Shown here piece after piece: positions 1-64,000 of a stretch of DNA of 64,000 bases; positions within the stretch are counted from its first letter, which is position 1; every line of letters starts with the position of its first letter. Made by a program: the position numbers and the translations under genes. The DNA lies in NCBI GenBank assembly GCA_028282805.1, contig JANQHD010000051.1, positions 1 to 64,000 of the forward strand, read 5' to 3'. The stretch comes from Phycisphaeraceae bacterium. Its GTDB lineage: Bacteria > Planctomycetota > Phycisphaerae > Phycisphaerales > Zrk34. Under the pieces are notes generated by a model that had not been told where the DNA came from, did no database searches, and was given only the letters and a program-made list of their open reading frames with translations.

Positions 1-679
1 CGATGAGCTTGATTTTCGCGTCGGTGTAGGTCGCGCCCGACTGGTTGTTCATGGTGACCCAGCCGGAGAGGTCCATGGCGGTGTCGTCGGCGTTGATCAC
101 GACGTTGTAGTCGGCGCGCCAGCTGAGGCCCGTGGTCTGGTAAGTCACTTGCGAGAGGTGCTTGCCGGGGTTCTGGGCGGCGACCTGCCAGACGAGGGTG
201 GGGCGGGTGAGCAGGCCCTTGGGCAGCGAGGTAAAGCTGATGTTGCGCACGTTGTTGGGCCGCTGGATCATCTCGAGCCCGCCGCCGTCGGCCGCCATCA
301 CGAGCTGGTTGTGGTCGAAGCTGAGCAGCTTGCCGGTGTAACGCGAGCCGTCTTCGGTGGTCACGGCGAGTTGGTGGTCGATGTACTTGTCGAGCATCTT
401 GTCGGCCGAGACCAGGTCGTACTCGTAGTTCTGCTCGATGACGGACGTGCCGGCGGGGTCGGTCAGCGACTTGAAGTGCACGGACGTGGGGTCGATGCGT
501 TTGGCCACGTCGCGGAACTGGATGGTCGAGACGTTGCCGGCCAGGTCCAGCTCACGGATGTCCTTGACCACGGCGAAGTTGTTGTACACGGTCAACGCCT
601 GGCCGGGCTCGGGGGTGTCGGCGAAGGTGGGGGCGGCGAGCAGGGCGGCGAGGCACGCGGTGAGCAATAGGCGTGGCAT
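1..679 (-). CDS. DUF4139 domain protein, 3' end beyond the window
   Basis: The reading frame runs from an ATG at 679 to the left edge without a stop, so the C-terminus is missing (226 codons seen). It begins with a signal peptide, MPRLLLTACLAALLAAPTFA, so the product is exported. The visible part reads YNNFAVVKDIRELDL near the start and ends with WRADYNVVINADDTAMDLSG, the conserved core seen in DUF4139 proteins; their molecular role is unknown. AAGGAG lies 7 nt before the ATG at 679. An in-frame ATG at 685 is too close to that ribosome site to be the start. The gene follows a small lipoprotein gene on the same strand and may be co-transcribed with it. Confidence 0.8.
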   Translation of the reverse strand, partial: MPRLLLTACLAALLAAPTFADTPEPGQALTVYNNFAVVKDIRELDLAGNVSTIQFRDVAKRIDPTSVHFKSLTDPAGTSVIEQNYEYDLVSADKMLDKYIDHQLAVTTEDGSRYTGKLLSFDHNQLVMAADGGGLEMIQRPNNVRNISFTSLPKGLLTRPTLVWQVAAQNPGKHLSQVTYQTTGLSWRADYNVVINADDTAMDLSGWVTMNNQSGATYTDAKIKLI

Positions 680-771
680 GTCCATTCTCCTTGTCGATGG
701 GGTAGAGCCAAGAAGATAGACGATCCAGCCGGCCGCGGGTTCTCGGGGTGAGCATAAAGATTGGCGGGGGG

Positions 772-996
772 TTATTCGGCGTCGGCGAGGGCTTCGAACA
801 GGGGTGGTGCGGTGCGCGGCTGGAAGTAGGCGGTGGTGGTCAGCACGTGCGCCGGGCCGGCGGGTTGCGTCGCGGCGTATTCGGGGCGGATCAGGCGAGC
901 GCCGGCCGACAAACGGGCGCAGCCGGTGGACAACCCGACCCACGCCAAGGCCAACCCGATCCCCAACAGGCGGATTTTCAGGCGGCTATCACGCAT
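772..996 (-). CDS. small predicted lipoprotein, unknown function
   Basis: This is a 74-residue protein with basic residues (MRDSRLKIR), a hydrophobic stretch (LLGIGLALAWVGLSTGC) and a cysteine that could be lipidated; the box is imperfect, with Ser at -3. The mature part is about 50 residues with no recognised domain. I took the ATG at 996 because AGGA lies upstream at normal spacing and the signal sequence starts directly after it; a longer in-frame version would bury the signal. It lies 92 bp upstream of the DUF4139 gene on the same strand. The function cannot be inferred. Confidence 0.55.
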   Translation of the reverse strand: MRDSRLKIRLLGIGLALAWVGLSTGCARLSAGARLIRPEYAATQPAGPAHVLTTTAYFQPRTAPPLFEALADAE

Positions 997-1093
997 CGCC
1001 GGCTTCCTGTCCTGCCCCGGTTGCCCGGTTGAACTGACCGATATAACCGGCCCGGACGCAAGCCGAATTGGCGCCCTCGAGTCGAAATCGCGC

Positions 1094-1122
1094 TTGACAA
1101 CCGACGCTTGGGTGCGCATTAT
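1094..1122 (+). promoter_or_regulatory. sigma-70 type promoter for the IclR-led operon
   Basis: A perfect TTGACA (1094-1099) is followed after 17 bp by CATTAT (1117-1122), four of six matches to the -10 consensus. Just downstream an AT-rich palindrome TTATATAA (1126-1133) overlaps the expected transcription start and could be part of a regulator site. The IclR gene starts at 1152. Confidence 0.6.
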
Positions 1123-1151
1123 GTGTTATATAAAAACAAAGTGATTCAAAT

Positions 1152-1949
1152 ATGGAACAACCGAGATACCAGATCCCCACGTTGTCGAAGGCCTGCCGGC
1201 TGATGCAGGTCATCGTTGAAAGCGAACAGGGCCTGTCGGCCAGCGAGTTGGCGCGGCGCGTCGGCATGGCTCGCTCCACCGCGTTTCGCGTCATGCGCAC
1301 CCTGGCTCACGAGGGCATGGTTCACCAGCAGGGCCAACGTTTTTTGCCCGGGCCGGGCATGATGCAGATCGGCCTCAAGTCGCTCAGCGGCACCGGTTTC
1401 CGCGAGCAGGCGGTGCCCGTGCTGAGGCAGTTGGCCGGCGACACGTCGCACACCGCGCACCTGGTGGTGCGCTGCCGTGACCAGGGGTTGATCCTCGAGG
1501 TGTGTGACAGCCCCAGCGTGTTGCGCGTGGCGAGCCGGCCCGGTTCGCTGGTGCACATACACGCCTCGGCCGCGGGCAAGGTGCTGCTGGCGGACATGCC
1601 GGCGGCCGAAGCGCAGGCGTTGTTGGAGCGAGCCGGTTACGAGCGCATGACCGAGCGCACGATCACGGACTGGCAGGCCATGGCGGCCGAGTTGCAGAAG
1701 ACCTCGCGGCGTGGCTACGGGCTCGACGACCGCGAGTACCACGACGACGTGCGGTGTGTCGCTGCGCCGGTGCGCGACCAGCAGGGCGCGGCGCTGGCGG
1801 CGGTCGGCATCACGGGCCCGGCCAGCGCATTGAAGGCGGCGAGCTTGGCCGGTGTTGCCGAGACCGTCAAGGCCGCCGCCAGCCAGTTGGGCGAGGCGAT
1901 CCGTCGGGGCTTGACGGACCACCACGGCCGCAGCGCCAGGGCCGGCTGA
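1152..1949 (+). CDS. IclR-family transcriptional regulator, KdgR-like by context
   Basis: This 265-residue protein has the usual IclR length and layout. An N-terminal winged helix-turn-helix (about residues 10-70, including LSASELARRVGMARSTAFRV) is followed by an effector-binding domain (about 85-250, with HIHASAAGKVLLADM and the late VAAPVRDQQGAALAAVGITG). The next genes are a uronyl hydrolase fusion, kduI and kduD. In enterobacteria the IclR protein KdgR controls exactly these functions and binds 2-keto-3-deoxygluconate, so a similar local role is likely. It lies 19 bp upstream of the large hydrolase gene on the same strand, so it probably heads and autoregulates the operon. The ligand is inferred. 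Confidence 0.9.
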   Translation: MEQPRYQIPTLSKACRLMQVIVESEQGLSASELARRVGMARSTAFRVMRTLAHEGMVHQQGQRFLPGPGMMQIGLKSLSGTGFREQAVPVLRQLAGDTSHTAHLVVRCRDQGLILEVCDSPSVLRVASRPGSLVHIHASAAGKVLLADMPAAEAQALLERAGYERMTERTITDWQAMAAELQKTSRRGYGLDDREYHDDVRCVAAPVRDQQGAALAAVGITGPASALKAASLAGVAETVKAAASQLGEAIRRGLTDHHGRSARAG

Positions 1950-1968
1950 CACTTACAGGAGCAGGGAC

Positions 1969-4900
1969 ATGCGCAGCGCAAATGTGTGGTTGGTTTGTGT
2001 GTGGGTTTGCGCCGTGGCCGGTTGTGCGCGGGCGGCGGGTGATGTCGGGCCGAACGCGGTCGCGGGCGAGCCGTTCGCGATCACCGACGACGGCGGGTGG
2101 TGCTGGTTCGAAGACCCGCGGGCGGTCGTGCACGACGGGGCGGTGATCGTGGGCACCGTGGCCATGGGCACGACCGATCAGCGCCGCCGGGGCAACGTCG
2201 AGGTGCACAGCTACGACCTTGCGACGGGTCATACGCGGGCCGCCGTGTTGCACGCGAAGTTTCAAGCCGACGACCACAACTCGCCGGCGCTGCTGGTGCG
2301 GCCCGACGGTCGGTTGCTGGCCAGCTACGCCAAGCACGGCAACGAGCGGTTTCACCATATTCGCGTCGGTGAGAAACCCGGCGATATCGCGTCGTGGCGA
2401 AAGGGCGCGACGACGCCGTTGAAAAAAGGCGGTGTGACGTACTCGAACCTGTACCGCATGTCGGCCAGCGGCTTGGTGTACAACTTCTTTCGCGGCACGG
2501 ATATCAACCCGTTCTTTTTGTATTCGAGCGACGAGGGCGACACGTTCAAGTTGGGCGGTCGCGTTCTTGCGCAGCGTGGTCGGCCGTACATGCGCTACGC
2601 GTCGGACGGGGTGGACACCGTGCATTTCGCGGCGACCGATGCGCACCCGCGCGATTTCGATAACAGCGTTTATCACGGGTACATCAAGATCGAAACCGTC
2701 AACGGTAAAACGGTCGAGCGGTTGTACGACTCGCACGGCAAGCTTCTCGACGGGAACCTGCGCGACGGCAATGCGGTGGGGCCGGCGAAGTTGACGCGGG
2801 TTTATCAGGGCGGGCCCGGTCGCGTGGGTTGGACCAGCTCGATCGAACTCGACGAGGCCGGCCACCCGTACATGGGTTACACGGTGCAGGTGGGCGGGCA
2901 CGGGTTGTCGCGCGGCAAGGGCGGGGAGGACCACCGCTTTCATTATGCGCGGTTCGACGGCGGCCAGTGGCACCGCTACGAGATCGCTCACGCGGGCAGC
3001 CGGTTGTACGCGGGAGAGGACGATTACACGGGGCTGATCGAGGTCGACCCGGGCGACAAGGACGTGGTGTATATCAGCACGGATGCGGACCCGGTGACGG
3101 GTGAGCCGCTGGTCAGCAAGGCGGACGGCCTGCGGCACCGCGAGCTGTTTCGTGGGCGTACGCGCGACGGCGGGCGGACGTGGGCGTGGGAGCCGATCAC
3201 GTGGAACTCGACGGTGGACAACGTGCGGCCGATCGTGTTGCGCGCCGACGGCAGCCGGACGGTGGTGTTGTGGCTGCGGGGCAAGATGACGACGTACACC
3301 AATTACGACTTCAAGGTCGTGGGGTTGGTGGTCGGCGAGGCGTTGCCGGCGTTGGCGACGGCGGCGGACCCGGCGGTGACGCCGCCGTACGAGAAGTTTT
3401 CGAACGCGCTGGACCTTGCGGCGATCGAGAAGGTGGCGGACGCGGTGGCGCGATGGCAGATGACGCACGAGAGCCGACACGGCAACGACGGTTGGCACGA
3501 GGGCGCGTTTTACGCCGGTTACCTGTGGTGGGCGCAGCAATCGGGCAACGACCGGTTTTACGACTGGATGAAACAACGCAGCGCGGCGATGGGTTGGAAG
3601 CTTGCGAAGCGTGTGCGGCACGCCGACGACCACTGCGTGGGCTACGCGTACGGTGAGTTGTACCGACGCGACCGCGACCCGGTGATGCTTGCGCCGATGC
3701 GGGCGCAGTTTGATGAGTTGGCGAAGCTGCCGTATGACGAATCGTTGGAATGGGGCAACCATATACACAACCGGGAATGGGCGTGGTGCGACGCGTTGTT
3801 CATGGCGCCGCCGACGCTGTTTCAATTGACGCGGTTGACCGGCGACCCGAAGTACGCGGCGCAGAGCGACCGGTTGTGGTGGAAGACGACCGATTACTTG
3901 TACGACACGGAGGAACACCTGTATTTTCGTGACAGCCGCTTCTTCAAGCAGCGCGAGGTCAACGGGAAGAAGGTGTTTTGGAGCCGGGGCAATGGGTGGG
4001 TGTACGCGGGGCTGCCGCGTTTGATCGAAAGCCTGCACGCCGGCCACCCAAGCAAGGAACGTTACATCAAGTTGTTCAAAGAGATGTCGGTGAAGGTGGC
4101 GTCGCTGCAGAAGCCCGATGGTTACTGGCCCTCGAGCTTGTTGCATGCGGAGGGCCAACCGCACCCCGAGACGAGCGGCACGGCGTTTTTCACCTACGGC
4201 CTGGCGTGGGGGATCAACAACGGTTTGCTCGACGAGGCGACGTATCGGCCGGTCGTGGAGAAGGCGTGGAAGGCGTTGGTCGATGCGGTGCACCCGGGCG
4301 GCAAGCTTGGTTGGGTGCAGCGTGTTGCGGCTGCGCCGGGCTCGACGGGCTACGACGAAACCGAGGTGTACGCGGTGGGCGGGTTTTTGCTGGCCGCGTC
4401 GCAGGTGCACCAGATGCTCATGCTCGACGGCGGTGAGTCGGTGGCGATCGGGTGCCGGAACGGCAGCGACGTGAACCGGTTGGGCGAGGTCGTCGAGATC
4501 GATTGGGCGCGTGTGCGTAAGGCATTGCCGGGGGTGACGGGGAAGAACGTGGCGGTGCGCGACGGGCAGGGCGGGCGGTTTGTGCCGACGCAGGCGCTCG
4601 ACGAGGACGGCGACGGCGATATCGACAAGCTGCTGTTTACGGTGGACCTGCTGCCGAAGGAAGCGCGGCCGTACCGCGTCGTCAAGCTCGCCGGGGCTCA
4701 GCCGAAGGCGATGCCGAAGCGGACGATGGCGCGTTTCGTGCCGGAGCGGCGTGACGACTTTGCGTGGGAGAACGACCGGATCGCGTACCGCATGTACGGC
4801 CCGGGGCTGGCGCCGGACAAGGTCGGCAGCGGCGTGGACGTGTGGGTCAAGTCGGTGCGCTACCCCGTGATGAACAAGTTTTACAAGCACGGCGATTACC

Positions 4901-5517
4901 ACAAAGACCACGGCGAAGGGCTCGACGGCTACGGCGTGGGCCCGACGCGCGGGGCGGGTGGTTCGGCGTTTTTGGTCAATGACAAGTTTGTTGCGCCGTA
5001 CCTGTACGACAAGTGGAAACTGATCAGCGACGGGCCGTTGCGGACGGTTTTTGAGCTGGGTTACAAACCACTGCGGGTCGGCGGCGCGACGTTGACGGAG
5101 ACGAAGCGTGTGTCGCTGGACCTGGGTGAGAACCTGAACCGTTTCGATGTTCGCTACAAGATCGATGGCGACGTAGCGATGGCGCGCGTGGCGACGGGGA
5201 TCGCGGCGCGGAAGGGCGGCTCGTCGCACACCGACGAGGCCAACCGTTTGTGGATTCACTTCGAGCCGGTGATGAAGGGCAACGGTCGGACGTGGGTGGC
5301 GATGGTTTGGCCGGGCGGCGTGAAGGCGGAGGCCGTGGAGCGCGACGGGCACGTGTGGCTGGTTGCGCGGGACGGCGTGGGCGATTCGTTCAGCTATTAC
5401 GCCGGCGCGGGGTGGTCGAAGGGCATTGATTTTAAAACGGCCAACGACTGGTCGCGTTACGTTTACGACTTCGCCGAGCGGCTGGACAGCCCGGTGCGGA
5501 TCACCTTCAAGGAATAG
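1969..5517 (+). CDS. lipoprotein fusion: BNR_4 propeller, GH105 uronyl hydrolase, DUF4861
   Basis: This 1182-residue protein has a clear lipobox (VAGC, Cys19), so it should be anchored outside the inner membrane. Residues about 30-465 form a BNR_4-type propeller with the DDHNSPAL motif at 101-108; relatives include PL24/PL25 ulvan lyases, but I cannot assign a catalytic residue. Residues about 474-817 are a GH105/GH88-type unsaturated uronyl hydrolase with the catalytic-type Asp608 in WCDALFM, followed by RGNGW and ETSGTAFF. Residues about 825-1182 match DUF4861, often found with pectin genes. A lyase-like domain beside a hydrolase acting on lyase products suggests both steps in one chain. 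AGGAG precedes the ATG by 7 nt. kduI follows after 7 bp. The polysaccharide is unknown: pectin-, ulvan- or alginate-like are all possible. Confidence 0.82.
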   Translation: MRSANVWLVCVWVCAVAGCARAAGDVGPNAVAGEPFAITDDGGWCWFEDPRAVVHDGAVIVGTVAMGTTDQRRRGNVEVHSYDLATGHTRAAVLHAKFQADDHNSPALLVRPDGRLLASYAKHGNERFHHIRVGEKPGDIASWRKGATTPLKKGGVTYSNLYRMSASGLVYNFFRGTDINPFFLYSSDEGDTFKLGGRVLAQRGRPYMRYASDGVDTVHFAATDAHPRDFDNSVYHGYIKIETVNGKTVERLYDSHGKLLDGNLRDGNAVGPAKLTRVYQGGPGRVGWTSSIELDEAGHPYMGYTVQVGGHGLSRGKGGEDHRFHYARFDGGQWHRYEIAHAGSRLYAGEDDYTGLIEVDPGDKDVVYISTDADPVTGEPLVSKADGLRHRELFRGRTRDGGRTWAWEPITWNSTVDNVRPIVLRADGSRTVVLWLRGKMTTYTNYDFKVVGLVVGEALPALATAADPAVTPPYEKFSNALDLAAIEKVADAVARWQMTHESRHGNDGWHEGAFYAGYLWWAQQSGNDRFYDWMKQRSAAMGWKLAKRVRHADDHCVGYAYGELYRRDRDPVMLAPMRAQFDELAKLPYDESLEWGNHIHNREWAWCDALFMAPPTLFQLTRLTGDPKYAAQSDRLWWKTTDYLYDTEEHLYFRDSRFFKQREVNGKKVFWSRGNGWVYAGLPRLIESLHAGHPSKERYIKLFKEMSVKVASLQKPDGYWPSSLLHAEGQPHPETSGTAFFTYGLAWGINNGLLDEATYRPVVEKAWKALVDAVHPGGKLGWVQRVAAAPGSTGYDETEVYAVGGFLLAASQVHQMLMLDGGESVAIGCRNGSDVNRLGEVVEIDWARVRKALPGVTGKNVAVRDGQGGRFVPTQALDEDGDGDIDKLLFTVDLLPKEARPYRVVKLAGAQPKAMPKRTMARFVPERRDDFAWENDRIAYRMYGPGLAPDKVGSGVDVWVKSVRYPVMNKFYKHGDYHKDHGEGLDGYGVGPTRGAGGSAFLVNDKFVAPYLYDKWKLISDGPLRTVFELGYKPLRVGGATLTETKRVSLDLGENLNRFDVRYKIDGDVAMARVATGIAARKGGSSHTDEANRLWIHFEPVMKGNGRTWVAMVWPGGVKAEAVERDGHVWLVARDGVGDSFSYYAGAGWSKGIDFKTANDWSRYVYDFAERLDSPVRITFKE

Positions 5518-5524
5518 TTTTCAG

Positions 5525-6355
5525 ATGGAATACAGGCAGATACCCGACATCACCAGCTACCGCCAAATGACGACGGAGGAGCTGCGCGAGGCGTTCGTCG
5601 TCGACGAGCTGTTCGAGCCGGGGGTGGTGGCGGTGTTGCACGCGGACTTGGATCGTGTGGTGTTGGGCTCGGCGATACCGATGGGCGGGGCGCTTGCGCT
5701 GGATGCGCCCGACGAGTTTCGCGCCGAGTTTTTCTGCCAGCGGCGCGAGCTGGGCGTGTTGAACATCGGCTCGCCCGGCGGCGTCGAGGTCGACGGCCAG
5801 CGGTTCACGATGAACAAGTTCGACTGCCTGTACGTCGGTCGCGGCAGCGAATCGGTGAGCTTTACGAGCGACGACAGCGGCGACCCGGCGGTGTTTTACC
5901 TGGTCAGCTACCCGGCGCACGCGGAACACCCGACGACGCTGGTCACGCAAGGCGAGGCCAACCGCGTCGACCTCGGCGGTAAAGACACGTGCAACGAGCG
6001 CACGATCTACCAGTACATACACGAGGGTGGCGCGGCCAGCTGCCAGCTCGTGATGGGCTGGACGCGGCTGCACGCGGGCAGCGTGTGGAACACGATGCCC
6101 TGCCACACGCACATGCGGCGGACCGAGGTTTATTTGTACTTCGACGTGCCGGAGGGGCAGCGCGTGCTTCACCTGATGGGTGAGCCGGACGAGACGCGGG
6201 CGTTGTGGATGGGCGACCGGACGGCGGCGCTGTCGCCGGCGTGGTCGATTCACAGCGGGTGCGGGACGGCGAACTACAACTTCGTGTGGGCGATGGGCGG
6301 TGAGAACAAGCGCTTCGACGACATGGACGCGGTGGCGATCGGAGGCTTGCGATGA
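5525..6355 (+). CDS. kduI: 5-dehydro-4-deoxy-D-glucuronate isomerase
   Basis: KduI converts 5-keto-4-deoxyuronate, formed from the unsaturated uronates released upstream, to 2,5-diketo-3-deoxygluconate. The 276-residue protein has the zinc ligands of the family: His194 and His196 (CHTHMRRTE), Glu201 and His243 (WSIHSGCGT), offset by two from the E. coli enzyme. I chose the ATG at 5525 because AAGGAA overlaps the stop codon of the previous gene and a longer frame has no family match. The stop overlaps the kduD start as ATGA, indicating translational coupling. Cytoplasmic; no signal peptide. Confidence 0.95.
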   Translation: MEYRQIPDITSYRQMTTEELREAFVVDELFEPGVVAVLHADLDRVVLGSAIPMGGALALDAPDEFRAEFFCQRRELGVLNIGSPGGVEVDGQRFTMNKFDCLYVGRGSESVSFTSDDSGDPAVFYLVSYPAHAEHPTTLVTQGEANRVDLGGKDTCNERTIYQYIHEGGAASCQLVMGWTRLHAGSVWNTMPCHTHMRRTEVYLYFDVPEGQRVLHLMGEPDETRALWMGDRTAALSPAWSIHSGCGTANYNFVWAMGGENKRFDDMDAVAIGGLR

Positions 6356-7116
6356 GCGTGTTGGATCGGTTCAGCTTGAGCGGCAAGACGGCGATGGTGA
6401 CCGGGTGCAGCCAGGGCATCGGGCAGGCGATGGCGGAGGGCTTGGCCGAGGCGGGCGCGGACATCGTCGGCGTGAGCTTGGATTATAAAAACTCAGACGT
6501 CGAACAGCGCATCGCGGCGTTGGGCCGGTCGTTCAGCGCATACACGTGCGATTTCAGCGATCGCGCGGCGGTGCGTGCGATGATCGAACAGGTCACCGCC
6601 GAGCACGGTGTGCCGGACATTTTGTTCAACAACGCGGGCACGATCCGCCGGGCGCCGGCCGCGGAGCACGGGGACGCCGACTGGGACCTCGTGATCGAGG
6701 TGAACCTGAACTCGCAGTTCGTGCTGACGCGTGAGCTGGGCCGGGGCATGGTCGAGCGCGGCAGCGGGAAGATCGTGTTCACGGCTTCGCTGCTTTCGTT
6801 TCAGGGCGGGATCACCGTGCCGGGCTACGCGGCGAGCAAGGGCGGCGTGGCGCAGCTGGCCAAGGCGTTTGCCAACGAGTGGGCCGAGCGGGGCGTGAAC
6901 GTCAACGCGATCGCGCCGGGCTACGTCGCCACGGCGAACACGAAGGCGCTGCGGGAAGACGCGGTGCGCAGCGAGCAGGTACTATCGCGCATACCCGCCG
7001 GCCGGTGGGGTGAGCCGGAAGATTTCAAGGGGCCGGCCGTGTTTCTGTCGAGCGCCGCATCGGATTACGTGCACGGGGCCGTGATGCTCGTGGACGGCGG
7101 GTGGATGGCGCGCTAA
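6352..7116 (+). CDS. kduD: 2-dehydro-3-deoxy-D-gluconate 5-dehydrogenase (SDR)
   Basis: KduD reduces 2,5-diketo-3-deoxygluconate to 2-keto-3-deoxygluconate with NAD(P)H. The 254-residue short-chain dehydrogenase shows TGCSQGIG at 17-24 for the nucleotide, NNAG at 93-96, and the catalytic set Ser146, Tyr159 and Lys163 (GYAASKGG). Its start overlaps the kduI stop by 4 bp. The next pathway enzymes (KDG kinase, KDPG aldolase) are not in the window. The stop is 12 bp from the stop of a convergent gene; those 12 bp (GCCGCGAGCGGC) form only a tiny hairpin. Confidence 0.93.
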   Translation: MSVLDRFSLSGKTAMVTGCSQGIGQAMAEGLAEAGADIVGVSLDYKNSDVEQRIAALGRSFSAYTCDFSDRAAVRAMIEQVTAEHGVPDILFNNAGTIRRAPAAEHGDADWDLVIEVNLNSQFVLTRELGRGMVERGSGKIVFTASLLSFQGGITVPGYAASKGGVAQLAKAFANEWAERGVNVNAIAPGYVATANTKALREDAVRSEQVLSRIPAGRWGEPEDFKGPAVFLSSAASDYVHGAVMLVDGGWMAR

Positions 7117-7128
7117 GCCGCGAGCGGC

Positions 7129-8091
7129 CTAGCTAAACGCCTTGCGCAGCATGGCGAGCGACTTGGGGATGGCGGTCTGGCCGTCTTCCTTGCCCTCGAA
7201 CTCGAGCGAGACGTAGCCGCGGAAGCCGGCGTCGCGGAAGACCTTGGCGATGCGGTCGTAGTCGAGGTCGAGCGTGTACCACACGCCGCCGCCGTAGTAC
7301 GTTTTCGCCTGCACGAAGACGGTGTGGGGGGCCATCTTTTTCAGCTTGTCGTAGGGGTCTTCGAGGAAGTTGCCGGTGTCGGTGAGCACCCGCAGCCAGG
7401 GTGAGTCGATGGCCTTGGCGATGCGGATGACGCCCTCGGGGGTGCGGCCGAGGCCCCAGTGGTTTTCGAGGCCGAGCACGACGCCGCACTTCTCGGCGAC
7501 GGGCAACACCTTCTGGTAACTGTCGATGACCCAGGGGTAGGCGTCTTCGTCGGTGTAGCCGGGCAGGGGCGGCTCGATGCCCTTGTTCTTCATCAACTCG
7601 TTGAAGTTCTTGCTCGTGCCCCAGGTGCCGGTGTTGACGCGCATGAAGGGGATGCCGAGCTTGTAGCAGAGCTCGACGCTGGCGATGGTCTTGTCGATGT
7701 TGCGCTGACGTATTTCTTTGTCGGGGGTGACGAAGCCCTGGTGGGTGGACATGCCGCAGAGGTCGAGGCCGGCGAGCGCCGCGCGGCGCTTGAGGCCTTG
7801 CAGGTATTGGTTAGACGATTTCTTGCCGGGGTCGACGCGATCGATCTGCACCTCGAGCAGCTCGACAGCGTCGAAGCCCATCTGCGCCGCCTGGTCGATG
7901 CACTCGGCCATGCCCAGCGGCTTGCCGACGCCGAAGCGCCAGAAGGAATAGGTCGACACCGCGATGGGGTTGGGCCGGTGCGGGGGGTTGTCGTTCGCGG
8001 TTTCGTCGAGCGCGAGGGCGTGGCCGGCGGGCAGCGCGCCCAGGGCGGCGGCGGAAGCGGCGGTCTGCATGAAGCGGCGGCGGTCGATCAT
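7129..8091 (-). CDS. Tat-exported sugar phosphate isomerase/epimerase-like TIM barrel
   Basis: The 320-residue product starts MIDRRRFMQTAASAAALGAL, a twin-arginine signal followed by an Ala-rich stretch, so it is likely exported folded. The rest fits the xylose isomerase-like TIM-barrel superfamily: FDAVELLEVQ early, GLENHWGLGR in the middle, LTDTGNF and FVQAKTY, and a final GYVSLEFEGKED with metal-ligand-type Glu, Asp and His residues. Exported members of this family are common in Planctomycetota and mostly uncharacterised. I chose the ATG at 8091 because it places the RR motif at the N-terminus. Convergence with kduD suggests, but does not show, a sugar-acid role. Confidence 0.82.
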   Translation of the reverse strand: MIDRRRFMQTAASAAALGALPAGHALALDETANDNPPHRPNPIAVSTYSFWRFGVGKPLGMAECIDQAAQMGFDAVELLEVQIDRVDPGKKSSNQYLQGLKRRAALAGLDLCGMSTHQGFVTPDKEIRQRNIDKTIASVELCYKLGIPFMRVNTGTWGTSKNFNELMKNKGIEPPLPGYTDEDAYPWVIDSYQKVLPVAEKCGVVLGLENHWGLGRTPEGVIRIAKAIDSPWLRVLTDTGNFLEDPYDKLKKMAPHTVFVQAKTYYGGGVWYTLDLDYDRIAKVFRDAGFRGYVSLEFEGKEDGQTAIPKSLAMLRKAFS

Positions 8092-8485
8092 GGTGCACCT
8101 GCGTATTGGGGTATGGGGGTGCCCATGATAAGCTGAACGCACCGGCCGCGCAAAAAAGCGGAACGTCACGTCTCCGCAACGCCCCGCCAGACCAACAACC
8201 TGTCCCCTCCTCCTTCGTCCCCCCCAAGCCGAGCCCGCCGGAGCGAGTCGCCCCCTCGGGCATCATCTTTTTCAAACTTTTTTCGCGCGTGGTTATTGTG
8301 ACGTGCGGCTATTAGTCACGCGTTTGCCGGGCTTTGGGAGCGGGTTTTTGTTTTGTTAATTTGCGGTTAAGGCCCAGGGCCGATTCGCCCCTTTGAGCCC
8401 GGGCGGAATCGTATAAAATGACCCTGCCGATTCGAGCCGCGAGGGACTGTTAACGGGGTGGCGGCCGGCGGCAGGAGAACACGGA
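8092..8485. other. 394-bp gene-free region with start signals for both flanking genes
   Basis: No convincing coding sequence is present. A TATAAA/TATAAAAT stretch at 8412-8419 is a probable -10 element for the small gene at 8486; no good -35 is visible. The part near 8330-8372 is locally AT-rich. The left end holds the leader of the divergent exported isomerase-like gene. Confidence 0.4.
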
Positions 8486-8728
8486 ATGAACAGGGTCATC
8501 GGCGAGTTATGTGTGCAACGCGCTGATCACGAACAGCGCATCACGCTGGGTGATGATTTGACTTGGAACTGCGACGACGAACAGGTCGAGCGCTTGCTCA
8601 ACGAGACCTACCGTTTCGAGAACGTGGAACTCGACGTGCACAAGAACCTCGTGCACACCCTCTACCAGGTCGCGGCGCGGCTGGGGGCGCAGGTCACCCA
8701 CTGCGACCGCGTGGCGCAGGCCAACTAA
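8486..8728 (+). CDS. small conserved-looking hypothetical protein
   Basis: This 80-residue acidic protein (MNRVIGELCVQRADHEQRI at the start) has no signal peptide or membrane segment, and I do not recognise a family. It has two Cys (9 and 74) and ends THCDRVAQAN. Support for a real gene: AGGAGA lies about 8 nt before the ATG, codon use matches its neighbours, and a TATAAAAT -10 lies about 70 bp upstream. It is convergent with ppk1, the stops being about 25 bp apart, so a link with polyphosphate is only positional. Confidence 0.6.
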   Translation: MNRVIGELCVQRADHEQRITLGDDLTWNCDDEQVERLLNETYRFENVELDVHKNLVHTLYQVAARLGAQVTHCDRVAQAN

Positions 8729-8752
8729 CTCAACCAACTTCTCACCGGGGAG

Positions 8753-10909
8753 CTACTCGGGCGCGACCGGCGCGCGGGCCAGCGCCAGGTCCATCATCAC
8801 GCGGTGCGTGCCGAGGTCTTCGGGCGCATCGGAGTCCGCCAACGGCTGGCGTTGGACGTACGACCCGTCGGGTTGCATGTCCCACGCCTGCCGGCGGTCG
8901 TTGAGCATGATCTGAAGCATGTGCCACAGCTCGGCCTTCCACTGCGGGCCTTCGATCGGCGTGGTCGCCTCCACACGCGACATGAGGTTGCGGTACATCC
9001 AGTCGGCCGAACCGATGTAGAACTCGCCGTCGGCGGGGTCCTCGGCGGCGTTGCGGAAGTAAAAGATCCGTGCGTGTTCGAGGAACCGGCCGATGATCGA
9101 GGTGACACGGATGTGATCGCTCAGCCCCGGCACGCCCGGCCGCAGGCAGCAGAACCCGCGCACGTTCAGGTCGACCCGCACGCCGGCCTTCGAGGCCTCG
9201 TACAGCTTGCGGCAGGTGCCGGTGTGCTCCAGCGAGTTCATCTTCGCCACGATGTGCGCCGGCCGGCCCGCCCTGGCGTGTTCGATCTCCCGCTCGATCA
9301 TCTCGTAGTAGCGGTCCTTCATGTTCACCGGCGCCACCAGCAGCTTGTTGTAGTCACGCTGCATCGAGCGCCCGGTCAGGTAGTTGAACAGCTGCGCCAC
9401 GTCGTCGGTGAACGGCTTCTTGCAGGTGAACAGGCCGAGGTCGGTGTAGAGTTTCGCCGTGCCCGCGTGGTAGTTGCCGGTGCCGATGTGGCAATAGGTG
9501 CGCAGGCCGTCGGCCTCCTGGCGGACGACCAGCGCGGTCTTGGTGTGGGTCTTGAAACCGACGACGCCGTACACGACGTGCACGCCGGCTTTTTCCAGTT
9601 CCTGCGCGAGCTGGACGTTGCGTTCCTCGTCGAAGCGGGCCTTGAGCTCGACGAGGCAGACGACCTGCTTGCCGGACTCGGCGGCGCGGATGAGCGTGCG
9701 GATGAACGGGCTGTCGTCGCCCGTGCGGTAGAGCGTCATCTTGATCGCCAGCACCTTGGGGTCGGCCGCGGCGTCCTCGATCAACCGCTGCACGCTGGCG
9801 CCGAAGCTCTCGTAGGGGTGGTGCACCATCACGTCGCCGTTGCGGATGACCGAGAAGATGTCGGCCTCGTCGTCGGCCAGCGCCGGCGGTGTCAGCGGCG
9901 TCCACGGCGCGGCCGACAGCTCGGGGATGTTCAGCCCGCCGATCTGGAACAGGTCGGTGTAGTCCAAAAGCGCCGGCATCTCGTAGACGTCGGCCTCGGT
10001 CAGGCCGAGCTCGTCGAGCAGGAACGCCCGCATCCACGGGTCGGGGTTCGGGCCGTGCTCGAGGCGGACGGCCTTCTCGAAGCGGCGCTGGCGCAGCTCC
10101 TGCTCGATCATCTCCAGCAGGTCCTCGGTGTCCTCCTCGTCGCGCTCGATGTCGGCGTTGCGCGAGATGCGGAACGGCATTACGTCCAGCACCGTCATCT
10201 CGGGGAACAGGTCGTCGAGGTTGTGGCAGATGATGTCGATCAGCGACACGAAGCGGTATTGCTCGGTCGGCCCGCCGGCGTCGAGGTGGAACCACTGCGG
10301 CAGCACCTCGGGGACCTTGACGCGGGCGAAGACCTTCTCGTCGCTGTTGGGGTAGTGCAGCGTCACGCCCAGCGAGGTCGACAGGTTGCTGATGAACGGG
10401 AAGGGGTGGCCCGGGTCGACGGCGAGCGGCGTGAGCACGGGGAAGACGTTGTCGTTGAAGTACTCGTCGGCGTGTTGGCGCTCGGCGCCGCTCAGCTGGT
10501 CGTAGCGCAGCAGGTGGATGCCGTTTTCCTGGAGCGCGGGGTGGATCTCGTCGGTGTAGCAGCGGGCCTGTTCGGCGAGCATGGGCAGGATCATCGCGCG
10601 GATCAGCGCCAGCTGCTCGGCGGGGGTCCGCCCGTCGGGGGTGCGCTTGTTCACGCCCGCCGCCATCTGGCGCTTGAGCCCGCCGACGCGCTTCATGACG
10701 TACTCGTCGAGGTTGGAGTTGAAGATCGCCAGGAACTTGACGCGCTCCAGCAGCGGCGTGCGCGGGTCGAGCGCCTCGTGCAGCACCCGGCGGTTGAACT
10801 CGAGCCAGCTCGCTTCGCGGTTGAGGAACTCGTCGGGCGCCACGTCGGAAAGCGACCCGAACCGGGCCTTGGCGCGTTCGGGCTGGTTGTTCTGTGACAG
10901 GACGCTCAT
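8753..10909 (-). CDS. ppk1: polyphosphate kinase 1
   Basis: PPK1 reversibly transfers the gamma phosphate of ATP to a growing polyphosphate chain. The 718-residue protein has the whole family layout: an N-terminal domain beginning FLNREASWLEFNRRVL, a middle domain, and two PLD-like C-terminal domains. His455 in GFKTHTK corresponds to the phosphorylated histidine (HxK motif) of the E. coli enzyme, and a second conserved histidine lies in LEHARIFYF. I chose the ATG at 10909; a TTG 12 bp upstream is possible but less likely. The neighbouring CHAD gene and the divergent pho/pst genes place it in a phosphate-storage block. No Pho box is evident directly upstream. Confidence 0.96.
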   Translation of the reverse strand: MSVLSQNNQPERAKARFGSLSDVAPDEFLNREASWLEFNRRVLHEALDPRTPLLERVKFLAIFNSNLDEYVMKRVGGLKRQMAAGVNKRTPDGRTPAEQLALIRAMILPMLAEQARCYTDEIHPALQENGIHLLRYDQLSGAERQHADEYFNDNVFPVLTPLAVDPGHPFPFISNLSTSLGVTLHYPNSDEKVFARVKVPEVLPQWFHLDAGGPTEQYRFVSLIDIICHNLDDLFPEMTVLDVMPFRISRNADIERDEEDTEDLLEMIEQELRQRRFEKAVRLEHGPNPDPWMRAFLLDELGLTEADVYEMPALLDYTDLFQIGGLNIPELSAAPWTPLTPPALADDEADIFSVIRNGDVMVHHPYESFGASVQRLIEDAAADPKVLAIKMTLYRTGDDSPFIRTLIRAAESGKQVVCLVELKARFDEERNVQLAQELEKAGVHVVYGVVGFKTHTKTALVVRQEADGLRTYCHIGTGNYHAGTAKLYTDLGLFTCKKPFTDDVAQLFNYLTGRSMQRDYNKLLVAPVNMKDRYYEMIEREIEHARAGRPAHIVAKMNSLEHTGTCRKLYEASKAGVRVDLNVRGFCCLRPGVPGLSDHIRVTSIIGRFLEHARIFYFRNAAEDPADGEFYIGSADWMYRNLMSRVEATTPIEGPQWKAELWHMLQIMLNDRRQAWDMQPDGSYVQRQPLADSDAPEDLGTHRVMMDLALARAPVAPE

Positions 10910-11023
10910 GCGGTAATCCAACCAAGGTGGCTTGACGGGTGTGCCATGATAGAACGATCGTCCATGTGGGCCAGCGGCTGCGGCCGACGCTAACCCAAAA
11001 TAAATAATTTGCTCAGGCCGCGG

Positions 11024-12112
11024 TCAATTCGTCGCTTGTTGACCCGGATTGGGGTTCGCCACCACCCGCGTCGGGTTCGGCGGCGCCGGCCGCGGCTGGG
11101 CCTGGACCACCACGGGCGCGGCCGGCGGGCGCGGCTTGGGCTGGTCGGGCTCGCGGGCCGCGTCGGTCAGCCGCTTGCGCAGGTCCGGCCACAGGCCCTT
11201 GTTCTCCTGCTTGTGCCAGACCTCGGCGAACCGCTCGTAGACCCGCTGCCGCTCGGCGGCGCGTTCGGCCCGCAGGTGTTCGATGCCGTCGGCGAGGCGT
11301 TTGAGCCCGCGCCGGTGGCCGAAGAACCGCTCGTGGCGGTCGCTCTCCCGCTCGACGAACCGCGGCAGCCGTTCGAGCCAGATGTCGCAGTCGTGCAGCT
11401 TGCCGAGTTGGTTCTGCAGCCGGCGGGCGCCGCGGATCGCGGGGCGCAGGGCGTCGTTTTCAAACGTCGGCGCGAAGACCTCGAGCGTGTAACGCAGCCG
11501 CTTGGCCAGCACGCGCATCTCGTGCAGCTGCTCGTTCATGTTCGGCCGATTCACGTACGTGCGGTACGCCTGCAGCTCGTCGAGGCGCTCGAGCACCTGG
11601 TCGCGTGCTTGGGCGCGCATGACCCGCGAGACCCGCGCGGCGCCGTCGAGGTTGGCCTTGACGATCATCGCGTGCAGGTGGTCGGACATGCCGGCCACGA
11701 CGTCGGAGCCCTCGAAGCGGTCCATCGCCTTGACGACCTTGCGCTGCAAGCGCTGGCGTGACTGGCGCAGCCGCAGCAGCAACCGCTCGACGCCGAGCCG
11801 GTGGGCTTTGTGCTCCGGTGCGCGGAGGTAATGTTCGACGAACAGGATTTGCACGTCGAGGTCGCGCGCTTCACCGAGCGATGCGGTGACGGTGCGGATC
11901 GCCTTGCGCCAGGCTTGGCGGCGCTTCTTGCCGATCACCCGGTCGCACACGGCCAACGCCGCCCGCATGCGCCGGCTGGCGACGCGCATCTGGTGGACGG
12001 CTTCGGGGTCGTCGCTGCCGCGCACGTGTGGCACGTGGTCACGCATGACCTGCAAGCGGTCGAGCAGGGTTTTGGCTGCGAACAGCCGCCATGATGGGTC
12101 GGGTTTTGCCAT
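11024..12112 (-). CDS. CHAD-domain protein, probable polyphosphate binder
   Basis: This 362-residue protein is rich in Arg and Lys. It carries a CHAD domain over about residues 10-300: two repeated helical halves with VHQMRVASRRMRAAL at about 40-54 and LHEMRVLAKRLRYTLE at about 196-211. CHAD domains form a basic helical channel that binds inorganic polyphosphate and are often encoded next to polyphosphate enzymes, which fits ppk1 114 bp downstream. The C-terminus is a Pro/Ala-rich low-complexity tail, probably disordered. A TACAAT -10-like hexamer (complement of 12149-12154) lies about 40 bp upstream of the start. The gene is divergent from phoB and shares its regulatory region. Confidence 0.9.
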   Translation of the reverse strand: MAKPDPSWRLFAAKTLLDRLQVMRDHVPHVRGSDDPEAVHQMRVASRRMRAALAVCDRVIGKKRRQAWRKAIRTVTASLGEARDLDVQILFVEHYLRAPEHKAHRLGVERLLLRLRQSRQRLQRKVVKAMDRFEGSDVVAGMSDHLHAMIVKANLDGAARVSRVMRAQARDQVLERLDELQAYRTYVNRPNMNEQLHEMRVLAKRLRYTLEVFAPTFENDALRPAIRGARRLQNQLGKLHDCDIWLERLPRFVERESDRHERFFGHRRGLKRLADGIEHLRAERAAERQRVYERFAEVWHKQENKGLWPDLRKRLTDAAREPDQPKPRPPAAPVVVQAQPRPAPPNPTRVVANPNPGQQATN

Positions 12113-12185
12113 AACTCGTTCGCCCCCGGCCGGTTAATTACCCGCTGCATTGTACCGCGCCGTGGTGGGTTCAGCACCCGGCCGG

Positions 12186-12239
12186 CTAACGCATTTCTCA
12201 TACGCCATTAATGGCCCGCTAACCGCCCATGGATATCAC
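12186..12239 (+). promoter_or_regulatory. proposed Pho box and -10 element of phoB
   Basis: Heptamers CTAACGC (12186), CTCATAC (12197), TTAATGG (12208) and CTAACCG (12219) recur at exactly 11-bp steps, like the 11-bp repeats bound by PhoB. Eight bp after the last comes TATCAC (12234-12239), four of six matches to a -10. The same heptamer type, period and 8-bp gap occur before pstS. The third repeat is poor. It implies autoregulation of phoB, and a transcription start downstream of the ATG at 12229. Confidence 0.5.
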
Positions 12240-12270
12240 ATACGGATTCGCAGCCAAGGATTTCAACGCG

Positions 12271-13002
12271 ATGGCCATTGCGACAAAGCAGACGACAGAA
12301 AAGCCGTACCGCGTGTTGATCGTCGAGGATGAGCCCGACCAGCAGGAGTTGCTGCGCTACAACCTGACGCGTGACGGTTTCGACGTGAGCTGCGCGGGCA
12401 CGGGTTCGCAGGCGTTGGCGTTGCTGGAAGCCGAGACGCCGGACGTGATCGTGCTGGACCTGATGCTGCCGGGCGTCGATGGGCTGGAGGTCTGTCGGAC
12501 GATCCGTCGTCGGCCCCAGACGCAGCACGTGCCGATCGTCATGCTCACGGCGCGCAGCGAAGACTCGGACATCGTCACGGGCCTGGAGCTCGGGGCCGAC
12601 GATTACGTGACCAAGCCCTACAGCCCGCGCGTGCTGCTGGCGCGTGTGCGTGCGGTCATGCGAGCCCGGGCTATGGGCGCCAACGGCAACGACGAGGGCG
12701 AGACGATCATCAAGCACGGCGAGCTCGAGGTGCGACCCGAACGCTTCGAGGCGACGATCGACGGCGAGCCGGTGGGCCTCAGCGGCACGGAGTTCCGCAT
12801 CCTCGTGCTGCTGGCCGGCAAGCCGGGGCGGGTGTTCACACGGGCGCAGATCATCGCCGCGGTGCACGGCGAGAACTGCGCGGTGACCGACCGCAGCGTC
12901 GACGTGCACGTGTTCTGGCTGCGGCAGAAGCTGGGGGCGACCGGCCGGCTGATCGAGGCCGTCCGCGGGGTCGGCTACCGGTTTAGGGACACGGGCCACT
13001 GA
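12271..13002 (+). CDS. phoB: PhoB-type response regulator (OmpR/PhoB family)
   Basis: The 243-residue protein has a receiver domain (about 13-130) with acidic pair Glu19-Asp20, phospho-acceptor Asp63 (VLDLMLPG), Thr93 and Lys115 (VTKPYSP), and a winged-helix output domain (about 150-240) ending IEAVRGVGYRF. It lies 184 bp upstream of pstS, so PhoB is the natural assignment. I chose the ATG at 12271 because AAGGA lies 10 nt upstream and a proposed promoter starts transcription after the earlier in-frame ATG at 12229, which has no ribosome site. No histidine kinase gene lies next to it, which is unusual for PhoB. Confidence 0.88.
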   Translation: MAIATKQTTEKPYRVLIVEDEPDQQELLRYNLTRDGFDVSCAGTGSQALALLEAETPDVIVLDLMLPGVDGLEVCRTIRRRPQTQHVPIVMLTARSEDSDIVTGLELGADDYVTKPYSPRVLLARVRAVMRARAMGANGNDEGETIIKHGELEVRPERFEATIDGEPVGLSGTEFRILVLLAGKPGRVFTRAQIIAAVHGENCAVTDRSVDVHVFWLRQKLGATGRLIEAVRGVGYRFRDTGH

Positions 13003-13068
13003 AGGGAAATGCGGGGCCACCCGCGGCGTAAGTCGTGCATTAAAAAATACATACAAGCCAATTTTTCG

Positions 13069-13122
13069 CTAACACAATCCTCACATTGCGCTGACGTGGC
13101 GCTAACAGAGCGATTTTAGATT
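13069..13122 (+). promoter_or_regulatory. proposed four-repeat Pho box and -10 element of pstS
   Basis: Four heptamers recur at exactly 11-bp spacing: CTAACAC (13069), CTCACAT (13080), CTGACGT (13091) and CTAACAG (13102), consensus CTNACR. Eight bp after the last is TAGATT (13117-13122), four of six matches to a -10. In E. coli, PhoB binds 11-bp direct repeats that replace the -35 box just upstream of the -10, which is the arrangement here. The pstS start is 64 bp downstream of the -10. Confidence 0.65.
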
Positions 13123-13186
13123 CACCCTCGTAGGCCTCGGATGGCCTGGTTGGCAGAACGACCAACAGCTAGAAAGGAACACGAAC

Positions 13187-14173
13187 ATGAAGACGAACTG
13201 GATGGTTCAAACGTTGGCCGCGGTCGCGCTGGGCGCGAGCGTGGCGATCGCGGCGGTGACCCTGGACGACCGTCTGCCTGATTACGAACCGACCTCGGGT
13301 GTCAGCGGCACCATCAAGAGCGTCGGCTCGGACACCATGAACAACCTGATGGCGCTGTGGGGCGAAGGCTTCCGCAAGGAGTACCCCAACGTGCTGATCG
13401 AGATCGAGGGCAAGGGCTCCTCGACCGCGCCGCCGGCGTTGAAGGAGGGCACCTCGAACTTCGGCCCGATGAGCCGGAAGATGAAGAGCTCCGAGGTCGA
13501 CGACTTCGAGGAGAAGATCGGCTACAAGCCCAGCTACGTCCGCACGTCGATCGACATGCTCGCCGTGTTCGTCCACAAGGACAACCCGATCGCCACCAAG
13601 GGCCTGACCCTCGAGCAGCTCGACGGCCTCTTCTCCAAGACCTACAAGTCCGGCTCGGAGAACATCACCACCTGGGGCGACGTGGGCCTGACCGGCGAGT
13701 GGGCGAGCAAGCCGATCTCGCTGTACGGCCGCAACTCCGCCTCGGGCACCTACGGCTACTTCAAGAAGCACGCGCTGTTCAAGGGTGACTACAAGGACAC
13801 CGTCAAGGAGCAGCCCGGCTCGTCGGCCGTGGTCCAAGGCGTGGCCAACGACAAGTACGCCATCGGTTACTCGGGCATCGGTTACAAGACCGCCGACGTG
13901 GCCGTGGTGCCGATCGCGCCCAAGGGCACGACCGACTACATCGACGCGACCCCGGCCAACGCCTCGACCTACCCGCTGGCCCGCTTCCTCTACCTGTACG
14001 TCAACTACAAGCCCAACAGCAAGCTCGACCCGCTCCGCGCCGAGTTCCTGACCTACATCTTCAGCCAGCAGGGTCAGGCCGCGGTGCTCAAGGACGGCTA
14101 CCTGCCGGTCGACTTCTCGATCGCCAAGGAAGACCTCGGGCAGTTCGGCATCACGGTCCAGGAAAACAAGTGA
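13187..14173 (+). CDS. pstS: periplasmic phosphate-binding protein of the Pst transporter
   Basis: PstS captures phosphate in the periplasm and delivers it to PstCA. The 328-residue protein has a signal peptide (MKTNWMVQTLAAVALGASVA region) and a PstS-like binding fold: VGSDTMNNLM near residue 46, EGKGSSTAPPAL near 74, GPMSRKM near 93, and GRNSASGTYGYF in the middle, the typical phosphate-contacting segments. AAAGGAA lies just before the ATG. It follows a proposed Pho box and is separated from pstC by a strong terminator, which would favour high PstS output relative to the membrane parts. No lipobox is visible, so it is probably soluble. Confidence 0.93.
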   Translation: MKTNWMVQTLAAVALGASVAIAAVTLDDRLPDYEPTSGVSGTIKSVGSDTMNNLMALWGEGFRKEYPNVLIEIEGKGSSTAPPALKEGTSNFGPMSRKMKSSEVDDFEEKIGYKPSYVRTSIDMLAVFVHKDNPIATKGLTLEQLDGLFSKTYKSGSENITTWGDVGLTGEWASKPISLYGRNSASGTYGYFKKHALFKGDYKDTVKEQPGSSAVVQGVANDKYAIGYSGIGYKTADVAVVPIAPKGTTDYIDATPANASTYPLARFLYLYVNYKPNSKLDPLRAEFLTYIFSQQGQAAVLKDGYLPVDFSIAKEDLGQFGITVQENK

Positions 14174-14209
14174 TCGCCGAGCACCCGCGTTTGTATTAGA
14201 TTACCCGTC

Positions 14210-14244
14210 TCGCGTGGCGGCTTAACCGCCGTCACGCGATTTTT
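14210..14244 (+). terminator. intrinsic terminator between pstS and pstC
   Basis: The left arm TCGCGTGGCGGC (14210-14221) pairs with GCCGTCACGCGA (14228-14239) over 12 bp with one G-U pair, across the loop TTAACC, and is followed by TTTTT (14240-14244). It lies 36 bp after the pstS stop and 54 bp before pstC. It should end most transcripts after pstS while leaving readthrough for pstCAB-phoU. Confidence 0.8.
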
Positions 14245-14298
14245 CCAACAACCCCGGCGCCAAGGGCCCGCACCCCGTTGCCCCGACCGAGTCGTTAC

Positions 14299-16968
14299 AT
14301 GAACGAGCAATCCAAGGCCTTCACCGGACGCGGCCGCCGAAAAGACACACGCTGGACCGTCAAGGCGGCCGACACGGTCTCGCACGCCATCATCACCGTC
14401 GGCGGCATCGGCACGATCGTCGCCGTGTCCGCCGTGGCGCTGATCTTGCTGATCGTCGTGGTGCCGCTGTTTGTGCCGGCCAAGGCCGACACCCGCGACC
14501 AGTTCGACAACGCGCGGGCCAAGGCGTGCCTGCACCTGGGCATCGACGAGTACCGCACGCTCGGCTGGGCCATCTTCGACGACGGCTCGATCGACCTGTT
14601 CCGCCTCGACCGCGACGACGAGGCGGCCGCGCGGGTGATCGAAAGCAAATCGTTGACCGACGGCGAACGGCCCACGGCGTGGTCCTTCCCCATCGACGGC
14701 GAGCGCGTGATGGCCGGCTTCGCCGACGGCACCGTGCAGGTCTACCGCATCCGTTACCGCACTCAGTTCATCGATGAAGAAGACGCCCCCGCCGAGCTGC
14801 TCGACCTGAAGGAAGGGCGGGTCGCGCTATTCCAGAACGGCATCGTGCAGCGGATCCGCTCGGGCCAACTCCGCTTGCAGACGCTGCGCATCTCCACCGA
14901 AACCGAACGCGTCGAGCTGTTCGACGGCCCGGTGCTGCGGCTCGACCACCTCGTGGACAGCGGCGAATTGAAGCTCGTCGCCTACGGCCAGGCGGGCGGT
15001 CAGGCCGTGTTGCGTTACGCCGCGGCCGACATGGAAGACGAGGTCGAATCGTTCGACGACACGTACGACCTGCCCTACGAGCCCCACGCCGACCAGCAAC
15101 CGCGTTTCGTCAAACTCGTGGGCACCGGCGGCGACGCGATCGTGTGCTGGGCCGACGGCTCGGGCAACCGGGTCAACACCTCGGTGCCGGCCAAGGCGCA
15201 GCTCGTGCAACGGTTCGACCTGGTGCCCGACGAGGGCGTCGAGTTGAGCCGGTTGGCGTTCCTGCTCGGCCGATCGACGCTGATCGTGGGCGAATCGTCG
15301 GGCAACGTGACCGGCTGGTTCATGGCCCCGATCGAACAACCCGCCACCGAGGCCCGCGACGCGACGCTCGGCGACGACACCCGCACCCTGGTGCGAGCCA
15401 AGCGGATGGACCGGGTGGGCGACGCGGCGATCACGGCGATCGTCTCCTCGACGCGCAGCCGCATGTTCGTCACCGGCGACGCCGCGGGCCGCGTGCGGGC
15501 TTACTACATGACCAGCGAGAACCAACTGCTGGAGATGCCGGCCGAGCAGACCGGGGCCGTGCAAGCCGTGGCGTTCGGCCCGAAGCAGGACGCGATCGTC
15601 GCCCTGACCGACACCCACCTGGTCGATTGGGACTTCGAGCCGATGCACCCCGAAGCCACGCTGGCTTCGCTGTTCCTGCCGGTCTGGTACGAGGGCTACG
15701 CCGACCCGAAGCACGACTGGCAGAGCTCCGCGGCGACCGACGACTACGAGCCGAAGTACGGCCTGATGCCGCTGGCGTTCGGCACGATCAAGGCGACGTT
15801 TTACGCGATGCTCATCGGTGCGCCGCTGGCGTTGCTCGCGGCGATCTTCACCAGCGAGTTCCTGCCGCCGAAGTGGAAGGCGCGCATCAAGCCGACCATC
15901 GAGCTGATGGCGTCGCTGCCGTCGGTGGTGCTCGGCTTCCTCGCGGCGCTGGTGTTCGCGCCTTACCTCGAAAAGTTCATCCCCGCCACGCTGGCGATCT
16001 TCTTCGCCATCCCGTTCACGGTCATGCTCGCCGCGTACGTCTGGCAGCTGCTGCCGTACCGCTTCACGGTGATCATGCGGCCGCACCGCTTCTGGTTCAT
16101 CCTGCTGCTGACCCTGCCCATGGGTTACCTCGTGGCCAGCACGCTCGGCCCGCCGCTCGAAAGCCTGATGTTCGACGGCAACATCAAGCGCTGGCTCAAC
16201 GGCACCAACAGCGACCCGGGCTTCGGCAACCCGGTCGGCGGCTGGGTGCTGCTGCTGCTGCCGATGGCGGCGCTGCTCGTGGGCCTGGTGATGACGGTCT
16301 ACGTCAACCCGCTCATCCGCCGGCGCACGCCCAACCTCACACGCGGCGGCGCCGCGCTGATCGACATCCTCAAGTTCCTCATCGGCGCCGCGGCGACCGT
16401 GGCCCTGGCGTTCCTCGGCGGCTTGGCGCTGTCCGGGGTCGGCCTCGACACCCGTGGGCCCTGGACCGTCTGGGGTTTCGACATGGCGATGCTCAACAAG
16501 CACGACCAACGCAACGCGCTGGTCATCGGCGCCGTCATGGGTTTCGCGATCATCCCCATCATCTACACCATCGCCGAGGACGCGCTGTCGACCGTGCCCG
16601 AGCATTTGCGCTCCGGCTCGCTCGGCGCCGGCGCCACGCCGTGGCAGACCGCCGTCCGCATCGTCGTGCCCACGGCGATGAGCGGCCTGTTCTCCGCGGT
16701 CATGATCGGCCTCGGCCGCGCCGTCGGTGAAACCATGATCGTGCTGATGGCGTTCGGCAACACGCCGGTGCTCGAGCTGAACATGTTTAACGGCGGCCGG
16801 ACGCTCGCGAGCAACATCGCCGTGGAGCTGCCCGAAGCGCCGCTGGGCTCGACGCACTACCGCGTGCTGTTCCTCGCGGCGCTGGTGCTGTTCGCCATGA
16901 CCTTCGTGCTCAACACGGTCGCCGAGGCCGTCCGCCAGCACTTCCGCAAGAAGGCGGTGTCGTTATGA
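14299..16968 (+). CDS. pstC: phosphate ABC transporter permease with large periplasmic propeller-like insert
   Basis: The 889-residue protein is almost three times as long as E. coli PstC (319). TM1 is about residues 30-55. Then about 435 residues, probably periplasmic, contain repeated beta-rich units such as TVQVYRIRY, GNVTGWFM and GRVRAYYM that look WD40/propeller-like. The permease domain runs from about 490 to the end, with the EAA-type loop AEDALSTVPEHLRSGSLGAG that contacts PstB and extra hydrophobic segments inside it. Long PstC forms are known in some proteobacteria, as I recall, but this one is longer still. The start is uncertain: the ATG at 14299 has a poor ribosome site, and a TTG lies 21 bp upstream. 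The stop overlaps the pstA start as ATGA. Confidence 0.88.
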   Translation: MNEQSKAFTGRGRRKDTRWTVKAADTVSHAIITVGGIGTIVAVSAVALILLIVVVPLFVPAKADTRDQFDNARAKACLHLGIDEYRTLGWAIFDDGSIDLFRLDRDDEAAARVIESKSLTDGERPTAWSFPIDGERVMAGFADGTVQVYRIRYRTQFIDEEDAPAELLDLKEGRVALFQNGIVQRIRSGQLRLQTLRISTETERVELFDGPVLRLDHLVDSGELKLVAYGQAGGQAVLRYAAADMEDEVESFDDTYDLPYEPHADQQPRFVKLVGTGGDAIVCWADGSGNRVNTSVPAKAQLVQRFDLVPDEGVELSRLAFLLGRSTLIVGESSGNVTGWFMAPIEQPATEARDATLGDDTRTLVRAKRMDRVGDAAITAIVSSTRSRMFVTGDAAGRVRAYYMTSENQLLEMPAEQTGAVQAVAFGPKQDAIVALTDTHLVDWDFEPMHPEATLASLFLPVWYEGYADPKHDWQSSAATDDYEPKYGLMPLAFGTIKATFYAMLIGAPLALLAAIFTSEFLPPKWKARIKPTIELMASLPSVVLGFLAALVFAPYLEKFIPATLAIFFAIPFTVMLAAYVWQLLPYRFTVIMRPHRFWFILLLTLPMGYLVASTLGPPLESLMFDGNIKRWLNGTNSDPGFGNPVGGWVLLLLPMAALLVGLVMTVYVNPLIRRRTPNLTRGGAALIDILKFLIGAAATVALAFLGGLALSGVGLDTRGPWTVWGFDMAMLNKHDQRNALVIGAVMGFAIIPIIYTIAEDALSTVPEHLRSGSLGAGATPWQTAVRIVVPTAMSGLFSAVMIGLGRAVGETMIVLMAFGNTPVLELNMFNGGRTLASNIAVELPEAPLGSTHYRVLFLAALVLFAMTFVLNTVAEAVRQHFRKKAVSL

Positions 16969-19841
16969 GTTCGCGGATCTCGGCCGACCACGAAAGCAAA
17001 GACGCGGACGTGCGGATCCCCGTGCCCGCCGACAAGCCCGCCGTGCGCCGCCGGCGCGCGGGCAAACGCACCGCCTTAGCCGCGCACGGCGAGCCGATGG
17101 TCTGGCTCACCGGCGGCTGCCTGGCGATCTGCCTGGCCATGATCGTCGGCCTGCTGGGCATGGTCTTCTGGCAGGGCGTCAAGACGTTCTGGCCCCTGCC
17201 CGTGATCCAGGTCACCACCGTCGACGGCAAGACGCACATGGGCGAACCCGCCCGCGTCCAACACTACCGCCTGACCGAGAGCATGGTCGAGGCGCTGCCC
17301 GATTCGAAACGCGCCGAAGCGGCCAAGCTGCTAACCCAGACCGAAGCCATCAAGAACTTCGCCACCGGCGAGATCGATAACATGCCCGTCGGCGAGGCGG
17401 TCCGCCGCCTGTACCGCACGGGCAACTACCGGCTGACCAGCGAGCACTTCAACTGGGTCAACGATTACGAAGTCGTCGAGACCACCCGGCCCGAGTGGGC
17501 GATGGTGATCGAACGCGAAGGGTGGGGGCGCTTCTACGGGTTCCCCGAGGCGTTCGTGGTGCAGCACCTGCGGCCGATCGGCGAACGCGAGCGGATGCTC
17601 GTCGAGGTCGAACGCCTGTTGTCGCGCGGCGTGCGCCGGCTGCCGACCGATCAGCGCCCCGCCGCCGAGGCCGTGATCGCCGGGGTGAAAAAAGAACTCC
17701 AGGCCGTGCGCAGCCAGGCGGTGGTCGATTTCATCGACGGCTTCAAATCAGACGAATCCGTCCAACGCCTCGCGCAGCTCGACAACCTCGAGACGGTCGC
17801 GCTCGACGCGCTGAAGCCGGACCAGAACGTCCGCGCCCTGCACGAGGTGTGGGAGGGCGAGCAGGCCTCGTACCAACGCTTCCGCGAGCAGCACGCTTAC
17901 GTGCGGGACAACCTCGATCGGATACACGAGATCGATCGGTACGAGGGCGGCGCCGCACGCAAGCGCGAGCGCAACGCCCGCCTGGAACTGCGCGAGATCG
18001 AGCTGGCGTACGGCAAGCGGATCCTGAAAGCCGAGCAACAGGAAGCCGCCGCCGACAAGACCAAAGAGGAGCGCGGCGGGTGGATCCAGATCGGCCAGGC
18101 CTCGCGCCGCACGATCGCCCTCGTGGAGCACGGCAACGAGATCGTCACGCAACTCAGCGTGATCGAACAGGTCAAGCTCGAGCAGACGCAACGCGCCGAA
18201 CTGCTCGACCGGGTACGCCGGCAGTACGGCAAGGACTCGCCCCGGGCGGCCCTGTTGGCGCAGGTCATCGCCGCGACCGACCGGCGGGCCGGGGCCACCG
18301 CGGCCGAGGCCCAGGCGGAGATCGACAAGGTCCGCCAGCGCATGGGCCGCCAGTTCACCTACTACGGCAAGGCGATCGGCGACGTCGGCGACGAGCTCAC
18401 CAAGCTGGTCGACGACTACATCGCGATCCAACAGGACACACGCGCCACCAACGCGGCGGTCAACACGCGCATCGCGGAGATCAAGGTCGACAACCAGCGC
18501 TTCGAATGGCGGATGCGGACCGCGCAGGGCCAGCAGGCCACGCTGCTGGTGGCCGACGTCGTCCGCGCCTACGCGCCGCAGCGGCTGGGCTTCGGCGACA
18601 AGGTCGGGGTGTACTTCTCGCGCTGGGTTGAGTTCCTCGCCGCCGACCCGCGCGAGGCCAACCAGGAAGGCGGCGTGTTCCCGCAGATCGTCGGCACCGT
18701 GCTGATGACGATCATCATGGCCATCGTCGTCGTGCCGTTCGGCGTGATGGCGGCGATGTACCTCCGCGAGTACGCCAGGGCGGGCCCGATCATCTCGGCG
18801 GTGCGGATCGCGATCAACAACCTCGCGGGCGTGCCGAGCATCGTGTTCGGCGTGTTCGGCCTGGGCTTCTTCTGCTACATGATCGGCGGCTACGTCGACG
18901 GCGGGCCGAGCGTGGTGGTGCCGGGCCGGCAGTGGTTCATCCTGATGACGGTCTTCGCCGCGATGGTCGTGTTCGGCGGGGCGTCGGCGATGTTCAACCG
19001 GGGCGGCACGAAGACGCGCGGCAGCGGCACGTCCATGGCCCTCAACGCGGTGCTGGCGTTGCCGCTGGCCCTGATCTGGGTGGCGCTGCTCGGCTTGGCG
19101 GTGGTCACGCCCTCGCTGGTCGTGCGCCTGGCGGTCGGCTTCATGTTTGTGGTCCACGCGATCTTCATCGGGCTCGCGGCGCAGCACAACCCCAACGACC
19201 AGCGCTCGACCATGCAGCGCGTCATGTTCACCTCGGGCATGATGACCTGCGTGCTGGCGTCGATCACGGCGGTGTTCCTGGTCGCGGTCACGCCGTTCTT
19301 CGACGGCTTCTACGCCGCGTCGGTCAGCGACGGCTCGCCGACGTTCGGCAAGGGGGCGCTGATCTGGGCGTCGTTCACGCTGGCGCTGCTGACGCTGCCG
19401 GTGGTGATCGTGGCGACGGAAGAGGCCTTGGCCGCGGTGCCGAACTCGATGCGCGAGGGGTCGTACGCCTGCGGCGCGAGCAAGTGGCAGACGATCAAGC
19501 GGATCGTGCTGCCGCGTGCGATGCCGGGCATCATGACGGGCATGATCCTGGCCATGGCGCGCGGCGCCGGCGAGGTGGCGCCGCTGATGCTGGTCGGCGC
19601 GGTGAAGATCGCGCCGGAGCTGCCGATTTCCACCGAGCCGCCGTTCGGCGTCAACCGCAGCTTCCTGCACCTGGGCTTCCACATCTACGACCTGGGCTTC
19701 CAGAGCCCCAACGCCGAGGCGGCCAAGCCCATGGTCTTCACGACCACGCTGCTGCTGATCCTGATCATCGCGTTGCTGAACATCGTATCGATCTGGCTGC
19801 GTACGCGGCTGCGCAAGAAGTTTGAATCCTCCGCTTTCTGA
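16965..19841 (+). CDS. pstA: phosphate ABC transporter permease with ~500-residue periplasmic insert
   Basis: The 958-residue protein compares with 296 in E. coli PstA. A basic N-terminus precedes TM1 (about 44-70, [20 protein letters not shown]). About residues 75-570 are hydrophilic, helical and rich in Glu, Arg and Gln, with likely coiled coils near 320-345 and 430-520. From about 574 the permease domain begins ([17 protein letters not shown]), with extra hydrophobic segments and the EAA loop [20 protein letters not shown] near 820-840. Its start overlaps the pstC stop by 4 bp, so the two are probably made together. The matching inserts in both permeases suggest their outer parts work as a pair. 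Confidence 0.88.
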
Positions 19842-19861
19842 TCGGCTGGAGATCGACCATA

Positions 19862-20785
19862 ATGAAGACGACGAACATGAGCACCGAACCCATCGAATCC
19901 AGCCCCGTCGCGCCGCCGCCGGTCATGGGCGCCGACGCCGTGGCCGCGTCCAACATGGGCGGCGAGCTGCTCGACGCGATCAACCGCGGCGAGCACATCG
20001 AAAGCGAGATCCACGAGGCGATCCACACCGAGCAGATCGTGCTCGACGTGCTGAACTTCGAGCTGTGGTACGGCGCCAAGCAGGCCCTGTTCGAGATCAA
20101 CATGAAGGTGCCCAAGGGCAAGGTGACCTCGCTCATCGGGCCCTCCGGCTGCGGCAAGTCGACCCTGCTGCGTTCGGTCAACCGCATCAACGACCTGATC
20201 GACATCGTCAAGATCCGCGGCGACATGCTGCTGAACAACGACTCGATCTATGACCCCGGCGTCGACGTGATCGAGCTGCGCAAGCGCATGGGCATGGTCT
20301 TCCAGAAGCCCAACCCGTTCCCCATGAGCATCTACGAGAACGTCGTCTACCCGCTCCGCATCGACGGCGAGCGGAACAAGGGCGTGCTCGACGAGGTGTG
20401 CGAGCACTCGCTGAAGGGCGCGGCGTTGTGGGACGAGGTCAAGGACCGCCTGCACGAGAACGCGCTGGGCATGTCCGGCGGCCAGCAGCAGCGGCTATGC
20501 ATCGCCCGCGCGATCGCCGCCGAGCCCGAGGTGCTGTTGATGGACGAGCCCTGTTCGGCGCTCGACCCGATCGCCACGGGCAAGATCGAAGACCTCATCG
20601 AGGAGCTCAAGGGCGAGTACTCGATCCTGATCGTGACCCACAACATGCAGCAGGCGTCGCGCGCCAGCGACTACACGGCGTTCATGTACCTCGGGCGCCT
20701 GGTCGAGTACGGGCCGACGAAAGACGTGTTCACCAACCCGCACCTGCGCGAGACGCAGGACTACATCTCGGGGCGTTTCGGGTAA
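19862..20785 (+). CDS. pstB: phosphate ABC transporter ATP-binding protein
   Basis: PstB is the ATPase that drives phosphate import through PstCA. The 307-residue protein has Walker [10 protein letters not shown] at 93-101, the signature MSGGQQQRL, Walker B VLLMDEP with the PstB-typical CSALDP, and the switch THNMQQA. The first 58 or so residues are an extra Pro/Ala-rich and then acidic segment absent from the 257-residue E. coli protein; its role is unknown. GGAGA lies about 9 nt before the ATG at 19862; another ATG 15 bp downstream is possible. It sits 20 bp after pstA in the pst operon. Confidence 0.95.
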
Positions 20786-20852
20786 GTGATTTTGAGTGTT
20801 GTTTGGTTTTGCCGCTGTACTTCGCGGCGTATTTGCATAAGAATAAAGAGCC

Positions 20853-21524
20853 ATGTCCATCCACCTGCAACGACAATTCGACAAGTTGAAGAAGCTGATC
20901 CTCTCGCTGGGGGCCATGGTGGAAGAAGCGCTCGAGGCTTCGCTGCGCGCCGTGGAGAACCGCGACGCCGAGCTCGCCGACAAGGTGATCGCCGGCGACA
21001 AGAAGATCGACATGATGGAGATCGACGTGGAGGAGGAGTGCCTGCACACCCTCGCCCTGCACCAGCCGGTGGCGTTCGACCTGCGTTACGTCGTGGCGGT
21101 GTTGAAGATCAACAACGACCTGGAGCGGATCGCGGACCTGGCGACGAACATCTGCGAGCAGGCGATCTTCCTGGCCGAGCACGAGGTGGCGGCGGAGATC
21201 CCCTACGACATGCACGGCATGTCGCTCAAGGCGCGTGAGATGGTCAAGCGGGCGCTCGACGCGCTGGTCAACGTCGACCCCAACACCGCGCAGGCGGTGC
21301 GCGACATGGACGAGCAGGTCGACGACATGCACCGCGAGATGTACGTGCAGGTCGAGCGGGCGATCCGCGACAACCCGCACCAGCTGACGCAGCACATCCA
21401 TTACCTCAACGTCTCGCGTCAGCTCGAACGCATCGGCGACCACGCCTGCAACATCGCCGAGGACGTGCTGTACATGGCCAAGGGCGACATCGCCCGCCAC
21501 CACGTCACCCGCGTCGAGGCCTGA
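20853..21524 (+). CDS. phoU: phosphate signalling complex protein PhoU
   Basis: PhoU links the Pst transporter to Pho regulon control and represses it when phosphate is plentiful. The 223-residue all-helical protein has two PhoU repeats (about 1-105 and 110-220). The metal-binding motifs are seen as EIDVEEECLHTLALHQPVA and NNDLERIADLATNICE in repeat 1, and RQLERIGDHACNIAEDV in repeat 2. It is the last gene of the pst block, 67 bp after pstB. In most bacteria PhoU acts through the kinase PhoR, which is not encoded nearby. Confidence 0.95.
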   Translation: MSIHLQRQFDKLKKLILSLGAMVEEALEASLRAVENRDAELADKVIAGDKKIDMMEIDVEEECLHTLALHQPVAFDLRYVVAVLKINNDLERIADLATNICEQAIFLAEHEVAAEIPYDMHGMSLKAREMVKRALDALVNVDPNTAQAVRDMDEQVDDMHREMYVQVERAIRDNPHQLTQHIHYLNVSRQLERIGDHACNIAEDVLYMAKGDIARHHVTRVEA

Positions 21525-21557
21525 GGTTTGTCGTTATAGGTTGGCTGGCCGGCGCGT

Positions 21558-21563
21558 TATAAT
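21558..21563 (+). promoter_or_regulatory. -10 element before the efflux operon
   Basis: A perfect TATAAT lies at 21558-21563, 52 bp before the chosen start of the adaptor gene and 33 bp after phoU. No good -35 is visible at 16-18 bp. If used, transcription would begin near 21570, making the ATG at 21582 an unlikely start. Confidence 0.45.
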
Positions 21564-21614
21564 CGCGTCTGCTATCATTCCATGCGTGGGCGGGTCGACG
21601 CAGGGAGTTGTCTC

Positions 21615-22763
21615 ATGGCCATCTGCACAAAAAAGTCCAAGCTCATGGGGCTGGTGGTCGGGCTGTTGCTGTTCGTCGGCGGCGTGCTCGCGGTCGTTTT
21701 CTTCAAGGGGGGCGACGCCGAGCCGGCGCCCGAGTTGGTCGTCCGGCCCTTGAAGACCGCGGTGATCGGCACGCCCCACGCCGAGGGCGAGCTCGAGTTC
21801 CCCGGCAAGGTCAAGGCCGGCGAGGAGGCGGACCTGTCGTTCGAGGTCTCCGGCCGGATCAAGGAACTGCGGGTCAAGAAGGGCGACGAGGTGACCAAGG
21901 GCCAGCTCATCGCTGCGCTGGACCCGCGCGACTTCCAAAACGACCTGGACGTGGCGATCGCCGAGCGTGACCGCGCCAAGGCGCAGTACGAGCGCATGGA
22001 AAAGGCCGGCAAGCTCAACGCCGTGTCCAAGCAGGAGGTCGACAACGCGCTGGCCGCGTTCAACCAGGCCAAGGCCGTCGTCGACACCAAGCAGAAGGCC
22101 ATGGAAGACACCCGGCTCTACGCGGACTTCGACGGCGTCATCGCCGACAAGTTCGTCGACAACTTCCAGACCATCCAGGCCAAGCAGCCGGTCGTGCGCC
22201 TGCAGGACAACACCACGGTCGAGATCGAGATCGCCGTGCCCGAGGACCAGATCGTTCAGGCCAACGCCGAGGAGCGGTTCATCAAGTTTCTTGCGACCTT
22301 CGACTACCTGCCCGACACGCAGTTCGAGCTGACCGTCAAGGAGTGGTCGACCGAGGCCGACCCGTCGACGCAGACCTTCGCCGTGGCCTTCCAGATGCCC
22401 GCGCCCGACCAGGAGGAAACCGGCCTGCGCATCCTGCCGGGCATGACGGCCACGGTCCACGTGCACCGCTCCGCGGCCGGCGCGACCGAAGGGCCCGCCA
22501 CCTTCGCCGTCGCGCTCGACGCCGTGCCCATCGACGACGCGACCGGCAGGTACTTCGTCTGGAAGGTCGAGCCCGCCGAGGCAAACGGCGAGTTCAAGGT
22601 GCGCAAGACGTTCGTCGAGGTCGGCGAGATGACCGGCGACCGCATCGTCATCAGGTCCGGCGTCCGATCCAACGATCGCATCGCCACGGCCGGCGTCAAC
22701 CTCCTGCGCGACGGGCAAGTCGTCCGCCTCTACCACGCCGATGAAACGGGGTCGGCCGGATGA
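21615..22763 (+). CDS. RND efflux periplasmic adaptor subunit
   Basis: The 382-residue membrane fusion protein has an N-terminal membrane anchor (LMGLVVGLLLFVGGVLAVVF), then the paired lipoyl halves (AGEEADLSFEVSGRIKELRV with VTKGQLIAALD, and YADFDGVIADKFVDNFQTI) around a helical hairpin (about 105-155) and a beta-barrel region. It bridges the inner-membrane pump to an outer-membrane channel. I chose the ATG at 21615 because AGGGAG lies just upstream; the in-frame ATG at 21582 lacks a ribosome site. The stop overlaps the pump start as ATGA. No outer-membrane factor is encoded in this operon; one lies at 45601. Confidence 0.9.
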   Translation: MAICTKKSKLMGLVVGLLLFVGGVLAVVFFKGGDAEPAPELVVRPLKTAVIGTPHAEGELEFPGKVKAGEEADLSFEVSGRIKELRVKKGDEVTKGQLIAALDPRDFQNDLDVAIAERDRAKAQYERMEKAGKLNAVSKQEVDNALAAFNQAKAVVDTKQKAMEDTRLYADFDGVIADKFVDNFQTIQAKQPVVRLQDNTTVEIEIAVPEDQIVQANAEERFIKFLATFDYLPDTQFELTVKEWSTEADPSTQTFAVAFQMPAPDQEETGLRILPGMTATVHVHRSAAGATEGPATFAVALDAVPIDDATGRYFVWKVEPAEANGEFKVRKTFVEVGEMTGDRIVIRSGVRSNDRIATAGVNLLRDGQVVRLYHADETGSAG

Positions 22764-25700
22764 ACATCGCCGAAGCTTCGATCCGATACAAGACGGTCAC
22801 CATCGTCTTCACGCTGTTGATCATCGGCGGCGGCGCCCTCGCGTACGAAAAGCTCGGCCGGCTCGAAGACCCCGAGTTCACCATCAAGGACGCCAAGGTA
22901 TTCACCTTCTACCCCGGCGCCAGCGCGGGGGAGGTCGCCGACGAGGTCACCGACACGCTCGAGACCGCCATCCAACAGCTCGGCCAACTCGACGACGTGA
23001 CCAGCACGTCCGAGCCGGGCAAGTCGACCATTACCGTCTCCATCAAGGACAACTACGACAAGCGGCGCCTGCCTCAGGTGTGGGACGAGCTGCGCCGAAA
23101 GGTCAACGACGCCCAGCGCCAGCTGCCGCCGGGCGCGTCGACCTCGATCGTGTACGACGACTTCGGCGACGTGTACGGCGTGTACTACGCGGTGTACGGC
23201 GACGGCTTTTCTTACCAGGAACTCAAGGAGTACGCCAAGCTGCTCCGCCGCGAGCTGCTGCTGTGCGACGACGTGGCGAAGGTCGACCTCTTCGCCGACC
23301 AGCAGGAGGTGATCTACGTCGAGATCTCCACCGCGCGCCTCAGCCAGCTCGGCCTCTCGCCCGATGTGATCCGCAACACCCTCGCCGGCCAGAACCTCGT
23401 CGCGCCCTCGGGCAAGGTGGTCGTCGACAGCAAGTACATCCGCATCGAGCCCAGCGGCGAGTTCGCCAGCGTCGAGGACATCGGCAACCTGCTGATCGTG
23501 CAGGACGACGCGACCGCGTCGAAGCTGTACCTGCGCGACATCGCCAGGGTCTGGCGCGGCTACGAAGACCCGCCGTCCATGATCATGCGCTACAACGGCA
23601 AGCCCGCCATCGGCATCGGCATCTCCACCGTCGAGGGCGGCAACGTCATCACCATGGGCGACAGCCTCGACCGGCGCCTCGCCGAGCTCGTGGAAGAGAC
23701 CCCGATCGGCATCGAGATCGGCGTCATCGCGCACCAGGCCCAGGCCGTGAACACCGCGGTCAACGGGTTCATGATCAGCCTCGCCGAGGCGGTGGCGATC
23801 GTGATCGGCGTGCTCATGATCGCCATGGGGTTGCGCAGCGCACTGCTCATCGGCTTCATCCTCATCCTCACCGTGCTCGCGACGTTCATGGTCATGCAGG
23901 CGCAGGGCGTCATGCTCGAACGCATCAGCCTCGGCGCGCTGATCATCGCGCTGGGCATGCTCGTCGACAACGCGATCGTCGTCGTCGAGGGCATCATCAT
24001 CGGCATCCAGCGCGGCCAGGGCCGTGTCGAAGCCGCCGTCGGCATCGTCAAGCAGACGATGTGGCCGCTGTTCGGCGCGACGGTCGTGGCCGTGCTCGCG
24101 TTTGCGGCGATCGGCGTCTCGCAGGACTCCACCGGCGAGTACTGCCGCTCGCTGTTCCTCGTGATCCTCTACTCGCTCATGCTCAGCTGGGTGCTGGCCA
24201 TCACCATCACGCCGTTCTTCGGGGTGTTGTTCCTTCAGGCGCCCAAGGTCGCGGAAGGCGAAGACCCCTACGGCGGGCTGCTGTTCACGGTCTACCGCGC
24301 TTGCCTGTCGTTCGCGATCCGCGCCCGCTGGCTGACGGTGCTCATCCTCGTGGCGATGCTGTTCGCTTCGATCTGGGGTTTCGGGTTTGTGAAAAACAGC
24401 TTCTTCCCCGACTCGACCCGCCCGCAGTTCATGGTCCACTTCTGGATGCCCCAGGGCACGCACATCACCGAAACCGAAGCGGAACTCGAGCGGTTGGAAA
24501 ACGCGATCCGCAACGACCTCGGCCCGGTCAGCGATGAGTTGACCGACGTGTCTTCGTTCGTCGGCGGCGGGGCGTTGCGCTTCCTGCTGACCTATGCGCC
24601 CGAGGAGGCCAACGACTCGTACGGCATGCTGCTCGTGTCGGTCAAGGACTACACGAAGATCATGACCGACATCATCCCCGCGATCCAGACGCACGCCGAG
24701 GAGCACTTCCCCGATGCGCAGGTGTTCGGCCGGGCGTTCATGCTCGGCCCGGGCGAGTCGCAGAAGATCCACTGCCGCCTGCGCGGGCCCGATGTCGAGG
24801 TGCTCCGCGAGCTTGCCGCACAGGTCGAGCGGTACATGTACGAAACGCCCGACGCGGTGGACATCATGTCCGACTGGCGGCAGCGCGTGCCGCTCGTGCG
24901 CCCGGTCGTGGCCGAGACCCAGGCCCGCAACGCGGGCATCACCCGCGCCCAGATCGCCGCGGCGCTCGAGATCACCTTCTCCGGCGAACAGGTCGGCGTC
25001 TACCGCGAGGGCGACGAGCTGCTGCCGATCATCGGGCGCAGCCCGGCCGACGAACGCAACGACATCGACCAGCTCAACCGCGTGTTCATCTGGAGCCCCG
25101 TGGCGCGCAAGAACATCCCGCTGCGCCAGGTCGTGCTCGGTTTCGAATCCGTCAGCGACAACCCCATCATCCGCCGCCGCGACCGGTTGCCGTGCATCAC
25201 CGTCAAGTGCGACCCGACCCCCGGCCTCACCGCCGAGCCCGTGCGGCGGGCGGTCGCGCAACGCATCGACGAAGCCAGGGCAAAGGGCGGGTTCAACCTG
25301 CCCCTCGGTTACGAGCTCGTCTGGGGCGGCGAGTACGAAGACTCGACCAAGGCCCAGGGCGCGCTGATGTCGAAGCTGCCGGTCTTCTTCCTGTTGATGG
25401 TCCTCGTCGTGGTCTGCCTGTTCAACAACATCCGTCAGCCGCTGGCGATCTTCCTCACGGTGCCGCTGGCGGTCATCGGGGTGACGGTCGGGCTGTTGTC
25501 GACCGGCCAGCCGTTCGGGTTCATGGCGCTGCTGGGGTTCCTTTCGCTCACCGGCATGCTCATCAAGAACGCGATCGTGCTCGTCGACGAGATCAACGCG
25601 CAGATCAACTCGGGCAAGCCCCGCTTCAGCGCGATCGTCGACTCGGGCGTCAGCCGCATGCGCCCCGTGTCCATGGCGGCGCTGACCACCGTGCTGGGCA

Positions 25701-25849
25701 TGATCCCGCTGCTGGCCGACGCGTTCTTCGTCGCCATGGCCGTGACCATCATGTTCGGCCTGGCGTTCGCCACCGTGCTGACGCTGGTGGTGGTGCCGGT
25801 GCTCTACGCGATCTTGTTCCGGGTGCGCAACGACGAGGTCGCCGCTTAG
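22760..25849 (+). CDS. RND-family efflux pump, inner-membrane transporter
   Basis: The 1029-residue protein has the two-fold AcrB-like plan: TM1 near residues 13-32, a large periplasmic loop, a block of TM helices (about 335-540), a second loop and a second TM block (about 860-1020). In TM4 it reads LGMLVDNAIVVVEGI where AcrB has two consecutive Asp, so the proton-relay pair is Asp-Asn; this variant is seen in other RND branches. The substrate cannot be read from sequence. It is translationally coupled to the adaptor gene. Its stop TAG overlaps the convergent GH130 stop within the 4 bases TTAG. Confidence 0.93.
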   Translation: MNIAEASIRYKTVTIVFTLLIIGGGALAYEKLGRLEDPEFTIKDAKVFTFYPGASAGEVADEVTDTLETAIQQLGQLDDVTSTSEPGKSTITVSIKDNYDKRRLPQVWDELRRKVNDAQRQLPPGASTSIVYDDFGDVYGVYYAVYGDGFSYQELKEYAKLLRRELLLCDDVAKVDLFADQQEVIYVEISTARLSQLGLSPDVIRNTLAGQNLVAPSGKVVVDSKYIRIEPSGEFASVEDIGNLLIVQDDATASKLYLRDIARVWRGYEDPPSMIMRYNGKPAIGIGISTVEGGNVITMGDSLDRRLAELVEETPIGIEIGVIAHQAQAVNTAVNGFMISLAEAVAIVIGVLMIAMGLRSALLIGFILILTVLATFMVMQAQGVMLERISLGALIIALGMLVDNAIVVVEGIIIGIQRGQGRVEAAVGIVKQTMWPLFGATVVAVLAFAAIGVSQDSTGEYCRSLFLVILYSLMLSWVLAITITPFFGVLFLQAPKVAEGEDPYGGLLFTVYRACLSFAIRARWLTVLILVAMLFASIWGFGFVKNSFFPDSTRPQFMVHFWMPQGTHITETEAELERLENAIRNDLGPVSDELTDVSSFVGGGALRFLLTYAPEEANDSYGMLLVSVKDYTKIMTDIIPAIQTHAEEHFPDAQVFGRAFMLGPGESQKIHCRLRGPDVEVLRELAAQVERYMYETPDAVDIMSDWRQRVPLVRPVVAETQARNAGITRAQIAAALEITFSGEQVGVYREGDELLPIIGRSPADERNDIDQLNRVFIWSPVARKNIPLRQVVLGFESVSDNPIIRRRDRLPCITVKCDPTPGLTAEPVRRAVAQRIDEARAKGGFNLPLGYELVWGGEYEDSTKAQGALMSKLPVFFLLMVLVVVCLFNNIRQPLAIFLTVPLAVIGVTVGLLSTGQPFGFMALLGFLSLTGMLIKNAIVLVDEINAQINSGKPRFSAIVDSGVSRMRPVSMAALTTVLGMIPLLADAFFVAMAVTIMFGLAFATVLTLVVVPVLYAILFRVRNDEVAA

Positions 25850-26916
25850 CAGTCGACCATGCGAGACATCAACTCGTCGACCGACCACACGACGACGGCC
25901 GTGGCCGTGTCGGCTGCGCCGTAGTACACGAGCAACCGGCCGCCGCGCTCGACCGCGCTGGTAGGGAACACCACGTTGGGCACGAAGCCGTCGACCTCGT
26001 AATCGGTCTGCGGCGCGATGATCGGCCCGTCGCTGTGCGCGATCACGCGCGACGGGTCGTCGCCGGCGAGCAACACCGCGGCGCCGAAGTAGCTGCCGAC
26101 GTGCGCCTCTTCGCTGTCGACGGTGCGGTCGTTGCCGTGGTAGATCACCAGCCAGCCGCGCTCGGTCAACACCGGCGGGCACCCGCCGCCGATGCGCCCC
26201 GCCGACCATTGGCCGCCCGGCACCGTCAACGGGGTGTGCCGGCCCCAATGCATCAAGTCATCGGAATACGCAAGCCATATCTCGGGCGGGCTGAAATGCG
26301 TGCGCGGGTTGGGCCGGTGCATGGCGACGTACCGGCCGCCCACCTTTTGCGGGAACAGCACCACGTCTTTGTTTTCCGGCGGGAAGATCACGCCGTGGCG
26401 TTCGAAGCTGGCAAAGTCGGTGGTCGACGCCAGCGCGGTCGCCGCGCCGTGCGGCGAGACCGCGACGTGCGTGATCCAGTACCGGCCGTCGAGTTTCGTG
26501 ATGCGCGGGTCTTCCACGCCAAACGCTTCGTAAAGCAACGCCGGGTCGAAACGCGCCGCCGCTTTGATCGCCGCGGGGTCGACGTGCAAGCCGTCGCCGC
26601 TGCGCACGATGCGCAGGTGCGAGGTGAACGTCAGCCGGGTGCGCCCATCGCGCTGCTCAACCACGCGCGGGTCGACGGGGCGCAGCGCATCGTTGGCCAG
26701 CCAATCGATGACGATGCCGCCCTCGTGCCAACGCGGCAGCGCCGTGTGACCGTCACGCCGCTCGGCCACGGCCTCGGCCACACGCACCACGATCGCCACG
26801 CCGTCATCGGTGTCGATCACGCCCGGGTTGAACGCGCTGACGATACGCAGGCGTTCGTCGGTGGGCGTGAGGTCGGCAGGGCGGAGCAACAGCTTATTTT
26901 CAAGTCGTGTCAGCAT
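25846..26916 (-). CDS. GH130 family glycoside phosphorylase or hydrolase
   Basis: The 356-residue protein has the five-bladed GH130 layout: SAFNPGVI at 27-34, EGGIVIDWL near 65, and the catalytic-type motif FGVEDPRIT with Asp136. Characterised GH130 enzymes are mostly beta-mannoside phosphorylases or mannosidases acting in the cytoplasm; no signal peptide is seen. The subfamily and linkage cannot be decided here. It is the last gene of a four-gene operon, 9 bp after a Gfo/Idh/MocA dehydrogenase gene, which suggests that a manno- or gluco-type oligosaccharide is both cleaved and oxidised. Confidence 0.88.
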   Translation of the reverse strand: MLTRLENKLLLRPADLTPTDERLRIVSAFNPGVIDTDDGVAIVVRVAEAVAERRDGHTALPRWHEGGIVIDWLANDALRPVDPRVVEQRDGRTRLTFTSHLRIVRSGDGLHVDPAAIKAAARFDPALLYEAFGVEDPRITKLDGRYWITHVAVSPHGAATALASTTDFASFERHGVIFPPENKDVVLFPQKVGGRYVAMHRPNPRTHFSPPEIWLAYSDDLMHWGRHTPLTVPGGQWSAGRIGGGCPPVLTERGWLVIYHGNDRTVDSEEAHVGSYFGAAVLLAGDDPSRVIAHSDGPIIAPQTDYEVDGFVPNVVFPTSAVERGGRLLVYYGAADTATAVVVWSVDELMSRMVDC

Positions 26917-26925
26917 ATGTTCATT

Positions 26926-28050
26926 TCACGCGGAGGCGTCGGCCAGCGCGGTGGCATGTACGGCCGTTTGCACCGAGCGTAAACCGTTTACCTCGGTCAC
27001 ACGGCGCAGGTGGGTAGGGTCGGCGATCGCCTCGAGTTGGTCGGCCATCAGCTCACGCAGCACGTGCCCATACAGCGCGGGCTTATTCATGCCGGCTTGC
27101 GAAGTCACACGCCAATAACCGTCGACGGTGTAAGGTTTGTGCCGGCTGTTGCCCTTGCGTTCGTCGCTCGCGTATGACGCGATCGGTTGCACTTCGGGCA
27201 GGGGCAGCAGCGATGTGATACGGTCGAGCTGCGCCTGCTCGGCGAACACCTCGACCGTGATCGACGTCGGCACCCACTCGTCGAGCGTGACTGAGCCGTG
27301 CTCGAACAGCAACCGCATCTGCTGGCGGTCGAGCCGCGTTGGTTGCGTGAAGCCGTGGTAGAAGTTGACGAGCGCCCCGTCGCCGTAGCGCACGGTGGCG
27401 TTGACCTGGTCGACGATCGGTCCGCCGGCGCGTCGACAGTGCTGCGCCGCAACGACTTGCCCCTCACCCAGCCACCACTCGAAAAGGTCGAAAAAATGCA
27501 CGCCGTGCTCGACGAAGATGCCGCCCGACACGTCGCGTTGCCAGAACCAGTGGTCGGGCCCGAGCGGCTCGTCCTTCGCGTAATTCTCGAAATACCCGTG
27601 CAGCGGTTGGCCGAGCAGTTGGGCTTCGGTGATCCGCTTGACCGCTTCGCACAGCGGGTTGTAGCGCATGATCAGGTTCGCCGCGAGCACCTTGCCCTGT
27701 TGCTCGGCGAGCGCGACGAGCCGTCGTGCTTCGTTGACGTTCATCGTCAACGGCTTCTCGCAAAGCACGTGCTTGCCCGCGCGCAGCGCCCGATCGGCGA
27801 GGTCCGCGTGGGTGTTGGGGGGTGTGGCGATGTGCACGAGGCCGACGTCATCGCGCGCGAGCAGCTCGTCGACCGATCCGCACGCCCGCATGCCGAACCG
27901 CGCGGCCGCCTGCTCGGCGGTCTGACGGTCGCGGTCGACCAGCGCGATGGGCTTGATCGAGTCGAGTTGGCGGTACTGTTCGATACAGAACTGACCGAAC
28001 GCGCCCGCGCCGATCAGGCCGTAACCGAGGGTGTCGTGTCGCTCTGGCAT
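26926..28050 (-). CDS. Gfo/Idh/MocA family oxidoreductase
   Basis: The 374-residue protein has an N-terminal Rossmann fold (GYGLIGAGAFGQFCIEQY), the family motif EKPLTMN with its catalytic-type Lys, and a C-terminal alpha/beta domain including GGIFVEHGVHFFDLFEWW. It is closely similar along its length to the C-terminal half of the upstream gene, for example HWFWQRDVSGGIFVEHGVH against HWFWDTEQSGGIFIEHGVH, so the two are tandem paralogues. The ATG at 28050 lies 7 bp after the stop of that gene. A TATAAT directly upstream (complement of 28058-28063) hints at an internal promoter with almost no leader. The substrate is unknown, probably a sugar. Confidence 0.88.
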   Translation of the reverse strand: MPERHDTLGYGLIGAGAFGQFCIEQYRQLDSIKPIALVDRDRQTAEQAAARFGMRACGSVDELLARDDVGLVHIATPPNTHADLADRALRAGKHVLCEKPLTMNVNEARRLVALAEQQGKVLAANLIMRYNPLCEAVKRITEAQLLGQPLHGYFENYAKDEPLGPDHWFWQRDVSGGIFVEHGVHFFDLFEWWLGEGQVVAAQHCRRAGGPIVDQVNATVRYGDGALVNFYHGFTQPTRLDRQQMRLLFEHGSVTLDEWVPTSITVEVFAEQAQLDRITSLLPLPEVQPIASYASDERKGNSRHKPYTVDGYWRVTSQAGMNKPALYGHVLRELMADQLEAIADPTHLRRVTEVNGLRSVQTAVHATALADASA

Positions 28051-28057
28051 GGCCGGA

Positions 28058-30250
28058 TTATACACGCCGCGCAAGCTCGTCGGCGTCGGCGGCCAGCTGC
28101 AGCGCAGCGACGGCGTCGTCGGGTGTCACGCGCATGCGGTGCCGGCGGTTGGCGATGCGGCGCGTCAGGTCGGCCATCAGGTCGCGCACCGCGCGGCCGT
28201 AAAGGGTCTGCTTGTCGTCCTCGCCCGACCAGCTGATGCGGACCTCGGCGTCGGCGCGTTCGTTGCGGCCGCGCCGGCCGACCACCGGCCGATCGCCGGG
28301 CAGCCGGCGGAGTGTTTCGATCTGCGCCCCGGCGAGCAACGCCGCGACCTGCTCGATTTGTTCGTCGCTGAGCACGGCGATCAGCTGCAGGTCACCGGCG
28401 ATCCACCCGTCGAGCCGCAGCTCGCCGCGCTCGAACAGCAGGCGCATCCGCTGGCGGTCGAGCCAGTGGTTCTGCGTAAAACCGTGGTAGAAGTTGACGG
28501 TGGTCTGTGTGCCGAAGCCGACCTCTGCGGTGGCCTGGTCGACGATGGTCGTGCCGGGGCGCTGCTGCTGGTGTGCGGCGAGCGTGCGGCCATCGCCCAA
28601 CCAGTGCCGCAACAGGTCGAAGCTGTGCACGCCGTGCTCGATAAAAATGCCGCCGCTCTGTTCGGTGTCCCAGAACCAGTGGTCGGCCGGTAAGCCGCCG
28701 TCGCCCGCGTAGTTGGTGAACGACCCACGCAGCGGCGCGCCCAGCAGGCCGGTGGTGATCAGCGTTTTCACGGGCTCGACCAGAGGCCCGTAGCGCATCA
28801 TCAGGTTCACCGCCAACGCGCGGTCGTGTTCCGCCGCGAGCGACAGAACTTGGCGCGCATCGGCCAGCGACGTGGCGATCGGCTTTTCGATCAGCACGTG
28901 CTTGCCCGCGCGCAAACACCGGCCGGCCAACTCGGCGTGGCTGGCGGGCGTGGTGGCGATGTGCAGCAGGTCGATCCGCGCATCGGCGAGCAGCGCGGGC
29001 AGGTCGTCGTATGCGTGCAACTCGTTCTCGGCGGCAAAACGCGAGGCGCTTTCGTGCGTGCGGCTCCACACGCCGACCGGCTCGATGCCGTCCAGTTGCC
29101 GGTACTGCCTCAAACAGAACTGCGCGAAGCGGCTCGCGCCGACCACCGCGAATCCGATCGCGCCGGCCGGCGCGGCGTGCACGTCGATGTTGTGGCGTTG
29201 GTCGTACAGTTGCAGTTCCAACGCCGCCAGCAAGTGCGCCAGGTACGACTCGGCGCCCTGGTTCTTGTTCAGGCCTTCCGGTTGAAGGCCGTCGTAGATA
29301 CCGCCCGTGTCCTCGTCGATCAGCGACAAACCGAGGTCGTTTCGCCCGGTAAACCAAGTGTAACTCCGGTGGGCCTCGTTCAGCCACGCCTCATCGCCAG
29401 TCACTTCGGCGGCGGCGAGCGCGGCTTGCACCAGGCACTGCGCCTCGATCGCCTGCTGGTCGAACTTCGCGTGGTGACCGCTGCGTGTGAGCCAGCCGGC
29501 GTTGCCGATCACGCTGAGGTGGCCCTCCGGCGCGGTCTGCACGTCGATGCACCAGCGCAGCGATCGCAGCGCGGCGTCGACCATGTCGTCACGCCCAAGC
29601 GCCCGACCCGTCACCAGCAGCGCGTGCGGCAGCTTCGCGTTGCCCCACGTCAGCATGTTCACCCACCACGGCCAACCGTCGCCGGCGTTGGAGCGCCACA
29701 CCTCGTAAAAGCGATCGCCGATCGCCCGCTGCTGTTCGCGGCAGGCGTCGAGCTCACCGCTCGCGGCCAACCGTTCGTCCAGCGCGACCAACGTGTACGC
29801 CATCGGGTGCACGTGCTCGAAACGCGCCACCGCGGGCAGGGCGCGGTCGAAGATCACCTCGGCCAGTTCCTTGACGCGCTCGCTCGGAGCGAAGCGGCTG
29901 GCCACGCCCAGCGACCACAGCGCGCGGCAGTGGCTGTCGTCGCTGCCCACGTCCTCCAGCCACCGTCGCTCGTAGCTCATGAAGTTGCGGAAGCAGCCGT
30001 CCTTGTTGAGCGCGTTGACCACGAACGCGAGGTAGCGGTCGAGCAGTTCGGCGCACGCGCCGTCGTGGTGCAGGTGCTCGTACAGCACCGCGGCGATCAG
30101 CGCGCGGGCGTTGTCGTCGATGCAGTAGCCGTGCTCGGCGTCGGGCACGTGGTACTTGGCGTGCTGGAACAGCCCCGTGTCGTCGGTCATGCGCTGCAGG
30201 TGGCGCAGGTCGACGCGGGGCACAACGGGTTGCGCAGCACGCTCGCTCAT
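28058..30250 (-). CDS. fusion: helical glycosidase-like domain plus Gfo/Idh/MocA oxidoreductase
   Basis: The 730-residue protein has two parts. Residues about 1-350 are helical with repeated aromatic segments (TGLFQHAKYHVPD, YCIDDNARALIAA, GWPWWVNMLTWGNAKLPHAL) typical of an (alpha/alpha)6-barrel, six-hairpin glycosidase-like fold; I recall related domains near GH130 genes but cannot name a family. Residues about 360-730 are a full Gfo/Idh/MocA dehydrogenase (GFAVVGASRFAQFCLRQY, EKPIATS, FIEHGVHSFDLLRHW) paralogous to the next gene. No signal peptide is present, so it should act in the cytoplasm. It starts 3 bp after the beta-CASP gene stop and ends 7 bp before its paralogue. A coupled oxidation and glycosidic-bond reaction is possible; this is inference. 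Confidence 0.82.
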   Translation of the reverse strand: MSERAAQPVVPRVDLRHLQRMTDDTGLFQHAKYHVPDAEHGYCIDDNARALIAAVLYEHLHHDGACAELLDRYLAFVVNALNKDGCFRNFMSYERRWLEDVGSDDSHCRALWSLGVASRFAPSERVKELAEVIFDRALPAVARFEHVHPMAYTLVALDERLAASGELDACREQQRAIGDRFYEVWRSNAGDGWPWWVNMLTWGNAKLPHALLVTGRALGRDDMVDAALRSLRWCIDVQTAPEGHLSVIGNAGWLTRSGHHAKFDQQAIEAQCLVQAALAAAEVTGDEAWLNEAHRSYTWFTGRNDLGLSLIDEDTGGIYDGLQPEGLNKNQGAESYLAHLLAALELQLYDQRHNIDVHAAPAGAIGFAVVGASRFAQFCLRQYRQLDGIEPVGVWSRTHESASRFAAENELHAYDDLPALLADARIDLLHIATTPASHAELAGRCLRAGKHVLIEKPIATSLADARQVLSLAAEHDRALAVNLMMRYGPLVEPVKTLITTGLLGAPLRGSFTNYAGDGGLPADHWFWDTEQSGGIFIEHGVHSFDLLRHWLGDGRTLAAHQQQRPGTTIVDQATAEVGFGTQTTVNFYHGFTQNHWLDRQRMRLLFERGELRLDGWIAGDLQLIAVLSDEQIEQVAALLAGAQIETLRRLPGDRPVVGRRGRNERADAEVRISWSGEDDKQTLYGRAVRDLMADLTRRIANRRHRMRVTPDDAVAALQLAADADELARRV

Positions 30251-30253
30251 CCG

Positions 30254-31651
30254 CTAATCCAGTTCCACCTCGTCGAGGTATTGCGGCACGTGCGCGTCGT
30301 AGCCGTGTTTCGACTTGATCTCGCCGCACAGGTTGTCCGCGGCCTCGGCGTCGCCGTGCGTAAGGAACACCTTGCGGGGTTGCTTGATGTTGCCGACCCA
30401 TTTCAGCAAGTCTTCGCGGTCGCCGTGGGCGCTGAAGCCATCGATCGTGGCGATGTTGGCGAACACGTCGCGCTTGATGCCGAAGATGCGCACGTCGCGC
30501 CTGCCGTCGCGGATCATCCGCCCCAGCGTGCCCACCGACTGGTAACCGACGAATAAGATTGTCGACTCGGGTCGGCCGATGTTCGCTACCAGGTGGTGCT
30601 TGACCCGCCCGCCGGTGCACATGCCCGAGCCGGCCATGATGATCGCGGTGCCCTTGATGTTGTTGATCGACTTCGACCCGTCGACCGTCCGCACGAGGTT
30701 CACGCAGTGCCACGCGTTGCGCAGCCGGCCGGACTCGAGCGCTTCCTGCATCTGGTCGTCCATGTAATCGCGGTGGCGCAGGAAGATCTCCGTCGCGTTC
30801 ACCGCCATCGGCGAGTCGAGGAACACCGGCAAGCACGGCACGCGCTTCGCCTGGATCAGCTCCGTCAGGTGCAGCATCATCTCCTGCGCCCGCTCGATGG
30901 CAAACGTGGGGATGACCACGTTGCCGCCGCGCTCGATCGTGTCCTTGATGACCTTTTCGAGCAGGTCGCGCACGTTACCCGAGTCGCGGTGGTCGCGGTC
31001 GCCGTAGGTCGACTCCATCACCACGTGGTCGGCGGACTCGAACAGCGTCGGGTCGCCCACGATCGGCGCATCGGCCTGCCCGATGTCGCCGGAGAAGATG
31101 ACCCGGCGTTTTGTTCCGTTGGCGCTGACGTCGATCGCCAGCGACGCGGCGCCGAGGATGTGGCCCGCTTCGTGGTACGTGACCGTGATATCGTTGCCGA
31201 GGTCGACGGGGGTGTCGAAGCCGGTCGTGTCGAACCGGCCGGACACACGCTCTGCGTCTTCAACGGTGTACAACGGCTCGTAGGGGTGCTTGCTCTTGAC
31301 GCCCGCCTTGCGGTGGCGCTTCTGCTTGTACTTGACGTCTTCCTGCTGGATGCGGGCCGAGTCGTTCATCACCAGCTGCGCCAGCTCGGCGCTGGGCTCG
31401 GTGGTGACGATGCGGCCGTTGAAACCGTCGCGCACGAGCTTGGGGATCAGCCCGCAGTGGTCGAGGTGCGCGTGCGTGAGCAGCAGCACGTCGATCGACT
31501 TGGGGCTGACCGGGCACGGGTCCCAGTTGCGCTCTTGGAACTTGCGCTCCTGGAACATGCCGTGGTCGATCATGATGCGCTTGCCCGCCGCTTCCAGCAG
31601 GTAGCTAGACCCGGTCACCTGGCGGTTGGCGCCTAAAAACTTGAGCTTCAT
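30254..31651 (-). CDS. MBL-fold beta-CASP ribonuclease-like protein
   Basis: The 465-residue protein has the metallo-beta-lactamase core with the metal motif THAHLDHCG, HEAGHILGA and FSGDIG, followed by a beta-CASP insert and its signature segments FLDSPMAV, AGSGMCTGGR, DGFSAHGD and FLTHGDAEA. This is the family of bacterial RNase J and YSH1/CPSF73-like RNA-processing nucleases; the short form without an RNase J C-terminal domain resembles the CPSF73-like bacterial proteins. It heads the operon with the dehydrogenase fusion, dehydrogenase and GH130 genes. Why an RNA nuclease should share that operon is unclear. A perfect 12-bp palindrome lies just before the start. Confidence 0.9.
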   Translation of the reverse strand: MKLKFLGANRQVTGSSYLLEAAGKRIMIDHGMFQERKFQERNWDPCPVSPKSIDVLLLTHAHLDHCGLIPKLVRDGFNGRIVTTEPSAELAQLVMNDSARIQQEDVKYKQKRHRKAGVKSKHPYEPLYTVEDAERVSGRFDTTGFDTPVDLGNDITVTYHEAGHILGAASLAIDVSANGTKRRVIFSGDIGQADAPIVGDPTLFESADHVVMESTYGDRDHRDSGNVRDLLEKVIKDTIERGGNVVIPTFAIERAQEMMLHLTELIQAKRVPCLPVFLDSPMAVNATEIFLRHRDYMDDQMQEALESGRLRNAWHCVNLVRTVDGSKSINNIKGTAIIMAGSGMCTGGRVKHHLVANIGRPESTILFVGYQSVGTLGRMIRDGRRDVRIFGIKRDVFANIATIDGFSAHGDREDLLKWVGNIKQPRKVFLTHGDAEAADNLCGEIKSKHGYDAHVPQYLDEVELD

Positions 31652-31661
31652 GCGTTGTAGT

Positions 31662-31673
31662 GTAATCGATTAC
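31662..31673. promoter_or_regulatory. perfect palindrome upstream of the beta-CASP gene
   Basis: GTAATCGATTAC is its own reverse complement and lies 10 bp upstream of the beta-CASP start codon (31651), in the 32-bp gap after the protease gene. It could be a dimeric regulator site; no other copy was noticed. The function is inferred only from symmetry and position. Confidence 0.35.
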
Positions 31674-31683
31674 GGCGTCGGGC

Positions 31684-32763
31684 TTAAACGGCACGCCGCC
31701 GGCACAGCGCCAGCCCGCCGACCGCCAACAGGCACAGCGATGCGGGCTCAGGGATGTTCGCCGTGACAAAATTGTCGTACGCCGAGACCAGCACGCCGCC
31801 CGCGACGGAATCGAACAGCGGCGAGGGCAGGCCCGCTAAGTCGAGCGTAAAGGTGTTCACGCCGAACACGCTCAGCTCGTCGGCCTGCGGCACCAGGTCG
31901 AGGTTCACATCGTCCCACACGAAGCTCGGCCCGCCCGAGTCGCCGCCGCCGATGGTGGTTTCGAAGAAGTTGCCGATGCTCGCGCCGTCGCCGAGCGTGT
32001 CGGTGGCGCTGCCGTCCTCGTCGATGTCCCAGAAGAACAACTCGGGCTGGGTGAACGGCGCTTCGTCGTCGACGTCGAACGTGGCGGTGATGTTCTGACC
32101 GAAACGCTTGACGAAAAAGTTCGGCGCGACGTTGTACCCGTTGACCGCGTCGCCGCTGGTGCCGTAGCCGGCCATGATCAGCGCCTGGGCGGTGACGAAC
32201 GGGTCGGTGTGCAGGCCGTAGATCGGCACGCCCGCCGGGATCGGGCTGGCCAGCTCGATGATTGCGATGTCGTCGTTGATCGACGGGTTGGCGAAGCCGG
32301 TGTAGTCCGGGTGGATCGTCACGCTTTGCATGCTGATGAGCGTGGGCGAGGGCTGGTGGTTGAAGATCACGCTGCTGCTGGTCAGGTTCGCGTCGCTGAC
32401 CCCGTCGTTGTTCGTGTCGAGGCAGTGCGCGGCGGTGAGGATGTGCCGATCGGAGATCACCGTGCCGGAGCAGATGAAGCTGCCGTCGGGGCTGATCGTG
32501 TTGATGGAGACCACGCCGGCGTAAGGCGAGGTCGGCACGTTGGGGTCGACACGGTCGGCGGGCGTGACCGGCGGCGTGCCGTTCGGGTCGCCCACGGAAA
32601 TGAGCCTGTTGGCCAGCGCGGGATCGGCGTCGAATAAATACGGCGTTAAGTCGACCACCGGTTGTGCGTAGCCCGTCGCCCGGGCGGCGCCGTGTGTCAG
32701 CATCGCCACGAGCCCGGCGGTCAGAATAATACGGGCGGTCGAACAACGCGGCGGTGCGATCAT
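31684..32763 (-). CDS. exported trypsin-like serine protease with PEP-CTERM anchor
   Basis: The 359-residue protein has a signal region (ARIILTAGLVAMLTHGAARA, about 10-29) and a chymotrypsin-fold domain with all three catalytic residues: His113 (TAAHC), Asp165 (NDDIAIIEL) and Ser276 (GGGDSGGPS). It ends with the PEP-CTERM tail IPEPASLCLLAVGGLALCRR, a sorting signal processed by exosortase-type systems. The ATG at 32763 places the signal at the start and has a weak ribosome site (GGAG); an in-frame start 42 bp upstream is less likely. It precedes the beta-CASP operon by 32 bp on the same strand, but its exported role suggests a separate function. Confidence 0.85.
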   Translation of the reverse strand: MIAPPRCSTARIILTAGLVAMLTHGAARATGYAQPVVDLTPYLFDADPALANRLISVGDPNGTPPVTPADRVDPNVPTSPYAGVVSINTISPDGSFICSGTVISDRHILTAAHCLDTNNDGVSDANLTSSSVIFNHQPSPTLISMQSVTIHPDYTGFANPSINDDIAIIELASPIPAGVPIYGLHTDPFVTAQALIMAGYGTSGDAVNGYNVAPNFFVKRFGQNITATFDVDDEAPFTQPELFFWDIDEDGSATDTLGDGASIGNFFETTIGGGDSGGPSFVWDDVNLDLVPQADELSVFGVNTFTLDLAGLPSPLFDSVAGGVLVSAYDNFVTANIPEPASLCLLAVGGLALCRRRAV

Positions 32764-32998
32764 GAGACGCGACTCCGTTCCGTCTCGCTCTCGTCGCCAC
32801 GGCAATCGCTGGCTTTGTCACGGACCCAACGCCGGCTCAGCACAACGCCGACGCGTTTAACTCGATCTCATCTCTTCGGGGAGCGCGTGCGGCACGCGCG
32901 GTGGCGGAATAACCTATTGAAAACTACACGATCAGTGCCGTCAGTCAACACAAATGATTGATTATTCTGTGTTTGCCCCGGCGGGGAACCGGCGGTCT

Positions 32999-33412
32999 TC
33001 AGATCAACCCGAGTTGTAGCTTGGCCGCGTCGGACATCATGTCGCGGTGCCACAGCGGGTCCCACACGATGTTCACGTGCGCCTCGGTCACGCCCTCGAC
33101 CGATTCGATCGCGCCCTTGACGCTCAGCGGCAGCGACTGGGCCTCGGGGCAGTTGGGCGTGGTCAGCGTCATGTTCACGTTGACGATGCCGGACTGTTCG
33201 TTGGCGTCGACGTCGTAGATCAGGCCTAGCTCGTAGATGTTGATCGGGATCTCCGGGTCGTACACGTGCTTGCACGCCCAGATCGCCTTGTCCTTGAGTG
33301 TCGCGTCGTCGGGCAACGGCTCGACCTGGTGCCGCTTGGTGCGCTGGGGCTGCGGCAGGCCGGCTTGCGGCAGCGCGCTGATCGGCGTCGGGTTGGTCGG
33401 TTGATCGGTCAT
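32999..33412 (-). CDS. sufT: SufT/MIP18-type iron-sulphur assembly factor
   Basis: The 137-residue DUF59 protein has the core YDPEIPINIYELGLIYDV (Asp52-Pro53-Glu54) and the conserved cysteine in TTPNCPEA (Cys88), followed by WDPLWHRDMM near the end. SufT proteins help mature iron-sulphur proteins. The first 35 or so residues are a Pro/Gln-rich extension outside the domain. Its start overlaps the sufE stop as ATGA. It is the last gene of the suf operon; the region from 32764 to 32998 downstream has no gene, and I saw no clear terminator there. Confidence 0.9.
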   Translation of the reverse strand: MTDQPTNPTPISALPQAGLPQPQRTKRHQVEPLPDDATLKDKAIWACKHVYDPEIPINIYELGLIYDVDANEQSGIVNVNMTLTTPNCPEAQSLPLSVKGAIESVEGVTEAHVNIVWDPLWHRDMMSDAAKLQLGLI

Positions 33413-33840
33413 GCGTGTTCGGTGGCGAGCTTTTGGATGCGCTGCACCATCGCGTGCAGGCCGTTACGCCGCGTGGGGCTGAGGTGCTGTTCGAGGTCGA
33501 GCCGGTTGAAGATCGCCTGCGAGTCGATCGCCAGCATCTCCGCGGGTGTCTTGCCGTTGTAGATCGTCATCAGGATCGCGATCAGGCCGTTGACGATGTG
33601 CGCATCGCTGACGGCTTGGAACTCGATCCGCATCTTGCCGTTGTGGGTGACCACGTGCGCGACGAGCCAGACCTGCGACTGGCAACCGTGCACCTTGTTG
33701 CCTTCGATGCGATCGGTCTCGAGGAACGGCGGCAGCTTCTTGCCGAGGTCCAGCAGGTACGAGAAGCGTTGCTCCCAGTCCCCGAGGAACTCGAAGCCGG
33801 TCGTGATGTCGTCGATGGTCATGCCGTCCAGCGCGGGCAC
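33409..33840 (-). CDS. sufE: SufE sulphur acceptor protein
   Basis: SufE takes persulphide sulphur from SufS and passes it to the SufBCD scaffold. The 143-residue protein has the active cysteine Cys53 in KVHGCQSQVWL, DAHIVNGLIAILMTIYNGK, and the closing LSPTRRNGLHAMV typical of SufE rather than SufU. The start is GTG at 33840: AAGGAG lies 6 nt upstream, while the next in-frame ATG 18 bp later lacks a ribosome site. It begins 10 bp after sufS and overlaps sufT. Confidence 0.94.
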   Translation of the reverse strand: MPALDGMTIDDITTGFEFLGDWEQRFSYLLDLGKKLPPFLETDRIEGNKVHGCQSQVWLVAHVVTHNGKMRIEFQAVSDAHIVNGLIAILMTIYNGKTPAEMLAIDSQAIFNRLDLEQHLSPTRRNGLHAMVQRIQKLATEHA

Positions 33841-33850
33841 GGCTCGCTCC

Positions 33851-35107
33851 TTATGCGAAGATCGTTTTGACCTTCTCCAGCGCGGCGATCAGCTTGTCGA
33901 TCTCGTCGGTCGTGTTGTAGAACGCCGCCGACGCCCGCACGGTGGCGGGGATGCCGAAGCGGTCCATGACCGGCTGCGTGCAGTGGTGGCCGGTGCGGAT
34001 GGCGACGGCTTCGTGGTCGAGCACGGGGCTCATGTCGTAGGGGTGGATGCCGTCGAGGGTGAAGCTGAACACCGCCGCCTTGTCGGGCGCGGCGCCGATG
34101 AGCTTCAAGCCGTCAACGGATTGCAACGCCGCGGTGCCGTAGTCGAGCAGTTGCTTTTCGTGTGCGGTGATGGCGTCGAAGCCGATGGCTTGCACGTAAT
34201 CGATCGCCGCGCCCAGCGCGATCGCGCCGGCGATGTTGGGCGTGCCGGCCTCGAACTTCGCGGGGGGCTGGGCGAAGGTCGTGCCGGTGAACTTCACCTG
34301 CTCGATCATCTCGCCGCCGCCGTGGTAGGGGGGCATCGCGTCGAGCAGCTCGGCCTTGCCGTACAGCGCGCCGATGCCCGTTGGGCCGAACACCTTGTGG
34401 CCCGAGAAGGCGACGAAGTCGGCGTCCCACGCGGTCACGTCCACCGCCATGTGCGGCACGGCCTGCGCCGCGTCGGCCATCACCACCGCGCCCGCATTGT
34501 GAGCGAGATCGACGATACGCCCGATCGGGTTGATCGTACCCAACGAGTTGGACACGGCCGTGACCGCGACCATCTTCGCGCCCTCGCTCAGCAGCTTCTC
34601 GTAGGCGTCGAGCAACAGCACGCCGCGGTCGTCGAACGGGATCGGCTTGACCGTTGCGCCGGTGGCTTCGGCGACCAGCTGCCAGGGCACGATGTTCGAG
34701 TGGTGTTCCATCTCGCTGACGAGCACCACGTCGCCGGCCTTCAGGTTGGCTTTGCCCCACGCCGCGGCGACGAGGTTGATCGCCTCGGTGCAGCCGCGCG
34801 TGAACACGACCTGCCTGGCGTCGGGCGCGTTGAGGAAGCGCGCGACCTTGATGCGGGCCTGTTCGTAGGCCTGCGTGGCCAGTTCGGCGAGCTGATGAAG
34901 CCCGCGGTGCACGTTGGCGTTGTACCGGCGGTAGTAATCGTCGATCGTGTCGAGTACCGCTTGGGGCTTCTGGCTGGTCGCGGCGTTGTCGAGGTAGACC
35001 AACGGCTTGCCGTGTACCTGCTGGTGCAGCGCGGGGAAGTCACCGCGCACCCGCTCGACATCGAGTGCCGGGGCGTTGGTGTCCGTGTTGGGTTGTGCCA
35101 ATGACAT
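33851..35107 (-). CDS. sufS: SufS cysteine desulfurase (PLP-dependent)
   Basis: SufS removes sulphur from cysteine, giving alanine and an enzyme persulphide. The 418-residue protein is a group II desulfurase: PLP lysine Lys238 (FSGHKVFGPTG), the HHSN segment at 135-138, and the active cysteine Cys376 in RTGHHCTQP, the short-loop form typical of SufS. It lies between sufD (37-bp gap) and sufE (10-bp gap) in the operon. Confidence 0.96.
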   Translation of the reverse strand: MSLAQPNTDTNAPALDVERVRGDFPALHQQVHGKPLVYLDNAATSQKPQAVLDTIDDYYRRYNANVHRGLHQLAELATQAYEQARIKVARFLNAPDARQVVFTRGCTEAINLVAAAWGKANLKAGDVVLVSEMEHHSNIVPWQLVAEATGATVKPIPFDDRGVLLLDAYEKLLSEGAKMVAVTAVSNSLGTINPIGRIVDLAHNAGAVVMADAAQAVPHMAVDVTAWDADFVAFSGHKVFGPTGIGALYGKAELLDAMPPYHGGGEMIEQVKFTGTTFAQPPAKFEAGTPNIAGAIALGAAIDYVQAIGFDAITAHEKQLLDYGTAALQSVDGLKLIGAAPDKAAVFSFTLDGIHPYDMSPVLDHEAVAIRTGHHCTQPVMDRFGIPATVRASAAFYNTTDEIDKLIAALEKVKTIFA

Positions 35108-35144
35108 TGGGTATCCGGGGGCTTCCGGGGGTCGGGGGCGAGGG

Positions 35145-36536
35145 TTAGATGCGGTACAGCCGCTCCTTGATCTCTTCGTTGAACTCGGCCGAGAGCTTGT
35201 TGGCCATGGGCAGCTTCGCGATCATCTCGTCGGCCAGCAGCGCCCGCACGGGCACCAGCTGCATGCGGTCGAAACCCTCGGCGGCGAACGCGTAGATCAG
35301 CATCGCACGAGCCACGTCTTCGGGCAACCCGCGGGCGCGGAAGTAGAACACCGCCTCGGGGTCGACCTGCCCGGTCGTCGCGCCGTGGGTGCAGCGCACG
35401 TCGTCGGCGTAGATCTCCAGCTGCGGGCGGGCGTTCATGCGGGCGTCGTCGCTCAGCAGCATGTTGCGGTTGCTCTGGATCGCGTCGGTCTGTTGGCCGT
35501 CTTCCTGCACGATGATCCGCCCGGTGAACACGCCGTGCGACTGGTCGTTCATGATGCCCTTGTAGAACTGCCGGCTTCGGCAGTTGGGCGCGGCGTGCTC
35601 GACGCGCATCGCGTTGTCGAGCGTCTGCGCGCCGTGGCCGACGAACAGGCCGTTGATCAGGCAGTGCGCGTCCTTGCCGGCCATGACCGGGCGCACGTTG
35701 TTCCGCACGAGCTCGCCGCCGAGCAGCACCGTGTGCGAGTGCACATCGGACCGCTCGCCCTGGTGGATCGCCAGCGTGGAGATGTTCGTCGCCGACTCGG
35801 CCTCGCGTTCGAGCATGTAGTGGTGCACGACCGCGTGGTCGGCGGCGAACAGCTCGGTGACGGTGTTGTTGAAGTAGTTCTCGCCGCCCAGCGACACGTA
35901 GTGCTCGATCACGGTGGCTTCGGCGCCCTCGCCCGCCACGATGAGGTTGCGGGGGTGGGTCATGGCCGAGTTGCTGTGAGCCGTGGCGATCGACAGCACG
36001 TGCACGGGCTTGTCGATCTTCTTGCCGGCCTTGAGGTAAACCGCGACGCCGTCTTCCATCAGCGCGGTGTTCAGCGCACCCAGCGCGTCGTTAGCGGTGT
36101 CGACCTGCTTGCCAAGGTAATCGCCGATGCCCGTGCAACCCTTCTGGTAGGCCTCGGCGATCGAGCCGATCGCGGTGCCCTCGGGGTGCTCATCGATCTG
36201 CGAAAGGTCTTCTCGGTAGTAGCCGTCGACGAACACGATCAGGTGCGCATCGAGCCCGGCGATCATGAATGGCGCGATGTCGTCGGCGGTCACTTCGGCG
36301 CCGGTCTGCGGACGGGTAAACGCGGTGTTCGCCAGCTTGCGCAGGTTGGTGTAGCGCCAGTCCTCGTGGCGGGTTGTGGGGATGCCCAGCCGGGCGAAGT
36401 CGTCGAACGCCGCTTGGCGCAGCGCGTTGAGCGGGGCCGTGCCGTTGCCCTCGGCGTGGGCGACAACGGCGGCGAACGCGTTGGCATAAGTGTCGGCGTA
36501 GGCGTCGGTCGGTTTGTCGATCGTGGTTTCGGTCAT
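35145..36536 (-). CDS. sufD: SufD subunit of the SufBCD scaffold
   Basis: The 463-residue protein has a divergent N-terminal part with RHEDWRYTNLRKLANTAF, the usual SufD segment, and the C-terminal SufBD beta-helix core including RSDVHSHTVLLGGELVRNNV and CTHGATTGQVDPEAVFYFRA. SufD partners SufB and SufC in building clusters. It begins 7 bp after sufC. The family-typical His in the CTHGAT segment is present. Confidence 0.94.
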   Translation of the reverse strand: MTETTIDKPTDAYADTYANAFAAVVAHAEGNGTAPLNALRQAAFDDFARLGIPTTRHEDWRYTNLRKLANTAFTRPQTGAEVTADDIAPFMIAGLDAHLIVFVDGYYREDLSQIDEHPEGTAIGSIAEAYQKGCTGIGDYLGKQVDTANDALGALNTALMEDGVAVYLKAGKKIDKPVHVLSIATAHSNSAMTHPRNLIVAGEGAEATVIEHYVSLGGENYFNNTVTELFAADHAVVHHYMLEREAESATNISTLAIHQGERSDVHSHTVLLGGELVRNNVRPVMAGKDAHCLINGLFVGHGAQTLDNAMRVEHAAPNCRSRQFYKGIMNDQSHGVFTGRIIVQEDGQQTDAIQSNRNMLLSDDARMNARPQLEIYADDVRCTHGATTGQVDPEAVFYFRARGLPEDVARAMLIYAFAAEGFDRMQLVPVRALLADEMIAKLPMANKLSAEFNEEIKERLYRI

Positions 36537-36543
36537 CTTGGTA

Positions 36544-37317
<774 letters not shown>

Positions 37318-37368
37318 GTGTGGCGTGTCCTTCATAGCGCGGCGGAGCCGCGTCGCTAAATAATCCTT

Positions 37369-38861
<1,493 letters not shown>

Positions 38862-38865
<4 letters not shown>

Positions 38866-39440
38866 GGTCGTAATCCCGATTGTTGCCCGACCGCGTTGTT
38901 CAGCGCGACCGTGGTTTGTTCTGGTGTGGCTTTGCCGTCGATGGTGCGGTCTTCGCCGGTGTGTTCGTGCCGGATCATCATCGACAGGTGCAGGTCTTCC
39001 CGCATCATGTCCGCCAGGGTCATCGTGCGGAGGAAGCTGACCACCAAGTCGTTGAACTGACGCATCGACCCGGTGATGGGGCAGCGTTGCATCAACCGGC
39101 AGGCGAGGCAGGGCTCGTCGTGGTCGTCGTGCGGCTCTTGCTCGTTCTCGTCGCAACAGGCCGTCACGCTCACCGGGCCCTCGATGGCCTCGATCACGTC
39201 GGCGAACGTGATCTGCTGCGCCGGGCGGGACAGATAATACCCGCCCGTCGCCCCGCGTTTGCTGCGGACCAGGCCCGAGCCGGCCAAATCTTTGAGCACG
39301 TTCATCATGATCGGCAGCGGCAGGTCGAACTCGTCGGCGATGTGCCGGGCACTGATCGGCTGACCACCGCCAGCCTCGACTTCGAGCCGGCTGAGCGCCA
39401 CGAGGGCGTAATCGCTCTTTTTGGTCAGTGAGAAGCTCAT
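38862..39440 (-). CDS. Rrf2-family iron-sulphur regulator of the suf operon
   Basis: The 192-residue protein has an Rrf2 winged helix (about 1-85: [45 protein letters not shown]). A cysteine-rich segment follows (Cys95, Cys96, Cys111, Cys114, Cys120) that could hold an Fe-S cluster, as in IscR, SufR and relatives. The extra His/Asp/Glu-rich stretch between the cysteines (100-110) is unusual. As first gene of the suf operon, it probably senses cluster status and represses its own promoter, where an inverted repeat fills the -35/-10 spacer. Confidence 0.9.
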
Positions 39441-39477
39441 TTTTCACAAATCCTGAGACACGATCTCATTGCGGGAC

Positions 39478-39507
39478 ATTATTAGCACTTAACCGGTACT
39501 AATTCAA
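39478..39507 (-). promoter_or_regulatory. suf operon promoter with embedded Rrf2-type operator
   Basis: On the minus strand TTGAAT (39507-39502) and AATAAT (39483-39478) are separated by 18 bp. The spacer carries the inverted repeat TTAGTAC-N7-GTGCTAA (39502-39482; six of seven arm positions match). A dimer bound there would block RNA polymerase, and Rrf2 regulators often work this way. The regulator gene starts 37 bp downstream of the -10. Confidence 0.65.
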
Positions 39508-39611
39508 GTCGGCCGAGTGATTTCTGGTTTATTTAGCAGAATCAGCCGATTTGGCCCCGCCGTGACCCGGGTGACGATCGCCGCATCGAAGCAACTGGAC
39601 AGGGCGGGACC

Positions 39612-40256
39612 GTGGCGTTTAGTGTGTCGTCCATGGAGATGGTTCCGTACATCCCGGACGACCCGGTCGCCGCGGAGGCCGAGATCCTGGCGGGTATCCG
39701 GCGGGGCGACGACGCGGCGTTCAACCTCTTGGTGCGTTGGCACTGCGGTCGGATGTACGCCGTGGCCAAGCGGATCTTGCGGGACGACGCCGAGGCCCAG
39801 GACGCCACGCAGGAAGCGTTCACGATGGCCTACAAGGCCATCGCCCGGTTCGACGGCCGCAGCAAGCTGTCCACCTGGCTGCACCGCATCACCGTCAACG
39901 CGGCGTTGATGCGGCTGAGAAAAACCAAGCGGCTGCGTGAGGTCTCAATCGAAGACACGCAGCCGAAGTTCGACGACACCGGCCACCGCCGCGACGTGGG
40001 GCCGGCCTGGAAACAGACCGCCCAGGACGAAGCCCTCGCCACCGAGCGCGCCGGCAAGGTCCACGAGGCGATCGCCCAACTGCCCGACAGCTACCGCGAG
40101 GTCATCATGCTGCGAGACATCCAGCAACTCGACACCGACCAGACCGCCGAGGCGCTCGGCATCAAGAGCGGTGCGGTCAAGACCCGGCTGCACCGGGCGC
40201 GGCTGGCGTTGCGCGAGCTGCTCGATCCGTACATGGCAGGGGAGGCGACCTGGTGA
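39612..40256 (+). CDS. ECF-type RNA polymerase sigma factor
   Basis: The 214-residue protein has region 2 (about 40-110: DDAAFNLLVRWHCGRMYAVA, RFDGRSKLSTWLHRITVNAA) and region 4 (about 148-205: IAQLPDSYREVIMLRDIQ, SGAVKTRLHRARLALREL), joined by a short linker; regions 1 and 3 are missing as in ECF factors. The GTG at 39612 is preceded by a plausible AGGG/CGGG ribosome site; ATGs at 39633 and 39639 are alternatives. The stop overlaps the following anti-sigma gene as GTGA. The pair is divergent from the suf operon and shares a 171-bp upstream region with it. Confidence 0.92.
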   Translation: MAFSVSSMEMVPYIPDDPVAAEAEILAGIRRGDDAAFNLLVRWHCGRMYAVAKRILRDDAEAQDATQEAFTMAYKAIARFDGRSKLSTWLHRITVNAALMRLRKTKRLREVSIEDTQPKFDDTGHRRDVGPAWKQTAQDEALATERAGKVHEAIAQLPDSYREVIMLRDIQQLDTDQTAEALGIKSGAVKTRLHRARLALRELLDPYMAGEATW

Positions 40257-40516
40257 TCACCTGCAAGGAATGCATCGAGTTTCTCGACGACTACATCGCC
40301 GGTGACGTTTCGCCCGCGGCGCTGGAGAACTTCGAAAAACACCTGGCGCTGTGCCCGCCTTGCCGGGACTTTATCGAGTCCTACCGCAAGACGATCGAGG
40401 AAACGCGCTGCGCCTGTAGCGAGCCCGACGAGCAGGTCGGTTGCGACGACGTGCCGCCCACGCTGATCTCGGCGATCATCGAGTCGCGCAAGCTCGACCG
40501 CGAGCCCGACGCCTGA
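40253..40516 (+). CDS. zinc-type (ZAS/zf-HC2) anti-sigma factor
   Basis: The 87-residue protein has the ZAS signature: an N-terminal CKECIEF and HLALCPPC (His-x3-Cys-x2-Cys), which binds zinc and clamps the sigma factor. There is no transmembrane segment, so it is a cytoplasmic form. A further CAC pair plus a lone Cys near residues 53-64 could make it redox-sensitive, as in RsrA-type proteins. The GTG start overlaps the sigma stop, so it is coupled to its partner. Confidence 0.88.
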   Translation: MITCKECIEFLDDYIAGDVSPAALENFEKHLALCPPCRDFIESYRKTIEETRCACSEPDEQVGCDDVPPTLISAIIESRKLDREPDA

Positions 40517-40619
40517 ATCCCGGGGATTTGACGACATCTCACGTGTCACGTTGCGACGCCGCATGGTGTAACCTGTGTACGGCCGCGGTCATCCACCGGA
40601 GTGGTTAAGGAGGCACGCG

Positions 40620-41927
40620 ATGACTTTTGGTAACCCCAGCGGTGTGTTCGAGGATGCGTTGCAACGGCTCGACGCCGCGTTCGAATACGCCGACATCGAA
40701 CGAGAGCCGCTCGAACGGCTCAAGCACCCCAAGGCGATGATCCAGGTCGCCATCCCCGTCCGCCGGGACGACGGCAGCCTGAGCATCTTCGAGGGCTACC
40801 GCGTGCACCACGACGACACGCGCGGCCCGACCAAGGGCGGCATCCGCTTCCACCCCGAGGTCGACCTCGACGAGGTCAAGGCCCTGGCCCTGTGGATGAC
40901 GCTCAAGTGCGCCGTGGTCAACATCCCCTACGGCGGGGCGAAGGGCGGCGTGACCGTCAACCCCAAAGAGCTGTCACGCCTCGAACTCGAACGCCTCTCG
41001 CGCGGCTTCGTGCAGCAGATGGCCGACTTCATCGGGCCCGACACCGACATCCCCGCGCCCGACGTGTACACCAACGCCATGATCATGGGTTGGATGATGG
41101 GCGAGTACTCCAAGATCCACCGCAGGCACACGCCCGACTCGTTCACCGGCAAGCCCATCCCGTTGGGCGGCTCACTCGGCCGCGACGACGCGACCGGGCG
41201 CGGCGCGTACTACTGCGTCAAACAGCTCGAAGCCAAGCGCGGCTGGAACCCGCGCGACATCACCGTCGCCGTGCAAGGCTTCGGCAACGGCGGGCAAGCG
41301 GTGGCGAAGCTGCTGCACGCCGACGGCTACCGCGTGGTGGCGGTCAGCGACTCGCGCGGCGGCATCTACAACCCCGACGGGTTCGACGTGCCCTCGCTGA
41401 TCCAGCACAAGAACGACACCCGCACCCTCGCCGCCGTCTACTGCCAGGGCAGCGTCTGCGAGATGGTCGAATCCGAAAACGTCACCAACGAGCAGCTGCT
41501 CGCGCTCGACGTGGACATCCTCATCCCCGCGGCGCTGGGCGGCGTGATCCGCTCGGCCAACGTCGACGCCGTCAAGGCCGAGGTGATCGTCGAGGTCGCC
41601 AACGGCCCGGTCTCCTCGCACGCCGACGAGAAGCTCAACCAGCGCGGCACGTTCATCATCCCCGACATCCTCGCCAACGCCGGCGGCGTGACCGTCAGCT
41701 ACTTCGAGTGGGTGCAGAACCGCCAGGGCTTCTACTGGGAACTCGACGAGATCCACCAGCGCTTGCAGCAGATCATGGCCCGGGAGTTCAACCACATCCA
41801 CGACCTGGCCGCGGCGAAACAGATCGACATGCGGACCGCCGCCTATGCCCATGCGCTCGGCCGGCTCGGCGGGGCGATTCAGGCCCAGGGCACCCAGCGG
41901 TATTTCTCCAACGGCGGCAAGGAATAG
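40620..41927 (+). CDS. gdhA: glutamate dehydrogenase (Glu/Leu/Phe/Val family)
   Basis: The enzyme interconverts glutamate and 2-oxoglutarate plus ammonia. The 435-residue protein has the substrate-side motif GPTKGGIRFHP (Lys72), the catalytic Lys108 in NIPYGGAKGG, GPDTDIPAPDVYT, and the nucleotide fold VAVQGFGNGGQAVAKLL. Length and the GGIRFHP/PYGGAKGG form suit the NAD-type hexameric enzymes, but cofactor preference is not certain. AAGGAGG, a near-ideal ribosome site, precedes the ATG at 40620 and decides the start over an in-frame codon at 40575. It stands alone, about 100 bp after the anti-sigma gene. Confidence 0.95.
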   Translation: MTFGNPSGVFEDALQRLDAAFEYADIEREPLERLKHPKAMIQVAIPVRRDDGSLSIFEGYRVHHDDTRGPTKGGIRFHPEVDLDEVKALALWMTLKCAVVNIPYGGAKGGVTVNPKELSRLELERLSRGFVQQMADFIGPDTDIPAPDVYTNAMIMGWMMGEYSKIHRRHTPDSFTGKPIPLGGSLGRDDATGRGAYYCVKQLEAKRGWNPRDITVAVQGFGNGGQAVAKLLHADGYRVVAVSDSRGGIYNPDGFDVPSLIQHKNDTRTLAAVYCQGSVCEMVESENVTNEQLLALDVDILIPAALGGVIRSANVDAVKAEVIVEVANGPVSSHADEKLNQRGTFIIPDILANAGGVTVSYFEWVQNRQGFYWELDEIHQRLQQIMAREFNHIHDLAAAKQIDMRTAAYAHALGRLGGAIQAQGTQRYFSNGGKE

Positions 41928-42107
41928 CCCGTTTTTTGGGTGTGCGGGGCGTTTGGCCGGTTTTTTCTTGATCGATGCAAGATCGCAAGCGGTCGGTCGT
42001 TATTCCCTCGACCGACACGGCAGCTAAACGCTGGACGGTGAGCCGGGTTGGGGTAACTGGAACCGCCGTCGATCCAACGGCACAGCCTTACGGAAAGGAA
42101 CCGTACG

Positions 42108-42872
42108 ATGAAGATCGTCACCGCTATCGCATTCGGCCTGTCGGCCATGTTCGTGCTCAGCAGCGTCGCGACCGCCGAGGAAGGCTCCGACCGCCCGCGC
42201 CGCGGCGGCGCACGCCAGGCCGAGCAAGGAGAACGCGGCCAACACCACCAACGCCCCTCGCGTGAGCAGGTCCTCAAGAAGTTCGACGCCGACGGCGACG
42301 GGCAGCTGAGCGAGGAAGAGCGCCAGGCCGCCAAGGAAGCGCACCGCAAGCACGTGGAGCAGCGTCGCGCCAAGCTGATCGAGAAGTTCGACGCCAACGG
42401 TGACGGCGAGCTGAGCGAAGAGGAACGCGAGGCCGCCCGCGAGGCGCACAAGCAGAAGATGCGTGAACAGGCCGAGCAGCGCCGTGCCAAGCTGCTCGAG
42501 GAGTTCGACGCCGATGGCGACGGCGAGCTGAGCGAAGAGGAACGCGAAGCCGTCCGCGAGGCGCGCCGCGCGAAGATGGAGGAGCGCCGCGCCAAGCTGT
42601 TGGAAGAGTTCGACGCCGATGGCGACGGCAAGCTGAGCGAAGAGGAACGCAAAGCCGCCCGTGAAGCTCACAAGGAGAAGATGCAGGAGCGCATGGAAGC
42701 GCTCAAGGAGCAGTTTGACGCCGACGGCAACGGCAAACTCGACGAAGACGAACGCGCCGCGTTGCGTAAACACCTGAAGGAAAACCACCCCGACGGCCCG
42801 CCTCACCGGGGCCCGCGTGGCAAGGGCAAGGACGGCCCGAAAGGCCCGCGCGGCGGTGGCGACGAGGGCTGA
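42108..42872 (+). CDS. exported EF-hand repeat protein
   Basis: The 254-residue protein has a signal peptide (MKIVTAIAFGLSAMFVLSSV plus ATA) and then five EF-hand-like loops of the form FDADGDGxLSEEER, beginning at Phe59, 94, 133, 168 and 203, so the period is 35, 39, 35 and 35 residues. The linkers are highly charged helices (REAHKEKMQERMEAL), giving a long Ca-binding rod. The C-terminus is a Gly/Pro/Lys-rich disordered tail. Each loop keeps the Asp-x-Asp-x-Asp/Asn-Gly pattern, but the helices differ from classic paired EF-hands. A calcium-binding or matrix role is likely; the function is unknown. Confidence 0.85.
   Translation: MKIVTAIAFGLSAMFVLSSVATAEEGSDRPRRGGARQAEQGERGQHHQRPSREQVLKKFDADGDGQLSEEERQAAKEAHRKHVEQRRAKLIEKFDANGDGELSEEEREAAREAHKQKMREQAEQRRAKLLEEFDADGDGELSEEEREAVREARRAKMEERRAKLLEEFDADGDGKLSEEERKAAREAHKEKMQERMEALKEQFDADGNGKLDEDERAALRKHLKENHPDGPPHRGPRGKGKDGPKGPRGGGDEG
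42282..42767 (+). repeat. five tandem in-frame coding repeats (EF-hand units)
   Basis: Within the EF-hand gene a unit of about 105 bp (one of 117 bp) recurs five times, each starting with TTCGACGCC or TTTGACGCC and containing GAGCTGAGCGAAGAGGAACGC or a close variant. Near identity at DNA level between units 2, 3 and 4 suggests recent duplication or conversion. Confidence 0.75.
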
Positions 42873-42906
42873 GCCCCGCGCGAAACGCACACACACCATT
42901 ACCTTC

Positions 42907-42942
42907 GCGGTCGGGGCTCGTTGCGGGCCCCGACCGCTTTTT
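42907..42942 (+). terminator. strong intrinsic terminator after the EF-hand gene
   Basis: GCGGTCGGGGC (42907-42917) pairs perfectly with GCCCCGACCGC (42927-42937) over 11 bp across a 9-nt loop, followed by TTTTT (42938-42942). It lies 34 bp after the EF-hand stop and immediately beyond the stop of the convergent antiporter gene. Confidence 0.9.
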
Positions 42943-44594
42943 CAATCGTCGGGGGCTTGCTCGGGCTCGACGACCTGTTTGGCTTCGATCGCCATGCGTG
43001 TGCCGACCTGTTCTTCTTCGTCGACCACGACCGTGGCGCCGGCGAGCGCGAGTTCCCACCGCGTGACGTGGTAGCGGGCGCGCACGATGATGTAGGTCTG
43101 CGGGTTGAGGTTGCGGATGAGCTCGATGACGTGACGGGCGGCGTTGGCGTCGGGCAGGGTGACCACGGCAACCCGGCAGCGTTCGATGTGGGCGTGGTTG
43201 AGCACGTCGGCGTAGCGCGCGTCGCCCACCATGAAGGTCAGGCCGAACTGCTCGGCGATGGACGCGTTGCGCGGGTTCATGTCGAGCACGAGGATGTCGC
43301 GCAGGTTGTCGGCCATCAGGCTGGACGCCACCTCTTGCGCCGCGGGGCCGAAGCCGACGATGAGGATCGTGCCGGGCTCGGCCTTGTCGCCGCTCGCTTC
43401 GCCGGCGCTGGTTTCGGTGGTCGCGGGGTTCAACCGGTTGGCGGCGAGCGTGGCGAGGTGGATGAGGAAGGGCGTCAGCAGCAGCGTGAGGATCGTGGCG
43501 GAGATGATCAGGTTGAACACGAACTCGCTGAGCACGCCGTTGTTGTTGTAGGCGATGGTCGCGAGCACGAAGCTGAACTCACCGATCTGCGCCAGGCACA
43601 GGCCGGTGGCGATCGCCGTGCCGCGCGGCAGCCGGAGCAGCTTGCCGATGGCCCACACGACCAGCGTCTTGCCCACGACCACCGCGGCCACGAGAAGCAC
43701 GACCCAGTGCAGGTGCTGCGCCATCCACGAGGGGTTGGCCATCATGCCCACGGAAGCGAAGAACAGCGTGACCAGCACGGTGCGCAGCGCGCCGACGTCG
43801 GCGCGGACCTGCGTGGCGAAGGGCGAGCCGGCGAGCATCAGGCCGGCGATGAACGCGCCGATGGCCGGGGGGATGCCGACCGCGTGCGCCGCGTAGGCCG
43901 AGCCCATCGCCGACACGATCGCCAGCAGCACGGGGTGGTCGCGGTTGCGCGCCCACTGCTTGAGGTTCAGCAGCCGCGGCACGATCAGGTTGAACAGCAG
44001 GTAGAAGCCCACGATCAGCGCCACGGCAAACGCGCCGGTGACGCCGAGCTCGGTTAACACGTCGCCCGCGCTGCCCTTGGTGCTCAGCGCCGCGACCACC
44101 ACCGTCAACGGCAGCACGGCGATGTCTTGCAGCAACAGGATGCCCATGGCCGACCGGCCGTAGACGCTGTCGATCAATTGCTTGTCGACCAGCAGCCGGA
44201 GCACGCACGCGGTGGACGACAGGGCGAAGATCGCGCCGACGATGATGGCCGCGCCGCTGTCGAGGCCCAGCAGCACGGCGCACAGGGCGCCGACGGCGAG
44301 CGTGACGAGCACCTGGAAGGTGCCGCCGATCAGGGCGACCGGGCCGAGCTTGACCAGGCGTTTGAAACTGAACTCCAGCCCGATCGAGAACAGCAGCAGC
44401 GCCACGCCCAGTTCGGCGATGCCGTCGACGTGGTCCCGCGCGACCAGCCCGAGCAATTCCTCGCTGCCGACGATGGCGCCGGCCAGCAGGTAGCCGATGA
44501 TGGCGCTCTGCTTGCACCGCTCGGCCAGCGTGCCCAGCGCCAACGCCGCGCCGAGGAGGATCAGCAATTCAAACAGTACTTTCCATTCGTCCAC
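42942..44594 (-). CDS. CPA2-family cation/proton antiporter with TrkA-N domain (KefB-like)
   Basis: The 550-residue protein has about 12 membrane helices (residues about 5-385) of the Na/H exchanger type, including LFSIGLEFSFKRL, FALSSTACVLRLL and LAQIGEFSFVLAT. A C-terminal Rossmann domain (about 400-525) starts ILIVGFGPAAQEVASSLM, typical of KefB/KefC and related K+/H+ antiporters. It probably exports K+ or another cation in exchange for protons, gated by nucleotide binding. The C-terminal residues after the Rossmann fold are short and acidic. No KefG/KefF partner is nearby. Confidence 0.92.
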   Translation of the reverse strand: MDEWKVLFELLILLGAALALGTLAERCKQSAIIGYLLAGAIVGSEELLGLVARDHVDGIAELGVALLLFSIGLEFSFKRLVKLGPVALIGGTFQVLVTLAVGALCAVLLGLDSGAAIIVGAIFALSSTACVLRLLVDKQLIDSVYGRSAMGILLLQDIAVLPLTVVVAALSTKGSAGDVLTELGVTGAFAVALIVGFYLLFNLIVPRLLNLKQWARNRDHPVLLAIVSAMGSAYAAHAVGIPPAIGAFIAGLMLAGSPFATQVRADVGALRTVLVTLFFASVGMMANPSWMAQHLHWVVLLVAAVVVGKTLVVWAIGKLLRLPRGTAIATGLCLAQIGEFSFVLATIAYNNNGVLSEFVFNLIISATILTLLLTPFLIHLATLAANRLNPATTETSAGEASGDKAEPGTILIVGFGPAAQEVASSLMADNLRDILVLDMNPRNASIAEQFGLTFMVGDARYADVLNHAHIERCRVAVVTLPDANAARHVIELIRNLNPQTYIIVRARYHVTRWELALAGATVVVDEEEQVGTRMAIEAKQVVEPEQAPDD

Positions 44595-44742
44595 CAGCGG
44601 TGCTCCGATCCCGCGGGCCCGGCCTAGGGCGCCCGGCTGATCCGTTGGGGTGTCTCTTGCATCGACCCGAGCGCATTTTCAGTTTGCTTCAAACCCCACT
44701 CTCTACGATCATACTGGCTAGAGCACCTGTTCGGGAGTGGGC

Positions 44743-45570
44743 ATGGGCGACCGTTTGCTGAAAGTCATCCAGATATCCGACCTGCACGTCGACCCGCAAG
44801 ACCCGGTCGGCCAGAAGCGTTACCAGCGGGTGCGTAAGGCCGTGGACCCGCTCCGGCCGGACCTGATCGTCAACACCGGCGACGTGTCGCACGACGGGTT
44901 GGCCAAGCCGGCGATGTTCGCCCAGCTGAGCGGCTGGCTCGACGCGTTCGACGCGCCCGTGCTCTCGATCCCCGGCAACCACGACATCGGCAACAAGGTC
45001 GGCGAGGAACCGCCCAACATCAGCCAGGCCTACCTCGACGCGTACCTCGACGTCTTCGGGGACGACCGCTTTTCCTGCGACCACGGCGGCTGGCGCCTGG
45101 TCGGCATCAACTCGATGTTGCTGGGCACGGGCTTTGAGCGCGAGGCCGATCAGTTCGACTGGTGCGTTGCGCAGATCGAACAGGCCGAGGCCATCGGCCA
45201 GAACCTGGCGGTGTGGATGCACATGCCGTTGTTCCTCCGCTCGCCCGACGAACAGGTCACCGGCGGCAGCACGTACTGGGTGCCCGACCCGCCGGTGCGC
45301 GACCGGTGGTTGAACCTGCTCGATCGGCCGAGCGTACGGCTGGTCGCCAACGGCCACGTACACTGGTACGCCGCGATGGAAACCCGCCACACACAATGGG
45401 TGTGGTCGCCGAGCCTTCAGGGCCTGGTGGTCGACGACTACCTGTTCCCGCGCGGCGGCAACGCCGTGGGCTTCATCAGTTACACGCTCAGCGCCGACGG
45501 CGTGACGCACGAACTGGTGCCCGTCGAGTCGGACGCCGAGCTCATCCGCCTGAACTATCCCGACGCGTGA
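44743..45570 (+). CDS. metallophosphoesterase, cyclic nucleotide phosphodiesterase-like
   Basis: The 275-residue calcineurin-like protein shows all dimetal motifs: SDLHVDP (Asp13, His15), NTGDVSHDG, IPGNHDIGN, WMHMPLF and NGHVHW. Size and motif spacing resemble the CpdA/Icc cAMP phosphodiesterase branch, but the substrate could be another phosphodiester. GGGAG sits about 5 nt before the ATG at 44743, preferred over a GTG two codons upstream. No signal peptide. It is followed 30 bp later by an efflux channel gene with no clear functional link. Confidence 0.87.
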   Translation: MGDRLLKVIQISDLHVDPQDPVGQKRYQRVRKAVDPLRPDLIVNTGDVSHDGLAKPAMFAQLSGWLDAFDAPVLSIPGNHDIGNKVGEEPPNISQAYLDAYLDVFGDDRFSCDHGGWRLVGINSMLLGTGFEREADQFDWCVAQIEQAEAIGQNLAVWMHMPLFLRSPDEQVTGGSTYWVPDPPVRDRWLNLLDRPSVRLVANGHVHWYAAMETRHTQWVWSPSLQGLVVDDYLFPRGGNAVGFISYTLSADGVTHELVPVESDAELIRLNYPDA

Positions 45571-45600
45571 CCCCGGCGTGTCGAAGGAGAGTGAACCCGC

Positions 45601-47073
45601 ATGTTAAAACCCAGCTGCACCCGTTTATGCGTGATCCTGCTCGCCGCGGCGACGGCCGGTTGCACGGTCGGGCCGGATTACGTGCCGCCCGAGATCGACA
45701 TGCCCGACGCATGGCACGAGCAGGCGACCGAGGGCCTGGCCGACGGCTCGGCCGACATCCGCACCTGGTGGGTGCTGCTCAACGACCCGCTGCTCGATGC
45801 GCTGATCGAACGGGCGGGCAAGCGGAACCTCGACCTGCGGATCGCGCTGGCCCGCATCAACGAAGCCCGCGCCCAGCGCGGCGTCGCCTTCGGGCAGTAT
45901 TTCCCCGACGTCGACGGCGTCGGCTTCTACCAGCGCTCCCGCGCCTCCGACAACGGCTTCAACCCCGTCCCCGACGGCGGCGCCAGCCACGACCAGGAGA
46001 ACCTGCACAACGTCGGCTTCGACGCGACGTGGGAGATCGACCTGTTTGGCCGCATCAGCCGGTCCGTCGAGTCGGCCGACGCGTCGCTCCAGGCCAGCGT
46101 CGAAGACTACCGCGACGTGCTCGTGCTGCTCTACTCAGAAGTCGCCATCACTTACGTCGATGTCCGCACGTTGCAGGCCCGGCTCATCGCGCGCAGGCAA
46201 AACGTTGAAACCCAACGCCAGACCCTCGAACTGACGCGCAACCGCTTCGACGCCGAGATCGCGCCCGAGCTCGACGTCAGCCAGGCCGAGCGCAACCTCG
46301 CCAGCACCGAGTCGCAGATCCCCGTGCTCGAAGCGGCGCTGTACCAGGCCATGAACCGCCTGGCCGTGCTGCTCGGCCAACACCCCGGCACACTGCACGC
46401 CGAGCTCGCCGAGTACAGCGCCATCCCCGAGGTGCCCGCATCCACCACGGTCGGCCTGCCCGTCAACCTGCTGCGCCAACGCCCCGACCTGCGTCGCGCC
46501 GAACGCCAGCTCGCCGCGCAGCACGCGCAGATCGGCGTCGCCACCGCCGACCTCTACCCGCGCTTCAGCCTCTCCGGCACCTTCGCGCTCGAGGCCACCA
46601 ACTTCTCCAGCACCTTCGACGGCGACAGCAAGACCTACAGCTTCGGCCCGTCGTTCCGGTGGAACATCTTCGACGGCGACCGCGTCCGCTCACGCATCGG
46701 CGTCGAAGACGCACGCACCCAACAGCTGCTCGCGGTGTACGAGAACACCGTGTTGCTCGCGCTCGAAGACGTCGAGAACGCCATGGTCGCCTACAAGCAG
46801 GAACGCCGCCGCTACCGGTCGCTGCAACGCTCGGTCGCCGCCGCCCAGCGATCCGTCGAGCTGGTCGACACGCTCTACCGCAACGGCCTGACCAATTTTC
46901 AGAACGTGCTCGACGCCCAACGCGCCCTCGCCGACGAGCAGGACCGCCTCGCCGCCAGCGACGGGCAGATCACCAAGAACCTCGTCAGCCTGTACAAAGC
47001 ACTCGGTGGGGGGTGGGCGCTCGGGCCCGACAACAGCGACGAGCTAACCGGCCCGCCGACCCCGGCGAACTAA
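45601..47073 (+). CDS. RND-type outer-membrane efflux lipoprotein (NodT/OprM family)
   Basis: The 490-residue protein has a clear lipobox (ATAGC, Cys21) followed by TVGPDYVPPEIDMPDAW, the family's start. Two outer-membrane efflux repeats follow (about 60-255 and 275-465), with NLLRQRPDLRRAERQLAAQH between and YRNGLTNFQNVLDAQRAL near the end. It should trimerise as the channel of a tripartite pump. No adaptor or pump gene is adjacent; the RND pair at 21615-25849 lacks a channel and may use this one. The last 30 bp overlap the convergent GH13 gene. Confidence 0.93.
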   Translation: MLKPSCTRLCVILLAAATAGCTVGPDYVPPEIDMPDAWHEQATEGLADGSADIRTWWVLLNDPLLDALIERAGKRNLDLRIALARINEARAQRGVAFGQYFPDVDGVGFYQRSRASDNGFNPVPDGGASHDQENLHNVGFDATWEIDLFGRISRSVESADASLQASVEDYRDVLVLLYSEVAITYVDVRTLQARLIARRQNVETQRQTLELTRNRFDAEIAPELDVSQAERNLASTESQIPVLEAALYQAMNRLAVLLGQHPGTLHAELAEYSAIPEVPASTTVGLPVNLLRQRPDLRRAERQLAAQHAQIGVATADLYPRFSLSGTFALEATNFSSTFDGDSKTYSFGPSFRWNIFDGDRVRSRIGVEDARTQQLLAVYENTVLLALEDVENAMVAYKQERRRYRSLQRSVAAAQRSVELVDTLYRNGLTNFQNVLDAQRALADEQDRLAASDGQITKNLVSLYKALGGGWALGPDNSDELTGPPTPAN

Positions 47074-50000
47074 CGCCGCCGCGCCCAAGCCAACCAGCAT
47101 CGCCGCGCCCGGTTCCGGCACGGAAGCAACCGCTTGCGGGCCGGCCGTGTTGTCGAAGCCGAACTCGACGCCGAGCGTATTCAGGTCGACCAGCGTCACC
47201 TGACCGTCGCCCGAAAAGTCACCGCCGCCCCACCCGGCCGCCTGCCCGAAGTTCGAGCCCAGCGTGTTCAAGTCGAGCAGGCTCACCTGGCGGTCGAGGT
47301 TTGCGTCGCCGCGCCGCGTGCCCAGCAGGTCGATCAGCAACGCGTCGACGTCGCCTTGGTCTGTCGTGCCGTCGTCGTTGACGTCGTAGATCCACGCGCT
47401 TGAGCCCGTGTTGGCAAACAGCGCATCGAGGTCGGCCCCGTTGGTGACGCCCGACTCGTCAACGTCCGCCCGCCGCACGCGCGCCGCGATCGTTTCGTCG
47501 ACCGCCGTCTGGCTCGCGCCTTCGCCGATGAACAGGGCATTGAGCGCCAGCAGGTCGCTCGTGGCCACGCGCCCGTCGCCGTCGAGGTCGCTGGCCGGGT
47601 CGAACGTCGGCGAGCCGTTGTGTTGCGAGTAGAGCACCGCCTCGAACGCCGCGATGTCCGCCGCGTCGAAGTCGCCGTCGTGCTCCGCGTCGCCGAGGCC
47701 CGCGCCGATCCCATCGATGTACACGCCCGCGAACCGTTGCGTATTCGTGTTGCCCGTCGGCTCGATCGTCACCACCGTCACCACGTGATGGCCGCTGACC
47801 AGGCCGGTGGTGGCAAGGTCGAACAGGTCGAGGTCGACGCGTTGCGTCGCGCCCGCGTTGCCGACGACCAGCGCATCGATCGCCGCCTGGTCCACCGACT
47901 CGTGCAGGTTCAGCAGCGCGTGCATGCGCTCGGCCGTCATGTCCGTCGAGCGCAGCCGGATCACCGCGTCGCCCGGCGCTTGCGGCGCAGCGGGCCCGCC
48001 GCCGCCCGCCACCGTCGCCGGCGGCGCCGGGTTGACCGCCTCGATCGCCGCCTCCGGTGCGAGCCGGTCGATGTACAGCACCTTCTTGAAGTCCGTAAAC
48101 ACCGCGGGCCCGCTATCGCTGCGGTGGCGGAACGCGCGCACCGTCACGAAGTGCATGCCCTCGCTCAACGCCGTCGCGTCGATGCTCTGGCGGTACACGC
48201 CGTCGCCCGTCGCCGAACCGAAGCCCGGCGAGTTCTCCGTCACAAACGTTTCAAACCCGTACTTCACATCCCCGGGGGTGTCGAAGTCCACGCCGCTGAT
48301 CGTGCCGTTCGGGTTCGCGCCGTTCAATTCCAAACCCGCGTCGAACTTGATGATGGCGAAGTCACCGTCGGCGTCGGCGTCGCGGTAATTCACCCCGTTG
48401 TCGGTGTGCGTGACCGCTTGCGTGTCCAGCCGGACCTCGAACGTGTCCGACGCGATCACCTCGACGTCGGTCAACCGGTTGGTCGGGTTGTTCTGCGGCG
48501 TGGGCGTTCCACCGGCGAGCACCTGCGACACGTTGCTGACCGTCAGCGTGCCCCGCGGCGTCGCCAAGCCGTAAATCACGTAGCCGCTGTTGTGCTCGAC
48601 GCCACCGTCGGGGTGGTTCTGCGGGATGCGCAGGTCGATGTTGCCGCCGGCGCCCACGACGATCACCTCGGGGATCTCGTTGACGGTGTCTTCGTTGCTG
48701 TCGATGTTCGGGTCGGCCGCGTTGCCGGTCAGCTCCACGAGGATCGTGCCCGGCGTAAACGACGTGCCCACACCGCTGCGCCCGTCCCAGTCGCCGAACC
48801 CGCCGACCCGGCTGTTGAGCGCCACGACCGCCGAGCCCTCGCGCTCGTACACGAACACGCTCGAAAAACCGTTCGGGTTGAACGCGTCGTCGATCCAGCG
48901 TTCGATGTAGTCGCCGCGCCCGTGTGTGTTGCGGATGTGGGTCAGCGTCGTGACCGTGTCGCCGTACACGCCGCCCAGCGCGTCGCCGCGCCCGTCCTTG
49001 GGGAACGGCCGTTCGTCGACGGTCGGGTCGTTGTTGAACCCGCGCGCGTTGTGGTACACCACCGCGTTGCCCGGGTGCATCAGCATGTAGGCGTGCGCCA
49101 CGTTGTTCAGGTGCGCGCCCTCCTCGTCGTGCGAGCTGACGAACATCACGCCGTCCGACCCGTCGTGCAGCGCGTCGCCGGGCCGCACGTCGAACGTCGC
49201 GTCGCGCACGTTGTGCCAGTTGTTGTTGCCGGTGCTGGCCGTCAGGTTGTCCCGCAGCGCGAAGAACAACGGCAGGTCGAGCACGTCGCGGTTGCTCTTG
49301 ACCGCGCTCAAATCGTTGGGGTTGGTGATGTCCTTCTCGTGCCACACCTCCAGCGCCGCCTTGTCTCCCGTGAACGCCTCGAGGAAGCTGAACACGTGGC
49401 GGGGCGTCCCGTCGAGGTAACCCCGCTGGTCCGCCGCCCACACGCCCCTGTCGTAAAAGTCGTGCACGAACGGGTACACGTGCCGCGCCGCGTCGACGCG
49501 GAACCCGTCCACGCCCACCTCCTGCACCATCCACCGCGCGTAACGCATCAGGTATGCGTTGGCGTTCTCCGCCGCCGGCACACCGCCCGTCGCCTCGTTG
49601 CCCGTGAAGTTGTAGACCCGCACGGGTCCGGCCTCGGGCGTGTTCGGGTCACCCGGCACGTGGTCGGCCACGTCGATGAACGAGGTCTGGTCCGGGTAGA
49701 ACTGGCGGTTGTGTGCCATCGGCACGTTCGCGCGGCGTGGGTTGGGGTTCGTTTGAAACGTCTTCGTCGCCCGGTCGAACTGCGGCAGCAAGAAGTCCGC
49801 GTTGCCCTCCGCCGGGAGGTTGTTCGGATCACCCGCCGTCACGGGCTGGCGGATGAACGCGTGCGTCTTGCGGTGGTCGATGTCGTAAAGCTGCGCCAGT
49901 TGGAACTGGTACTCGAACTCCTCGGTGCCCGGCGCCGCGACCGGCGGGTTGGGGTGGAAGTCGCCGTCGACGTCGCCAGCAAACGCGTGGCCGAAACCCG

Positions 50001-50448
50001 GGTTGCCGCCGCCGTGTGTCTGGCCGGGGTTGAGCGGGTCGTCGACGAAACGCACGCCGCCACCGTCGAGGTCGGTCCAGTCGAACGAGCTGGCGTGGTT
50101 GATCAGAAAGTCGGCGTACACCGCGGCGCCGCTCTGCTGCATGCGTTTGACCGCCTGCGTGTAACCGGTGCGTGTGCCGTAGAGCGTCTCGTCGCCTGCT
50201 GCACCGAGGTCGAAGCGGTCGTACACGTCGTAGCCGATCCCGCCGCCGCCGGTCGTGTAGATGCCGCGACCCGGCGGCGGTGTCCACACGCCGCCGTACC
50301 CCGCCATGAACAGGTCGGGCGTGCGGTCGTACATCGTCTGCCAGTCGGCCTCGAACCACTGAAGGATCGGCGCCGGCGAGACGTTCTGGGCTCGCGCGGG
50401 CACGGCGACAGCCGCGGCGACGAGCGCCGCCAGGAACAAACGCGTCAT
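47044..50448 (-). CDS. giant exported GH13 alpha-amylase-like enzyme with dockerin-like repeats and PEP-CTERM
   Basis: The 1134-residue protein has a signal peptide (MTRLFLAALVAAAVAVPARA) and a GH13 catalytic domain (about 25-560) with all three catalytic residues: Asp319 (GFRVDAARH), Glu357 (FSFLEAF) and Asp441 (SSHDEEGAH). A beta-rich middle region follows, then Ca-binding dockerin-like repeats near the C-terminus (GDANLDRQVSLLDLNTLGSN, GDFSGDGQVTLVDLNTLG) and a PEP-CTERM anchor (VPEPGAAMLVGLGAAALVRR). It should act on starch-like glucans at the cell surface. AGAGGA before the ATG at 50448 fixes the start. It follows its paralogue after only 5 bp. Confidence 0.88.
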   Translation of the reverse strand: MTRLFLAALVAAAVAVPARAQNVSPAPILQWFEADWQTMYDRTPDLFMAGYGGVWTPPPGRGIYTTGGGGIGYDVYDRFDLGAAGDETLYGTRTGYTQAVKRMQQSGAAVYADFLINHASSFDWTDLDGGGVRFVDDPLNPGQTHGGGNPGFGHAFAGDVDGDFHPNPPVAAPGTEEFEYQFQLAQLYDIDHRKTHAFIRQPVTAGDPNNLPAEGNADFLLPQFDRATKTFQTNPNPRRANVPMAHNRQFYPDQTSFIDVADHVPGDPNTPEAGPVRVYNFTGNEATGGVPAAENANAYLMRYARWMVQEVGVDGFRVDAARHVYPFVHDFYDRGVWAADQRGYLDGTPRHVFSFLEAFTGDKAALEVWHEKDITNPNDLSAVKSNRDVLDLPLFFALRDNLTASTGNNNWHNVRDATFDVRPGDALHDGSDGVMFVSSHDEEGAHLNNVAHAYMLMHPGNAVVYHNARGFNNDPTVDERPFPKDGRGDALGGVYGDTVTTLTHIRNTHGRGDYIERWIDDAFNPNGFSSVFVYEREGSAVVALNSRVGGFGDWDGRSGVGTSFTPGTILVELTGNAADPNIDSNEDTVNEIPEVIVVGAGGNIDLRIPQNHPDGGVEHNSGYVIYGLATPRGTLTVSNVSQVLAGGTPTPQNNPTNRLTDVEVIASDTFEVRLDTQAVTHTDNGVNYRDADADGDFAIIKFDAGLELNGANPNGTISGVDFDTPGDVKYGFETFVTENSPGFGSATGDGVYRQSIDATALSEGMHFVTVRAFRHRSDSGPAVFTDFKKVLYIDRLAPEAAIEAVNPAPPATVAGGGGPAAPQAPGDAVIRLRSTDMTAERMHALLNLHESVDQAAIDALVVGNAGATQRVDLDLFDLATTGLVSGHHVVTVVTIEPTGNTNTQRFAGVYIDGIGAGLGDAEHDGDFDAADIAAFEAVLYSQHNGSPTFDPASDLDGDGRVATSDLLALNALFIGEGASQTAVDETIAARVRRADVDESGVTNGADLDALFANTGSSAWIYDVNDDGTTDQGDVDALLIDLLGTRRGDANLDRQVSLLDLNTLGSNFGQAAGWGGGDFSGDGQVTLVDLNTLGVEFGFDNTAGPQAVASVPEPGAAMLVGLGAAALVRRGRRAG

Positions 50449-50453
50449 GTGAC

Positions 50454-53400
50454 TTATCCTCTCCGGCGTCGCAACGCCGCGGCACCCAGGGTTAACAACA
50501 CGAGCGAAGCCGGTTCGGGCACGGCCGGCGCAGCGATCGGCGCCGACGGCGCGCCGGGCGGGCCGCCGAACGCGCCGCCCACGGCGCCCAGGCCGTTGTC
50601 GAAACCGAAGTTCGCCCCGAACGCGTTGAGGTCCACCAGCGAGATCAGGCCGTCTCCCGTAAAGTCGCCTTCCGCCCAGCCGCCCGCCTGCCCGAAGTTC
50701 ACGCCGATGGTGTTGAGGTCCGCCAGGCTCACCGCCCCGTCGAAGTTCGCGTCGCCGTACTCGGTCTGCAACAGGTCGTGCACGAGCGTGTCGACGTCGG
50801 CCGCGTCCGCCACGCCCGACCCGTCCAGGTCGAACAGCCACGCGGTGTCGGCGGCGTCGACCGCGTCGAACAGCGCATCGATGTCGGTCTGGTCGGTGTC
50901 GGTGTCGAGGTCCACGTTGCCGCGGCGCACGCGCGCCTGGTCGATCAGCGTCAGTATCGAACCGCCCACGCCCACCGCCTCAAACTCGGTGCGCAGCTCG
51001 AGCAGGTCGTGCGTGCCGATCCGGCCGTCGCCATCTTCGTCGCCGCCGGCGCTGAACGCGGGCGCGCCGTTGAACTGCGACCACAGCAGCGACTCGAACA
51101 GGTTCACGTCGTCGGCGTCCCAGCCGTTGTCGTGGTCGACGTCGCCGAAGCCCAGCCCGCGCCCGTCGATGAACTGCCCGACGAACCGCTGCACGTTCAC
51201 GTTGCCCGTGCGCTCGAACGTCACGAGGGTGAACACGTTGTTGCCCTTGCCCACGCCGAAGAACCCGCGCTTGAACAGGTCGTAGTCGGTGCGGTCGGCC
51301 TGGTTCTCGCCGCCCTGCGCCCGTGCGATCAGCTCTGCGTCGGTCACCGCCTCGTGCTCGTTGAGGAACAGGTGCACGCTGTCGGCGGTCTGGTCGGTCG
51401 ACCGCATGAAGAAGTCGAGGTCGCCGGGGAACGCCGTGAACGGCTGCATCGACTCGACCACCGACTCGGGCTTGAGCCGGTCGACGTAGATGCCCATGCG
51501 GAAGTCGGTGTACACCGCCGGGCCGTCGTCGCCGCCCGTGCCGGGGTTGCGGTGGCGGAACACACGCCCGGTGATGAAGTGTTCGCCCTCGCTCAACTGG
51601 GTTGCGTCGATGGTTTGTTCGTACAGCCCGTCGCCGCTGGTTTCGAAGAAGCCGGGCTGGTTGATGTCGGTAAAGTTCTCGAAGCCGTAGGTCACCGAGC
51701 CGGGCGTGACGTGGTCGACGTTGCCGTTGCCGTTGGCGTCGAGGCCGCCGTCGATGCGGAACACGCCGAAGTCGCCGTCGGCGTCGGCGTCGCGCTGGAT
51801 GCCCAGCAGGTTCACCGCGTTGGTCTCGATGCGCACCTTGAACGTGTCGTCGGTGATGACGGTGATGTCGTTGAGGCGGGTCAGGCCGTTGTTGTAGTTG
51901 TTGATGTCGTTGTCGTCGTCGGGGTCGCCGGTGTCGGCGAAGTCGGGCGTCGAGCCGGCGAGCACGTTGGTGATGTCGCTGCCCGCCGCGTTGGTGAGGC
52001 GCATCTGCCCCTGCGGCCCGGACACGCCGTAGATCAGGTAACCGGTGTTGTGCACGGTCCCGTCGGCCGCGACGTTGCGGGGCACGCGCAGGTTCACCGT
52101 GCCGTCGCCCTGCACCTGGAGCAGCTCGGGGAAGTCGTTGAACGGGTCGATCGTCGCGTTCGCGGCGTTGCCGGTCAGCTCGATCAGCCAGGTGCCGGGG
52201 TTGAAGCTGGTTTGCACGGTCCGGCTGTCGAAACCGCTGTCGAGGCGGTTGGAGAGCACGACCAGGGCCGACTTCTCGCGCTCGTAGATGAGCATCTCTT
52301 TTTCGTCGGCGCCGGGGGTGCGGTCGAGGTAGTTGCCGCGTCCGTGCGTGTTGCGCAGGTTGACCAGCTTGGTGACGGTGTCGCCGAACATGCCGCCGAG
52401 CGCATCGCCCCGGCCGTCCTGCGGGAACTCGCGCTCGGGGCCGAACTGCTTGCCGTTGAAGTAGACGATCGCGTTGCCCGGCCGCATGAGCATGTAGGCG
52501 TAGGCGACGTTGCTCAGGTGGGCGCCGCCCTCGTCGTGGCTCTGGGCGAACGCGACGCCCTGGGAGCCGTTGTTGGCGAAGCCGTCGTCGTTGATGTCGA
52601 TGCTGGTGTCCTTGATGTTGCGCCAATCGTTGGCCAGGCCGTTGTCGGACAGGTTGGCCCTGATCGCGCCGAACAGGTTGAAGTCGAGCGCATCGCGGTT
52701 GGCGCCGAGCTGGCCGAGGTTGTTGTTGTCGATGTCCTTCTGGATGAAGGACTGGAGGAACGCGTTGTTGTCGTAGCCGGTCTCGACGAAGGAGAACACG
52801 TGCTGCGGGCTGCCGTCGAGCAGGGTTTGCTTTTTGGCGAGGAACTCGCCCTGCTCGAGGAAGTCCCACACCCAGAAGGGGAAGTGCCGGCCGGCGTCGT
52901 AGCGGAAGCCGTCGACGCCGACTTCCTGGATCATCCATCGGATGTTGCGCACGACCAGGCCCAGCGCGTTCTCACTGACCGCGTCGCCCTGCAGCGGGTC
53001 GGCGGTGTTGAAGTCGTAGAGCGTGACGTTCTGGTTGAGGCCCGGGTGCCAGACGGTGGCGCCGCCGAGGCCCTGGTCGGGGTAGTAGCGGGCGTTGTCG
53101 GGGTTGGGGATGTCGTGGAACGTGCCGGCGGGGATGTTGTTCGGGTCACCGGGGTCGACGGGGTGGCGGATGAACTGGTGGTTCTTCTCCTGCGCGATGT
53201 CGATCAGGCCCGAGAGGCGGAAGTTCTGCTCGCCGCCCTCGAACGCGCCGTGGAAGTCGCCATCGATGTCGCCGGGCAGGGTGACCACGAAGCCCGGGTA
53301 ATCGCCCGCCGCGACGAAGCCGGGCGTGGACTGGTCGCTGAAGCCGTTGTGGTTGGCGATGAAGTCGGTGTTGACGAGGATGCCCGCGCGGTGGGCGTTG

Positions 53401-53720
53401 TCGATGAACGCCTTGATCTCGGCCTCGGTGCCGTAGAGCGTTTCGTCACCGGGCCGGCCGAGGTGGAACCGGTCGAACACGTCGTAGCCCACGGACAGCC
53501 CGCCGGAGTCGGCCTTGTTCGGCGGCGGGACCCACATGCGCCCGTAGCCGGCGACGAACATGTCGACCGAGCGCTCGTTCATGACGTCCCACTTGCTCTC
53601 GAACCATTGCAGGATCGCCGGCGCCGAGACGTCCTCGCCACGGCTCGGGGCGGCGAGCGTCGCCACCACCAGCAAGGCGGCCGCGAGCGTGTGGCGTGTT
53701 ATCCGATGGCTGCGCTTCAT
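50454..53720 (-). CDS. second giant exported GH13 enzyme with dockerin-like repeats and PEP-CTERM
   Basis: The 1088-residue paralogue of the next gene has the same layout: signal peptide (HTLAAALLVVATLAAPSRG), a GH13 domain with Asp275 (GFRYDAGRH), Glu313 (FSFVETGYD) and Asp396 (QSHDEGGAH), a beta-rich middle, dockerin-like repeats (GDANFDGAVSLADLNTIGVN, GDFTGDGLISLVDLNAFG) and the tail VPEPASLVLLTLGAAALRRR. Shared segments such as DGRGDALGG and RNTHGRG show tandem duplication followed by divergence. The ATG at 53720 is preceded by GAGGA. Different substrate chain lengths or linkages for the two copies are plausible but unproven. Confidence 0.88.
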   Translation of the reverse strand: MKRSHRITRHTLAAALLVVATLAAPSRGEDVSAPAILQWFESKWDVMNERSVDMFVAGYGRMWVPPPNKADSGGLSVGYDVFDRFHLGRPGDETLYGTEAEIKAFIDNAHRAGILVNTDFIANHNGFSDQSTPGFVAAGDYPGFVVTLPGDIDGDFHGAFEGGEQNFRLSGLIDIAQEKNHQFIRHPVDPGDPNNIPAGTFHDIPNPDNARYYPDQGLGGATVWHPGLNQNVTLYDFNTADPLQGDAVSENALGLVVRNIRWMIQEVGVDGFRYDAGRHFPFWVWDFLEQGEFLAKKQTLLDGSPQHVFSFVETGYDNNAFLQSFIQKDIDNNNLGQLGANRDALDFNLFGAIRANLSDNGLANDWRNIKDTSIDINDDGFANNGSQGVAFAQSHDEGGAHLSNVAYAYMLMRPGNAIVYFNGKQFGPEREFPQDGRGDALGGMFGDTVTKLVNLRNTHGRGNYLDRTPGADEKEMLIYEREKSALVVLSNRLDSGFDSRTVQTSFNPGTWLIELTGNAANATIDPFNDFPELLQVQGDGTVNLRVPRNVAADGTVHNTGYLIYGVSGPQGQMRLTNAAGSDITNVLAGSTPDFADTGDPDDDNDINNYNNGLTRLNDITVITDDTFKVRIETNAVNLLGIQRDADADGDFGVFRIDGGLDANGNGNVDHVTPGSVTYGFENFTDINQPGFFETSGDGLYEQTIDATQLSEGEHFITGRVFRHRNPGTGGDDGPAVYTDFRMGIYVDRLKPESVVESMQPFTAFPGDLDFFMRSTDQTADSVHLFLNEHEAVTDAELIARAQGGENQADRTDYDLFKRGFFGVGKGNNVFTLVTFERTGNVNVQRFVGQFIDGRGLGFGDVDHDNGWDADDVNLFESLLWSQFNGAPAFSAGGDEDGDGRIGTHDLLELRTEFEAVGVGGSILTLIDQARVRRGNVDLDTDTDQTDIDALFDAVDAADTAWLFDLDGSGVADAADVDTLVHDLLQTEYGDANFDGAVSLADLNTIGVNFGQAGGWAEGDFTGDGLISLVDLNAFGANFGFDNGLGAVGGAFGGPPGAPSAPIAAPAVPEPASLVLLTLGAAALRRRRG

Positions 53721-53954
53721 TGCCTGTCTTCCTCTTCGGCCTTGCCTGCCGACGGCGTGGTGCGTCGTTGATGATGCGAGCCGGTCCCTGTTGGGTCGAA
53801 GTAAGCGGGGCGGGGCGGTGGATGCAATCCGCCCGCGCCCCGCAGTCCGGGGCTTGGAATCAGACCAATTCTCAGGCCGCCGCCCGCACATGGCAGACTC
53901 CGCGGTGACCCGTTCAAGGCCGGCTCGCACGCCGAACCGGCCCGGTTGTTTCGA

Positions 53955-54755
53955 TCACGCGTCGCGACGGCGGCGCATCACCACCACCGCGCCCAGCGCC
54001 AGCATCGCCACCGAGGCCGGCTCGGGCGTATTGAACCGGTCGAAGTTCGGGTGGTCGACCGGGTTGCTGCTGCCGTCGTTATCGAAGCCGAGGTTGCCGC
54101 CGCTGTTGAACGGTTGGCCGGGGATCGACTCGTTGCTCATGAAGTTCGTGTCCGAACTGTAGTTCACGAAGAAGTCGATCACGTCGGCCGGGCCGCTGCC
54201 GATGCTGGCCAGCGGGATGGCGATCTCACGCACCAGCGTCGCGCTGTTGCCCGTGAACGTCCCGTCGAACTGGACGAACGTCAGGTGGTTCGGCGTACTG
54301 CCGGCGTTCAGCTCGAACACCACGATGCCGAAGCCGCCGATCACCACGCCGAAGTCCGGCAGGATCGCGAAGGTGTCGTCCACGTCGCGCGTGAGGTTCG
54401 ACAGCAGGTTGCGGCCCGGGTCGGCGGTGTCGTCCATGTCCGCGTCGGTGAAACCGCCGGGCCGGGTGTCCAGGTGAATGACCACGTTGTCGTTCAGGTC
54501 GGCGCCGGGGTCGAACGCGATGTAGAGGTTCGTCCCGTCGCTGTCCATGTACAACGCGCCGCCGCCGAGCGTGCCGCCGAAGCCGCTGCCGCCCCCGTTG
54601 TAGACGTTGGCGTTGCCCACGCCGTACTCGTTGGCGCCGAGCACGCCGTCGACCGTGGCGCCGTCGCCCGCGCTGGTCCGGGTGTCGATCAACCCGGCCG
54701 ACGCGCCCGCCGTGGCCACGGCCAGTAATGCGATTGCTGCGAGTATTGGCCTCAT
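53955..54755 (-). CDS. exported PEP-CTERM protein of unknown function
   Basis: The 266-residue protein has a signal peptide (MRPILAAIALLAVATAGASA), a Gly/Asn/Asp-rich beta-type body (GANEYGVGNANVYNGGGSG, DTRPGGFTDADMDDTADPG) and a PEP-CTERM anchor (TPEPASVAMLALGAVVVMRR). The body resembles the carbohydrate-binding-like domains often found in PEP-CTERM proteins, but no named family is recognised. GGAG lies 8 nt before the ATG at 54755. It sits between the giant amylase genes and a pseudopilin-like gene, so a cell-surface role in glucan use is possible. Confidence 0.75.
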   Translation of the reverse strand: MRPILAAIALLAVATAGASAGLIDTRTSAGDGATVDGVLGANEYGVGNANVYNGGGSGFGGTLGGGALYMDSDGTNLYIAFDPGADLNDNVVIHLDTRPGGFTDADMDDTADPGRNLLSNLTRDVDDTFAILPDFGVVIGGFGIVVFELNAGSTPNHLTFVQFDGTFTGNSATLVREIAIPLASIGSGPADVIDFFVNYSSDTNFMSNESIPGQPFNSGGNLGFDNDGSSNPVDHPNFDRFNTPEPASVAMLALGAVVVMRRRRDA

Positions 54756-54856
54756 CGTTCTGACTCCAGCCCCGCGGTCATCCTTCCTCCCGGCTGGGCC
54801 GACGGGGCGCGGGCCAACCGGTACACGAGGCCCTCTCTCTGCTTGTCTCGGTTTTA

Positions 54857-54885
54857 GCGCCCCGCGCGTACGCACGCGCGGGCGC
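54857..54885 (-). terminator. GC-rich hairpin after the pseudopilin-like gene
   Basis: A 12-bp stem with one bulged G (GCGCCCCGCGCGT, loop ACGC, ACGCGCGGGCGC on the plus strand) lies just past the stop at 54892. No T-run follows on the minus strand, so it may act as a weak or factor-assisted terminator or stabilise the RNA end. Confidence 0.45.
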
Positions 54886-54891
54886 GATGGC

Positions 54892-55887
54892 TCAGTAATC
54901 CAGGGGCGAGATGCGCACCCGGATCGCGTCATCTTCCTTGACGGTCTCCGCGTGCCCGTCGGCGAAGGCGATGTTGATCCGGTCGCCGTGGCGGTCGTTG
55001 CCGAACTCGCCGGCGGGCGTATCGCTCAGGGGCAGCTTGTCGCGGATCGACCATTCGGCGTTCCAGACCGCCGCGAGCGAGCCCTTGTATACTTTTTCGC
55101 TGTGGACCCAACCGCTGCCCGTGTACATCAGGATCGCGTTGTTGTCGACGGGCTGGCCCTTGTTGTTATCCGGTTGCGTGCCGCAGTCGGCGTAAAGCAT
55201 CGTGTTTGACGGGAACACCACGCGTGAGAGGTTGCCGCCGATCGGCTTACCGTTGCCCTTGTTCTCGCCCGCGTAGGGTTCGACCGTCTGGCTGGGGGTC
55301 CACTTGCCCTTGCCGCCCCACACCACCGAGGTCGCGTCCGCGTTGACCCCGTAGGAGATGGGGAAGTTTTCCGCGTTGTCTTTGACGTTGTTGTAGAGGC
55401 GGTAGCCCGGGTTGTCGGCGCGCATGTTCGGGTCCGACGGGCAGCGGAAGACCTTGGAGATCTTCGTTTCCGCTTCCTCGAAAACTTGGTCGAAGTCGCC
55501 GCCGAGGTAGGGCACCAGCGCGCTGGCCCAGTCCTTGATGCGCTGGTCGTCGCCGGGGAAGTAGTCGTACTTCGTGGCGTTGGGCGGCCGGCCGTTCTTG
55601 CCCCACAGCAGGTCGCTCGACGAGGTCTGCACCCACTGGTCGTGGTCCTGGGCGAAGGTCATCGACGAGATGGACATCTGCCGGGCGTTCGAGCCGCACA
55701 CCACGTTACGCGCCAGGTCGCGCGCCTTGTTGATCGCCGGCAGCAGGATGCTCAACAACAGCGCAATGATCGCGATGACCACCAGCAGTTCGACCAGCGT
55801 GAATCCTGCGGGGCGCCACGGCCGACAGGCGGTCGCGTCGTGTTCAGGCGTTCGTTGTCCGGCGGCTGTGTGTCTTGCTTGTTTCAT
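54892..55887 (-). CDS. type II secretion pseudopilin-like protein (prepilin, H-X9-DG type)
   Basis: The 331-residue protein has a 28-residue leader ending WRPAG, then the prepilin peptidase site and helix [21 protein letters not shown] with Glu5 of the mature protein. The body contains [19 protein letters not shown] and near the end [12 protein letters not shown], the processing-associated motif region common in Planctomycetota, where such proteins occur in large numbers. The ATG at 55887 puts the leader at normal length but has a weak ribosome site. A LacI-type palindrome lies 17 bp upstream, linking it to the regulator gene next door. Confidence 0.85.
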
Positions 55888-55903
55888 TGGGGACGGGCTC
55901 TCG

Positions 55904-55918
55904 GTTAACCGGTTTAAC
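55904..55918. promoter_or_regulatory. candidate LacI-family operator before the pseudopilin-like gene
   Basis: GTTAA-CCGGT-TTAAC is an inverted repeat with perfect 5-bp arms, 17 bp upstream of the pseudopilin start. The same arms GTTAA and TTAAC recur at 56229-56244 before the LacI-family gene. The whole 395-bp stretch 55888-56282 has no gene; besides these two sites it is AT-richer than its surroundings around 55960-56080. Confidence 0.5.
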
Positions 55919-56208
55919 GTGTCCGGCGAAGAAGCGCTCCCGCTCCGAGTTGCACAAATCGATTCAATTACGCTTATGTGCACGCCTTATTACCGAATGG
56001 CATCTCACAATATAACGCGCGTCGGGGGCCAGTCAAACCGTTTTTTCAGATTGTATCGCGTCAAATAAGGCGCATTTTGGCTGGTTATCCGCGTTGCGGG
56101 GCCGCAAACACCGCCCGCAGGGCCCGGGATCGCCCTTGCCCCGGGGTTAACAGGTCATCAGGCCCGATCGGCATTTCAGCGACCGAATCCAAGAAATGCG
56201 ACTAAGAC

Positions 56209-56245
56209 TTGACGTTGTTCATCTGTGTGTTAAACTGTTTTAACA
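56209..56245 (+). promoter_or_regulatory. lacI-type gene promoter with overlapping operator
   Basis: TTGACG (56209-56214) is followed after 16 bp by TAAACT (56231-56236). The -10 is covered by the inverted repeat TGTTAAAC-TG-TTTTAACA (56228-56245; one mismatch in 8-bp arms), a LacI/CcpA-like operator shape. Binding there would block the promoter, so autorepression is likely. Confidence 0.6.
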
Positions 56246-56282
56246 GCGATGCGCTGGACCCGCCGCTTCTCAACGCGTTTGG

Positions 56283-57410
56283 ATGACCTTCATGGGCGAT
56301 ACCCCCAATAACCCCGACCCGCTCGCCGGCCGACCGATGGCCCGGTCCGTCGAGCCGGTCGACCTCAAGCCCGGCGCCAAGCCCGGCCGGCGCGTGTCCA
56401 TGCGCGACGTCGCCGAGGCCGCGGGCGTCTCCGTGGCCACCGTCTCCATGGTGCTCAACAACAACTCGCGCATCTCGCGCGGCACGCACATGAAGGTCCA
56501 GCGCGTCATCGAACGGCTCGGCTACCGACCCAACCGCCTGGCCCAGTCGCTGTCGAGCCCGTACACGCGCGTATTGGCGATCATGCTCCCGCCGCTGCGC
56601 CACGCGTTCGCCGACGCCTACTTCGGCGAGCTGATCTCGGGCATCTGCGACCGCGCCGACCGCTTCGGCCACAAGGTCATGCTCGAGCACGCCAAGCCCG
56701 ACTTCACGCGCGAGAAGAAACACATCGAGCTGTTCGAACGCCGCTACGTCGACGGCGTGCTGTGCCTCGGCGTCAACCACCGCCACGGCTTCATGCAGGA
56801 CTACCTGTCCGGCGACTACCCCGTCATGGTCGTCGACAACTACTTCGGCGAATCCAAGATCGACCACGTCGTCTGCGACTACCGCACCGGCGCCGAGCAG
56901 GCGATGAACTACCTGTTGCAGCTCGGCCACCGCAAGATCGCGCACATCCACGGCGCGCTCGAGTCGCACACCGCACGCGACGTGATGGAGGTGTACCTCG
57001 CCCGGCTGGAGGGCGTGGGCGTCGAGCCGGTCGAGCGCTGGCGCGCCGACGGGCGCTACACCGAAGAGGGCGGCGCCAACGCCGCGGCGAAAATACTTGA
57101 TTCAGACGACAGCGTGACCGCGATCTTCGCGGGCAACGACAAGATGGCTTTGGGTGCAATGAGTTATTTGAGCCACCGGGGGGTTCGGGTGCCGGAGGAT
57201 GTCTCGGTGATGGGGTTTGATGACATCCAACACACCGCGTTCGTCAGCCCGTCGCTGACGACGGTCCACCTGCCACTCTACGAGGTGGGGGTGCGCTCGT
57301 GTGAGCGCATGATCGAGCGGATCCGACGGAAGGTCGACCGCGCCAACGACGTGCTGCCCACGCACCTGGTGGTGCGCGAGTCGACGGCGATGGCGCGCGA
57401 CACGGCTTGA
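56283..57410 (+). CDS. LacI-family transcriptional regulator
   Basis: The 375-residue protein has the LacI helix-turn-helix and hinge at about 39-95 (SMRDVAEAAGVSVATVSMVL, GYRPNRLAQSLSS) and a periplasmic-binding-protein-like sensor domain to the end (VMVVDNYFGESKIDHVVCDY, VSVMGFDDIQHTAFVSPSLT). An extra Pro/Asp-rich segment of about 37 residues precedes the helix-turn-helix. The start may be 56283 or the ATG at 56292; neither has a strong ribosome site. It precedes a pullulanase, a GH13 enzyme and a sugar-binding protein gene, so it probably senses a maltodextrin-like sugar. The stop overlaps a possible upstream start of the pullulanase frame. Confidence 0.9.
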   Translation: MTFMGDTPNNPDPLAGRPMARSVEPVDLKPGAKPGRRVSMRDVAEAAGVSVATVSMVLNNNSRISRGTHMKVQRVIERLGYRPNRLAQSLSSPYTRVLAIMLPPLRHAFADAYFGELISGICDRADRFGHKVMLEHAKPDFTREKKHIELFERRYVDGVLCLGVNHRHGFMQDYLSGDYPVMVVDNYFGESKIDHVVCDYRTGAEQAMNYLLQLGHRKIAHIHGALESHTARDVMEVYLARLEGVGVEPVERWRADGRYTEEGGANAAAKILDSDDSVTAIFAGNDKMALGAMSYLSHRGVRVPEDVSVMGFDDIQHTAFVSPSLTTVHLPLYEVGVRSCERMIERIRRKVDRANDVLPTHLVVRESTAMARDTA

Positions 57411-57463
57411 ATAACGCGGCCCTCAGGGGTGACGCAAGACAAGAAGATGGAATCGGAGGAGCC

Positions 57464-60040
57464 ATGAACTCGCCTGATCGGCTTGGCCGGCTCGTGTTCG
57501 CGTGGGCGTGCGTGATCGGGCTCTGCCTCGCTTGCACCCACGCCGCGCCCGCCCCCACCGCGCCGGACATGTCGGAGGTGCGCCGGGTGGCGCCCGACCG
57601 GATCGACACCGGCACGCTGTTGGTGTTGCACTACCACCGGCCGGACGGGGACTACGACGGGTGGAACGTGTGGGCCTGGGCCGACGGCCGCGACGGCGCC
57701 GCCCACCGCATGACCGGCCGCGACGCGTTCGGGGTGTACGCCAAGATCCGCTTCGCCGACCGGTTGGATCGGGTGAACTTCATCGTTCGGCTGAACGAAT
57801 GGGAGAAAAAAGACGTGGACCGCGATCGATCAGCAACCGTCGGCAAGAACGGCGTGGCGGAAATCTGGCTCGCCAGCGAAGACGCGAACGTGTACAAGGA
57901 CCCGCGCAAGATCGACTTCAACCTCGCCGTGCGCGCCGCGTTTTTGGATCGCTCCGACCTCGTGCGCGTGACGCTCAGCCAACCGTGCGACCCGGCGGTG
58001 ATCAAAGCCGAATCGGCCAGGCTCGAGGTGGCCGGCCGCGCGATCGCGGTGGCCGGGGTCGAGCCGTTCAAGCCGAGCGGCGCACGCCTGTCGCGCGGTT
58101 TCAACTTGAAATTCTCGCAACCGCTGGGGCCGAACGACGTCGCCGAATCGATGACCCTGAAGCTCGCCGGGTTTGAACCGACCCGGGTTTATGCTCGCAA
58201 CGTGTTAAGCGAGTCGGGTTTTGTGGCGCTTGACGCGGAACTCGGTTCGCGCTGCACGGCCAAGGCCACGGTTTTCACCACCTGGTCGCCGATCAGCCGA
58301 TCGGTGGACGTGCTGCTGTACGACTCGGCCGTCGCCACCGAGCCCAGCCGGGTTGTGCCGATGACGCGAGGCGAATCGGGGGTGTGGTCCGCAAATGTCG
58401 ACGGCTCACTGCACGGCACGTACTACCAGTACCGCTTCCGTTCGTACGGCAAGTCACGCACCGTTGCCGATGTGCACTGTTTCGCGGCCTCGGCCGACAG
58501 CGCGCGCTCCATGGTGATCGACCTTTCGCGTACCGACCCGGAAGGCTTCGACGACCACGCCTTGCCCAAAAGCGCCTCGCCAACCGACGAGGTGATCTAC
58601 GAAGTCCACGTGCGCGATTTTTCGATCGATGACGCATCGGCGCCCGTCGACCACCGCGGCAAGTTTCTCGGGCTGACGCACACGAACCCGGGCGGCGAGG
58701 GCGGGGCGTCGACCGGTTTGTCGCACCTGAAAGACCTGGGCATCACCGCGGTGCACCTGTTGCCGATCCACGACTACACCGCCGAGTTGGACGAGTACAA
58801 CTGGGGCTATTGGACGGCGCTGTTCAACGTGCCCGAGGCCCAGTACGGCACCCGGCCGCACGACCCGGCCCACACGATCCGCGAGCTCAAGCAGACCATT
58901 CAAACGCTGCACGAGCACGACGTGCGCGTGATCCTTGACGTGGTGTACAACCACACCAGCACCTCGTTCGAGAGCTCGCCTTTCGACCAGGCCGTGCCGT
59001 GGTATTACTTCCGCACGACCTACGACGGCCGGCTGCGCAACGAATCGGGCTGCGGCAACGCGTTCGCCGACGAACGGCCGATGGCCCGCAAGTACATCGT
59101 CGATTCGCTCAAATACTGGGTGACGGAGTACAAGGTCGACGGGTTCCGCTTCGACCTGTTGGGTATGCACCACCCCGAAACGGTGCGCGAGGCCGTCAAG
59201 GAGTTGCGCGCGATCCGGCCGGACCTGACGATCTACGGCGAGCCGTGGACCGGCGGCGGGCCGACGCATTTCGGGCGTGGCGCGCAGCGCAACACGACCG
59301 TGGCGATCTTCAACGACCACCTACGCAACGCGATCCGTGGCGATCTCGACGGCACACAGACCGGGTTCGCCACCGGCCCGGGCGGCGACGTCGCGGCGGT
59401 CAAGCGCGGCATCACCGGTGGGATCGACGACTTTACCACGCGAGCCGGCGAATCGGTCAATTACGTTTCGGCGCACGACAACCGCACGTTCTGGGACAAG
59501 CTCGAGCACACCCACCCGGCGCTCGACGACGCGACCAAGCGCGCGATGCAGAAACTGGCGCACGGCCTAGTGCTGACCGGCCAGGGCGTGCCTTTCATTC
59601 ACGGTGGGGCGGACTTCGCCCGCACCAAGGGCGGCAACCACAACTCGTACAACGCCGGCGACGCGGTCAACCGTTTCGACTGGCGGCGCAAGGCGGCGTA
59701 CATCGATGTGCACCGTTACGTCGCCGGGTTGATCGAGCTCCGCCGCGCTCACCCCGCGTTCCGCATGGACCAGGCGGAGACGATCCACCGCGCGGTCAAG
59801 TTCTTGCCGGCGACGAACGTGTTGGCTTACGAGATCGACGGCGCCGTGGTGAAGGACGCGTGGCCGCGCATCGTCGTCATCGCCAACGGCGAGCCAGACG
59901 AGCAAGCGTGCGACCTGCCCGAGGGCCGTTGGGCGGTTGTGGTCGACAGCCGAAGCGCGGGCACCAAAACGCTCCGCGTGGTTGAACGCCGGGTGGTGTT
60001 GCCGGGTTATTCGATGGTCGTGGCGCACGGGGCGCAGTAA
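57464..60040 (+). CDS. type I pullulanase-like GH13 enzyme, exported
   Basis: This enzyme would cut alpha-1,6 branch points in alpha-glucans. The 858-residue protein has a signal sequence (LVFAWACVIGLCLACTHAA) and an N-terminal CBM41-like domain (about 42-145: LHYHRPDGDYDGWNVWAW). A pullulanase N2-like/CBM48 region follows, then the catalytic domain with Asp564 (GFRFDLLGM), Glu593 (YGEPWTGG) and Asp672 (SAHDNRTF). YNWGYWTALFNVPEAQYGT is a variant of the pullulanase motif YNWGYDP. GGAGGA just before the ATG at 57464 decides the start over a TTG at 57407. It follows the LacI-type gene after 53 bp. Confidence 0.9.
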   Translation: MNSPDRLGRLVFAWACVIGLCLACTHAAPAPTAPDMSEVRRVAPDRIDTGTLLVLHYHRPDGDYDGWNVWAWADGRDGAAHRMTGRDAFGVYAKIRFADRLDRVNFIVRLNEWEKKDVDRDRSATVGKNGVAEIWLASEDANVYKDPRKIDFNLAVRAAFLDRSDLVRVTLSQPCDPAVIKAESARLEVAGRAIAVAGVEPFKPSGARLSRGFNLKFSQPLGPNDVAESMTLKLAGFEPTRVYARNVLSESGFVALDAELGSRCTAKATVFTTWSPISRSVDVLLYDSAVATEPSRVVPMTRGESGVWSANVDGSLHGTYYQYRFRSYGKSRTVADVHCFAASADSARSMVIDLSRTDPEGFDDHALPKSASPTDEVIYEVHVRDFSIDDASAPVDHRGKFLGLTHTNPGGEGGASTGLSHLKDLGITAVHLLPIHDYTAELDEYNWGYWTALFNVPEAQYGTRPHDPAHTIRELKQTIQTLHEHDVRVILDVVYNHTSTSFESSPFDQAVPWYYFRTTYDGRLRNESGCGNAFADERPMARKYIVDSLKYWVTEYKVDGFRFDLLGMHHPETVREAVKELRAIRPDLTIYGEPWTGGGPTHFGRGAQRNTTVAIFNDHLRNAIRGDLDGTQTGFATGPGGDVAAVKRGITGGIDDFTTRAGESVNYVSAHDNRTFWDKLEHTHPALDDATKRAMQKLAHGLVLTGQGVPFIHGGADFARTKGGNHNSYNAGDAVNRFDWRRKAAYIDVHRYVAGLIELRRAHPAFRMDQAETIHRAVKFLPATNVLAYEIDGAVVKDAWPRIVVIANGEPDEQACDLPEGRWAVVVDSRSAGTKTLRVVERRVVLPGYSMVVAHGAQ

Positions 60041-60078
60041 CTCCAACCCGTTGGATGCAGAATCAGAGGGACGCAACC

Positions 60079-62856
60079 ATGTGGATGAAGGACAAATCGC
60101 CGGCTCGCATCACGATCGGGCTGCTGTTCATGATGGTCGTCGCCGGTTGTTCGGCGAGCGCATCGGCCGAGCAATACCGGCTTGAGGTGAAGGGGATCGA
60201 ATGGGATGCCCGGTCGCCTGCGGCGGTGATGATCCGCCACGAACACCAGGGCAAGGCGGTATTTCGGCATTACCTGGCGGGCGCGGACCAACCCGTCAAG
60301 CTCACCGTGCGCGACACGGCGACGGGTAAGGCGGTGGTGGATACGACGGTGTCGGTCGACCCGATGCTGGGCATGTGCGTGCAGTACGACCCCGCGACGG
60401 GCAAGCTGGTAGACGCCGGCGGTTTGTGGAAGCTGTTCGAGTACAAGCCGGAAGGTAAGCCGAATCGTTTGAACGTCGCTGGTTCGTTCAACGGCTGGTC
60501 GTCGGACGCCCACCGCATGGACGATCGCGGCGACGGCGTGTGGCGGGCGTTGGTGAAGGTGAACGAGGGCTTGCACCATTACAAGTTCGTCGTCAACGGC
60601 GGCGAGAAGTGGGTCACCGACCCCAACGGCGACCCGGCGTACGAGGTCGACGACAACTACGGCGGGCTCAACAGCGGGTTTTTCGCCGGCTTCGATGCAC
60701 GCAAACTGCCTGCGCCCAAGGCGAACCACATCAACGCGAAGGCCGTGCGCCATGCGCCGCAGCTCGTGTCCGACCGCAACGTCGCCAGCGCATCGTTGCT
60801 GCGGCTGTCTCTGCGCACGCAGGCCGACGACGTCGAAGCGGTCGATGTGTTGCTACAAAACGGCTCAAACTGGCGTCGCGTGAAGATGAACAAGACCGGC
60901 ACGCAGCTCGGGCTCGACCGCTGGGCGGCGCTGATCGACGGGCTCGACGGCGAGGCGCGTTACCTGATCGAACTGGTCGACGGCGACCAGCGCCTGCGCA
61001 TCACCGCCAACGGGATCGTGGACGCGACCGACGCCGACGGCGCCTTCGTCGTGGAGATGACGCCAACGTTCACCACGCCCGACTGGGCCAAGCACGCGGT
61101 GTGGTACCAAATTTTCCCCGAGCGGTTCCGCAACGGCGACAAGACCAACGACCCCGGCGACGAGTGGTTCGAGAACCTCGTGCCGTGGCGTTCGGATTGG
61201 TGGGCGACGCAGCCGGGCGAGCAGCCGGGGGCGCACAACGTCTACCGGGGCGCGGGCAACGTGTGGAAGCGGCGCTACGGCGGCGACCTGAAAGGCGTGA
61301 GGGAGAAGCTGCCTTACCTGCGCAAGCTCGGGGTCAACGCGATCTACTTCAACCCGATCTTCGAGGCCGAGTCGATGCACAAGTACGACGCGTCCGACTT
61401 CCGCCACATCGACGACAACCTCGGCGTCAAGGGCGACTGGCCCGTGGACGGCGAAACGCTCGACCCGGGCACCTGGCGGTGGACGGCCAGCGACAAGCTG
61501 TTCCTCGAGTTCGTCGACGAAGCGCACAAGCAGGGGTTTAAGGTCGTCATCGACGGCGTGTTCAACCACGTTGGCCGATCGCACCCGTTTTTTCAGGACG
61601 TGCTGGCCAAGGGCAAACGCAGCGCCTACGCCGACTGGTTCGAGATCACCGACTGGGGCGACGAGGCGAACTGGAAGCCGCTCGACGACCCGATGGCCGT
61701 GCACGGCAAGCCCGGCGGCATCCAGTGGCGCGCGTGGGACGGCGACAACGGTCACCTGCCCGTGTTCAAAAAAGATGAAGAGCTCGGCCTCGCGCCCGGC
61801 CCGCGGCGGCACATCTTCGAGATCACCAAGCGCTGGCTTGCGCCCGACGGCGATGCGAGCCGGGGCGTCGACGGTTGGCGGCTCGACGTGCCCGGCGACA
61901 TCCCGCACCCGTTCTGGCGCGACTGGCGCAAGCTGGTCAAGGAAACCAAGCCCGACGCGTACATCACCGGTGAGATCTGGACCTGGGCCCAGCCGTGGCT
62001 CGAGGGCGACCAGTTCGACGCGGTGATGAACTACCGCTTCGCGGTCGCGGCGCAGGAGTTCTTCGTTAACGTCGACTACGCCAGCTCGCCCACGGCGTTC
62101 GCCGAGCGTTGTGCCGAGATGATCAACGCGTACCCGTACCAGGTCACGCTCGCGCAGCAGAACCTGTTCGACTCGCACGACACCGACCGCCTCGCGTCGA
62201 TGTTCGTCAACCCCGACCTGCCGTACGACGGGGCCAACCGCATCCAGGACAACGGCCCGAGCTACAGCCCCGCGAAGCCCAACGCGACCCAGTGGCAACG
62301 CATGAGACAGGCGGTCACGTTCCAGCACACGTTCGTCGGCGCACCGATGACCTACTACGGCAACGAGGCGGGCATGTGGAGCCCGGACGACCCGTCCAAC
62401 CGCATGCCGATGACGTGGAAGGACCTCGAGCCGTACGACGACCCGCAGGTGAAGTTCAAGCCGGACTTGTTTGATCATTACCGCCGGGTGATCGCGATCC
62501 GCCACCGGTTGCCCGCGCTGCGTTTGGGCAGCTTCAGCGTTCTGGTCGCCGACGACGAGACCGGCGTGTTCGCGTTCAAGCGACAGCTCGGCGACCAGAC
62601 GGTGTACGTCGTGCTCAACCGGTCCGACAAGAAGCGCACGGTCAGTGTGCCCTTGGACGAGCGCGACCGGGGCAAGGGCATGTACAATTGGCTCGACCCG
62701 GATTCGGTGACGCTGAGCGACCCCGACCCGGCGAAGCCCGACGCGCGCAGCACGGTCGAGCCCAAGCCCGTCATCGACATGGCGTTAACGAACTCTGCGA
62801 CGAAGACCGTCGAGTTAGAGCCTTACACCTCCGCGATTCTTGCTCCGGCGAACTGA
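60079..62856 (+). CDS. GH13 alpha-amylase/neopullulanase-like lipoprotein
   Basis: The 925-residue protein has a lipobox (VVAGC), so it is membrane-anchored. It has a starch-binding CBM48/AMPK-type domain (about 130-200: NVAGSFNGWSSDAHRMDD), a second beta domain, and a GH13 catalytic domain from about 340 (WYQIFPERFRNGD). The catalytic residues are Asp603 (GWRLDVPGD), Glu632 (TGEIWTWA) and Asp701 (DSHDTDR). The motif set resembles neopullulanase/cyclomaltodextrinase-type enzymes acting on short maltodextrins. GAGGG lies 8 nt before the ATG at 60079. It is 38 bp downstream of the pullulanase gene and 25 bp upstream of a sugar-binding protein gene. Confidence 0.9.
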   Translation: MWMKDKSPARITIGLLFMMVVAGCSASASAEQYRLEVKGIEWDARSPAAVMIRHEHQGKAVFRHYLAGADQPVKLTVRDTATGKAVVDTTVSVDPMLGMCVQYDPATGKLVDAGGLWKLFEYKPEGKPNRLNVAGSFNGWSSDAHRMDDRGDGVWRALVKVNEGLHHYKFVVNGGEKWVTDPNGDPAYEVDDNYGGLNSGFFAGFDARKLPAPKANHINAKAVRHAPQLVSDRNVASASLLRLSLRTQADDVEAVDVLLQNGSNWRRVKMNKTGTQLGLDRWAALIDGLDGEARYLIELVDGDQRLRITANGIVDATDADGAFVVEMTPTFTTPDWAKHAVWYQIFPERFRNGDKTNDPGDEWFENLVPWRSDWWATQPGEQPGAHNVYRGAGNVWKRRYGGDLKGVREKLPYLRKLGVNAIYFNPIFEAESMHKYDASDFRHIDDNLGVKGDWPVDGETLDPGTWRWTASDKLFLEFVDEAHKQGFKVVIDGVFNHVGRSHPFFQDVLAKGKRSAYADWFEITDWGDEANWKPLDDPMAVHGKPGGIQWRAWDGDNGHLPVFKKDEELGLAPGPRRHIFEITKRWLAPDGDASRGVDGWRLDVPGDIPHPFWRDWRKLVKETKPDAYITGEIWTWAQPWLEGDQFDAVMNYRFAVAAQEFFVNVDYASSPTAFAERCAEMINAYPYQVTLAQQNLFDSHDTDRLASMFVNPDLPYDGANRIQDNGPSYSPAKPNATQWQRMRQAVTFQHTFVGAPMTYYGNEAGMWSPDDPSNRMPMTWKDLEPYDDPQVKFKPDLFDHYRRVIAIRHRLPALRLGSFSVLVADDETGVFAFKRQLGDQTVYVVLNRSDKKRTVSVPLDERDRGKGMYNWLDPDSVTLSDPDPAKPDARSTVEPKPVIDMALTNSATKTVELEPYTSAILAPAN

Positions 62857-62881
62857 TGCGTTCATTGAAGAGGAACCCGCT

Positions 62882-64000
62882 TTGACGTTCGGAAAAGTGA
62901 TCCGGATCCTGCTCGCCGCCGCGGCGATGTTGCTGGTGGCCTGGTCGTTTTTTGACGTCGGCGTACGGACGCTGCGCAGCGTGACCGGCTCTGACCGCAG
63001 CGCCGAGACGCTGTTGACCGTGCTGCACTGGGGCACGCCCGAGGAAGAGGCGATCGTGCAGGCGATGATCGACGCGTTCAAGACGGAGAACCCGGACATC
63101 GACGTGCTTCGCATCCACGCCGGCGACTACGACGCCAAGCTCAAGACCATGCTCGCCGCGGGCACGCCGCCCGACCTGTTTTACCTCAAGCCCGAGGACG
63201 TGCCCGAGTTTGCCGAAACGGGCATGGCGATGAAGCTCGACGCGTTCATCGCCGCCGAACGCGCCGCGGGCACGGGCGCGTGGGTCGACGATTTTTACCC
63301 GGTGCTGATGAACGCGTTCCGCTGGGACAGCGGGCGCCAGATCACGGGCGCGACCGGCGCTTCTTACGGGTTGCCGAAGGACTTCACCACCGCGGTGATG
63401 TACGTGAACCTCGATCTTTTCGAGCGGGCCGGCGTCGAGGTGCCGTACGACGGTTGGACGTGGGACGAGTACCGCGCGGCGATGAAGAAGATCGCGGCGC
63501 TGTCGCCCGAAGACAAGCCGGGCGAGCGCATCTGGGGCGGCGTGATCAAGCACTGGCCCGACGCGTTGCGCAGCCTGGTGTGGACGTTCGGCGGTTCGTT
63601 CTTCGGCGGCGAGAGCAACGGCGACTTTCGTGACGTGCAACTCGACTCGCCCGAATCGCTGGCGTGCCTGGAATTGATCCGCGAGTTACGGTTCGAAGAC
63701 CAGAGCGTGTTCAACGCCAGCGGCCTGGCCGAGAGCGACGACGACCTGTTCCGCCGGGGCCGCATCGGGTGCCTCGGGCCATACGGCCGATGGTTCACGC
63801 CGCGCGCCCGGCAGATCACCGATTTCAAGTGGGACGTGGTGCCCGTGCCGCACGCCGCCGACGCCGAACCCGCGAGCATCTACTTCACGGTGTCGTGGGC
63901 GGTCAGCGCGCAGACCAAGCACCCCGAGGCGGCACGGAAGCTGCTCAAGTCGCTGTGCGCCCGCGAGGGCCAGGTGCGTACCGCCGAGCTCGGGCTGGCG
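62882..64000 (+). CDS. ABC sugar transporter substrate-binding protein, 3' end beyond the window
   Basis: The frame is open from a TTG at 62882 to the right edge (373 codons, no stop). AGAGGAA ends 6 nt before this TTG and no in-frame ATG fits, so the unusual start is well supported. The product begins with a membrane-type signal (IRILLAAAAMLLVAWSFFDV) and then the family 1 solute-binding fold: LHWGTPEEEAIVQAMIDAFK, LKTMLAAGTPPDLFYL and YGLPKDFTTAVMYVNLDLFE. Its position after two GH13 genes suggests maltodextrin uptake. Permease genes presumably follow outside the window. Confidence 0.88.
   Translation, partial: MTFGKVIRILLAAAAMLLVAWSFFDVGVRTLRSVTGSDRSAETLLTVLHWGTPEEEAIVQAMIDAFKTENPDIDVLRIHAGDYDAKLKTMLAAGTPPDLFYLKPEDVPEFAETGMAMKLDAFIAAERAAGTGAWVDDFYPVLMNAFRWDSGRQITGATGASYGLPKDFTTAVMYVNLDLFERAGVEVPYDGWTWDEYRAAMKKIAALSPEDKPGERIWGGVIKHWPDALRSLVWTFGGSFFGGESNGDFRDVQLDSPESLACLELIRELRFEDQSVFNASGLAESDDDLFRRGRIGCLGPYGRWFTPRARQITDFKWDVVPVPHAADAEPASIYFTVSWAVSAQTKHPEAARKLLKSLCAREGQVRTAELGLA

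Follow-up and report, generated by a model that had tools for sequence, protein, structure and literature searches.

A predicted Pho box of the Bacillus type, built of four 11-bp units, precedes the pstSCAB-phoU operon in a planctomycete

Pho boxes are known from proteobacteria, Firmicutes, actinobacteria and cyanobacteria, and four units are typical of the core Pho sites of Bacillus subtilis. Such boxes are defined as tandem units of 11 nt (PMC4415409). The PhoP box of B. subtilis consists of direct repeats of TT(A/T/C)ACA separated by about 5 bp, which places them in 11-bp steps (PMC3036859). The Pho box of Escherichia coli has been described as lying 10 bp upstream of the -10 element, and the cyanobacterial SphR box, CTTAACCT, as an 8+3 arrangement, repeated in tandem every 11 bp ahead of pst genes (PMC1906773). 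A definition of the Pho box for Planctomycetota was not found in the literature searched.

The window, i.e., the whole stretch of 64,000 nucleotides of a Phycisphaeraceae bacterium that was analyzed, contains four tandem direct repeats on the plus strand: CTAACAC (unit 1, 13069 to 13075), CTCACAT (unit 2, 13080 to 13086), CTGACGT (unit 3, 13091 to 13097) and CTAACAG (unit 4, 13102 to 13108, at the expected -35 position). Rereading of the sequence bore out the exact 11-bp steps between the starts at 13069, 13080, 13091 and 13102 that a sequence-only reading of this DNA had described, as well as its gap of 8 bp to a -10-like hexamer, the last heptamer ending at 13108 and TAGATT occupying 13117 to 13122 (plus strand), 15 nt past the start of unit 4. 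The array is thus placed over the -35 region in fixed phase to a -10 element of the form TANNNT. The same reading had called the repeat a CTNACR heptamer; the repeat stands, whereas its length does not, as CTNACR has six letters and the core is a hexamer followed by a 5-bp spacer.

The array does precede pstS, as had been proposed: the gene for the phosphate-binding protein starts with the ATG at 13187 and extends to 14173 (TIGR02136, 229.6 bits, over the cut-off). It is followed on the same strand by pstC in a long form with an uncertain start codon (14278 to 16968, TIGR02138), a long pstA (16965 to 19841, TIGR00974), pstB (19862 to 20785, TIGR00972) and phoU (20853 to 21524, TIGR02135), all of which score over the respective cut-offs. 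We interpret 13069 to 13122 with high confidence as the Pho-dependent promoter of this pstSCAB-phoU operon and as a predicted PhoB site. The pstC and pstA products (896 and 958 aa) are about three times as long as usual, with long extra stretches before and between the permease segments, and the insert of pstC may be beta-propeller-like as judged by eye. Upstream, the opposite strand encodes a CHAD-domain protein and a long open reading frame whose sequence reads as a putative ppk.

Genome-wide statistics were obtained from pattern and model searches of the 3.9-Mb assembly. When three CTNAC units at 11-bp steps were sought, the pstS array was the sole match in the genome, the reversed pattern used as a control giving one match. 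Four YTNAY units at 11-bp steps without mismatch occur at two sites, 12186 and 13069, which both belong to the pho locus and lie 0.9 kb apart; with up to one mismatch, the same two sites and two register shifts thereof were obtained, while the reversed control gave seven matches. A sequence-only model made from the pstS sites of 11 other species, without this genome, had its sole genome match at 13070 to 13121 (E 8.6e-5; matches considered up to E 10). The site at 12186 was missed by this search, owing to filter or threshold, and was found by the exact pattern search. A random occurrence of phased CTNAC units across the genome, which would have spoken against the earlier proposal, was not seen: the box stands before phosphate-acquisition genes and is rare elsewhere in the genome. 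No Pho boxes were found in the scanned regions upstream of the genome's own phoBR operon on contig C6 or of its porins, and the strong-site regulon of this genome therefore seems to comprise only phoB2 and pstSCAB-phoU.

The second exact four-unit match is a predicted Pho box on the plus strand (12186 to 12225) with the units CTAACGC, CTCATAC, TTAATGG and CTAACCG starting at 12186, 12197, 12208 and 12219. Its score was 20.3 with a matrix built without this genome, compared to maxima of 2.4 to 9.4 in five shuffled windows. At the +15 position stands the -10-like hexamer TATCAC (12234 to 12239, plus strand), whose last base is off consensus; in the congener (genome G001), the hexamer at the same place is TATCAA. 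The gene downstream, phoB2 (12271 to 13002, plus strand), encodes a pst-linked paralog of the phoB-type response regulators with receiver and Trans_reg_C domains (TIGR02154, 238.8 bits, below the cut-off of 296.2), and the congener carries a box upstream of the same gene. The ATG at 12271 is the likelier start codon compared to the ATG at 12229, since the inferred -10 element at 12234 would put the transcription start downstream of the latter and AAGGA precedes the former.

Four-unit arrays upstream of pstS were found in 11 further genomes when the same family and order were scanned. The box of one genome of the order (G032) is almost identical to that of a locus named Phycisphaeraceae bacterium (L069), and the named loci indicate Planctomycetota. 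Unit 1 is kept in these 11 relatives, and in the 12 pstS sites compared the C and T of unit 2 and the T of unit 3, the weaker unit, are invariant, as is the TA of unit 4 (12/12). The 48 units of the 12 sites give the consensus YT(A/C)AC(A), repeated every 11 bp (position 1, C in 29 and T in 15; position 2, T in 48; position 3, A in 27 and C in 13; position 4, A in 41; position 5, C in 36; position 6, A in 26). The sites of the relatives were initially chosen by a score inspired by the motif of the window, and the lag and -10 tests as well as the scans of divergent pstS genes and of the phylum guard against this selection without removing the bias. The lag and -10 tests do not depend on the pattern of the window. 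In 29 relatives, with the window left out, the excess of TNA pairs was greatest at a lag of 11 (z 8.7), followed by lags of 33 and 22, and YTNAY pairs were in excess at lags of 11, 22 and 33 (z 24, 12 and 8). For the -10 test the 12 sites were picked on the repeats alone; TANNNT stands at +15 from the start of unit 4 in 11 of them, and among the offsets of 6 to 29 it occurs nowhere else in any of the 12.

Ten of the 14 non-training model matches in 60 relatives precede pstS or the congener phoB2, including pstS genes whose products are only distantly related to the PstS of the window, and four are without a clear phosphate gene. A scan of 294 genomes from the phylum gave 18 further matches, of which 13 precede phosphate-linked genes, namely those for pstS-type binding proteins (three), Porin_O_P proteins (four), phoB-type regulators (two), PhoX, PhoU_div, a Na/Pi cotransporter with a PhoU domain and a pstB-like ATPase; of the other five, one lies ahead of a Porin_5 gene and four lack a clear link. 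In the congener, a further box stands ahead of a Porin_O_P (phosphate porin) gene, which is itself followed by the phoBR pair. The whole-genome scan, the relatives and the phylum-wide scan thus support the suggestion that the array defines the Pho box of this lineage, as a predicted site.

In two families of the order (f2 and f3), the arrays before pstS are drifted (TTAGCGC, TGAACAC; loci L215, L216, L226, L227 and L235) or absent, which speaks against the Pho-box reading, and several f3 genomes have GANNCT-like hexamers at the -10 position. In the three PhoB proteins that were read for f2 and f3, the helix is of the SSR(T/A)(I/V)DVHV type, which together with the drifted boxes is suggestive of a further shift in specificity. 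One genome (G053) carries two four-unit arrays about 90 bp apart before a single pstS (C1:3843318 and 3843408; L129 and L142). Very strong boxes precede the gene for a secreted-looking protein without a Pfam match (L253 in G321, score 39.9) and that for an HMA_2 domain protein (L268 in G104, matrix score 34.6), two possible phosphate-starvation genes that have gone unrecognised. In pstS boxes of the Krumholzibacteriia type (L038, L045, L048, L051, L076), units 1, 2 and 4 are kept (TTTACA/CTAACA) with TA(A/C)CGT at +15, and unit 3 is consistently off consensus (GTCGTAA, GTTGTAG, CAGGTAA), as if three units sufficed or another reader acted there.

Compared to the described boxes, the planctomycete array agrees with the definition by tandem 11-nt units and comes closest to that of B. 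subtilis, since YT(A/C)ACA fits the unit TT(A/T/C)ACA. It differs from the Bacillus box in that the first base is C or T, with C commoner, and in that the spacer is strictly 5 bp instead of 5 ± 2; moreover, its targets include genes of the Gram-negative type (porins), unlike those in Bacillus. The SphR box likewise consists of 11-bp tandem repeats ahead of pst genes but has another consensus, and three units have been described as its minimum. In gammaproteobacteria (Shewanella and other pstS promoters), the GTCAY core of the unit is strong and the bases ahead of it are weak, and the -10 element starts 15 nt after the mapped G in 17 of 25 pstS promoters. The E. coli/gammaproteobacterial PhoB box (CTGTCAY, 7+4) thus has in common with the planctomycete box the 11-bp tandem units and a TNAY core, and, with CTGTCAY aligned as nnYTNAY, the distance of 15 nt from unit to -10. 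However, the base before the core is G in 95 of 100 gammaproteobacterial units and C or T in the planctomycete ones, and the base after the T is C in the former and free, mostly A or C, in the latter; the planctomycete units accordingly do not conform to the E. coli-type unit CTGTCAY, in which the third base is G and the fifth is C. The proposed likeness to the geometry of the E. coli Pho box holds, being identical once GTCAY is aligned with YTNAY, and in our reading of the register the distance of 10 bp in E. coli against 8 bp here results from heptamer frames that are offset by two bases. The heptamer had also been taken to be a different one, which is true with respect to E. coli (mainly at the base before the core and the middle base) but not with respect to the B. 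subtilis unit TT(A/T/C)ACA (PMC3036859).

Since 11 bp correspond to about one turn, the four units would lie on one helix face as two tandem Pho boxes, in an array that would span roughly -60 to -20 and replace a -35 element, with TAGATT 15 nt past the point where unit 4 begins. When phosphate runs short, PhoB in its phosphorylated form would occupy the array head-to-tail with one effector domain per unit, which means two PhoB dimers on four units, and would bring sigma-70 RNA polymerase to the -10 element. Through the twin array at 12186, phoB2 would come under the same control, either as autoregulation or as feed-forward. The repeats, their conservation, their fixed phase to the -10 element, the gene context and the specificity across the genome are observed, and binding by PhoB, its dependence on phosphorylation and activation as the direction of control are what we infer.

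It is conceivable that the array is read by another regulator of the OmpR/PhoB family that happens to control pst, without PhoB being involved. Direct repeats of 11 bp are used by several regulators of this family, for example by PhoP of Mycobacterium tuberculosis, with 7-bp motifs and a 4-bp spacer (PMC4832192). However, the matches across the phylum track phosphate genes of many kinds, and just two regulators of the genome fit the PhoB model over both receiver and effector domain, which makes this explanation very improbable. That common pentamers ahead of an ordinary promoter came into phase by chance we consider next to impossible. CTNAC pairs at 11 bp do exist elsewhere, with one other pair within the window, but the array is conserved across genera of one order, keeps a fixed offset to the -10 element and was matched genome-wide by a model blind to this genome. 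A chance origin was rejected on the uniqueness of the array in the genome, this blind match, and the lag and -10 offset tests.

Accepting PhoB as the predicted reader, the genome offers two candidates. Its two close PhoB-type regulators, which alone fit the model as above, are PhoB2 (C35:12271) and a copy on contig C6 (C6:39110) that is encoded together with a PhoR-type kinase (C6:39980); the genome thus encodes a PhoB-PhoR pair, and the C6 PhoB, the C6 PhoR and PhoB2 all score below the NCBIfam cut-offs, which for the two regulators is a point against the Pho-box reading. The C6 locus (C6:39110-41017, L201) is without a Pho box. Among the relatives searched outside the genus, each has at most one comparable PhoB match. 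In the tree, PhoB2 of this genome and of the congener forms a long, fully supported, genus-specific branch, and the PhoR-linked copies cluster with the PhoB proteins of other genomes, apart from PhoB2. The recognition helices read DRSVDVHVFWLR in PhoB2, with a Phe-Trp pair, DRSVDVQIVSLR in the C6 copy and DRSVDVQVVALR in many relatives.

Despite its position, the neighboring PhoB2 is not obviously the regulator of pstS. In favor of the box being read mainly by this specialised paralog rather than by the PhoR-linked C6 PhoB, its gene adjoins pstS, the phoB2 promoter contains the second box in this genome as well as in the congener, and the Asp, Thr and Lys motifs typical of receivers are retained in its sequence. 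However, the same type of box is found outside the genus, where the single close PhoB groups apart and has a different recognition helix, no kinase gene adjoins phoB2, and its recognition residues are changed (HVFWLR compared to QIVSLR); we regard this assignment as less likely than not. Since relatives without PhoB2 carry the same box, a PhoB of the C6 type is the likelier candidate for the ancestral reader, and PhoB2, under its own box, may act as a second reader or as a feed-forward element.

In the complex of E. coli PhoB with DNA, Arg201 contacts a guanine through a specific hydrogen bond, and Thr194 and Val197 touch thymines (PMC3973317). We located the position of Arg201 in other helices by eye, with the conserved VDV-x-x-x-x-LR motif as the anchor of the alignment, and limited the comparison to loci with PhoB and pstS together, which represent few lineages. 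The helix DRTVDVHIRRLR pairs with GTCAY in gammaproteobacteria, TRTVDTHMRRLR with GTAAC (unit GTAACA) in KSB1 (L083), and SRTVDTHVRRLR with GTGAC in Acidobacteria (L099, two units only). In contrast to these G-first units, GRSVDVQIAALR and similar helices pair with TTTACA/CTAACA in Krumholzibacteriia, and in Planctomycetota Ala or Ser at the 201 position pairs with YTNAC; PhoB2 of the genus has Phe-Trp at 200-201 (E. coli numbering). The relation between residue 201 and the first base seems to be a correlation over few lineages. It would fit a tentative scheme, to which we give somewhat less than even chances, in which residue 201 determines the base that opens the unit (Arg for G, Ala/Ser for C/T) and PhoB2, with its Phe-Trp and its own box, serves as a feed-forward second reader. 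With the structural contact in E. coli behind it, the correlation is a candidate specificity rule.

Taken together, the unit is of no new kind but of the Bacillus type, and the array is an ordinary but well-supported regulatory element with predicted PhoB binding, to which this genus adds a divergent, pst-linked second PhoB paralog whose gene is preceded by a separate Pho box. With four YT(A/C)ACA units at 11-bp steps and TANNNT at +15, the Pho regulons of Planctomycetota, an environmentally common phylum, become predictable from sequence.
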